From IMG/VR virus record IMGVR_UViG_3300029981_000040, positions 1 through 32,182 of that record: a stretch of 32,182 nucleotides of DNA; one strand, 5' to 3'. This document shows positions 1 to 32,182 of this stretch, one piece after another. The notes under the pieces are model-generated. The model searched no databases. It was not told the DNA's origin and saw nothing but the letters and a program-made list of their open reading frames with translations. How positions within the stretch are numbered: position 1 is the first letter of the stretch; the number at the start of each line of letters is the position of its first letter. The stretch is from a virus. Made by a program: the position numbers and the translations under genes.

Positions 1-71
1 CAACCCTGGCGGCCGCCTCCGGAACGGATAGCGAACGCTTTGCCGGAATGTTGAAAGGCTTGAGCATCTGA
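1..71 (+). CDS. 3' end of an unidentified late gene (partial)
   Basis: Only the last 22 codons are in the window, read in the frame that ends with TGA at 69-71. The visible tail ends in GMLKGLSI and shows no recognisable motif. It lies one base before the next ATG, so it is probably part of the same late operon, in the place where a head or connector gene would be expected. No function can be assigned. Confidence 0.55.
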   Translation, partial: TLAAASGTDSERFAGMLKGLSI

Positions 72-72
72 T

Positions 73-1185
73 ATGGCAAAAAAGCTAAGCGAGATCCCGA
101 CCAGTAAACTGCAGGCTGCGCAGATCGCGGCCCTCGCCCGCATCCATCTCTGGGTGACCGGAGAAATCCATTTGCGCATCAATGATTTTACGCGCCAGGC
201 GCGGGCGATCCTGATCAAGCGCGCCGATGGCGATGGTGTCTTCGACGGCGCTTCTAGTTACCAGGCGCAAATTGAGATCCTGCGCGCCTGGGGCGATGTG
301 CAAAGCGAGATCCTGAAGTTGATGCAGGCGGGCATGCGCCAGGCCGCGCGCCTGCCGTTTGCGCTGCTGGCCGAGGAGCACCAGCGCCGTTTTGCAGATT
401 TGCCAAAGATGGTCAGCGAGGCGCAGGGATCAGCCTATGCCGGTTGGGTTGAGCAGCAATTCCGTATGCTGATCGATCAGGCCAATACGCGTGTGCTGAA
501 CGGTCTAAATTTATCCGGGCGGGTCTGGCGCTTTGATCGCGAAACACGCGAAGATATTAACACATTGATTGTCCAGGCTATTACATCCAAGCAGGACGCC
601 TGGAGCCTGGCAAAGGACCTTGAAAAATATCTTGGATCAAGCCAGGATTGCCCACGTTGGACATCCAGTCGATTGTATGGCCTGACCAAAAGCGATATTG
701 CCAGCGGCGATCTGCAGGGCCTGGTGACCGGTGATGCCTGTGATGGTCAGGGCGTGGCCTACAAGGCGCTGCGCATGGCGCGCACTGAAATTCAGGCTAT
801 CCATGCTGATGCAACCACTCGGCAACTGGCAGCCTCGCCATGGGTACAAAAGGAAAGGATCGTGCTTTCTACTGGTCACCCTGAACCGGACATCTGCGAC
901 GATGTCATCAACGAGGGCGATGATGGCAAAGGAATTTACGAAGTTGGCAGCATCACCCTGCCGCTGCATCCTCAATGCCTTTGCTACAAAGTGGCCGTTT
1001 CGATGAGTGACGATGAATTCGTTGCCAACATGCGCGGCTGGCTAGATAACAGCCAGGCCTGGCCGGAGATGGATGCCTACAGCGCCAATGTGGGTGGCAC
1101 AAGCGCCAACCTGGCAGCTGAAAACGCGGCGCTTAATACCTGGCTATGGGGCACGGAGAAAGAACTGGAAAAGGTGATGAAATGA
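73..1185 (+). CDS. MuF-like minor head (head morphogenesis) protein
   Basis: A 370-aa protein. The first 200 residues are mostly helical. The C-terminal part (about residues 235-310) carries the pattern of the Mu gpF-like minor head family: an Arg-Thr-Glu helix (ARTEIQAIHADA), a stretch with spaced Asp and Cys (PEPDICDDV), then PLHPQCLC, the Pro-x-His-Pro-x-Cys-x-Cys signature. Such proteins sit at the portal and are packaged or support head assembly. The start follows the upstream stop by one base with only a weak AAAGG upstream. The gene overlaps the next one by 4 bp (ATGA), as expected for a coupled head-tail operon. The family call rests on motif recognition, not on a search. Confidence 0.7.
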   Translation: MAKKLSEIPTSKLQAAQIAALARIHLWVTGEIHLRINDFTRQARAILIKRADGDGVFDGASSYQAQIEILRAWGDVQSEILKLMQAGMRQAARLPFALLAEEHQRRFADLPKMVSEAQGSAYAGWVEQQFRMLIDQANTRVLNGLNLSGRVWRFDRETREDINTLIVQAITSKQDAWSLAKDLEKYLGSSQDCPRWTSSRLYGLTKSDIASGDLQGLVTGDACDGQGVAYKALRMARTEIQAIHADATTRQLAASPWVQKERIVLSTGHPEPDICDDVINEGDDGKGIYEVGSITLPLHPQCLCYKVAVSMSDDEFVANMRGWLDNSQAWPEMDAYSANVGGTSANLAAENAALNTWLWGTEKELEKVMK

Positions 1186-1589
1186 GCCTGACCGGAGATA
1201 TCAAGGACCTTTTGGAAGCCGATACCGCCCTGATGGCAATCTTGACCGGCGGCGTGCATGATGCTGTTGAAATTTCCCGCCAGCTCACGCCCGGGGCTTT
1301 CGATGCAAATAATGAGATTAAACCTTGTGCACTGGTCAAAACTGGTACAGAGACTGCTGTTCACAACAAGATCAGCGCGATGCAAACTTCGTTGACGATC
1401 TACTTCTACCAGCGCACCGGCTACACAGTTATCGATGTTGCGCTGGCCAGAGTTTTAGCAATTCTCAATCTCTATCACGCGGTCAACATTTGGGAGATTG
1501 AGTTTAACAATGAAATTGCGCGGTCAACTGATGATGCTCTGGCTTCATCGCTGGCCGTTCAACGATATGACGTAATCCGCAAACGGTAA
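1182..1589 (+). CDS. Probable tail completion / terminator protein
   Basis: A 135-aa protein beginning MSLTGDIKDLLEAD. The ATG at 1182 overlaps the stop of the head gene (ATGA) and was preferred to an upstream start at 1146 that would lie inside that gene. The N-terminal helix, the central beta-rich segment (TSLTIYFYQRTGYTVIDVALARVLAIL) and the position directly before the tail tube gene fit the head-tail connector or tail terminator proteins that cap the tube. No diagnostic motif is visible, so the call is mostly from size and gene order. Confidence 0.55.
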   Translation: MSLTGDIKDLLEADTALMAILTGGVHDAVEISRQLTPGAFDANNEIKPCALVKTGTETAVHNKISAMQTSLTIYFYQRTGYTVIDVALARVLAILNLYHAVNIWEIEFNNEIARSTDDALASSLAVQRYDVIRKR

Positions 1590-1613
1590 TTCACATTCAA
1601 ATGGAGGTCTGAA

Positions 1614-2117
1614 ATGGCAGGATTTGGCGATCAGCCAATGGGCATCAAGCAGATAAAAATCAAGGTTGGCGCGGTAGTTAAGGAATTACCTGCCGGTATA
1701 ACCTTGAAGTTCAAAGAGAAGGTCATCAGCGCGCGCGGGCGTGGGGGTGATCGTCTTGTAGCGCTGGCCAGCGTTCCGGACGGCGTTGAATGGGAAATGG
1801 GCAGCCTGGGTGTGCCACTGGAAGCATACGCGATGATGACCGGGCTAACGGTGGACACTACCGGCACAACGCCCAACCAGATAAAAACGCTATCCAGTAG
1901 CGATAGCAACCGTTACCCCTATTTCGATATCTATGGCAAGTCCCTGGGGGTAGGTGCGGATGATATCCATGTGCATATCATCAATGCCAAGCTGACAGAA
2001 GGCATGGATGCGCCCTATGAAGATGGAAAGTTCACCAATAGCGGCTTCAAAGGCGAAGCGTTGGATTGGGAACTCGTACAAAATGAGACCGCAGCTACCC
2101 TACCTGCGGATGCATAA
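1614..2117 (+). CDS. Major tail tube protein
   Basis: A 167-aa protein with a GGAGG ribosome site at 1603-1607 before ATG 1614. The sequence alternates short hydrophobic strands with Gly/Asp turns (IKIKVGAVVKELPAGITLKF, DIHVHIINAKLTEG), which suits the beta-sandwich tube fold. Its place between a tail terminator and an assembly chaperone, and the hairpin directly downstream, match the usual position of the abundant tube subunit in long non-contractile tails. No sheath gene is seen, which supports a siphovirus. Assignment is by context and composition. Confidence 0.7.
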   Translation: MAGFGDQPMGIKQIKIKVGAVVKELPAGITLKFKEKVISARGRGGDRLVALASVPDGVEWEMGSLGVPLEAYAMMTGLTVDTTGTTPNQIKTLSSSDSNRYPYFDIYGKSLGVGADDIHVHIINAKLTEGMDAPYEDGKFTNSGFKGEALDWELVQNETAATLPADA

Positions 2118-2131
2118 ATGAATTCCTTCTA

Positions 2132-2161
2132 ACTCTCCCCAGGCGAAAACTTGGGGAGAGT
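2132..2161 (+). terminator. Stem-loop after tail tube gene (possible partial terminator or mRNA stabiliser)
   Basis: A perfect 10-bp stem, ACTCTCCCCA at 2132-2141 pairing with TGGGGAGAGT at 2152-2161 around a 10-nt loop. No U-tract follows, so it is not a canonical intrinsic terminator. It lies alone between the tail tube gene and the chaperone gene, where it could lower downstream expression or protect the tube mRNA 3' end. Confidence 0.5.
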
Positions 2162-2179
2162 GAAGAGAAAAGGTGAATC

Positions 2180-2626
2180 ATGGATAAAGCAGCATTGGAA
2201 CAATCAAAACAAGCAAAGCGCGAACAACTGGCGGCCTGGCGCGCATCTCGCACACAGGAATTATCACTGCCATCCGGGCTGACCGTGTCTGTGCGTGATG
2301 CCAGCATTATGGATCTGGTTATTAATGGCAATATTCCTGAGACATTGATGGGTTCAATTATGAATCAGGTAGGTAATGGTGAGCAGGTGGACCTTTCCAT
2401 GTTCAGCTCAGATAATGAATTTGGCAAGCTGATCAATGAGATGGTCAAGATCTGCGTGGTAGACCCACCCATCGCAGATGTTGCCGATGAAGATCATCTG
2501 GCGTTATCTGAATTGTCCGGAGACGATAAGATGGCCATCTTCAATCACGCCAACCGGGAGGTTGAACAAGTAAAAACCTTTCGCAGCGAACAGAATGAAC
2601 TTGTGGACGCTGCACAGCCTGGGTGA
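2180..2626 (+). CDS. Tail assembly chaperone (short form)
   Basis: A 148-aa protein with a charged N-terminal helix (MDKAALEQSKQAKREQLAAWRASR), then a strand-rich segment (LPSGLTVSVRDASIMDLVINGNIPETL). This pattern is frequent in the G-type chaperones encoded between tail tube and tape measure. An AAGG site precedes ATG 2180. The reading frame ends at TGA 2624-2626 in the context CCT GGG TGA. The next open frame overlaps it and begins after a stop at 2571-2573, the usual arrangement for a frameshifted G/GT pair. The chaperone would coat the tape measure during tail assembly. Confidence 0.7.
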   Translation: MDKAALEQSKQAKREQLAAWRASRTQELSLPSGLTVSVRDASIMDLVINGNIPETLMGSIMNQVGNGEQVDLSMFSSDNEFGKLINEMVKICVVDPPIADVADEDHLALSELSGDDKMAIFNHANREVEQVKTFRSEQNELVDAAQPG

Positions 2627-2846
2627 GGCATACGGCAAAAGACCATCCGAATTTCTGGGGATGGAAACGCCCTGGGGATCATTCCAGGTTGATTATGCGG
2701 CAATGATCGTTGGTAGACAGGTAGAAAAAGACCTGGCAGATGGCAAGCCAGTTGGTCCGCAAAAAGCTGGCGAGCAAAATTATTTAGATCCGCGATTATT
2801 GCACAAGTTCGGCACAGTCAAGATCAAACCGGACGGAACCTGGTAA
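2595..2846 (+). CDS. Tail assembly chaperone extension (T part, probably made by frameshift)
   Basis: An open frame overlapping the 3' end of the short chaperone. It has an internal ATG at 2595 but no ribosome site before it; the frame is open from 2574. Relative to the upstream frame it needs +1 (or -2). Its sequence (SLGEAYGKRPSEFLG, then a Tyr/Ala-rich helix AAMIVGRQVEKDLADGK) resembles the T domains that bind tape measure protein. It ends 10 bp before the tape measure start. The likeliest junction is CCT GGG TGA G, where Gly-tRNA could slip from GGG to GGT at the stop codon. Independent initiation at 2595 cannot be excluded. Confidence 0.6.
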   Translation: MNLWTLHSLGEAYGKRPSEFLGMETPWGSFQVDYAAMIVGRQVEKDLADGKPVGPQKAGEQNYLDPRLLHKFGTVKIKPDGTW

Positions 2847-2856
2847 GGAGATTTAT

Positions 2857-4740
2857 ATGCTGGTAGGCAGTGCATATGGGAAGGTAGGTCTAGATAGCAG
2901 CGGCGTCGTGACCGGGGTGCAGCAGGCGGTCAACGCGCTGAAGAACTTTAAGTCAACCATGGAACTGGCTGGTGGTGGGCTGAATAAACTTAAATCAGGT
3001 TTGGATTCGGCCAAGTCGGCTGTGGCTGCGGCCCGCGCGGAACTTGACAAATTAAAAGCCGGAAAGGCAGGGAAGGAAGAGATTGAAGCAGCGGCAGCCA
3101 GTTTGAAAAAGCTGGAAGCAAATGCCAATACTGCCGCCACCGCTGTTCGGAATGCAGAAACCCAAATACAACAGCTACGCCAGGCAGGCATGGCGCTGGG
3201 GCAGGGAATGCAGAACGTAGGTAACATGCTTACTGTTGGCGTGACCTTACCATTACTTGCAGCAGGTGGTGCAGCAATTAAATTGGCTAGTGATTTAAAC
3301 GAATCTAAAAGTTTGACAGGGGTCATCTTCAGCGATATGTCAAAGGATATTTTGAAGTGGGCTGAAGATGCTAATACCAAATTGCAAATGACTCGCAAGG
3401 AAGCCCTGGATTCGGCTAATGATTTTGCCATATTTGGTAAGGCTGCAAAATTAGCGGGCAATGATTTGGTTAAATTTGCTGAAGAAAACACACAGCTTGC
3501 AGCCGATTTGGCGTCAGCCAAGAACACATCGTCCGATGAAGCGATTACCGCTATTGGAGCTGCATATCGTGGAGAAATGGAGCCGATCAGAAAATATGGC
3601 GTTCTACTCGATCAGCAAATTGTAAAAGATAAAGCCGTTTCGATGGGGTTGATGAAAACGAATGATGAGCTAACAACGCAAAATAAAATCTTGGCAGTTA
3701 ATGCGCTCGTGTTGGAACAAACTTCGTATGCCCAGGGAGATATTGCGCGTACTGGTGGAGAAGTAGCCGGACAAATGAAAGAGGCTAATAAATCTATTCA
3801 GGATCTATTGGCTGATTTTGGAACTAACTTACTGCCTATGGCCAGGAATGCTTTAGTTGTGTTTAATCAGCTTCTACGATTTTTAAATAACCTATCGCCA
3901 TCGACGCAACAAAATATTATTGTCTTTTTAGGTTTAGCCGCAGCATTAGGCCCAGTACTTTCAACCATGGGCGGGTTGCTGATGTTCGTGTTACAGATAA
4001 CTGCGATTTGGCCGCAAGTGGTTACAGGTGCAGCTCTTATTGCGCCAACATTCGCAACCATCGGAACGGTCATCACTGGCACTGTCATTCCCGCAATTGT
4101 GGGCTTTATTGGTGCGGCTCTGCCCATCATTGCCGTGGTTGCTCTGGTCGCGGCGGCGATAGGGTTATTGTATTGGGCCTTCTCTACAAATTTCATGGGC
4201 ATCACTGATACGGTCAAGATGCTGGGGGTGATCATTCCGTTTTATATTAATCAAATGTGGAACTCGGTCGTGCTGTATTTTGCGAATGCGTGGAAAACAT
4301 TAACCGATATTTCCAGGAAAATCGCCACAAGTATAGCGGACGCATTCAAGATCGATTGGGGCCAAATTGGAGCGAATATCATTTCAGGGATTGTAAATGG
4401 GATCATTAATGGGATCGGGGCTTTGATCGAGGCAGCTAAACGCGCTGCAAATGCGGTGATGGATGCATTCAAGCAAACATTACAAATAGCATCGCCATCA
4501 AAGAAGTTCGATTGGTTTGGAAAAATGAGTGGAGTTGGTTATATCAATGGTTTGAACAGTGCAGTTCAACCGGCGATGGTGGCCAGCGCCGCATCCAGGC
4601 CAGTGCAGCAAATGGCCAGGGCAACCAGCTATCAGACACTCAACTTCGCGGATGGTCTGAGCATCCACGAAGCCAGGCGTATGCAGGTCGAAAGTGAACG
4701 CAGAATGCAGGTCTGGACACGAAAACTATTAGGAGCATGA
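2857..4740 (+). CDS. Tape measure protein
   Basis: A 627-aa protein, the first long gene after the chaperone pair, with AAGGAG at 2845-2850. Residues about 36-110 form an Ala/Lys/Glu-rich coiled coil. Residues about 353-442 hold several hydrophobic segments, consistent with the membrane-inserting part of tape measures. Near residue 545 is the ASPSKKFDWFG motif followed by Gly-rich sequence, a common C-terminal landmark of the family. The protein sets tail length; its modest size suggests a short tail of roughly 90-100 nm by the usual 0.15 nm per residue rule. It is followed by the tail tip genes. Confidence 0.9.
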   Translation: MLVGSAYGKVGLDSSGVVTGVQQAVNALKNFKSTMELAGGGLNKLKSGLDSAKSAVAAARAELDKLKAGKAGKEEIEAAAASLKKLEANANTAATAVRNAETQIQQLRQAGMALGQGMQNVGNMLTVGVTLPLLAAGGAAIKLASDLNESKSLTGVIFSDMSKDILKWAEDANTKLQMTRKEALDSANDFAIFGKAAKLAGNDLVKFAEENTQLAADLASAKNTSSDEAITAIGAAYRGEMEPIRKYGVLLDQQIVKDKAVSMGLMKTNDELTTQNKILAVNALVLEQTSYAQGDIARTGGEVAGQMKEANKSIQDLLADFGTNLLPMARNALVVFNQLLRFLNNLSPSTQQNIIVFLGLAAALGPVLSTMGGLLMFVLQITAIWPQVVTGAALIAPTFATIGTVITGTVIPAIVGFIGAALPIIAVVALVAAAIGLLYWAFSTNFMGITDTVKMLGVIIPFYINQMWNSVVLYFANAWKTLTDISRKIATSIADAFKIDWGQIGANIISGIVNGIINGIGALIEAAKRAANAVMDAFKQTLQIASPSKKFDWFGKMSGVGYINGLNSAVQPAMVASAASRPVQQMARATSYQTLNFADGLSIHEARRMQVESERRMQVWTRKLLGA

Positions 4741-4744
4741 CACA

Positions 4745-5119
4745 ATGACGATGGGCTATAAGATCGGGCTTACTACAACCATGACAGCTCTGGATGCGCT
4801 CGCATCGCCACTTCCCATTCCAAATTTTGAGTGGCAGGATGCCCAGGATGAAATTATTTTGGGTAATGGTCAAACGCGCGGAATCGGATCACCGCTGGCG
4901 CGTTGGACATTTGCGCTATCTGAAAATGTTGCTGCCAGAAATGCGTTAAAAGCGTTTTGTCCTGGAAGGAGTGCGGAAGTATATATTGCTACCCAGCGGA
5001 ATGATGGATCATTTGCGAATTACAGCGTAACGATGCACTGGCCTTTAACAGAAAATAAGGAAAATGGTTGGGATATGGGTCTGGTGATCGAATTTACGAA
5101 CCTGGTGGTGATTCCATGA
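4745..5119 (+). CDS. Distal tail-type protein
   Basis: A 124-aa protein with AGGAG at 4731-4735. The sequence (LPIPNFEWQDAQDEIILGNGQTRGIGSPLARWTFAL) resembles small tail-tip proteins that sit between tape measure and hub. The position fits a distal tail or baseplate adaptor. It overlaps the next gene by 4 bp (ATGA at 5116). The length is well below that of typical Dit proteins (about 250 aa), so it may be a minimal version or a different adaptor. Confidence 0.55.
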   Translation: MTMGYKIGLTTTMTALDALASPLPIPNFEWQDAQDEIILGNGQTRGIGSPLARWTFALSENVAARNALKAFCPGRSAEVYIATQRNDGSFANYSVTMHWPLTENKENGWDMGLVIEFTNLVVIP

Positions 5120-7908
5120 CGCGCGCCTTGACTTCTCCAGAACTTATCAAACTGCGAGGCGATCAGCAATGGAACCGGTATTACCTGGCCATTCAACCAA
5201 GAACGGTTGTATTTGCAGCGAGGATCAACCAAACATTTTCGTCAAATGACAAGGTCAAGGCAATAAAATACGACACTGCCACTGGCGACTATACTGCGGT
5301 AAAGCCGGATATGACCGTCTACATTGGATCTACGCCAGGCGCCTATGATATTGGCATATGCCGTGTTCGCAAGGCAGCCACATCCAATAAGCTTTTTATC
5401 GGCCTGATCTCCGATATTAAATTGGCTGATAACCTGCATATAACCGTTCTGAACCATTATGGTTGGCATCCGAAGCATCCAACCATGCGCACGGATGGAT
5501 CTGCCCTGATGGATTGTGATGTGGTCTACAGTGCTCAGCATTCGGCAACGGTGCCAACTGTCAATCTGGGCGCGCCTACTGTGGCCTGGTTGACCGGGTC
5601 AAGTATTACTGTTAGTTTTAATGCATCCGGATCATGGAACCTGTCAGGCGGGACGCTTGCCTTTGCCTGGTCGTTCCCTGGCGCCGTATCATCTACCGGC
5701 GCCGCAACAGCTACGCCAACCGCAACGTACAACGCAGCGGGGACATACCAGGCGGCCTGCGCGATTACTGTGGCCGGTGTCAGCAAGACGCGGTATACCG
5801 ATGTTTATGTGTTTTCGAAAACAAGTATGCCTGTCACGCAGTTCGAAATCACAGCGTTAAATGGGCAATTTTCTGACAAAGGATGGGGATGTGACTTAAC
5901 ATTTTACGCTGAAGCCGGGCTCAGCAGCTTGCCAGATCAAGCTGAGATCGTCATATTTTCGCGCGATTTTTATCAGGGCGTGGAAGGCAGTATTGGACCG
6001 ATTTCGGGGCGTGAAAATATCGTTTTTCGTGGTTGGGTTGATGATGAGAGCCTGGTCAGCGATCCAAAAAGTGGAAAGGTATCAATTAGCGCATACGGAC
6101 CACAGCATTGGTTGGATAAGATCGACGCCATTCCGTTCGATTTGAAATATGGCACAAACGATTGGACGCATTTCAGTAATCTGACCGTTGATGCTGCAAT
6201 CTGGCAAGTTTTGACCTGGCGCAGCACAACCAACAATTTGATTGATATTTACCCAACGGGCGACACTCGTGCAGCTCCGCACCTGGAAGGTTCAGAAGGT
6301 ACTGTTTGGGCCCAACTAAAAAGCATCCTTGACCGAATTATGGCAGAGCCTATCTGTGATCATTTCGGAAATTTATATAACCAGATTGACAGCCAATATC
6401 TTGCTGACGCGGACCGCACATCAATCCCGGAAGTGATTACTCTGGAAAAGACTGACTGGCGCGATGGATTGGATATTCAGCGTTTGCCAACATCGGAATC
6501 ATCGCAGGTTATTTTGACGGGCCTGGTAACTTCCGGTGCTTCGACAAAAACAATTTATTCTTTGGCAGCAGGACACATCTATAAAAATTTTGGTGCACCA
6601 TTTTCTAAAGATGGTCTATTAGCATCATCGCAATCTCAGCAAAACGCGTTGGCCGGGTTGATATTAGGACATGAGAACAGAGCCTATGAGTTCACAATCC
6701 CCGGGGCTGCAATCAATCGTATGATCGATATCGCACCCAGGCAATATATTTTGTTGAACATTGCTGCGGGCGATACACCGCGCGGAGTAGCATATGCAGG
6801 CCGGGCCATTGTGCGGTCCGTTTCATGGGATGTGGTCAATGGAACGTTGTTGCCAACATATGATGCTGAGATGGAAACCTTCGCTGAGATTGGTATTAAT
6901 GGGGATATTCCGATTCTAGATGATCCGGATAATCCGGATGATCCCAATAATTCGATTAATGTACCAATGCCATCTTATCCCCCAATACATAATATTGAGA
7001 CTCCTGAACCACCCGAACCAGAACCTGGGTTGCCGGATCCCGCTAACTGCAATGATACGGGCCCGGCTACTACAGTCAATATGGCATGGGATAAGGCCTT
7101 TTTGCGTGGTGATGGCGATCGTATTGCTCATACCTGGAACCCTTGCACGATTAGATCATCAACAGCCGATAATCCGACCACGATGCAATTTACTATTAAC
7201 AATAGAGGACAAGCATACAATCATTTACACTGTTATGGAATCGACGGAAGTTATGCGCGTTTAGTGTCTGGCATCGTAACCGTTTCAGAGAGCTCGGGCG
7301 ATACCTATACCATGAACGTGGCGTTTTCACCATCAACAGCCACAACCGTGGCAGGGTTTGAACTGGAGTTGGACGAAGGTCTGGATGCTACCCCTGCGCC
7401 TCTATATTGTGAAATTGAAGGTACAGATTATAGGTTGGATGGACCTTTTGAAGGTGGTCAAACAGCCAACGTTACGTTATTTCGCCCTATATATGACCCC
7501 ACGCATGGTCATATCCAGTTTGCGTTCACTGGAACGGGGGCCAATAATAACGGCATACTCAACTATAATTTCCAGCTATCAGCTCATTTATCTACCGAAG
7601 ACGGTTATGAAGAATTCGGTGACTTATATGCGTATGTAATTTGGAGTGGTATTTCAAGCGCCGGTCCTATCGCTATAGAGAGCGCTGGTCTCGGAAGAAA
7701 ATACACATCGTACGTAGGCCATTACAAAGTCAGCGAAGGTTTTTTGGCACCAATAGTCAGCTACTATATAATCAGTGGGGATTATTTCAGTCCGGGAAAC
7801 TTCACTGTAGGTGGTTTTATTGACTTGTATTACTCAGCTACTATTCCCCAGCGTTCTGCAGCTTTGGGACCAACTAATTTAAATAATGTTTGTCCGGCGG
7901 GGGCGTAG
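5116..7908 (+). CDS. Large tail tip / hub protein with PKD-like domain
   Basis: A 930-aa protein. ATG 5116 overlaps the upstream stop and was preferred to the start at 5068, which lies inside the previous gene. Residues about 138-232 look like a PKD/Ig-like beta-sandwich (ITVSFNASGSWNLSGGTLAF, then AWSFPG and YNAAGTYQAACAITVAG). The following 350 residues are the likely hub region shared with baseplate hub or tail-endopeptidase proteins. A Pro/Asp/Asn-rich linker (about 599-644; DDPDNPDDPNN, PEPPEPEPG) leads to a beta-rich C-terminal domain. It probably forms the tail tip that contacts the cell surface. No catalytic protease or lysozyme motif was recognised. Confidence 0.7.
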   Translation: MTRALTSPELIKLRGDQQWNRYYLAIQPRTVVFAARINQTFSSNDKVKAIKYDTATGDYTAVKPDMTVYIGSTPGAYDIGICRVRKAATSNKLFIGLISDIKLADNLHITVLNHYGWHPKHPTMRTDGSALMDCDVVYSAQHSATVPTVNLGAPTVAWLTGSSITVSFNASGSWNLSGGTLAFAWSFPGAVSSTGAATATPTATYNAAGTYQAACAITVAGVSKTRYTDVYVFSKTSMPVTQFEITALNGQFSDKGWGCDLTFYAEAGLSSLPDQAEIVIFSRDFYQGVEGSIGPISGRENIVFRGWVDDESLVSDPKSGKVSISAYGPQHWLDKIDAIPFDLKYGTNDWTHFSNLTVDAAIWQVLTWRSTTNNLIDIYPTGDTRAAPHLEGSEGTVWAQLKSILDRIMAEPICDHFGNLYNQIDSQYLADADRTSIPEVITLEKTDWRDGLDIQRLPTSESSQVILTGLVTSGASTKTIYSLAAGHIYKNFGAPFSKDGLLASSQSQQNALAGLILGHENRAYEFTIPGAAINRMIDIAPRQYILLNIAAGDTPRGVAYAGRAIVRSVSWDVVNGTLLPTYDAEMETFAEIGINGDIPILDDPDNPDDPNNSINVPMPSYPPIHNIETPEPPEPEPGLPDPANCNDTGPATTVNMAWDKAFLRGDGDRIAHTWNPCTIRSSTADNPTTMQFTINNRGQAYNHLHCYGIDGSYARLVSGIVTVSESSGDTYTMNVAFSPSTATTVAGFELELDEGLDATPAPLYCEIEGTDYRLDGPFEGGQTANVTLFRPIYDPTHGHIQFAFTGTGANNNGILNYNFQLSAHLSTEDGYEEFGDLYAYVIWSGISSAGPIAIESAGLGRKYTSYVGHYKVSEGFLAPIVSYYIISGDYFSPGNFTVGGFIDLYYSATIPQRSAALGPTNLNNVCPAGA

Positions 7909-7909
7909 T

Positions 7910-9976
7910 ATGAAAAAGACGAACGATGTTCTTGGAAAACGCTTAAGCTCCTATAAGCAAAAGCCATTTATATCGCATGGCTGTATTGGCAATCTGGCGA
8001 CAGGAAAAATTTCTATTGCAGGTAAGCAATTTACGATTTACGTTACGTTGCAGACTGGTGAAGTGATTGAGGCTATTAACACGCGCGTACCGAACTTTTA
8101 TCAGCAGCCTGTCATTGTTGGCATGGATCCTGACAATTTCTCGGATGTGACCCAGGTCTTGAGCGCGTGGAATGTATACAGTGGCGAAATTCCAGCGATG
8201 GGGATTGGACCGCATCGTGAACAGCATGAATGGCCGAATTATGATGCGCCTTATGTAAAGAGTGAGGTGATTTATCTCTCGCTTTACCATCCAGTTGCAG
8301 GTCAACCCAAAGTTGTAATCTATCCGGGAAATTATCTTACTTCAATCGGCTGGAAAATTGTCACGGCTAAAACGATAGTCGATTTGACATCGAGCGTGCC
8401 AACGACTGCAGGAAAAGCGCGATATGCGATCATAGCAGTTGATTTGTCAGGGGCATTTGTAGTTCGCAATGGTACCGAAATAACTGGCTGGTCAAATTTG
8501 GTGCCCAGCCATATTCCCACACCTGTAAAGGGAGATAACTGCATTTGTGCGGTAAAGATATTTGCTGGCCAGAAGGAATTCAGAAAAAATAAGGATAACA
8601 ATGATTTCACTGACCTAAGATTTACCGGTGCCAATAATGGATCTACTACTGTGCTTGAACACCATGGCAATGAACATATATCTACAGGGGGTGACCCAAT
8701 ACCAGATGTGATTCCAGACGGCGCATCCGGTCTAATGCCTGGCTCTGCGGCCACAAAACTAGCGGGTATTGAGCCTGGCGCGCAAGCCAACGTCAATGCC
8801 GACTGGAATGCAACCAGCGGCGATGCAGAAATATTGAACAAACCAACCATACCGCCTACGGGAATAACTATCAAAACGGTTGATGGAACTGTTGACGTTA
8901 ACAATGTTTTGACAATGGTAGTTAGCAACGATACCCTGATTGATGAGGGCGATGGACAAGTCACACTTGATACTGGCGGTGGAGGAACGCTTGGAGCTGA
9001 ATTAATTGATCTTACGTCTCAGGTTACAGGTATGGAGACACATTTCACTTTTTCGCCAGCAGCTCTAGCAATAATCGTCTTTATTGATGGCGCAGCCGAT
9101 TCCATCAGTAATATAACAATGGACATGGATGGTTTAGGTTTTACTCTCGCAAGTGCGCCATTGGTAACTTCCACTTTACAAATCCTGCGCATGACATCGG
9201 TATCCGGCGGATCAGGTCATACTATCCAGGATAATGGCTCAGCAATAACGCCACGACCGAACCTAAACATCATTGGTGCAGTTATTGAAGATGATGTTAG
9301 CAATTCGGCTACCAAAATAACGCTTCCATCTATTCCTGTGATCCCGGCTTGGGTTCTAAGTAGCCCAGATATGCCTCCGACATCGCCAGATGTTATGGAT
9401 GATGAGTTTGATGGATCATCATTAGATTCAAAATGGACTGCTATTATCTCGTCGGGAGCATCGTCAACTATTACTTTTACAGGATCGAAAGTAATATTAG
9501 GACATGCGAATGCGGCTAATGAGTATTATCGACATTGCGACATATTTCAAACGTTGCCCACTGGACCATGTAAATTTAGGGCAAAAGTGAACCTTGAAAG
9601 CATGCGAAATAACTTTGTGGGGATTGGTTTAACGATTCGAGTTTCATCATCAGGCAGAGCTTTATTTGCGGGCCTCTTAACGCATACTAGTTATGGTGGT
9701 TTTCCTGTATTTATTCTTGACTCGACAGGAGAAACAGAAAATTATGAACGAATTTCAGGATATTTAGCTGCAATGACAGCCTATTTTGAAATAGAATTTA
9801 CCGCTACTGACGTAATTTGGAGATATTCAACAAGTGGCGATGCCTATTCTATAATTTATTCGATAGGATTATCAGATATTGGAGCTATAGACCAGATTGG
9901 TATAGGTTGTCATCCTCAAACTGTCGAAAGCAAACCAGCCTTAGTGTCATGCGATTGGTTCAGGAGAATCTCATGA
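7910..9976 (+). CDS. Tail fibre / receptor-binding protein with lectin-like C-terminus
   Basis: A 688-aa protein starting one base after the upstream stop. A fibre shaft motif, ADWNATSGDAEILNKPTIP, lies near residue 300 and is typical of phage tail fibres. The final part from about residue 495 begins DEFDGSSLDSKW, the usual opening of concanavalin-A-like (DUF1349-type) carbohydrate-binding domains. It likely recognises a surface glycan of the host. It is the last late gene, ending just before a strong terminator. No chaperone or fibre assembly gene follows. Confidence 0.75.
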   Translation: MKKTNDVLGKRLSSYKQKPFISHGCIGNLATGKISIAGKQFTIYVTLQTGEVIEAINTRVPNFYQQPVIVGMDPDNFSDVTQVLSAWNVYSGEIPAMGIGPHREQHEWPNYDAPYVKSEVIYLSLYHPVAGQPKVVIYPGNYLTSIGWKIVTAKTIVDLTSSVPTTAGKARYAIIAVDLSGAFVVRNGTEITGWSNLVPSHIPTPVKGDNCICAVKIFAGQKEFRKNKDNNDFTDLRFTGANNGSTTVLEHHGNEHISTGGDPIPDVIPDGASGLMPGSAATKLAGIEPGAQANVNADWNATSGDAEILNKPTIPPTGITIKTVDGTVDVNNVLTMVVSNDTLIDEGDGQVTLDTGGGGTLGAELIDLTSQVTGMETHFTFSPAALAIIVFIDGAADSISNITMDMDGLGFTLASAPLVTSTLQILRMTSVSGGSGHTIQDNGSAITPRPNLNIIGAVIEDDVSNSATKITLPSIPVIPAWVLSSPDMPPTSPDVMDDEFDGSSLDSKWTAIISSGASSTITFTGSKVILGHANAANEYYRHCDIFQTLPTGPCKFRAKVNLESMRNNFVGIGLTIRVSSSGRALFAGLLTHTSYGGFPVFILDSTGETENYERISGYLAAMTAYFEIEFTATDVIWRYSTSGDAYSIIYSIGLSDIGAIDQIGIGCHPQTVESKPALVSCDWFRRIS

Positions 9977-9999
9977 CCATGGGATGATTTAGAGTATTT

Positions 10000-10040
10000 A
10001 AGAAGAAAGCCCTTATCGACGTGATGAGGGCTTTCTTCTT
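10000..10040. terminator. Bidirectional intrinsic terminator between tail fibre and integrase
   Basis: A perfect 14-bp stem: AAGAAGAAAGCCCT at 10000-10013 pairs with AGGGCTTTCTTCTT at 10027-10040, with a 13-nt loop. It lies between convergent genes and has T-rich sequence on the plus strand and T-rich sequence read leftward. The right arm lies inside the last codons of the integrase gene, so the integrase C-terminus and the terminator share bases. Confidence 0.85.
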
Positions 10041-11686
10041 ATCTGTATTTGAATGGCTACGGTATGCGTAAAGCTAGGAGCCACCAAAGGCCCGTGGTGC
10101 GTAGGCATACCTTTCAATTTCATGCCCCCTGGGGCGTCTGGTGGGTTCTCAGGGGGCGTGGCTTCATCTTCTGTGTCCATATAGATGACCATTTCACCTG
10201 TAAGCTGGTCATCGTGACGATCCATGCGGATTTCTGACACCAGGCCCTGGAGAATGACACGCCTGGCGTGTGGATCAGCCGTGGTAATCAAATCAGCCAT
10301 GTGAAGCGCGTAGGCCTGAAGCTGCTCATCTGATAGATTTTGTAGGGGTGTTTCCTGGGCGGTCTTGATTTCGATCAGGGCCGTTTTTAGTTCGGTTTGT
10401 TCAGCTTCGAGCGCTTCCAGTCGGTCAAGCAGCGGGCGTGAATGGCCACGGTCAGCGATGGCGGCGGTGATATTGTTCATCTTATTGCGCACAGCCGTCA
10501 GGTCGCTTTGCAGGCCGATGCGCTTTTGTTCGAGCTCTTCGAGGCGTTGGGTTTGGCGCCGCTGCAGGGCCCGGTAACTTTGGGTATAGTAGTCCGGATC
10601 ACGCAGGATCTCGGATAATTTATTAATGATGCCCTGTTCAAGCGAGTAGGCCGGAAGATGGGGCAGGTCACAATCACGGCGCCGGGATCCGCGTGTGCAG
10701 CGGTAGGATTGGATGTCGCCGTTTTTCTTTTTGGTGGTGTGCGCCCATAACGGCGACCCGCACCGGCCACAGCGGATCAGGCCGGAAAGCAGATGCTTGG
10801 ACCCTACCCGCCGGGGATGGTCTGCAACAGATTTTAGCTGAGCGCGCTGAGTGTAGCGGGCCGATATTATTTGACAATTCGTCCATGTAGCCAGATCGAT
10901 CATGGGTTTGCAATAATTTTCAATCGTCAAGGTGCCATAAACCAGGGTGCCGATATAAATTTTGTTGGCCCAGAAGGTTTGGTAGGATGTAAGTGAAGTG
11001 AACAAGCGCGTTTCGGCATTTATATCTGCCAGGGACGATCCTGACACGCGCATTTTGAAGGCGGTCTGGATGCGGACGATCATCGCCGGATCCGGCACCC
11101 AGCGCGCGGCAGTCCGGACAGATCCATCACGCCGTAAGCCGATTTCCATGGGTTGGCGCATAAAACCTGCCGGGGGGTTGCCCGGCACGCAGCCAAACAC
11201 CGTTACGAGGTCCTGCAGGCCGCGGCGGGCATCCCGGCTGACCTGACGTTTCTTCTCTTGGTTTGCGATGTCAATGATAATCTCGACGATCTGGCCATAG
11301 GGACCTTCGGGGATCGGGTCGGTCATTGAGTGAATTACGAATCCGCGCTTGCGCAAAACGGATTTGTAAAACTGGGAATCATCCAGGTCGCGCGCGAAAC
11401 GGGCATAATTCCAGATCAGCAGGCCATCCGGAAGAGACGACTCATGTTTGCTGCTCAGGTCGATCATTTCGTTAAAATGCTCACGGCCAACGACCGTGCC
11501 GCCTGAGCGCGCTTCATCGGCGAAAATAAGCGTCAGGTTGAGGCCATAACGCTCACAGAAGGCCAGGACTTCGGCTTTTTGCTGCGCGACGGATCGATCC
11601 TGCATGGGACCACCAGAATCGCGCAAATAGGTCCACAGTGTGGATCCTGATGGCAAAGTTGTAGGGGGAGGAAGATAGTCAGACAT
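10013..11686 (-). CDS. Large serine recombinase (phage integrase)
   Basis: A 557-aa protein in the normal size range for large serine integrases. The N-terminal resolvase domain (about 17-160) includes YLRDSGG with likely nucleophile Ser24, and the Arg-rich YARFARDLDD segment. A recombinase domain follows (about 165-290). Next is a zinc ribbon with Cys306, Cys309, Cys330 and Cys339 (LIRCGRCG, YRCTRG, RDCD), then a coiled coil (about 375-445) of the kind that controls directionality. It would integrate the phage between attP and attB with a separate directionality factor; none was recognised. It follows the gene at 11718-11912 by 31 bp and is probably co-transcribed with it. The ribosome site is weak. 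Confidence 0.93.
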   Translation of the reverse strand: MSDYLPPPTTLPSGSTLWTYLRDSGGPMQDRSVAQQKAEVLAFCERYGLNLTLIFADEARSGGTVVGREHFNEMIDLSSKHESSLPDGLLIWNYARFARDLDDSQFYKSVLRKRGFVIHSMTDPIPEGPYGQIVEIIIDIANQEKKRQVSRDARRGLQDLVTVFGCVPGNPPAGFMRQPMEIGLRRDGSVRTAARWVPDPAMIVRIQTAFKMRVSGSSLADINAETRLFTSLTSYQTFWANKIYIGTLVYGTLTIENYCKPMIDLATWTNCQIISARYTQRAQLKSVADHPRRVGSKHLLSGLIRCGRCGSPLWAHTTKKKNGDIQSYRCTRGSRRRDCDLPHLPAYSLEQGIINKLSEILRDPDYYTQSYRALQRRQTQRLEELEQKRIGLQSDLTAVRNKMNNITAAIADRGHSRPLLDRLEALEAEQTELKTALIEIKTAQETPLQNLSDEQLQAYALHMADLITTADPHARRVILQGLVSEIRMDRHDDQLTGEMVIYMDTEDEATPPENPPDAPGGMKLKGMPTHHGPLVAPSFTHTVAIQIQIRRKPSSRR

Positions 11687-11717
11687 AATATTTACTGATT
11701 ACCAGGGTTTCATTGCA

Positions 11718-11912
11718 TTATTCATCAAGGTCTTGAGTCATTTTATCTGGAGCTTTCTTTACGCTTTTATCACGATCTGGAGTTGTGGGTTGTGGTCGTA
11801 TATCAGGTTTTTTTTGACCGGCATCAGATTCGGTAAGTGGTTTTTTATCCGGTTTTTTGTCTGGTGTGTTGGATTTTGATAAGCGCTGAATGGTTTTATT
11901 TGTTGTTCGCAT
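11718..11912 (-). CDS. Small Lys/Pro/Asp-rich protein upstream of integrase
   Basis: A 64-aa, low-complexity, strongly charged protein (repeats of PDKKPDKKP, PDIRPQPTTPD, DKSVKKAPDK). It has a good ribosome site, AAGGAA, just before its ATG on the minus strand. No fold is evident; it is probably disordered. Being directly upstream of the integrase in the same direction, it could be a recombination directionality factor, but no sequence feature shows that. It may also simply be a spacer ORF. Confidence 0.55.
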   Translation of the reverse strand: MRTTNKTIQRLSKSNTPDKKPDKKPLTESDAGQKKPDIRPQPTTPDRDKSVKKAPDKMTQDLDE

Positions 11913-11983
11913 GGGATTCCTTTTTTGTTTTGAAAGTGTTATGATAAAAATATGTGGAAGTTTTGACCAGCTTGGAGGCCATA

Positions 11984-12490
11984 GTGAAATCGCAAAATGA
12001 TAATGAGGCTTTGTACCTGCAAATTCCTTTAGAGGAAATGCAAAAATTATATGAACGGCAGATTTCTGGAGTTGATTCGATCAAAAATAACGTGCGTGCT
12101 GTGTTGAGTGCAGCCAGTTTGATCGTTTCGTTGGTAAGCGCAATGCAAATTGTATCTGCGCGCATCAGCCCGGATTGGTTGGCTTTTTATCAAGCTGCAG
12201 TAGTTTTTGCGGTTTTCCTTTATATTGCTCTGATCATCATGTGCATCTCGGCCCTCTGGCCTGTAAATGTTATTGGACCGATGAAGGCAGATTGGGATGA
12301 GTTAACAACTTCATACAAAAACAAAACCTATCTGGATGCAATTCGTTTGCAGTTGAGTTCGGTATTGAACGCTATTGATGAAAACGCTCCTATCCTGAAC
12401 CGTTTGAAATATTTGCAAATCAGTGTTCAAATTTTATTGGCAATCCTTGTAACTCTCATTTTGTTGATGGCGCTTATTCCACGTATTTGA
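11984..12490 (+). CDS. Three-TM membrane protein, lysogeny-region cargo
   Basis: A 168-aa protein. GTG 11984 is chosen because GGAGG (11974-11978) is spaced 5 nt before it; an upstream GTG at 11954 lacks a site. The protein has a cytosolic helix, then TM1 (AVLSAASLIVSLVSAMQIV), TM2 (FYQAAVVFAVFLYIALIIM), a charged helical section and TM3 near the end. The layout resembles small membrane effectors of anti-phage systems (SLATT or Pycsar-effector type), but no specific motif confirms this. It is a monocistronic gene ending at its own terminator, the typical place for a gene expressed by the prophage, such as superinfection exclusion. Confidence 0.75.
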   Translation: MKSQNDNEALYLQIPLEEMQKLYERQISGVDSIKNNVRAVLSAASLIVSLVSAMQIVSARISPDWLAFYQAAVVFAVFLYIALIIMCISALWPVNVIGPMKADWDELTTSYKNKTYLDAIRLQLSSVLNAIDENAPILNRLKYLQISVQILLAILVTLILLMALIPRI

Positions 12491-12505
12491 AATATCTTTT
12501 TTCAG

Positions 12506-12533
12506 AGCCCTTCCAATATTGGAAGGGCTTTTG
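12506..12533 (+). terminator. Intrinsic terminator
   Basis: A perfect 9-bp stem, AGCCCTTCC and GGAAGGGCT, around AATATT (12506-12529), followed by a T-rich run. It lies after the membrane protein gene and before the convergent gene ending at 12557, so it can serve both. Confidence 0.85.
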
Positions 12534-12556
12534 TGTTTAATATTGAAGTAGTTATG

Positions 12557-13171
12557 TTATTTTTGTCCAAGCGACGATAGAAATATAAGTAAAAAGCACA
12601 AACAAATTGGAATTGTGACGAACACTATTAGCATATTCCCCAAGCTATTCATCGACTTACCGACTGCATTCAATTTTTCCGCGGTCGTGAAGTTAATTGT
12701 TTTTCCACAATGTTTGCATACATTGGCTTCTGCCTGAATCATTTCTGCGCAATAGGGACATTTCTTTAAGCTTGTGTTGATCAGTTCCTGAATAGGAGCG
12801 TTTTCTGCTTTCCTCTTTTCCAGTTTTGCTGCGTAATTATCCATCTCAGACCACTCTTGTGATCCATTTACCCAGTTGCCCAGTTTATCGCCAAAATCAT
12901 CGAGGTCTTTAGATTCTGGAAGCTTTAGCGCCTTACTTGTCGCTTGAGATAATTCCCAATGCTTTTCGCTGGCTGTTTTGTTTTGTGGATTAACACGCAA
13001 GATTTGCTCTAAGCATTGTATGCGTTCCATATCGTTGTTAGCAGCGTTGTACATCCATTGCCAGGCGCGTTCATTGTCTGCATTCACCTTGATGGCTACA
13101 GCTAAAAATTTGCGGGCTTCATCACGCTTTCCAGCCTTTAACGCATCGATGCCCAGTTGTAAGTTATCCAT
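12557..13171 (-). CDS. TPR / zinc-ribbon / single-TM protein
   Basis: A 204-aa protein with three parts. Residues 1-70 form TPR-like helices (GIDALKAGKRDEARKFL, ERIQCLEQILRVNPQN) of a style very common in Anaerolineae. Residues about 137-157 form a zinc ribbon (CPYCAEMIQAEANVCKHCGK, C-x2-C and C-x2-C). A C-terminal TM segment (MLIVFVTIPICLCFLLIFL) anchors it in the membrane. It may be a membrane adaptor or stress sensor; the function is unknown. It stands alone, leftward, in the lysogeny block, so it looks like host-derived cargo. Confidence 0.8.
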   Translation of the reverse strand: MDNLQLGIDALKAGKRDEARKFLAVAIKVNADNERAWQWMYNAANNDMERIQCLEQILRVNPQNKTASEKHWELSQATSKALKLPESKDLDDFGDKLGNWVNGSQEWSEMDNYAAKLEKRKAENAPIQELINTSLKKCPYCAEMIQAEANVCKHCGKTINFTTAEKLNAVGKSMNSLGNMLIVFVTIPICLCFLLIFLSSLGQK

Positions 13172-13210
13172 TGAATTTTCCCTCTCTGATTCATAAAGTG
13201 AAGATAAGCA

Positions 13211-13528
13211 TCAAATTTTTTTGAATGTCGATGGCAGAATTGCCAGGCCGACCAGGATAAGATTTCCAATAGTCCCAAAGGTGATGGCTAATTCAGAATG
13301 GAGCTGGGACGCTATTACAAAAATGAGTATTTGCACATATAAAACAGGCAGCACAACATCTCTAGGTCGAATGTGTTGCTGTGGAAAAAAGGCACCGCGC
13401 AAATTTATTCGTAAAGTTTCGATGTATTGCAAAGCGAGCAAGGTGTTCACTGTGATTGATAAGATCGCGCGCGCGGTGGCGCGAAGATATTTCAGACGAC
13501 GACGCATTAGATTGTAAGATCCTTTCAT
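13211..13528 (-). CDS. Small membrane protein next to the repressor
   Basis: A 105-aa protein starting MKGSYNLMRRRLKY. A longer version from 13627 would overlap the repressor gene by 59 bp, and ATG 13528 is the first start outside it; ATG 13507 is also possible. Three hydrophobic segments follow a basic N-terminus (ILSITVNTLLALQYI, VVLPVLYVQILIFVIASQL, TIGNLILVGLAILPS). It lies 40 bp after the repressor in the same direction and is likely co-expressed from the prophage. A role in superinfection exclusion is possible but unproven. Confidence 0.6.
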   Translation of the reverse strand: MKGSYNLMRRRLKYLRATARAILSITVNTLLALQYIETLRINLRGAFFPQQHIRPRDVVLPVLYVQILIFVIASQLHSELAITFGTIGNLILVGLAILPSTFKKI

Positions 13529-13568
13529 TTCCACCCAAGAATATATAAGCCCTTTCCAGGGCAATATT

Positions 13569-13937
13569 TTATTTAAGCGCTGGCTTGGTTTGCGATGGGC
13601 TTGAAGCATCGCGTTCTTGTTCGTCAAGAAGTGAATTCAATAAGCTTTCAGCTAACTTACGACGAATGCCAGTTAATTGACTTATTTTATGTTCCATCTC
13701 ATCTACCCAGGGGTCATCAGACGTTGGCAGAAGCAATCCGGCTGCACGGAAAACTGTTGATCGGTCAAGATTAAGCGCACGAGATATGGCTATTAATGAA
13801 TCCTGACCAATTCCAGAAGTTCCATTAATAAGATTACTAACAGTTCCTTTGCTTATGCCTGCACGGCGAGCAAGTTCTGATTGAGACATTTTGCGATCAC
13901 GCAAAGTGTTCAATAGCCAATCTCCAAAGTTTTCCAT
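13569..13937 (-). CDS. XRE-family repressor (probable lysogeny repressor)
   Basis: A 122-aa DNA-binding protein. Residues about 1-60 hold a classic helix-turn-helix (MSQSELARRAGISKGTVSNL, then LINGTSG), and residues 60-120 a helical, probably dimerising tail. ATG 13937 is chosen because the HTH fold begins directly after it; ATG 13946 and a TTG at 13958 are alternatives and no start has a strong ribosome site. The protein is too short to contain a LexA-type self-cleavage domain, so induction would need another signal. It points away from the duplicated promoter at 13993-14060, making that repeat its likely operator. Confidence 0.85.
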   Translation of the reverse strand: MENFGDWLLNTLRDRKMSQSELARRAGISKGTVSNLINGTSGIGQDSLIAISRALNLDRSTVFRAAGLLLPTSDDPWVDEMEHKISQLTGIRRKLAESLLNSLLDEQERDASSPSQTKPALK

Positions 13938-13992
13938 ATTGAACATTCTCACACACAAGGCGTTCAGTCTCCGATACTTATTGTTTAATGTA

Positions 13993-14020
13993 TTGACAAA
14001 TAGTTATAAATAGTTATAAT
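13993..14020 (+). promoter_or_regulatory. Early promoter copy 1
   Basis: TTGACA (13993-13998), a 16-bp spacer and TATAAT (14015-14020): both hexamers match the sigma70/SigA consensus. The AATAGTTATA repeats cover the spacer and the -10 box, so a repressor bound there would block RNA polymerase. Confidence 0.85.
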
Positions 14021-14032
14021 GTGTTTAATGTA

Positions 14033-14060
14033 TTGACAAATAGTTATAAATAGTTATAAT
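14033..14060 (+). promoter_or_regulatory. Early promoter copy 2 (proximal)
   Basis: An identical copy 40 bp downstream: TTGACA 14033-14038, TATAAT 14055-14060. Transcription should start near 14067, giving a leader of about 32 nt before ATG 14099, with AGAAGGAG at 14085-14092. Confidence 0.85.
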
Positions 14061-14098
14061 GTGTTTAATGAATTGAATATTGTAAGAAGGAGCAACCA

Positions 14099-14323
14099 AT
14101 GGCACGAAGAATCAAAATCAAGATCCAAACCGAAAAGAAGTACGAGTGCCCGAAGTGCCACAACCTGGTCAGCGCGGCTGGTGTGGCTGCTGGCCGCGGT
14201 CATGACTGCCTGCGTTGCTGTGGCGCGCGGTACGAGCATTTCAGGCCGGTAACTTCAATTGTCCGCACGACCCTGGTGGATGGGTATTACCAGGATGTCA
14301 AGTTTTCAGTGGCTGCACGGTAA
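14099..14323 (+). CDS. Small zinc-ribbon protein, first early gene
   Basis: A 74-aa basic protein with a strong AGAAGGAG site. A likely zinc ribbon is formed by CPKC (residues 17-20) and CLRCC (37-41). As the first gene behind the early promoter it may regulate transcription or bind nucleic acid, but no family was recognised. The following gene has its own AAGGAG site overlapping the stop codon here. Confidence 0.75.
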   Translation: MARRIKIKIQTEKKYECPKCHNLVSAAGVAAGRGHDCLRCCGARYEHFRPVTSIVRTTLVDGYYQDVKFSVAAR

Positions 14324-14336
14324 AGGAGCATATGAG

Positions 14337-14822
14337 ATGGAAACACAAACGGTCAGGATCGCGCGATATATCCAAAACCTTTCAACTTATTACAGCCATT
14401 TGATTCACCTGGAGATTGAGAATGACTCTCCTGTGAGAGTTATTTATTTCAATGATCTCACTGAAGCTTTTAATAAATTGGAATCGTGTGAGCATCAGAT
14501 ACGGACCATTTCAAATATCTGCCAGGACAATCTTGGTCTGCGAACTATCCGGACTGCGAGAGGGTTTGCTGTCATTGTTGATGATGGCGCGATCGATGCA
14601 TTTATGCAGGGAGTAGCTATTGCCGAAGACCAGGCGGCGTCGAAAGAAGAACCAGACATGGAATCAGCCAATCAACGCATTGCACACCAAAACCGGCGCT
14701 TATCTGCTAACGGGCGCAAGAGAATGGAAATGGTTTTCGGTGATCTGGATCTGCCGATCACTGACATTATGTGGCTGCTGGGCTGCAAGTTTCTGAATGA
14801 TGTTCCAGACTGGGTGTGCTAA
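14337..14822 (+). CDS. Early protein of unknown function
   Basis: A 161-aa protein starting METQTVRIARYIQ. ATG 14337 lies 8 nt after AAGGAG; another ATG at 14332 is out of frame, and the longer reading frame from 14259 would overlap the first gene. The protein is largely helical with a charged middle section (AEDQAASKEEPDMESANQR). No motif was recognised. Its stop overlaps the convergent gene at 14819 by 4 bp (CTAA). Confidence 0.7.
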   Translation: METQTVRIARYIQNLSTYYSHLIHLEIENDSPVRVIYFNDLTEAFNKLESCEHQIRTISNICQDNLGLRTIRTARGFAVIVDDGAIDAFMQGVAIAEDQAASKEEPDMESANQRIAHQNRRLSANGRKRMEMVFGDLDLPITDIMWLLGCKFLNDVPDWVC

Positions 14823-15109
14823 TCAGCCTGGCCAGAAGAAATTTTGCCAGAACCCCAAGCCAAAATATTTTGAAATGGAAGATCGAGCAATTCAATAGTG
14901 GTGATCGTCCCCACAAGACCATACACGATTGCTCGCTGAAGCAGGATGGAAGTCGTTACTAAATATTCAGGATCACCGTCAGGATCATCATTTTTAATAA
15001 TTTCTCCGGTGACCACGGCGCCGCCCATCAGCACGAAGTGAACAGTTGAAAAGTCTTGGGAGTTTTTGAGAAATTGCTTAAGTTCAAAAAAGATGTCATT
15101 TTTTTGCAC
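14819..15109 (-). CDS. Small beta-rich protein, paralogue 1 (Sm-like fold suspected)
   Basis: A 96-aa protein with a GTG start at 15109 and GGAG 7 nt upstream. The core (FVLMGGAVVTGEI, then ILLQRAIVYGLVG and ILAWGSGKIS) aligns by eye with the protein at 15341-15640 (LLLRDGVVLSGRF, WGTGKLT). Strand-Gly-strand sequences of this kind recall Sm/Hfq-like barrels, but this is only a visual impression. It is encoded against the direction of the early operon, which is unusual in such a compact block. Confidence 0.65.
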   Translation of the reverse strand: MQKNDIFFELKQFLKNSQDFSTVHFVLMGGAVVTGEIIKNDDPDGDPEYLVTTSILLQRAIVYGLVGTITTIELLDLPFQNILAWGSGKISSGQAD

Positions 15110-15153
15110 GTGGTTTCTCCAGGTTAGATCAATTCAAAAAAAGGAGCAATGAA

Positions 15154-15387
15154 ATGGGAAAAAAGGTACAGGAAGCAAACGTAATCACACAAAACCAGTG
15201 CAACGGCACGCGCTGGCTGTTGGAGTCAGTCCTGCCCCAGGGCGAAGCAGAAGGTTTCTTCTTGATGCGCATCGAGGGCGAGCACGGCTCAGTAGGACCG
15301 ACTCGGGTGAAGGAAATCACGGCATTGCTGTCTAACGGGTCTACTTTTCGGATGACGGTTCTGCGGGATGAAGAGAAGCAGGGGTGA
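15154..15387 (+). CDS. Small early protein of unknown function
   Basis: A 77-aa protein with AAGGAG at 15138-15143. It is beta-rich (RWLLESVLPQGEAEGFFLMR, then VKEITALLSNGSTFRMTVL), with no recognised family. It lies between two antisense paralogous genes and its last 47 bp overlap the 3' end of the one at 15341-15640, so the two transcripts would be partly complementary. Confidence 0.65.
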   Translation: MGKKVQEANVITQNQCNGTRWLLESVLPQGEAEGFFLMRIEGEHGSVGPTRVKEITALLSNGSTFRMTVLRDEEKQG

Positions 15388-15640
15388 GTTTGCCAGTTCC
15401 CCAGGCGACAACTTCACCCTGGGGAACAATCAATTCTGGCAGTTTGGCAACATCGCCGCCGACCCGAGCAATGATGACAGACTTGAGCACGATGACATTC
15501 GAATACTTCCAGGCTCCGATAGTCACGGAGGGCCGGTCAGGCGTAGCAAATCGGCCAGAAAGCACAACACCGTCACGCAAGAGCAGCGAAATGATTTGTG
15601 GGTGCCGCTCTTGTTCATAAATGAAATCAGTCAGATCCAT
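15341..15640 (-). CDS. Small beta-rich protein, paralogue 2 (Sm-like fold suspected)
   Basis: A 99-aa protein beginning MDLTDFIYEQ. ATG 15640 is preferred because GGGAG lies 7 nt before it; the longer frame from 15697 has no site. It shares with the protein at 14819-15109 the pattern DG-V-hydrophobic-S/T-G near the start of the core and W-G-S/T-G-K near the end. The leader GGGAGAAAACC before ATG also resembles GGAGAAACC before the paralogue's GTG, so gene and leader appear to have been duplicated together. Function unknown. Confidence 0.65.
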   Translation of the reverse strand: MDLTDFIYEQERHPQIISLLLRDGVVLSGRFATPDRPSVTIGAWKYSNVIVLKSVIIARVGGDVAKLPELIVPQGEVVAWGTGKLTPASLHPAEPSSEK

Positions 15641-15701
15641 GGTTTTCTCCCTTGAGTGGATTGAAAGTTCTAAATAATTATAACGCGGAAGGAGCAAGAG
15701 A

Positions 15702-15893
15702 ATGAAAGATTATGAAACAGTGCCGGTCGATCCGGAGACATTCCGAAAGTTCAAGCAGATCTGCGCGGTGGAGCAGCGCAAGCAGGGTGCCCAGTTCAAG
15801 GTGTGGGTAGATGCCGAATATGGGCGACTGAAGGCTGAAAACAAGCTGACTGACGAACCTGAACAGGCCGTGCTGAAGCCGATCAACGAATAG
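15702..15893 (+). CDS. Small protein, possibly ribbon-helix-helix-like
   Basis: A 63-aa protein with AAGGAG nine bases before ATG. The sequence VPVDPETFRKFKQICAVEQRK followed by a helix resembles the strand-helix-helix start of small DNA-binding proteins, but it lacks a clear signature. The gene lies in the early operon and could be a regulator. Confidence 0.6.
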   Translation: MKDYETVPVDPETFRKFKQICAVEQRKQGAQFKVWVDAEYGRLKAENKLTDEPEQAVLKPINE

Positions 15894-15902
15894 TTCGATT
15901 CC

Positions 15903-16106
15903 GTGAACCACAAGCGCAGGCAGTACACACTGGAGTTGACCGTGCGCTTTACACCGCTGCCGTCGTCGATAAAAAGGACAGCCTTTGAAGCCGCTTTCGA
16001 CTTGCTGGCGGATTTACTTCTTGAAGAAATTTCAAGAAACCAGGCTGAGATTGAACGCAGTTTCGCCCTCAGCCTGGCACAACTACAACCGGTTGACGCC
16101 GGTTGA
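15903..16106 (+). CDS. Small early protein, uncertain
   Basis: A 67-aa reading frame with a GTG start and no obvious ribosome site. It contains a basic N-terminus and a helical, acidic tail (AAFDLLADLLLEEISRNQAEIE). It fills the gap between two better-supported genes in the same direction, which is the main reason to accept it. The 3' end holds a direct repeat CCGGTTGAC (16089-16097 and 16099-16107). Confidence 0.45.
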   Translation: MNHKRRQYTLELTVRFTPLPSSIKRTAFEAAFDLLADLLLEEISRNQAEIERSFALSLAQLQPVDAG

Positions 16107-16154
16107 CCAGAACCTTATCGCGGTCCCGCTGGGACGCATCGAAAGGAAAAAGAC

Positions 16155-16217
16155 ATGAAAGATATGTTAAGGCTGGATATCTCCCATATCAGCATAGCTC
16201 AAAAAGGGAATTTCTAA
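16155..16217 (+). CDS. 20-aa leader-type small ORF
   Basis: A short frame encoding MKDMLRLDISHISIAQKGNF. It has a good purine-rich site (AAAGGAAAAAG) just before ATG 16155. Its stop overlaps the start of the next gene (TAATG at 16215-16219), a clear sign of translational coupling. It may be a leader peptide tuning expression of the membrane protein, or a real small protein. Confidence 0.5.
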   Translation: MKDMLRLDISHISIAQKGNF

Positions 16218-16735
16218 TGGATATGGGACAGTTTCTCAATGGTTTCGCACAAGACGGGCGCATTTTGCTGGTGATTTGCGTGGCGGATCTGATCATGCTG
16301 GCGGTTTTTTCGTACCTGTATAACGCCTGGGTAGGCAAGTTGGGCGAAAAGAAAAACGGGTATACGGCCATCCTGGTGGCGATTGGGAATGCAGTCACGC
16401 TGCTTCTGGTCGCAATCGTTTCATGGAAGGCTGCCGTGCTCGTAAGTTTGGCATTTGTGGCCAGCGGTTTCATGATGATTATCGGCGACATCCAGCGGGA
16501 TCAAAAACAGCGTGAACAAGCTGCCAAAGAAGCGGCACGCCCACGCCGCAAAGCGCTGCCGTATGCGGCCAGATCTCTGATCGATGAGGCCAGCATGCTG
16601 CTCGCACAGGTTGAACGCAGCATCAAGGCACTCCTGGAAGGCAAGTTAGATGACCGCAAAATCGGTCTGATGGCGCTGGCAGTCAAAGAAGCCAGCATCA
16701 AATTAGCGGAAGCCCGCAAAGTGGAGGGTGAATAA
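16217..16735 (+). CDS. Membrane protein with cytosolic helical tail
   Basis: A 172-aa protein. ATG 16217 is chosen because AAAGGGAA lies before it and the start overlaps the small ORF stop; the frame is open back to 16103 but without support. There are three TM segments (ILLVICVADLIMLAVFSYLY, ILVAIGNAVTLLLVAIVSW, AVLVSLAFVASGFMMIIG), then a charged coil of about 80 residues (QRDQKQREQAAKEAARPRRK) in the cytosol. No family recognised. It might localise phage DNA or block superinfection. Confidence 0.75.
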   Translation: MDMGQFLNGFAQDGRILLVICVADLIMLAVFSYLYNAWVGKLGEKKNGYTAILVAIGNAVTLLLVAIVSWKAAVLVSLAFVASGFMMIIGDIQRDQKQREQAAKEAARPRRKALPYAARSLIDEASMLLAQVERSIKALLEGKLDDRKIGLMALAVKEASIKLAEARKVEGE

Positions 16736-17044
16736 ATGAAATCGATTCTGATCGCAAGTTTGAATAGAGTAATCAACCTTGACCAGGTTACAGACGCGAT
16801 ATTCACACCGGCGCACGACATAGATTTTTCTGAAGAACCTGGGGTCAAGCAGATAGTACACGCTGATGCAGTTCTGGATCTGACGATGACATCGGTTGAA
16901 GACAAGATCATCAGCGGCAATGACGGCGATTTTCAAGGCGTGGTTGCAGTCAGCCGGGTAATTAGCATCGAAGGCAGCGAAGCAGAACGGCTCTGGAGTT
17001 TTCTTATCGGTATCCGGCACCATCCTGTCAAACGGAGTGAATAA
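16736..17044 (+). CDS. Early protein of unknown function
   Basis: A 102-aa protein starting directly after the previous stop with GGAGG upstream (16723-16727). Mixed alpha/beta sequence (MKSILIASLNRVINLDQVTDA, then VVAVSRVISIEGSEAERLWSF). No motif recognised. The operon position is the only functional clue. Confidence 0.65.
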   Translation: MKSILIASLNRVINLDQVTDAIFTPAHDIDFSEEPGVKQIVHADAVLDLTMTSVEDKIISGNDGDFQGVVAVSRVISIEGSEAERLWSFLIGIRHHPVKRSE

Positions 17045-17046
17045 CC

Positions 17047-17304
17047 ATGCGACAAGATACCTACCCTAGCGGCGCCGCATCCTTGTTTGCGACCCACGCG
17101 CGTTCCACCACACCCAGACTCTCTGCCGCTGGCCAGCGTGTGCTTAAGAAGATCAGCAAACATTGCGAAGACATCACCTGGCTGATCGCCGGGATCGATG
17201 AAAAGGATTGGAGCAAGATTTCCGAGTTCTTGATGAATGAAAACACAGTGACCTGGCAGGAAGTCAGCCGGTTCATGGAAGTCATCACCCGGGAGGCGAA
17301 ATGA
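17047..17304 (+). CDS. Small protein upstream of the tyrosine recombinase
   Basis: An 85-aa protein with GGAG before its ATG. It overlaps the recombinase gene by 4 bp (ATGA at 17301), so the two are translationally coupled. The C-terminal 60 residues are helical (VLKKISKHCEDITWLIAGI, WQEVSRFMEVITREAK). A coupled small gene before a recombinase can be an accessory factor, but no sequence motif supports that here. Confidence 0.7.
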   Translation: MRQDTYPSGAASLFATHARSTTPRLSAAGQRVLKKISKHCEDITWLIAGIDEKDWSKISEFLMNENTVTWQEVSRFMEVITREAK

Positions 17305-18218
17305 GCACGCATTGGATCATTGAATTTACCGACTGGCTCGAACGGGAAGGCAGATCCAAGTTGACCATCGATGCATACCGCAGTGATGTGGAAATCTATG
17401 CTAACTGGTTCGTGCAGGTTGCGGATCAGGATTTCGAACCCGCCCTGCTCACTGGCCGGGATCTGCGCGCCTGGCGTGAAGCATCGATCCACGCTGAGGG
17501 CGTGGAAGGATCGACCTGGAACCGGCGCCGCGCTTCACTGCGGGTTTTCTGTACCTGGGCGTTGCGCGCTGGCCACGTGGCTGCCGATCCATTCGAAGGC
17601 ATTCGCCCGGCGGATGTGCGCGAGGCTCCGATCTTGTGGTTGGATGACAACGAATTCAACAAGGTCCTGCGCACACTTGAGCACCAAATCAACGCGGCAG
17701 CCACTGAGGCTTGGCGGGTGCAGGCAATTCGAAATCGGGCCATGGTGGCATTGATGGTTTTTGCCGGTCTGCGGGAAAGCGAAGTAGTGAATTTGCGCGT
17801 CTCTGCTCTACTGATGAGTGAGCGTAAGGGCGCCGTAAAAATTCGCGATGGAAAAGGCGGAACGTTTGCGGAGATCCCGCTCAATCATGAGGCTGTTACC
17901 GATCTGCAAGCCTGGCTTGCGGTACGTGGCGCCGCAGATGGCCTGCTCTTTGTGGGCAAGGGCAGCCAGCAGCTCACTGGCCGCCAGATTCAGCGCCTGG
18001 TGAAATCACTGGGGCAAAGCTGTGGAATTGCAAATTTGACACCCCATCGATTTCGGCACACGTTCTGTAAGCGCACCCTGGACGGGAAATATCGCCGAGA
18101 CGGTCAATCTGTCCCGCTGACGGTTGTCCAGCGTTTAGCCCGCCATGCCCGTATTTCAACAACAGCCCGCTATGCCAAACCCGGTCAACGGGACCTTGAG
18201 CTGGCGGTAGGAGCGTAG
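17301..18218 (+). CDS. Tyrosine recombinase (XerC/D-like)
   Basis: A 305-aa protein with a complete catalytic set. Residues 1-100 form the SAM-like core-binding domain. The catalytic domain has Arg158 (GLRESEV), Lys185 (RDGKGG), His249 and Arg252 (TPHRFRHTF), His282 (RHARI) and nucleophile Tyr291 (TARYAKP). The length matches XerC/D rather than large phage integrases that carry an arm-binding domain. It is an early-operon gene, so a role in resolving multimers of replicating phage DNA is as likely as integration. It is followed 2 bp later by a P-loop ATPase gene. Confidence 0.93.
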   Translation: MSTHWIIEFTDWLEREGRSKLTIDAYRSDVEIYANWFVQVADQDFEPALLTGRDLRAWREASIHAEGVEGSTWNRRRASLRVFCTWALRAGHVAADPFEGIRPADVREAPILWLDDNEFNKVLRTLEHQINAAATEAWRVQAIRNRAMVALMVFAGLRESEVVNLRVSALLMSERKGAVKIRDGKGGTFAEIPLNHEAVTDLQAWLAVRGAADGLLFVGKGSQQLTGRQIQRLVKSLGQSCGIANLTPHRFRHTFCKRTLDGKYRRDGQSVPLTVVQRLARHARISTTARYAKPGQRDLELAVGA

Positions 18219-18220
18219 AG

Positions 18221-18823
18221 ATGGAAACAAAGGATGTTTTTGAGACCGTTCGCAAATACATTTGTCAATCTGTCTGGCTTGAGAACAAGAACAATTACGA
18301 CCTGCTGGCGGCCTATGCGATGAGCACCCATGTCCGCTATTTATCCAACCGGATTATTAACCTGCAAATCCTGGGTGATCGTGGAACCGGTAAAACGGAA
18401 ATCATCAAGATAATGAAATCTCTTGTCCACACTCCAACCTTGATCAATGATGGTTACAGCCCAAGCGCTGCAAATCAAAAACTTTATCGCCGGGCCCCAA
18501 AAACTACCATCCTCCTTGATGTGGCTCAGATTGATGAATACCTGCCAATCTTTCGAGAATTTATTGACTGCCCAACTATTTTTACAACGATGAAAGAGAT
18601 GGGTCCGGATTTCTTGATTGAGCACGGCATGCATTCATGTTTCATGGTTCGGCTGAAGGCCCGCGCTGAGCACCTTCCTGAAAAGGATCAAACCATATCG
18701 GAACTTGGCATACAAGAGGTGCTGGATAACTGGCAAAGGCCGCTATGCGGGATCTTTATTGCTATGAAAGATGTAATCGATGGCGTTTTGATCGAAGCAA
18801 GGATGGCAGAATGGAAAGCATAA
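18221..18823 (+). CDS. Small P-loop ATPase
   Basis: A 200-aa protein with Walker A GDRGTGKTE near residue 50 and a Walker B-like strand TTILLDVAQIDEY near residue 103. The layout (Walker A, then S-x-S-A, then hhhhD) resembles the ATPase at 23545-25365 and helicase-type phage ATPases of the DUF927/DUF3631 kind. It is much shorter and lacks N- and C-terminal domains. It may load or drive a DNA enzyme encoded nearby: the recombinase before it or the Spo11-like protein after it. It overlaps the next gene by 13 bp. Confidence 0.75.
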   Translation: METKDVFETVRKYICQSVWLENKNNYDLLAAYAMSTHVRYLSNRIINLQILGDRGTGKTEIIKIMKSLVHTPTLINDGYSPSAANQKLYRRAPKTTILLDVAQIDEYLPIFREFIDCPTIFTTMKEMGPDFLIEHGMHSCFMVRLKARAEHLPEKDQTISELGIQEVLDNWQRPLCGIFIAMKDVIDGVLIEARMAEWKA

Positions 18824-19206
18824 AGAAGAACGAGATAAGCAATATTGTGAACACTTCTGTAAAAGATGCCAGAAGCAGCCTGGATTTTATCGATGATTTG
18901 GATGTGCTGAATGGGGCTCTGAAAATCGCGATTGAGCGCGACTATAAGACGCTGGCGAAACTGCTTAAATCCAGGATAAGCCGCATCGAAGAAAGAAAAT
19001 TAAAAGCGAAACATCCGGGGGTCAATTTTGCCGAAGTCAAAAGGATAGTGGGCAGCGGGGCAGATTATGCCCATTTGATGGCGCAATATTACTCGCTGGA
19101 TATGTTTCGCGCTGCGCTTGATTATGCCCAGGAGCATAACGCAAATAAAACGATGATTCAGACGCTAGGGCGGGAGATTCGCCGAAAGGAAAAGGCAGCG
19201 AAATGA
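18811..19206 (+). CDS. Helical protein between ATPase and Spo11-like gene
   Basis: A 131-aa protein. ATG 18811 is selected over the frame start at 18745 because AAGGA lies 7 nt before it and it only overlaps the ATPase gene end. It is almost wholly helical and basic (DVLNGALKIAIERDYKTLAK, LKSRISRIEERKLKAK). Its stop overlaps the start of the Spo11-like gene (ATGA), so ATPase, this protein and the Spo11-like protein are translated as a coupled set. It could be a linker or regulator of that complex. Confidence 0.7.
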   Translation: MESIKKNEISNIVNTSVKDARSSLDFIDDLDVLNGALKIAIERDYKTLAKLLKSRISRIEERKLKAKHPGVNFAEVKRIVGSGADYAHLMAQYYSLDMFRAALDYAQEHNANKTMIQTLGREIRRKEKAAK

Positions 19207-20081
19207 AAGAGAAGTTTTTGGATCACAAGTTCAACACGGCTTCCCTGAAGCTGGTGGATATCTGCAATTCCATCCTGGAAGAATATCGGGGCCAGGGCTA
19301 TCGTTTGTCATTGCGCCAGTTGTACTACCAACTCGTGGCGCGTGATTTCATCGAAAACAGCGTCAAAAGCTATAAGCGCACCGGCGACATGGTCTCGAAT
19401 GCTCGTTTGGCAGGTTTGCTCGACTGGGGCATGATCGAAGACCGTGGGCGTGAAAGCGTTGTGAATTCTCATTGGGATACACCAAAGGACATTCTACAAA
19501 GTGCTGCTGCCTCATTCAAGATGGACCGTTGGGATGGGCAGAGCAGTTATTGTGAAGTGTTTGTCGAGAAGGACGCCTTGAGCGGCATATTACTGCCGGT
19601 TTGCTCTGAAATGGACGTGCGCTTTACTGCCAACAAAGGCTATTCGTCATCGAGCGCCATGTATGAGGCATCAAAGCGGCTGGCGCGAGCTGGTCGGAAT
19701 GGCCTGGAACTCCACATTATCTATCTCGGCGATCACGACCCGTCAGGGATCGATATGACCCGTGATATTCGAGAGCGCTTTGAGCTGTTCACCCGAGATG
19801 GCTATCCCTTCGAGGTTCATCGCCTGGCATTGAATTACGACCAGGTGCAAATGTGGAACCCACCTGAAAATCCGGCAAAGGACTCTGATTCGCGCTATGA
19901 AAATTATTTTCTGAAGTTCGGCGAATCGTCCTGGGAACTGGATGCAGTCGAGCCTGCCACCCTGGCAGATTTAGTCCGTGATCAGATATGGGAACTGATC
20001 GACGAGGATATCTGGGAGGCGATCGCCAAAAAGGAAAAATCCTATCGTGATGAACTCAATAAACTGGCTAAAAAGTATTAG
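19203..20081 (+). CDS. Spo11 / topoisomerase VI A-like protein (Mini-A candidate)
   Basis: A 292-aa protein. Residues 37-43 read LRQLYYQ, the winged-helix motif that in TopoVI-A and Spo11 carries the DNA-cleaving tyrosine (here Tyr41 or Tyr42). A Toprim domain follows with Glu122 (VEKDALSG) and Asp177/Asp179 (GDHDPSGIDM), the metal-binding acidic residues. The C-terminal ELDAVEPATLADLVRDQI is also typical of the family. No GHKL-type B subunit gene is seen, as in the Mini-A group known from mobile elements. It may cut DNA for replication, recombination or packaging. The family call is firm for TopoVI-A-like; activity is inference. Confidence 0.8.
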   Translation: MKEKFLDHKFNTASLKLVDICNSILEEYRGQGYRLSLRQLYYQLVARDFIENSVKSYKRTGDMVSNARLAGLLDWGMIEDRGRESVVNSHWDTPKDILQSAAASFKMDRWDGQSSYCEVFVEKDALSGILLPVCSEMDVRFTANKGYSSSSAMYEASKRLARAGRNGLELHIIYLGDHDPSGIDMTRDIRERFELFTRDGYPFEVHRLALNYDQVQMWNPPENPAKDSDSRYENYFLKFGESSWELDAVEPATLADLVRDQIWELIDEDIWEAIAKKEKSYRDELNKLAKKY

Positions 20082-20090
20082 GAGGAAACC

Positions 20091-20447
20091 ATGCCAAAAA
20101 AGACAGTGAAATACTCATCCGCACTTGATAAATGCTGGGAACTAAACCTTCCGGTTCGAGGCGACCAAACTGCAGTTTACCAGCGCCTTATGGATGCGGG
20201 CTACCTTTGGGACAGCAAGATTCAGGTGTGGCTGCAATTGGACGCGGAACCAGCTGATGCCCCCAGTTCCGTGATAAGGATCCGCGTTTGGGCTGAGCAG
20301 GGCAAGGCTATGGGCGTTGCTGAGTCCGTTATCCATGGCCTCGGCAAGCAATACAAGCTGATCGAACAAAGCGGAACCTATCCATGTCGCCCGCCAAAAC
20401 AGAAGGAAGAGCGCATTTATCTCAGCTTTCTGAAGGAGACGCTATGA
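20091..20447 (+). CDS. Early protein of unknown function
   Basis: A 118-aa protein with a very strong GGAGG site. Sequence features: a basic start (MPKKTVKYSS), a compact alpha/beta middle (VYQRLMDAGYLWDSKIQVWLQL), and a Ser/Val-rich strand (SSVIRIRVWAEQG). No family recognised. It is coupled to the next gene by ATGA overlap at 20444. Confidence 0.7.
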   Translation: MPKKTVKYSSALDKCWELNLPVRGDQTAVYQRLMDAGYLWDSKIQVWLQLDAEPADAPSSVIRIRVWAEQGKAMGVAESVIHGLGKQYKLIEQSGTYPCRPPKQKEERIYLSFLKETL

Positions 20448-20773
20448 ACTGCGTTTTATGCGGAAAGAGTAACGAAAGCGTTGAGCCTGGTCATGATGAT
20501 GGCTGGATGGAAATTGGCATAGATCCCGCGGTCAAAGAGTGGGCCTGCCCTCAATGCACTAATTATGATTGTTGCCCGAGTTGCGGCGGGGAACTATCAG
20601 AATCTTTCATTAGGGAAGATTTAGTGGATGGTGTTCTTATATCTGCCACCCGGGTCAGTTGTGAATATTGCGGGTTTTCAGACGTCGTTCTCGAAAGCAC
20701 TACAAGCGTTACTTTGGCTAATCCATCTTTTGGTGATGTAGGTGGTGGAAACGAGGAGCAAGATCATGCCTAA
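20444..20773 (+). CDS. Multi-zinc-ribbon protein
   Basis: A 109-aa protein whose ATG overlaps the upstream stop (the longer frame from 20384 lies in the previous gene). It has CVLC, CPQC, CCPSC and CEYC, suggesting two zinc ribbons, one close to the N-terminus. Likely a nucleic acid-binding or structural protein; the function is unknown. It overlaps the next gene by 8 bp. Confidence 0.7.
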   Translation: MNCVLCGKSNESVEPGHDDGWMEIGIDPAVKEWACPQCTNYDCCPSCGGELSESFIREDLVDGVLISATRVSCEYCGFSDVVLESTTSVTLANPSFGDVGGGNEEQDHA

Positions 20774-21170
20774 CACTGAAGATTATGTGTGGGTGACAGC
20801 GAGCGTCAACAAGTACGTGCAGGCGGCTGTAAAGTACGGCTTACAAATGCACTGGGTAGCATCTGACATGCAAGGCCTGATGCTAATGGCTATGACGGTC
20901 ATGGCCGAGAATGGTGGTCATAAGTACCGCAAGTTGATGACGGCCCAGAGTATTCAGACAGCGCTGGGATTAAGCCTGGAGATTTATACCGCGGGCGGAA
21001 AACTGGATTGTGATGCGCTGATGGATGATGTGTTTTGGCAATATGGTTGGGATCCTGAAACAATGCACGGTTTGCGTGAGAAGCTGCGAGAAACAGCAGC
21101 AAGCATGAAGTGGCGGGAAACGAATTGGTTTGGCTGGTGGAATTGGAAAAAGGAACAGGCAAAGCAATGA
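20766..21170 (+). CDS. Early protein of unknown function
   Basis: A 134-aa protein; ATG 20766 is supported by GAGGAG at 20754-20759. The C-terminus is rich in Trp (WRETNWFGWWNWKKEQ). The rest is helical with Met-rich stretches (GLMLMAMTVMAENGG). The start of the next gene overlaps its stop (ATGA). No family recognised. Confidence 0.65.
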   Translation: MPNTEDYVWVTASVNKYVQAAVKYGLQMHWVASDMQGLMLMAMTVMAENGGHKYRKLMTAQSIQTALGLSLEIYTAGGKLDCDALMDDVFWQYGWDPETMHGLREKLRETAASMKWRETNWFGWWNWKKEQAKQ

Positions 21171-21820
21171 ACCTGATTATTGAACCTGCCAACAAAGAGC
21201 AGTTGAAGTGGGCACAGGAACAGGTCATCTTGCACCATTACCGGCATACAGCAGTAGATCCACGTTGCCGACCATTTGCTTATATTGTTTGGCTGAGTGC
21301 TGAACCGGTGGGCTGCTTGATCTACGGCAGGCCGCAAGCCACGCGCTGTTATACAGGCAAACTTACCTATGGCAGCTATCAGGATGTGCAAGCGCGCAAA
21401 GCGCGCTTTGATCGTTGGGAGATCCTGAACCTGGCGCGTGTGTGGTTATCGCCAAGCATTCAGAGAGATGGATCTGAGTATGTTCCACACGCTGCAAGCC
21501 TGGTCATTCGCGAAAGTATGAAGCGGATTGGATTTGACTACCTGATGCAAGCACCACCTGTTGATTGTGCATTCCCTTATCAAATTCGCTGCATCATGTC
21601 TTACTGCGATACGAAATATCACTCTGGTTGGATTTACATGGCCAGCCGTTTTAAGTATTCACACAAGAATGACGATGGCAAGGTTACCTATATGAAGGTC
21701 ATCCCCGGATTGACAGATCAACAGGATGCGTACATTCAATGCCTGGCTGAGATGAATAGTCGAAGTCAGCGAATCAGGGCCAAACGCAATCAACTTACTT
21801 TCAAGGAGATGATGGCATGA
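21167..21820 (+). CDS. Mom-like GNAT-fold protein (DNA modification candidate)
   Basis: A 217-aa protein translationally coupled to its neighbours on both sides (ATGA at 21167 and 21817). Three blocks recall phage Mu Mom and related GNAT-fold proteins: EPVGCLIYGRP near residue 46, WEILNLARVWLSP near 84-96, and MSYCDTKYHSGWIYMAS near 144-160, where a hydrophobic-SYxD strand, a His-x-Gly and an aromatic follow in the expected order. Mom modifies N6 of adenine to protect phage DNA from restriction. If the match holds, this gene gives the phage an anti-restriction function. The assignment is by motif memory only. Confidence 0.6.
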   Translation: MNLIIEPANKEQLKWAQEQVILHHYRHTAVDPRCRPFAYIVWLSAEPVGCLIYGRPQATRCYTGKLTYGSYQDVQARKARFDRWEILNLARVWLSPSIQRDGSEYVPHAASLVIRESMKRIGFDYLMQAPPVDCAFPYQIRCIMSYCDTKYHSGWIYMASRFKYSHKNDDGKVTYMKVIPGLTDQQDAYIQCLAEMNSRSQRIRAKRNQLTFKEMMA

Positions 21821-22077
21821 CAGACAATATGTTCACACTACCGACTGACCTGGGCGAACGCATAGAGCAGGTTCTGGCGCAGCGCATATGCACATCACGG
21901 GATGGGTCTTACATCAGGCGTTCTTCTGGGCGTAGACGGGCAGGTCGGATGACCAGGTACACGGTTCATATGGTTAATGGCAAGAGCCTCAAGATAACTG
22001 CATGCGATGACAACCAGGCAGTGGAACGTGCCAACAATCTTGTAGAGCGTCTTGGGCGCGCGTTGTCAACTATATAA
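21817..22077 (+). CDS. Small basic protein
   Basis: An 86-aa protein coupled to the Mom-like gene by ATGA. A basic patch (YIRRSSGRRRAGRMTRY) precedes a short alpha/beta unit (TVHMVNGKSLKITACDDNQA). It may bind nucleic acid or be an accessory factor for the preceding enzyme. It is the last gene before the origin-like gap. Confidence 0.65.
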   Translation: MTDNMFTLPTDLGERIEQVLAQRICTSRDGSYIRRSSGRRRAGRMTRYTVHMVNGKSLKITACDDNQAVERANNLVERLGRALSTI

Positions 22078-22382
22078 CAGTAGTAGAAAAGTTCCCAAAC
22101 TTCACCATTACACTGCGCAATGGGCCATGGGCGCGAGCGCTCCACAAAAAGGAACAGGCGGTACATAAGTAATCATTATGCGACATAAGACAGGCAGATC
22201 AGGGCATTTGAGTAGTTTATCAGGGTGTTAGAGCACATATCTTATGTCGCATAAGTGGAACGGTAGGGGGGGAGGGGTCGGCGGCGAAATTTCCGCCGAT
22301 TCCAAACCCGGCCAGAGGCGGCAGTGCTCGAATACTCAGAAAAAATCCAGAAAAACGGGTGAAAAACCTATGGAGAGCAACG
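22078..22382 (+). other. Non-coding gap with origin-like features
   Basis: About 300 bp without a convincing gene, directly upstream of the primase. It holds a perfect 15-bp inverted repeat (22176-22190 and 22240-22254), a third CATAAG half-site near 22164, a G-rich tract (22263-22277) and a hairpin with arms TCGGCGG/CCGCCGA (22278-22299). The combination suits a replication origin or an operator region; neither is shown directly. Confidence 0.55.
22176..22254. repeat. Inverted repeat pair TTATGCGACATAAGA
   Basis: TTATGCGACATAAGA at 22176-22190 and its exact reverse complement at 22240-22254, 49 bp apart. Each arm is itself nearly palindromic (CTTATG - 3 bp - CATAAG), so each is a plausible binding site for a dimeric protein. 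Confidence 0.85.
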
Positions 22383-23552
22383 ATGTGGAACAATTTTGAA
22401 GATGCAGTCGATGACATCAAGCGCGCCAATCCGATCGAAGATGTGGTCAAGGATCTCGGGCATAAGTTCGAGCGCGATTCTGGAAAATATCGCCGGGTAC
22501 CACACACGGGTGGCCTGGTGATCAATACCGCGAAGCAAAACTTTTTTTGGGCGGAGAAAGGCTGGAACGGCGACGTTGTCACCCTGGTTGAAAAAGAAAA
22601 AGGCTGGGAATTCCGCTCAGCGGTTGAATGGCTGGCGGACCGGGCCGGGTTGGATCGCCCGGGCTGGGGCAAGATGGATGACCAGGCGGTCAAGGCCCAC
22701 CGGCTGAAGCTTTCCATCTTCGAAATTTCACAACAGTTGTTTGTGAAATGGTTATGGGAAGATGAGGTCGCGCTCGACTATCTACGCAAGCGTGGCTTCA
22801 GCGATGAGGTCATCCGTATAAGCGGCATGGGCTTCAGCGGTCGAAAGACTGACGCGCAATATAACGAGATGCGCGGACAGTTGGGAATGTATGAAATTGA
22901 TCCGGCTTCGCCTGCTGCTGTTGGTGTGTTGGGCTACCGCGGCGACGTGGCTGCCTGGTCAAAAAAGTACAACGTGGATGTCAGCGAGCACGACTGGGTA
23001 CAGTGGGGCCAGGTATCGGGCCTTATGGGCCGTCCAGGGATCATCTATGCCCACCAATGGGCAGGCAGGACGATCTATTTCACCAGGCGCAACCTGCCCG
23101 GCTACGACACCTTCGAGGATGCAGAAGGCAAAACCAAGGAAATCAAATCTTACAACGTGCCCAAATGTCTTGCCGGAGTGCGCCAACCCTACTTTAACCA
23201 TGTTTATCGGGCGGATGCCGAAGATTGTGTCATTGTCGAAGGTCCTGCAGATGCTGAAACCTTTGGGGTCTGGGGCCTGGCCGCTGTGGCTCTTTGTGGT
23301 GTGCATGCGGAGGATGAAGGAATTCAAAGCCTAAAAGCCAGGCTCAAGAGTCACAAGAAAAAATACCTGCTGCTCGATGACGATCCCACCGGCCGCGCCA
23401 AACGCGAACGCGTGGCACAGGCGATTGGGCCATTGGTGCGGCTGGTGGATTGGTCAGATATGGAACCGGGTGAGGGGCAAATCATTGCCGAGGTCGAAGA
23501 GGTGGAAGACCTGGCCGAAACACAGAAAGACGGAGAGAACACCGATGAGTGA
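22383..23552 (+). CDS. DnaG-like primase with degenerate zinc domain and Toprim
   Basis: A 389-aa protein. ATG 22383 follows GGAGAG (22372-22377); an upstream GTG at 22359 has no site. Residues 15-92 follow the CHC2 primase zinc-domain pattern (ANPIEDVVKDLG, NGDVVTLVEKEKGWEFRSAV, WLADRAGL), but the Cys/His ligands are replaced (VPHT and WAEKG stand where CPFH and CFGC are expected). A Toprim domain follows with Glu286 (VIVEGPAD) and Asp332-Asp334 (LLLDDDPTG). It would make RNA primers or process DNA at the nearby origin-like gap. It overlaps the helicase-type gene by 8 bp. Confidence 0.85.
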   Translation: MWNNFEDAVDDIKRANPIEDVVKDLGHKFERDSGKYRRVPHTGGLVINTAKQNFFWAEKGWNGDVVTLVEKEKGWEFRSAVEWLADRAGLDRPGWGKMDDQAVKAHRLKLSIFEISQQLFVKWLWEDEVALDYLRKRGFSDEVIRISGMGFSGRKTDAQYNEMRGQLGMYEIDPASPAAVGVLGYRGDVAAWSKKYNVDVSEHDWVQWGQVSGLMGRPGIIYAHQWAGRTIYFTRRNLPGYDTFEDAEGKTKEIKSYNVPKCLAGVRQPYFNHVYRADAEDCVIVEGPADAETFGVWGLAAVALCGVHAEDEGIQSLKARLKSHKKKYLLLDDDPTGRAKRERVAQAIGPLVRLVDWSDMEPGEGQIIAEVEEVEDLAETQKDGENTDE

Positions 23553-25365
23553 ACCAGGGAAAGTTGACGCAAATCTGCTGCTCCAGGCATGGCAGACAGG
23601 CGGCATACCGGAAGATGACCAAAAGATCCGCATCCGGGCGCTGCTTGGATTATCCAAGCCCCTGATCATTGCAGTATCCGAACAGGTCGGCCAGATGCCC
23701 GATGAGGACAAGCGCCTCGGCATTTATCGCCTGGTTGACCTGCTGCGCGAGCTGGATGAGAAAGACCGGGAATTCTACCTGCGGCGGGTCGCCAAAAAAG
23801 CCGGTTCAACCGTCGCCGATCTGCGCGGCCTGCTAAAGAGTGGTGAGAAAAAAGGCACCAAGACCGAATCGGATGTTGAGCCAGACCGGATCACAGGCGG
23901 ATGGGTGCAGGGTCATCTGCTCGAATTGGTTTTTGACCCGATCAAGGTGGCCACCTGGTTCGCTGTGCGTTACCCGGATGGCCGCGTAGATCCGCACGTG
24001 GAAAAGATCACCATCGAAGGCAGAACCCTGGCGCCTATCTGGCCGAACTCTATTCTGATCAAAAATGGCGTGCGCATGCCCACCGAAATCTATGAGAAAC
24101 CGCTGCCCGAAAAGGAGCTGCTGGCCATCACAAAAGGGCATATTTACAAGTATTTTGATTTCGGCAGCAATGATTTTTTCGAAGAATTATCACCGCAGTA
24201 TGTAGGCTTCACTTATTTTGCTGATGCTTTTATGGAAACATCTTATATGCGCGCCCTGGGCGACTATGGAACGGGCAAGACCCGCTTTTTGAAGGCGATT
24301 GGCCTGATCTGCTACCGGCCGATCTATGTCACCGGCGGGTCAAGCGCTGCCAGTCTGTATCACTTCCTGGATTTCTACAAAGGCACATTGATCCTGAATG
24401 AAGCGGACTTCGGCCAGAGCGATGAAGCCAGCATCATTGCCAAAATCCTGAACGGCGGCACTGAACGGGATGAAGGCATTTCTAAGATGAAAAAAACGGC
24501 AGACGGGAACATGGAAATTGAGATGTACAACGTGTTCGGCCCCAAGGTGATCGCGACCCGGAAGGGGTTCGATGATAAGGCCATAGAATCGCGCTGCCTG
24601 ACAATGGAAATGGTACCCATGGCGCCGCATCCGCGCATCCCACGGCACCTGCCTCCCAATTATGGCGAAATTACAGCCGAAATCCGCAATCTATGGACTA
24701 CTTACCGCCTGTTCAATGCACAGGAATCGATTCACATCGATGAAACCCAGACAGATTACACCCTGGAAGCGCGGCTCAGCCAGGTCAGCGGACCGCTCAT
24801 GAGCATCATCAGCGATCCGGATGTAAAAGAACAGATGAAGATGTTCATGCGTGAATATAACGAAAGGTCCCAAACTGAGCGCTACGCCACAAAAACCGCC
24901 CGCATTGTGGAAGGCATTCTCAAGGCCTGGGCCTGGGGTCCGGTCTCTGCCAACGTGAACGACGAAAACCGGCTGTATCTTAAGGATATTGCTTTCGCAA
25001 CCAACATAGTCACCGATGATATGAACCACCGCATGGGCGATGACGATGAAGAAGAACGCGTCGATCAGAAGACCGGCCGCAAGACCGGCGGGAAAATGAC
25101 CAGCCGTGGCGTTTCGGGCATCATGGATAAATTTCTGCAACTGCGCACCTGGCGCGCGACAGATGGCATCGATGAATATAAAGGCACGATGTATATCGAC
25201 ATGAATCGGGATCTCGAACGCGTGAAAGCGCTGACCGAACGCTGGGGCGTGAAATGGCTGGAGCGTGGATCTGAAAAACGACCGATAAAGATCAATTTAA
25301 ATGACCCCGAGACTTCCAAGCGTCTGGTACAGCACGATTTACCAACCTATTACACAACCAAATAG
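23545..25365 (+). CDS. Replicative helicase-type P-loop ATPase
   Basis: A 606-aa protein translationally coupled to the primase (8-bp overlap, GGAGAG before ATG 23545). The N-terminal 130 residues are helical and charged. The ATPase core has Walker A GDYGTGKTR (about 239-247) and a Walker B-like strand TLILNEADFG (about 281-290) in which Asn replaces the usual Asp before Glu. An Arg-rich segment, IESRCLTMEMVP, follows. The layout is that of helicase-type ATPases (DUF927/DUF3631-like) found with primases on phages and plasmids. The C-terminal part is charged and probably winged-helix. Confidence 0.75.
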   Translation: MSEPGKVDANLLLQAWQTGGIPEDDQKIRIRALLGLSKPLIIAVSEQVGQMPDEDKRLGIYRLVDLLRELDEKDREFYLRRVAKKAGSTVADLRGLLKSGEKKGTKTESDVEPDRITGGWVQGHLLELVFDPIKVATWFAVRYPDGRVDPHVEKITIEGRTLAPIWPNSILIKNGVRMPTEIYEKPLPEKELLAITKGHIYKYFDFGSNDFFEELSPQYVGFTYFADAFMETSYMRALGDYGTGKTRFLKAIGLICYRPIYVTGGSSAASLYHFLDFYKGTLILNEADFGQSDEASIIAKILNGGTERDEGISKMKKTADGNMEIEMYNVFGPKVIATRKGFDDKAIESRCLTMEMVPMAPHPRIPRHLPPNYGEITAEIRNLWTTYRLFNAQESIHIDETQTDYTLEARLSQVSGPLMSIISDPDVKEQMKMFMREYNERSQTERYATKTARIVEGILKAWAWGPVSANVNDENRLYLKDIAFATNIVTDDMNHRMGDDDEEERVDQKTGRKTGGKMTSRGVSGIMDKFLQLRTWRATDGIDEYKGTMYIDMNRDLERVKALTERWGVKWLERGSEKRPIKINLNDPETSKRLVQHDLPTYYTTK

Positions 25366-25706
25366 CCGAATTAGTGAAGGAGTGAAAGTCTAATGCCCGA
25401 AAACGTGATTTTAAAAATAATTTTTCAACCCGCCCAAGGGGTGATGAGATCTTCACTCTTTCACTTTAGGAGTGGAAGGTCCGATTCAAGCTTCAAAAAT
25501 GGCCGACCCTGGATGAAAAACATGGGAAAACTGGCAAAAACAGGGCTAAAAACCCTAAAAGTGAGTGTTAGTGAACATCCCTATCCAGTAAGTATATATA
25601 TTTTAGATTTTTATTGTATAGGAAAACGGCTGTTTTCTGGAAAAGTGAAGGTCGCGAGGTGTGCAACCTTCACTAGTGAAGGTCGACCTTCACTTTTTGG
25701 AGAAAT
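25366..25706 (+). promoter_or_regulatory. AT-rich regulatory gap with AGTGAAGG-type motifs
   Basis: A 340-bp stretch between the helicase-type gene and the transfer-like block. The motif AGTGAAGG or close variants recur in both orientations (25373, 25381, 25451 inverted, 25471, 25644, 25666 inverted, 25675, 25686 inverted). An A/T-rich run lies at 25590-25620. The segment probably controls the downstream operon and may also contain an origin or transfer site. Confidence 0.6.
25641..25697 (+). promoter_or_regulatory. Nested hairpins of AGTGAAGGT, attenuator-like
   Basis: Four 9-bp arms alternate in orientation: 25644-25652, 25666-25674, 25675-25683 and 25686-25694. The outer arms pair over 14 bp (AAAAGTGAAGGTCG at 25641 with CGACCTTCACTTTT at 25684-25697) and end in a short T run. 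Alternative pairings 1:2, 2:3, 3:4 and 1:4 are all possible, nine bases before ATG 25707. Confidence 0.7.
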
Positions 25707-26159
25707 ATGAAAACTCAAACAGATATGGCACTGTTCGGATTGTTATTAGCGGTCATGGCCGTTTTTGCTTTCGGGATATGGAGCGCCGGGCAAGTGGATG
25801 TCGCTGCGGCTCAGGTGAATGCGCAAGCTGCCGCCGGGCAGCTTCCTATGGCTGAAGTGATCGGCGGCCAGGTTAGCGGTTGGGCGCTTAAAACTATCAT
25901 CGGAATTGTGGCAGTTGCCATTGCCACTGCCGGTGTAGCCTGGGTACGGCAATGGTGGAAGCGGCGCAATGGAAAACGCGCCTGGCGCAGCGGACCAAAT
26001 GCGCAGTGGCAGGGCCAGGAGCGCGGTCCGCGCCAGGTGAATGATGCTGATCTGATGCGCATGATGATGATGCAGCAGATGATGGCAGCAAATAACAACG
26101 GAAAACGGACAAGCAGCACCAGCGCGCCGGTGGATGATGATCTGAATATTGATTTCTAG
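25707..26159 (+). CDS. Two-TM membrane protein of the transfer-like block
   Basis: A 150-aa protein with GGAG at 25699-25702. TM1 (MALFGLLLAVMAVFAFGIW) and TM2 (ALKTIIGIVAVAIATAGVAWV) flank an Ala/Gln-rich external loop. The C-terminal 70 residues are basic, then Met/Gln/Asn-rich (LMRMMMMQQMMAANNN). It is the first gene of a run that leads to the FtsK-type translocase, so it may be a membrane anchor or pore component. No family is recognised. Confidence 0.75.
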   Translation: MKTQTDMALFGLLLAVMAVFAFGIWSAGQVDVAAAQVNAQAAAGQLPMAEVIGGQVSGWALKTIIGIVAVAIATAGVAWVRQWWKRRNGKRAWRSGPNAQWQGQERGPRQVNDADLMRMMMMQQMMAANNNGKRTSSTSAPVDDDLNIDF

Positions 26160-26168
26160 GAGCGAGCT

Positions 26169-27233
26169 ATGAAAAAACAGTTAGTCGGTTTATTGCTCTT
26201 CTGGATGATGACGTTGATGTCATGCAATATGCCAGATGCGAACACGGCAGCCACTCGCAAAACTGCGACGGCTACACCTGAGATTAAGTCGGTTGCAGCT
26301 GGATATTTAGAGCAGAAAATGTTCGATGACATGACGCAGACACAAAACCAGCGGACGGAAGTTGCATTAGGTGCCATCCTGACATTGACTCAACAGGTGC
26401 TGAATGCAACGGCCACAATGGAAGCACATCGAGAAAACTTGCAGGGTACGGCCCGTGCTGACGGGGCAACCCAGCAGGTATGGAAGGTGACTGTGGCGGC
26501 TCAAGTGGCAGCTGATACTGCTACAGCTGAGGCGCATGTTGCGGAAACCCAACAGGCCTATGTGATGGCGACTGGTACAGCACAGAGGATGGCAGTTGAG
26601 TCTACCCGCACGGCAGAAGCCCAGGATACGGAGACACAGCAGGCAGTATTGGGTCTGACTGCCACGATCGCAGCGCGTGAAACGGCTACCGCAGATTACA
26701 AGACCGAGCAGGCCCCATTTGTCCAGGCGCAACAGACGGCGGTCAAGGCGCAGGCTGAAAGTGCAGAACTGGCAGCCAGCCGTGAACGGATGACAAATGG
26801 CGTGATCGCCTGGGGGCCCTGGTTGATTGCCGTGGTGGCCGTGGCAGCCTTTATCTTTGTGACGATTCGCAAAAGCCAGGTGGGGACCATTGATCGCGAT
26901 GAAAACGGCATGATGCCTGGTGTGGTGATATTTAATCATGGTAGAAAGCAGTTTATCGTCCCTGACCGGATGTTCTCACCGGTCCTGACGATGGATCGTA
27001 ATGGCATTTCAGCGCCACAAATGGCGACGCCGGAGCTGCAGGAAGGCACTACGCGGCGCGCGCAAGCCGTTGAAGCGATCAATGCCTTACCACAACAGGC
27101 TCAAAAACAGGGATTTGGCTTAATGGCGCAGACATTTAACACCACTTCGCGACCCGCCATCGAAGTCATGGAACCTGGGCAGGTGCGTGGATGGGTCGAT
27201 GAAGCCGAGACAAAGCTCGGCGAGGAGCTCTAA
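26169..27233 (+). CDS. Lipoprotein with long helical domain and C-terminal TM segment
   Basis: A 354-aa protein. The signal peptide ends in the lipobox LMSC with Cys19. Residues about 30-205 are a long Ala/Thr/Gln-rich helix, with repeats such as TATMEA and TATAEAH, of a kind frequent in Anaerolineae. A TM segment lies near 213-235 (WGPWLIAVVAVAAFIFVTI), followed by a cytosolic domain of about 115 residues. The protein therefore has an outer lipid anchor and an inner domain and could bridge the envelope. It ends on the start codon of the translocase (TAATG), which suggests direct partnership. Confidence 0.8.
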   Translation: MKKQLVGLLLFWMMTLMSCNMPDANTAATRKTATATPEIKSVAAGYLEQKMFDDMTQTQNQRTEVALGAILTLTQQVLNATATMEAHRENLQGTARADGATQQVWKVTVAAQVAADTATAEAHVAETQQAYVMATGTAQRMAVESTRTAEAQDTETQQAVLGLTATIAARETATADYKTEQAPFVQAQQTAVKAQAESAELAASRERMTNGVIAWGPWLIAVVAVAAFIFVTIRKSQVGTIDRDENGMMPGVVIFNHGRKQFIVPDRMFSPVLTMDRNGISAPQMATPELQEGTTRRAQAVEAINALPQQAQKQGFGLMAQTFNTTSRPAIEVMEPGQVRGWVDEAETKLGEEL

Positions 27234-28579
27234 TGTTAGCAATTCAGAATAATTACATGGAAAAGGCGCAGCGAGTTGTGCGGATCGTTGAAGCTGTACT
27301 TGGCAGTCGCACCGGAACGGATCCGGCATTGATTGAACGCTGGGTAATGACACGCACAGATCAGGGCGCGGTCTGGTTGTTTGCTGTCCTGGATGACAGG
27401 CGGCTGCCAAAGTTTGAACCATATGAGGCCGCGGCGCATCATTTATCGTCGAGTTTGCGCGGCATGCCGGTCTTCCTGGGCAATCATACCGGGCTGCGCT
27501 ATGGAATTCTGTTGTCGCAGAAACCCCAGTTGCCCAAGTTGGTCGAATTCCATGGATGGAGACGCGGCGTGATGCAGTTAGGTGTGGATATGCGCGGCCA
27601 GGCAGTTGAAATTGGCTATGGCGAAATCAATCACACACTGGTGGCTGGCATTACCCAGTTTGGTAAGTCTAATTTTCTCAGGCTCATGGCTCTCCAGGCG
27701 CGCGATGAAGGCTGGCAGCTTGCGCTGGCTGACCCGGATGGGCGGACGTTTACGAAATTTGAGCAGGATCCTGCGCTGATCTGCCCTGTGGGCAAGACCC
27801 TGGAAAGCTGCCTGCATGTGATTGGCCGGGTACAAGAGTTGATTAACGAACGCGCAAAGCTGTACGACCAGGCGGGGAATTCTCCGGACGGACTAGATGA
27901 ATACAACGAGTGGGCGCAAGAGAGCAGCATAGAACCCCTGCAGCCAGTCCTGGTCGTTCTGGATGAGTTCAACGGCACGGTGCTTGGCACAGGTGGCGTA
28001 CGTGGTTCGTTTGCCAATGCCGCGACACAGGTGGCCTGGCGCGCGGCGAAATTCGGGATCCGGCTGATACTGGCCGGGCAGGATTTCAGCAAGGACATCG
28101 TTGGACCGGTTCGCGAGCAAATGACAACCCGGATCTGCCTGCGTGTGGCAAACGAGCGTATTTCTGATGTAGTGTTGGGCAAGACCGGCGCCGAACGTCT
28201 GGTGCTGCCTGGCCGGGCTATGACTAATCGATGGGAAACCATCCAGACCTATTTTGTGCCCAAGGCGCTGTTGGTGCGTACTGACTCTAATGGTCTAACG
28301 GATACCGAAAAGCGGATCGCCGAATTTGTTTGGGCGAATTACCGGGGACGTATGACCATGCCTGCTCTGCAGCAGTATGGTCTCGGCGAACGTGCTGCCC
28401 GGCGGGTGCGGGCCGATTGGCAGCAGCGCGGCCTGGCTGAAGTGCGGCCCGATCAGGACAATGCGCTCTGTTTGACCATAAAAATGGATGTCCAGACCGG
28501 TCTGGACGGTCTGGACGCGGTCGTGACGGGTCTGGGCGCCCAGGCCGGTCTGGACGGTAATGGGGTGGTGGAGGCCTAA
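27233..28579 (+). CDS. HerA/FtsK-type DNA translocase ATPase
   Basis: A 448-aa protein without TM segments. Walker A is G139-ITQFGKS146, preceded by VAG in the FtsK/HerA style; Walker B is VLVVLDEF with Asp244 and Glu245. A sensor-like ILAGQDF follows near residue 280. The C-terminal 60 residues before the tail look like a winged helix (MPALQQYGLGERAARRVRADWQ), as in FtsK gamma or TraB, which read DNA motifs. The tail itself is Gly/Leu/Asp-rich, encoded by repeated GGTCTGGAC. It lies in one operon with a lipoprotein and membrane proteins, so it probably moves DNA across the envelope. Confidence 0.85.
   Translation: MLAIQNNYMEKAQRVVRIVEAVLGSRTGTDPALIERWVMTRTDQGAVWLFAVLDDRRLPKFEPYEAAAHHLSSSLRGMPVFLGNHTGLRYGILLSQKPQLPKLVEFHGWRRGVMQLGVDMRGQAVEIGYGEINHTLVAGITQFGKSNFLRLMALQARDEGWQLALADPDGRTFTKFEQDPALICPVGKTLESCLHVIGRVQELINERAKLYDQAGNSPDGLDEYNEWAQESSIEPLQPVLVVLDEFNGTVLGTGGVRGSFANAATQVAWRAAKFGIRLILAGQDFSKDIVGPVREQMTTRICLRVANERISDVVLGKTGAERLVLPGRAMTNRWETIQTYFVPKALLVRTDSNGLTDTEKRIAEFVWANYRGRMTMPALQQYGLGERAARRVRADWQQRGLAEVRPDQDNALCLTIKMDVQTGLDGLDAVVTGLGAQAGLDGNGVVEA
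28490..28555 (+). repeat. GGTCTGGAC repeats at the 3' end of the translocase gene
   Basis: GGTCTGGAC occurs at 28499-28507, 28508-28516 and 28547-28555, with GGTCTGGGC at 28529-28537. The reverse complement, GTCCAGACC, is at 28490-28498 and forms an 18-bp perfect palindrome with the first copy (28490-28507). All copies lie inside the coding region. Confidence 0.85.
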
Positions 28580-29278
28580 ATGGCGAAAAATCGGAGTTTG
28601 CAAATCAGCAGTGTGCTGCTTTACATGGCAGCCTTATACCAGGCAACGCAATATATGCGCGCGGGGGCTTTGATGGATGGCGGCGCAGGTGTTTTGGACT
28701 TTGGTGTCTTGCGCGTTCCATTGGGTCAGATCGGTGGTCTTTTCGCAGGGCTGACCATCAACCTAAGCCTGGCTTACGTGGCCACCAGGCTGCCAAGCAT
28801 CACTGGCAAGAACAGGGAGAAGTATGCAAGATTTGGCTTCTACGGATTGCTGATCATGTCGCCATTGTTGATTGGACCAGTGAACTATGTGCTGATGGAT
28901 GCGCGTGTACTGGCAGGATTTAATATCTTGCGCATGCTGCTCTCGATCTTGTGGGCGTCAGCGATGGATGTCTCAATTGCGCTTGTAGGCATCGTTGACA
29001 AGTCGCTGATTTCGCTGGGTGTCGCTGAAGCGAAACCAGCGACGCTGAAACCTGCTGAAACGAGCGGAAAGCGACGCTCAAAGACGCTGGAAGCGCCGCT
29101 AAGCGTGCCTGTCAGCGTGGTAGCAGCGAAACCAGCGACATTATGGCGATGCGAGTGTGGCTTTGAGACGCTGAATAGAAACCAGTACAGCGGTCACGCT
29201 GGGAAGTGTCCTATCCATAAACAGGCGCACACTGGCAAGCTAATCCCCGTTGAATTGGCCGCAAAGGAGCAAAAATGA
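28580..29278 (+). CDS. Four-TM protein with C-terminal Cys/His zinc motif
   Basis: A 232-aa protein starting directly after the translocase stop. Four hydrophobic segments lie within the first 145 residues (VLLYMAALYQATQYM, IGGLFAGLTINLSLAYV, GFYGLLIMSPLLIGPVNYV, LRMLLSILWASAMDVSIAL). A Lys/Pro/Thr linker contains a repeated AKPATL, encoded by a 14-bp DNA repeat at 29030 and 29126. The last 40 residues carry CECGF and HAGKCPIH, a likely zinc finger. It could form a membrane platform for the translocase and bind DNA by its tail. Confidence 0.75.
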   Translation: MAKNRSLQISSVLLYMAALYQATQYMRAGALMDGGAGVLDFGVLRVPLGQIGGLFAGLTINLSLAYVATRLPSITGKNREKYARFGFYGLLIMSPLLIGPVNYVLMDARVLAGFNILRMLLSILWASAMDVSIALVGIVDKSLISLGVAEAKPATLKPAETSGKRRSKTLEAPLSVPVSVVAAKPATLWRCECGFETLNRNQYSGHAGKCPIHKQAHTGKLIPVELAAKEQK

Positions 29279-29529
29279 ATACCGGAATGATGTGGTTTGA
29301 CAATGATCCGAAGTTAAGTCTTGTACAAAAGGTCATCAAGGCTGCGGACTATTTCCGAAAAAAATACGGGCAGGTGCCAACCTTCTGCGTGGTTCACCCC
29401 ACGGCGATGCCCGCGGATGGCGCAAGCCTTGCGCCACTACAGTTACAGGTCGACGTTGTGACGGTCAAGACGGCACGTTATATCTTGCCCGGTCATCTAT
29501 GGATTGGCACGGAAAAGGAGGACTCATGA
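29275..29529 (+). CDS. Small conserved-looking protein (MWFDND type)
   Basis: An 84-aa protein coupled to the previous gene by ATGA, with AAAGGAGC upstream. The N-terminus MNTGMMWFDNDPK, the YFRKKYG helix and the C-terminal ILPGHLWIG recall small proteins seen in Chloroflexota islands, from memory only. No biochemical role is known to me. It links the transfer-like block to the accessory genes. Confidence 0.65.
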   Translation: MNTGMMWFDNDPKLSLVQKVIKAADYFRKKYGQVPTFCVVHPTAMPADGASLAPLQLQVDVVTVKTARYILPGHLWIGTEKEDS

Positions 29530-30056
29530 GCGAGTACACCCTACTTGAGAATAGATTCGAGTATGAAAAAGGGCTGCAATATCTACAAGTGCTGCGTATC
29601 GGCGCACCGGTCGATCTGGCGGATATAGTTGCCCAGTTCGTGCCCTTACAAAGCCAGGATTGGATTCTGGACTTTGGCGAGAGCTGCGAGGGCAAAACCA
29701 TCCAACGCCATAAACTGGAGATTTATTACCCCTACCGTGACGCGATCCGGCTGCGGCCGCAGGGCTGGACCGGTGACGAGAGCGAGCTGGTCGCCGCAAT
29801 TTTCTGGCGCCGCACAGGCCGTGAACGCTTGAGCGCCATTATCCAGGACGCAGCAGATACATATTGGGCCCGTTATGATGCATTCCCAGGCGCCGCATTT
29901 GTACCAGGCAGCTCCAAAAACATTCCGGAGCAGATGACATTACACGGATGCTGCGAAGGCATCGAGATCCCGATCCGGGCTGCTGCCTGGCTGCCCAGGG
30001 CCAGTGTAATTGTGTGTGGATGGGCATCATGGATGTTAAATCAGGCGGCGATATGA
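29526..30056 (+). CDS. Protein of unknown function
   Basis: A 176-aa protein; ATG 29526 overlaps the upstream stop and follows AAGGAGG. The sequence is mixed alpha/beta with Trp-rich patches (QDWILDFGESCEG, AAAWLPRASVIVCGWASWML). No motif recognised. It is coupled to the next gene at 30053. Confidence 0.65.
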   Translation: MSEYTLLENRFEYEKGLQYLQVLRIGAPVDLADIVAQFVPLQSQDWILDFGESCEGKTIQRHKLEIYYPYRDAIRLRPQGWTGDESELVAAIFWRRTGRERLSAIIQDAADTYWARYDAFPGAAFVPGSSKNIPEQMTLHGCCEGIEIPIRAAAWLPRASVIVCGWASWMLNQAAI

Positions 30057-30316
30057 ACCGAGACGGAGAAACGATTGGGTTCAAGTCATGTCCACGCAAA
30101 CATATCCTGGGTCGAATGCGCATCGATGACGGGGTTGAGATCATGGAACTATTTCGCCAAGCGATTGATTATGGTCAGGATATGCCCGAACAAGTGGATG
30201 TGATCGCGGTCATTATTGGCCGGGTAACTGGGATCCGCTGCTCGATTTGCGGCGGATCGATCGATTGGAATGAAACTAAGCCACGTAGATACGCTGCGCA
30301 CGTGGCATTTGAGTGA
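30053..30316 (+). CDS. Small protein with Cys pair
   Basis: An 87-aa protein, ATGA-coupled to the previous gene. A CSIC motif near residue 63 and a further Cys at 13 hint at metal binding. The rest is unremarkable (EIMELFRQAIDYGQDMPEQV). Function unknown; the coupling suggests it belongs with its neighbour. Confidence 0.6.
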   Translation: MNRDGETIGFKSCPRKHILGRMRIDDGVEIMELFRQAIDYGQDMPEQVDVIAVIIGRVTGIRCSICGGSIDWNETKPRRYAAHVAFE

Positions 30317-30328
30317 AAGGAGATCATT

Positions 30329-30970
30329 ATGAAAGAGACACCGTTATTATTCAAGGCTGAAATGGTCAAGGCCCTGCTCGCTGGCATGAAAACGCAGACC
30401 CGGCGCATTATCAAGCCACAACCAACCGGTTGGAAGCAGTGTCAGAACTTCTTTGAACCCTATTATTGGGCCTGGTGTGTGAAAAATGATCAGGATTGGA
30501 GCCAGGAACGCAAATGCCCATACGGTTGGATTGGCGATCATATTTGGGTGAAAGAGACATGGCAACCGCATCCTGAAGCTGGCTCGAAAGATGATGATAT
30601 TTTCATTCCGAGTAATGCCATTGTTTACGCTGCCGATTTGAGCGCAGAAGATTTTAAGTTGTCGAGACCCTGGAAATCATCAATGTTTATGCCACGCGTG
30701 GCCAGTCGTATCATGCTCGAAATCATAGATATTCGCGTGCAGTGTGTACAGAAAATCAGCGAATCAGACGCGATAGCTGAAGGTCTGCAAATAGACAACG
30801 AAGGTTATTATTTTGTAGATACGAGGGCTCCCCAAGATAGACATTATGGAAAGTCAGCTAAAAAAGTGTATAGCGTTTTATGGGATGAAATCAACTTTGG
30901 CCGCGGCTATGGTTGGGATTTCAATCCCTGGGTATGGGTGATCGAATTTAAGCTTATGGAGAAAATCTAA
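30329..30970 (+). CDS. ASCH-domain-like phage protein
   Basis: A 213-aa protein with AAGGAG upstream. The N-terminus LLFKAEMVKALLAGMKTQTR followed by RIIKPQP, then GDHIWVKETW and MFMPRVASRIMLEI, is the hallmark of a widespread phage family that begins with the ASCH (PUA-like, RNA-binding) fold. Its biological role is unclear. The stop overlaps the next start (TAATG at 30968-30972), as commonly happens for this pair of phage genes. Confidence 0.85.
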   Translation: MKETPLLFKAEMVKALLAGMKTQTRRIIKPQPTGWKQCQNFFEPYYWAWCVKNDQDWSQERKCPYGWIGDHIWVKETWQPHPEAGSKDDDIFIPSNAIVYAADLSAEDFKLSRPWKSSMFMPRVASRIMLEIIDIRVQCVQKISESDAIAEGLQIDNEGYYFVDTRAPQDRHYGKSAKKVYSVLWDEINFGRGYGWDFNPWVWVIEFKLMEKI

Positions 30971-31904
30971 TGCCGACTAAAACGAAAATTGAATGGGCGG
31001 ATTACATCAGTAACCCGATCAGGGCTGAGTATGACCGTATCCCCTGACAGGTGGTAATAAGGCGATCAGGACCGGTCACGCCTGTGTAAAATTATCTGAA
31101 GGCTGCGCCAATTGTTGGGCCAGCACTTTCAACGTACGCCTGGGCACAGGATTGTCTTACACAGTTCAAAATCTTGAGAAGGTGACCAATTACCTGGATA
31201 CCAAGGAACTTGAACGATTGCGTAATTTCCGGCCACGGGGACCATTTAAGAATGGTCGTTCCAGACCCATACTCTTTATTTGCGACATGATTGATTTGTT
31301 GGGAGAATGGCAAGATTCTCGCCACATCAAGGCTGTTTTTGATGTCATGGCCACCAGAAACTATATTGATTTTGTAGTGCTGACCAAACGCATTGACTGG
31401 GCAGCGCAATGGCTGAGCCAGTATGTTACGAGCAACGGTCATCCCCTTATCAGCACCGGTTATGCCCCGCAGAATATTATCATCGGTACCAGCGTGGAAA
31501 ATCAAAAACGGGCTGATGAGCGCAGGCAGCCCCTGCAGGTGATCAGTCAATTGGGCTTTCGCACGCTGGTTTCCTATGAACCGGCGCTGGGCATGGTGGA
31601 TTGGGGCAAAGGAAACTGGAACTTCTTGAACTGGCTGATCTGTGGCGGAGAAAGCGGGAATAAAGCCAGGCCGATGAACCCGGATTGGGCCAGGGCCGCG
31701 CGCGACTTTGCCTATATCCAGGATATTCCATTTTTTTTCAAGCAATGGGGTGAATGGCGGCCGGTGAATGACCTGGTCAGAGTAGGCATTCAGACTTTCA
31801 AGAACAAACCGCAGTTGGTTGATGATGTCATGATGGTAAAGATTGGCAAGGCTTTAGCCGGTCATGAACTGGATCGAACCAGGTGGCGGCAGGTGATCAA
31901 ATGA
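30970..31904 (+). pseudogene. Phage Gp37/Gp68 (DUF5131) family gene, frameshifted
   Basis: The N-terminal frame reads MPTKTKIEWADYISNPIRAE and stops at TGA 31045-31047. The family continues in the -1 frame from about 31041: PLTGGNKAIRTGHACVKLSE, then GCANCWA with the C-x6-C-x2-C cysteine cluster, on to the end at 31904. Re-reading one C in the CCCC run at 31041-31044 restores the whole protein (about 311 aa). Either one C has been lost in a homopolymer (mutation or sequencing error), or the shift is programmed. No classic slippery heptamer is present, so an indel is likelier. The 3' part has a TTG start at 31152 but would lack the cysteines. Confidence 0.8.
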
Positions 31905-32113
31905 CTCATCATTACATTGGCGGCAAAGGCAAGCCCGCCAGGGATACACCACCAGCCACCCACAAGCGCGAACGCTGGGTCCCTGATCAGGTGATGGTGG
32001 AAAATATCATCGCAGATTGGACCCCAGAGCAGCGCCGCGAACTGGCATATTCCATCCTGGGAGAATGGGCGCGCGCGGCCTGGAACAAGCACGCCCGGGA
32101 AACTATACACTAA
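31901..32113 (+). CDS. Small basic protein at the operon end
   Basis: A 70-aa protein, ATGA-coupled to the DUF5131 gene. Basic N-terminus (MTHHYIGGKGKPARDTPPAT), then a helical, Trp-rich C-terminus (WTPEQRRELAYSILGEWARAA). No family recognised. It is the last gene before a strong terminator. Confidence 0.65.
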   Translation: MTHHYIGGKGKPARDTPPATHKRERWVPDQVMVENIIADWTPEQRRELAYSILGEWARAAWNKHARETIH

Positions 32114-32117
32114 AGAC

Positions 32118-32147
32118 AAAAAACGCCCTGTTAGCAGGGTGTTTTTC
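32118..32147 (+). terminator. Intrinsic terminator at the end of the early/accessory operon
   Basis: AAAACGCCCTG (32120-32130) and CAGGGTGTTTT (32135-32145) form an 11-bp stem with one G-U pair and a TTAG loop, followed by T-rich sequence. The remaining bases to 32182 are AT-rich without a gene. Confidence 0.85.
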
Positions 32148-32182
32148 TTTAAATTAATATAGTAGATAAAGTTAATAAATAA

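What the first reader, a model, noticed from the sequence alone, without database searches (positions are those of the whole stretch)
18221..20081. Spo11/TopoVI-A-like protein coupled to a small ATPase and a helical protein, with no B subunit
The protein at 19203 has both the LRQLYYQ cleavage motif and the Toprim acidic residues (E122, D177, D179). TopoVI normally needs a GHKL ATPase B subunit, and none is seen. Instead a 200-aa P-loop ATPase and a 131-aa helical protein are translated in overlap with it. Mini-A proteins lacking B subunits are known from mobile elements, but a cassette with this ATPase is, to my knowledge, not described. It may be a DNA-break machine for phage recombination or replication.
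Basis: partly seen in the sequence, partly recalled or inferred. Interest (0 to 1): 0.82.

Follow-up and report, generated by a model that had tools for sequence, protein, structure and literature searches.

The report
Phage Mini-A topoisomerase-like DNA-cutting gene
A virus that probably infects Chloroflexota bacteria carries a known kind of stripped-down topoisomerase VI DNA-cleaving gene (Mini-A); the small ATPase and helical genes beside it are not its conserved partners, whereas a tyrosine recombinase gene is beside it in all the nearest relatives that could be checked.

Summary
The three ORFs are real and correctly placed. The 292-aa protein (19203-20081) is a full-length Mini-A, the B-less topoisomerase VI-A relative already described from phages. 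It matches phrog_6247 (1.5e-109) and is 48% identical to the Pseudomonas phage NP1 Mini-A named in a review. Tyr42, Arg38, Glu122, Asp177 and Asp179 are invariant in 66 homologues. The gene is under strong purifying selection. No GHKL B subunit was found in the window or in 50 related virus records.

The proposed ATPase-helical-Mini-A cassette is not supported. Neither the 200-aa ATPase nor the 131-aa helical protein has a homologue beside any other sampled Mini-A, and both are missing even from relatives whose Mini-A is 73-78% identical. The slot they occupy is variable. The ATPase is a distant, stand-alone version of the AAA+ helicase domain of the phage's own primase-helicase, and it has lost the Walker-B glutamate.

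What is conserved is a catalytically complete tyrosine recombinase next to Mini-A, in the window and all 13 nearest relatives with usable flanks, usually beside a separate integrase. Mini-A most likely acts with replication and recombination (inferred). This is a new member of a known kind with a modestly interesting neighbour.

The parts
19203..20081 (+). Mini-A (TopoVI-A/Spo11-like): winged-helix domain with R38 and Y42, Toprim domain with E122, D177 and D179
   Evidence: phrog_6247 E 1.5e-109; 48% identity to phage NP1 Mini-A; invariant catalytic residues; model pLDDT 91.9, best PDB match M. mazei Topo VI A chain
17301..18218 (+). Tyrosine recombinase, catalytically complete (R158, K185, H249, R252 and Y291 invariant in 15 sequences); the conserved neighbour of Mini-A
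   Evidence: PF00589 E 3.6e-26; adjacency in relatives
18221..18823 (+). Small P-loop ATPase, 200 aa; distant stand-alone relative of the AAA+ domain of primase-helicases; Walker-B Glu replaced by Val101; lineage-specific
   Evidence: profile match E 1.3e-7 to the AAA+ domain of the phage's own primase-helicase family; alignment; no close homologue
18811..19206 (+). 131-aa helical protein, no homologue found; lineage-specific
22359..23552 (+). Primase half (CHC2 zinc finger plus Toprim) of the replication protein
   Evidence: phrog_6444 E 9.8e-16; Toprim E 2.8e-4; conserved downstream of Mini-A in the clade
23377..25365 (+). AAA+ helicase half of the replication protein (ORF limits; likely true start at the ATG at 23545); its AAA+ domain family is what the small ATPase matches
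10013..11686 (-). Large serine integrase, so the tyrosine recombinase beside Mini-A is probably not the lysogeny integrase
   Evidence: phrog_95 E 3.6e-53; PF00239 E 2.2e-14

Best explanation
The protein at 19203-20081 is a phage Mini-A, a B-subunit-free TopoVI-A-like enzyme. By homology it should work as a dimer in which Tyr42 of one chain and the Toprim metal site (E122, D177, D179) of the other cut both DNA strands and stay joined to the 5' ends. It sits in the early replication/recombination operon of a temperate tailed phage that probably infects Chloroflexota. Its stable neighbours there are a catalytically complete tyrosine recombinase and a Toprim primase/AAA+ helicase. The most likely role is to cut, and perhaps reseal, replicating phage DNA so that tangled or joined genomes can be separated or recombined. 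The small ATPase and helical genes are a lineage-specific insertion into a variable slot between recombinase and Mini-A. The ATPase is a reduced relative of the replicative helicase AAA+ domain, not a stand-in for a B subunit. Shown: family membership, conserved catalytic residues, purifying selection, no GHKL gene detected, recombinase adjacency, non-conservation of the ATPase and helical genes. Inferred: dimerisation, cleavage chemistry, the role in phage DNA metabolism, the host.
For: Family: phrog_6247 'DNA topoisomerase' E 1.5e-109 over the full length; 48% identity to phage NP1, named as the Mini-A example in PMC7614492; 29% identity to an archaeal plasmid protein annotated 'Topo Mini-A'. 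Catalytic residues invariant. Fold: model pLDDT 91.9, top PDB match the Topo VI A chain in the cleavage state, probability 0.98. Selection: pN 0.18-0.24 with saturated pS. No GHKL in the window or 50 related records. Recombinase adjacency: the window and all 13 relatives with Mini-A at least 62% identical and usable flanks, plus L018 at 58%; recombinase and Mini-A abut directly in L017, L018 and L087. A separate serine or second tyrosine integrase is present in 10 of the 11 viral records with the pair. ATPase as a helicase-domain relative: E 1.3e-7, alignment, plasmid primase-helicase matches. ATPase and helical genes absent elsewhere. Host: nearest genomic copies at 63-66% identity are in Anaerolineae/Chloroflexota assemblies.
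Against: No activity has been shown here, and the reviews found report none for a Mini-A. Profile-profile comparison with archaeal TopoVI-A is weak (hhalign P 0.0086-0.018), so the deep link rests on collinear motifs, the fold match and the literature. The Foldseek match has E 4.8e-3 and TM 0.34. Recombinase adjacency is confined to one clade: L059 (61%), L019 and L020 (58%) lack it, so it could reflect shared ancestry of the phages rather than joint function.
Confidence: 0.72

Rival explanations
1. The ATPase and helical protein form a dedicated complex with Mini-A that gives ATP control in place of a GHKL B subunit, specific to this phage lineage.
For: The three genes are adjacent and overlapping (13 nt and 4 nt), no GHKL is encoded nearby, and the P-loop is intact.
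Against: No relative keeps the pair, even at 73-78% Mini-A identity. The whole operon is equally tight. The ATPase belongs to a replication-helicase AAA+ lineage and lacks the Walker-B Glu. P-loop genes within two genes of Mini-A are rare: 2 of 526 neighbour ORFs by motif, 1 AAA hit among 148 immediate neighbours.
Confidence: 0.1
2. Mini-A and the adjacent tyrosine recombinase act together as one system, for example a topology-controlled genome resolution or recombination module in these phages.
For: Adjacent in the window and in all 13 nearest relatives with flanks; direct abutment in three; recombinase catalytic residues invariant although its sequence diverges fast; usually additional to a separate integrase.
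Against: Restricted to one clade; order differs in L007 (Mini-A first); most Mini-A genes elsewhere have no tyrosine recombinase beside them.
Confidence: 0.35
3. Mini-A is a nuclease for attacking host DNA or competing elements rather than a replication/recombination enzyme.
For: Distant TopoVI-A-like Toprim proteins (JetD/MksG, Gabija) are defence nucleases (PMC10123090, PMC13040014), and DUF2399 matches weakly (E 0.05).
Against: The catalytic Tyr is invariant here, whereas MksG lacks an equivalent. No SMC-like partner genes were identified in the window proteins scanned. It lies in the early replication operon.
Confidence: 0.12

Closest known systems
Mini-A of Pseudomonas phage NP1 and the wider phage Mini-A family (PMC7614492, PMC8185306; phrog_6247)
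   Same: Full-length homology (48% identity), same catalytic residues, same size, no B subunit, in a DNA replication/recombination gene block.
   Different: NP1 has an ATP-dependent ligase upstream and a Sak4-like protein downstream; this phage has a tyrosine recombinase, the small ATPase and the helical gene upstream.
Topoisomerase VI A subunit / Spo11
   Same: Collinear R-x-L-Y-Y, V-E-K-D-A and D-x-D-P-x-G motifs; best PDB fold match is Topo VI A.
   Different: No B subunit; Pfam TP6A_N does not detect it; profile similarity is weak.
Topoisomerase VIII
   Same: Encoded on mobile elements; related A-type core by literature (PMC8185306).
   Different: Topo VIII carries a B-type ATPase part; none is present here.
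Wadjet JetD / MksG
   Same: Toprim nuclease with TopoVI-A-like fold; DUF2399 matches weakly.
   Different: MksG lacks the winged-helix catalytic Tyr and works with an SMC-type complex; neither feature fits here.
AAA+ domain of phage and plasmid Toprim primase-helicases (for the small ATPase)
   Same: Shared N-terminal helices, Walker A and surrounding sequence.
   Different: Stand-alone 200 aa, no primase part, Walker-B Glu lost, C-terminal half not alignable.

Membership tests
Mini-A | Full-length homology to a named Mini-A | tested here: met
   48% identity over 292 aa to phage NP1; 29% to annotated archaeal Topo Mini-A
Mini-A | Conserved winged-helix Tyr and Arg | tested here: met
   R38 and Y42 invariant in 66 sequences
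Mini-A | Toprim Glu and DxD | tested here: met
   E122, D177, D179 invariant
Mini-A | No GHKL B subunit | tested here: met
   PF02518 absent from the window and from 50 related records; records may be fragments
Mini-A | TopoVI-A-like fold | tested here: met
   Top PDB hit Topo VI A, probability 0.98, E 4.8e-3, TM 0.34; met but weak
Mini-A | DNA cleavage activity | not testable with these tools
   Needs purified protein
Topoisomerase VI / VIII | GHKL ATPase subunit or domain | tested here: not met
Topoisomerase VI / VIII | TP6A_N (PF04406) match in the A subunit | tested here: not met
   Not reported for P0001 at E up to 1; the same model finds archaeal TopoVI-A genes
Wadjet JetD / MksG | DUF2399 above its curated cut-off | tested here: not met
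   13.8 bits against a cut-off of 23.4
Wadjet JetD / MksG | SMC-type partner genes alongside | tested here: not met
   No such genes among the window proteins scanned
   No homologue beside Mini-A in about 160 loci
Primase-helicase AAA+ family (small ATPase) | Significant profile match to the AAA+ domain | tested here: met
   E 1.3e-7 with search space set to 20,819
Primase-helicase AAA+ family (small ATPase) | Intact Walker A and Walker B | tested here: not met
   Walker A intact; Walker-B Glu is Val101 and the following Asp is Gln103

The most novel reading that the evidence does not exclude
In a clade of Chloroflexota phages, a Mini-A DNA-cleaving enzyme and an extra tyrosine recombinase form one conserved two-enzyme module for phage genome processing, with variable cargo genes such as the mini AAA+ ATPase inserted between them.
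Probability: 0.3. Interest if true: 0.6.

Novelty: new member of a known kind. Interest (0 to 1): 0.33.

Why it matters
What Mini-A proteins do is still open in the reviews found. The steady pairing with a tyrosine recombinase in one phage clade gives a concrete, testable hint about their role. Removing the supposed ATPase partner prevents a false lead.

Tried and rejected
ATPase as a B-subunit substitute: rejected because it is not conserved and belongs to the primase-helicase AAA+ lineage. A Mini-A + tyrosine recombinase + FtsK trio: FtsK-like genes occur in only 3 of 21 records, including the window. PDB sequence searches with single sequence and profile: no relevant match. hhalign against archaeal TopoVI-A: weak. 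The motif regex was faulty for the Toprim Glu and is not used; conservation comes. Structure of the ATPase: only the N-terminal half is reliable (mean pLDDT 56.7, residues 113-200 below 50), so its Foldseek AAA+ matches count only as fold-class support. The family-defining paper (doi 10.1093/nargab/lqz021) is not held, so Mini-A criteria come from reviews and general knowledge.

Full report
Observation. The motif LRQLYYQ spans residues 37-43. Across 66 homologues R38, Y42, E122, D177 and D179 are invariant and Y41 is nearly so, so Y42 is the likely nucleophile. The window is a 32,182-base virus record with head, tail and tape-measure genes, a large serine integrase at 10013-11686 on the minus strand, and an early operon with primase, helicase and a Mom-like gene. 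The overlaps between the three genes are real. Genes from 16736 to 20447 nearly all abut or overlap, so overlap alone does not single out these three.

Identity of the TopoVI-A-like protein. It matches phrog_6247 'DNA topoisomerase' over its full length, E 1.5e-109. Of 50,697 phage records 76 match, with the best at 48% identity, including Pseudomonas phage NP1, which PMC7614492 uses as its Mini-A example. An archaeal plasmid protein annotated 'Topo Mini-A' matches at 29% identity, E 5e-19. The AlphaFold2 model is confident (pLDDT 91.9). Its best PDB match is the M. mazei Topo VI A chain in the cleavage state, probability 0.98, E 4.8e-3, though TM is only 0.34. Profile-profile comparison with archaeal TopoVI-A is weak (P 0.0086 and 0.018), but the R-x-L-Y-Y, VEKDA and DxDPxG motifs align collinearly. 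The gene is under strong purifying selection: pN 0.18-0.24 while pS is saturated.

No B subunit. The GHKL family PF02518 is absent from the window and from 50 related virus records. These records may be fragments.

The ATPase and helical protein are not conserved partners. The only other copy found is a 100% identical contig. Neither gene has a match in the phage collection. The ATPase has none in 84,980 genomes by the pattern method. Neither has one in about 160 Mini-A loci by phmmer, apart from weak ATPase hits to primase-helicases. The two closest relatives, L007 (Mini-A 78% identical) and L008 (73%), lack both; L008 has a PAPS-reductase-like gene in that slot, by inspection of its sequence. 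Among 526 neighbour ORFs only two had a canonical P-loop by motif, and among 148 immediate neighbours Pfam found one AAA protein.

What the ATPase is. The weak phmmer hits all fall in the AAA+ domain of primase-helicases. A profile built from that domain matches the ATPase at E 1.3e-7 with the search space set to 20,819 ORFs; the phage's own helicase was among its five seed sequences. Acinetobacter plasmid primase-like proteins match the same segment. Walker A is intact, but the Walker-B Glu is Val101 and the following conserved Asp is Gln103. The C-terminal half cannot be aligned or modelled reliably.

What is conserved near Mini-A. A tyrosine recombinase (17301-18218) lies beside Mini-A in the window and in all 13 relatives with Mini-A at least 62% identical and usable flanks (L007, L008, L009, L010, L011, L012, L013, L016, L017, L044, L086, L087, L088), plus L018 at 58%. 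L014 and L015 end too soon to tell. L059 (61%), L019 and L020 (58%) lack it. The two genes abut directly in L017, L018 and L087, while other loci carry different small genes between them. Recombinase residues R158, K185, H249, R252 and Y291 are invariant in 15 sequences. In 10 of the 11 viral records with the pair there is also a serine integrase or a second tyrosine recombinase, so the Mini-A-linked recombinase is probably not the lysogeny integrase. A Toprim primase/AAA+ helicase follows downstream in the clade. The closest genomic copies are in Anaerolineae and other Chloroflexota assemblies, so the host is probably Chloroflexota (inferred).

Mechanism. By homology with TopoVI-A and Spo11 (PMC12203943), Mini-A should make a 5'-phosphotyrosyl double-strand break as a dimer. 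Whether it reseals is unknown. Its place in the early operon beside a recombinase and replication genes suggests a role in phage DNA replication, recombination or genome separation. None of this was tested.

Verdict. The core observation is right and the protein is a new member of a known family. The proposed ATPase cassette is a lineage-specific neighbourhood. The recombinase linkage is the part most worth following.

Noticed in passing
window 22359-25365: The primase-helicase is split into two overlapping ORFs here and in L007 and L008, but is one protein of about 1000 aa in most other clade members; the second half probably starts at the ATG at 23545.
   Followed up: partly
window 21173-21820: Mom-like DNA modification protein (Pfam Mom E 3.5e-8), with a relative near Mini-A in L020.
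   Followed up: partly
window 27233-28579: FtsK/SpoIIIE-like ATPase, found in only 3 of 21 records searched (the window's, L008's and L016's).
   Followed up: yes
L008 2210-3448; L020 4098-5270: Related genes that look PAPS-reductase-like occur near Mini-A, in L008 in the slot held by the ATPase and helical genes in the window.
   Followed up: no
L010, L013, L014, L015 (small gene just upstream of Mini-A): A small protein family (cluster c12, 101-148 aa) with a shared ENAPLAL motif recurs in the slot before Mini-A in four relatives.
   Followed up: no
L130, L136, L146, L155: Mini-A relatives lie on contigs of archaeal assemblies (Methanimicrococcus, Nanoarchaeota, Nitrosopumilus).
   Followed up: no
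L070 and L097: A viral contig and a Calditrichaeota genome contig give the same neighbour coordinates around Mini-A, so probably the same prophage.
   Followed up: no

Follow-up and report, generated by a model that had tools for sequence, protein, structure and literature searches.

An FtsK-type gene module with a repeat array at its 3' end, found in tailed phages and virion-free integrative elements of Chloroflexota

Why would a tailed phage that encodes its own packaging motor also carry an FtsK-type DNA translocase, packed together with genes for a lipoprotein and membrane proteins? The question is raised by a gene block in the window, by which we mean the whole 32,182-nucleotide stretch analysed here, a single IMG/VR virus record (IMGVR_UViG_3300029981_000040). 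A first-pass annotation had placed this block of four closely packed genes within a tailed-phage genome, and the phage setting is well founded: the tail operon gives a tape measure match (PHROG, 2e-25), and contig L002, which is identical to the window phage, prolongs its right end into the small and large terminase genes. The window also encodes a repressor-like gene, a primase-helicase pair and two recombinases: a serine integrase, the large serine recombinase at 10013-11686, and an Xer-like tyrosine recombinase at 17301-18218 that is similar to those of the virion-free elements described below. The window phage is temperate and tailed, and it encodes a packaging motor of its own.

22359..23552, plus strand: DnaG-type primase, upstream of the module (PHROG DNA primase, 9.8e-16)
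23545..25365, plus strand: replicative helicase-like P-loop protein, part of a primase fusion in relatives (26% identity to the C-terminal half of a 980-aa protein of L004)
25707..26159, plus strand: two-TM membrane protein, core gene 1 (TM 7-25 and 59-77)
26169..27233, plus strand: lipoprotein (lipobox LMSC, Cys19; TM 215-233)
27233..28579, plus strand: FtsK-type dsDNA translocase ATPase with C-terminal winged helix (PF01580, predicted structure, clade)
28580..29278, plus strand: membrane protein with C2HC zinc cluster, optional gene 4 (homologue in L004)
L002 16686-18308: TerL, the window phage's own large terminase

Composition of the block

All four open reading frames were recovered, and the successive spacings along the block are, in order, an overlap of 4 nt, a gap of 9, an overlap of 1, a gap of 0 and an overlap of 4. 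The ATPase, of 448 residues, matches FtsK_SpoIIIE (PF01580) at 2.4e-9, above the cut-off, with intact Walker A (GITQFGKS) and Walker B (LVVLDE) motifs and no TM helix found along its length. Its AlphaFold2 model (pLDDT 80) comprises an FtsK motor followed by a winged-helix end at about residues 357-422, where pLDDT is about 90 across much of the domain, and the best PDB matches are the FtsK motor 6t8b and TcpA (6o1x). The lipoprotein is predicted to place a long helical region outside the cell, followed by the second membrane helix and a 121-residue cytoplasmic tail; its model is of low confidence (pLDDT 62) and supports no interpretation beyond this helical stretch and a small tail rich in beta structure. 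The two-TM protein has a 40% identical homologue in prophage G013C17. The TM helices, lipobox, Pfam match and model bear out the earlier description of these three products.

The fourth product had been described as a four-TM zinc protein. Its cluster (CxC-x12-H-x3-C) is conserved in L004; a hydropathy cut-off recovers two strong TM helices only, so that four are plausible. When gene 4 was compared by hhalign with SpdB/DUF2637, kinship gained no support and no Spd homologue was found for the module; the same method gave none for kinship with the 4TM-coil proteins of L016, L171 and L129. Because L004 retains gene 4 at 74% identity in a genome with neither ftsK nor the lipoprotein gene, gene 4 is separable, and most relatives do without it. 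The proposed four-gene unit accordingly gives way to a core module of three genes encoding a two-TM protein, a lipoprotein with a second membrane helix and a soluble FtsK-type ATPase.

Distribution among phages and integrative elements

Single-protein scans of viral contigs and the A1 scan of genome contigs returned few or no relatives. Host genomes were chosen via a 16S probe; ATPase matches extending past the motor domain occurred in 6 of 30 Anaerolineae-probe genomes, strong matches in 9 of the 396 Anaerolineae genomes searched, and profile matches in 6 of 400 genomes across the phylum Chloroflexota. An alignment scan of IMG/VR contributed 14 additional loci with a full-length or near full-length ATPase, among them L183, which represents the same phage as prophage G013C17 (L129). 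The order two-TM protein, lipoprotein, FtsK recurs in the majority of some 28 additional loci, which argues against chance, and almost every intact locus keeps it when ORFs masked by antisense calls are recovered. With few exceptions, relatives have a lipoprotein homologue immediately upstream of ftsK, and in most intact ones this lipoprotein gene is itself preceded by a two-TM gene.

In a tree of the motor domain (with the root placed for drawing only and some branches long), the ATPase falls in a separate clade, with support 99/94, whose members come from Chloroflexota genomes and viruses and which lies apart from the sampled host chromosomal FtsK proteins and from pIJ101-type TraB. Given this separate clade and its occurrence in both tailed phages and terminase-free integrated elements, the ATPase is neither packaging machinery nor a chromosomal FtsK. 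Grouping with packaging or chromosome-partition proteins, or absence of the block from all related elements, had been named at the outset as grounds for abandoning the transfer reading; instead the clade is distinct from the chromosomal FtsK proteins sampled, the window phage brings a terminase of its own, and many related elements carry the block. As had also been suggested, the block was looked for in Chloroflexota with and without phage genes, and both situations were found. The terminase large subunit was detected in 11 of the 14 contigs newly obtained from IMG/VR, a database itself selected for viruses, and prophage G013C17 carries a terminase beside the block plus portal, protease and tape measure genes; no terminase lies near the block in nine of ten host genomes checked, for two terminase families and within the limits of contig ends.

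The virion-free elements combine an integrase, a primase/helicase and FtsK. One of them, a compact element of ~11 kb (G029C53) located between gatB and a glycosyltransferase-like gene, encodes in order an HTH protein, the two-TM protein, the lipoprotein, FtsK (with a stop), ParM, Replic_Relax, a tyrosine integrase, an AAA_25 helicase and a primase; integrase and FtsK likewise share one element in L125, L126, L127 and L141. Two blocks adjoin tRNA genes (one tRNA-Glu, one tRNA-Asp), and no att repeats were found at the flanking tRNA genes in the stretch examined. In G121C15 the integrated element adjoins a rightward cluster (L141 13786-19991) that opens with a gene similar to those for contractile tail sheaths, as in injection systems.

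Phages related to the window phage through their primase-helicase and DUF5131 genes vary in what fills the slot after the helicase. In L004 it holds a two-TM protein with a tail that looks winged-helix-like by eye, together with gene 4; in L016, a lipoprotein with a wHTH-like tail and a 4TM protein; and in L019 and L020, a lipoprotein with such a tail, then ParM (Pfam), then a small RHH-like gene. The lipoproteins of L019, L020 and L016 are connected by tblastn, and FtsK was absent from the seven related viral records searched, some of which are fragments. In L019 (6272-8597) and L020 (3086-5810) the lipoproteins, with TM helix and wHTH-like tail, lie directly upstream of parM and the RHH-like gene, a set that is possibly a membrane-tethered partition module. 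Among carriers of the block itself, ParM (PF17989/PF21522) or ParA adjoins or lies near it at many loci, as ParA does in the cultured species Anaerolinea thermolimosa, which has the three-gene core; no Par gene was seen near the block in the window, L129 or L144.

Repeat array at the 3' end of ftsK

A feature that had escaped the first-pass annotation is a cluster of short repeats at the end of the ATPase gene, whose principal type, GGTCTGGAC, is expected by composition in 0.24 copies in the window.

28490..28555: clt-like array at the ftsK 3' end, six 9-bp units (repeat search and family tests), namely GTCCAGACC at 28490; GGTCTGGAC at 28499 and 28508; GGTCTGGGC at 28529; GCCCAGGCC at 28538; GGTCTGGAC at 28547

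An unprompted search for clustered 8-mers pointed to the ftsK 3' end in the window, L126 and L127, and reading this end in 16 loci revealed iterated repeats whose sequence differs by locus (GTCAAACC, CTCCAACC, GGGAAACC, TGACAAACC, CCTCAAGG, GACGAACC and GGTCTGGAC), with those of the window phage mostly oriented opposite to most relatives' units. The units are 8-9 bp long and phased near one helical turn: many arrays open with spacings of 8, 9 and 10, and a motif-free autocorrelation peaks at lags of 8-11, 17-21 and 28-30 nt (z up to 8), not at codon lags. Fixed-window copy number averages 5.7 at ftsK 3' ends versus 2.4 at 213 other ORF ends (p=1e-12), and the prediction held on the 14 later-found loci (5.2 versus 2.4 copies, p=7e-10), both p-values treating related loci as independent and the later set including L183, the duplicate of L129. 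In the first set the two weakest arrays belong to the two ftsK genes with an internal stop; in the later set, L174, L177 and L171 are weak by this count. Chromosomal ftsK genes of Chloroflexota score 2-4 copies. Since copies occupy several frames and pass the stop codon (46 lie after it), the signal resides in DNA, and a protein-level tail repeat is ruled out.

No 3' array of this kind was found in tra genes of the pIJ101 type, in five further members of the FtsK family or in one EccC gene. Such an array is not a general TraB hallmark; its absence from the pIJ101-type genes is consistent with the location of their clt at another site. Among the best plasmid matches is a 458-aa FtsK-domain protein of the linear enterococcal plasmid pELF_JHP80 (L168 2354-3730), which has no 3' array. 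The closest parallels are in Streptomyces plasmids: the clt of pWTY27 comprises 16 bp within traA and a further 159 bp on its downstream side, and TraA binds the 7-bp repeats that it contains, while TraB of pSVH1 recognises 8-bp repeats via its C-terminal wHTH (PMC3583192). By analogy with both, the array may be the loading site of the module FtsK on its own DNA.

A possible DNA pump and its alternatives

The resemblance to TraB/TraA of Streptomyces plasmids and AICEs (pSVH1, pWTY27, pIJ101) extends to a single FtsK/SpoIIIE motor, a C-terminal winged helix and clustered repeats (7-9 bp) near a tra-like gene, which in pWTY27 likewise overlap the gene end, and to an AICE-like composition of Int, Rep and FtsK, with integrase and FtsK within one element. 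In contrast, the module has a motor clade of its own, different membrane partners, an ATPase without TM helices (TraA of pWTY27 has two; PMC3583192), no Spd homologue, Chloroflexota hosts and tailed phages among its carriers. AICE-type Rep proteins (RepSA, RepAM, Prim-Pol) were absent from the scanned proteins, which instead include an AAA_25 helicase and a DnaG-type primase; moreover, an AICE int is not located between rep and tra (PMC3218068), whereas in G029C53 and G121C15 it lies between ftsK and the helicase/primase genes. Because these defining features fail, the module is TraB-like in its working but is not a member of TraB or the AICEs.

Other systems share single traits. TcpA of pCW3 is a close fold match, but is a coupling protein working with a conjugation apparatus. 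TdtA of the Thermus element ICETh1, which mediates transjugation, is likewise an orphan, membrane-bound FtsK/HerA-superfamily pump of an integrative element at a tRNA gene and acts in the donor, but it is encoded with a NurA nuclease and depends on recipient competence, and the consulted part of its description mentions no lipoprotein partner or array (PMC5365140). The Bacillus plasmid-prophages Izhevsk and Novomoskovsk and Geobacillus phage PK5.2 are temperate phages with plasmid-type genes including FtsK and/or Replic_Relax; in PK5.2 FtsK adjoins a replication/relaxation gene, but falls outside the module clade, lacks the 3' array and has no lipoprotein gene annotated alongside. The literature searched, with most subscription journals outside its reach, held no description of this Chloroflexota module.

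With fair confidence, and by analogy with pWTY27 and pSVH1, we regard the module as a membrane-held, element-specific dsDNA pump. Gene order, the motor and wHTH folds, the phased array and the presence with or without virion genes are observations; array binding, a membrane complex and DNA export we infer. In this view the ATPase would form a ring around double-stranded DNA, its winged helix would recognise the array in which its gene ends, restricting FtsK to loading on its own element, and the two-TM protein and lipoprotein would anchor it at the membrane and extend through the envelope. The pump would most likely drive the element's own DNA across membrane or septum into a neighbouring cell, like Streptomyces TraB. 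Several host lineages (Anaerolinea type) are filamentous, and there such transfer would need little besides a pump. Two observations speak for export to a neighbouring cell, namely the envelope-spanning lipoprotein and the resemblance of the virion-free elements to AICEs in composition; we hold export tentatively, at slightly under an even chance, since the motor lies outside pIJ101-type TraB, TM helices and an Spd homologue are missing, ParM/ParR or ParA is frequent, FtsK-less viral relatives keep the wHTH-tailed lipoprotein (L016, L019 and L020, two of them beside ParM), and phages already spread via virions.

The same frequent partition genes and FtsK-less relatives make vertical maintenance a strong rival, in which the same array-loaded, membrane-anchored pump would position or clear episomal (plasmid-prophage) DNA at the septum, or aid dimer resolution with the element's tyrosine recombinase, alongside ParM/ParR or ParA. 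In the Bacillus phages, one of which combines Replic_Relax with ParM and Xer recombinases, FtsK and Replic_Relax have been interpreted as functions of a plasmid prophage (PMC7685451, PMC9658697). However, the window, L129 and L144 show no Par gene near the block, segregation does not require an envelope-spanning lipoprotein, and elements with ParM/ParR already own a segregation motor. FtsK/SpoIIIE guide sites, besides, are dispersed, not clustered like the array. We consider vertical maintenance a serious possibility, if one clearly below even. The array could alternatively be a centromere (parC) or an operator for a neighbouring RHH/ParR protein, as parC sites are iterated repeats and several elements have the array immediately upstream of parM; this is improbable, since no parM directly follows the array in the window, L129, L144, L139, L140, L180, L182 and L184, no array was seen upstream of parM in L019, L020, L138 and L140, and the weakest arrays accompany the interrupted ftsK genes. 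Least probable by far is protein secretion or superinfection exclusion by an EccC-like ATPase with membrane partners: EccC models are its best NCBIfam matches, but at 52.8 bits against a cut-off of 509, and the protein has a single ATPase domain, with a wHTH end and DNA array instead, and no EccB or WXG100-like gene was noticed nearby.

Of the original proposal of TraB-like single-ATPase dsDNA transfer, the likeness persists, in that the module recurs, with a clt-like array, in virion-free Chloroflexota integrative elements; spread between cells as a second route beside virions is so far unsupported, and episomal segregation would account for most of these observations equally. Some of the Chloroflexota viruses sharing this pump may also pass DNA through membranes without particles, to a neighbour or a daughter cell. 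It seems unlikely, albeit worth stating, that a broad group of temperate tailed Chloroflexota phages uses two routes, spreading in virions and also passing dsDNA directly from one cell to an adjoining one via a TraB-like pump loaded at the helically phased array, exchanging the module with virion-free integrative elements; if true, this would be a testable case of a phage moving without a particle. AICE-type transfer is reported as confined to Actinomycetales (PMC3218068), and a Chloroflexota pump with its own loading site would, if real, extend single-ATPase dsDNA transfer to another phylum, as a convergent or distantly related pump common to phages and integrative elements. A binding assay could be aimed precisely at the array DNA.

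Repeats of other kinds occur elsewhere. Four copies of an operator-like AATAGTTATAA-type repeat (13999-14058) sit between the window's Xre-type repressor gene (13569-13958, minus strand) and a rightward gene at 14099; L020 has two copies of the 17-bp AACCGYCAAAAACTATT immediately upstream of parM (4460-4510), possibly a parC-like site; and in L129 clusters of up to seven GGGTGCATTT-type repeats, unrelated to the ftsK array, lie near 6980-7060 and 12010.
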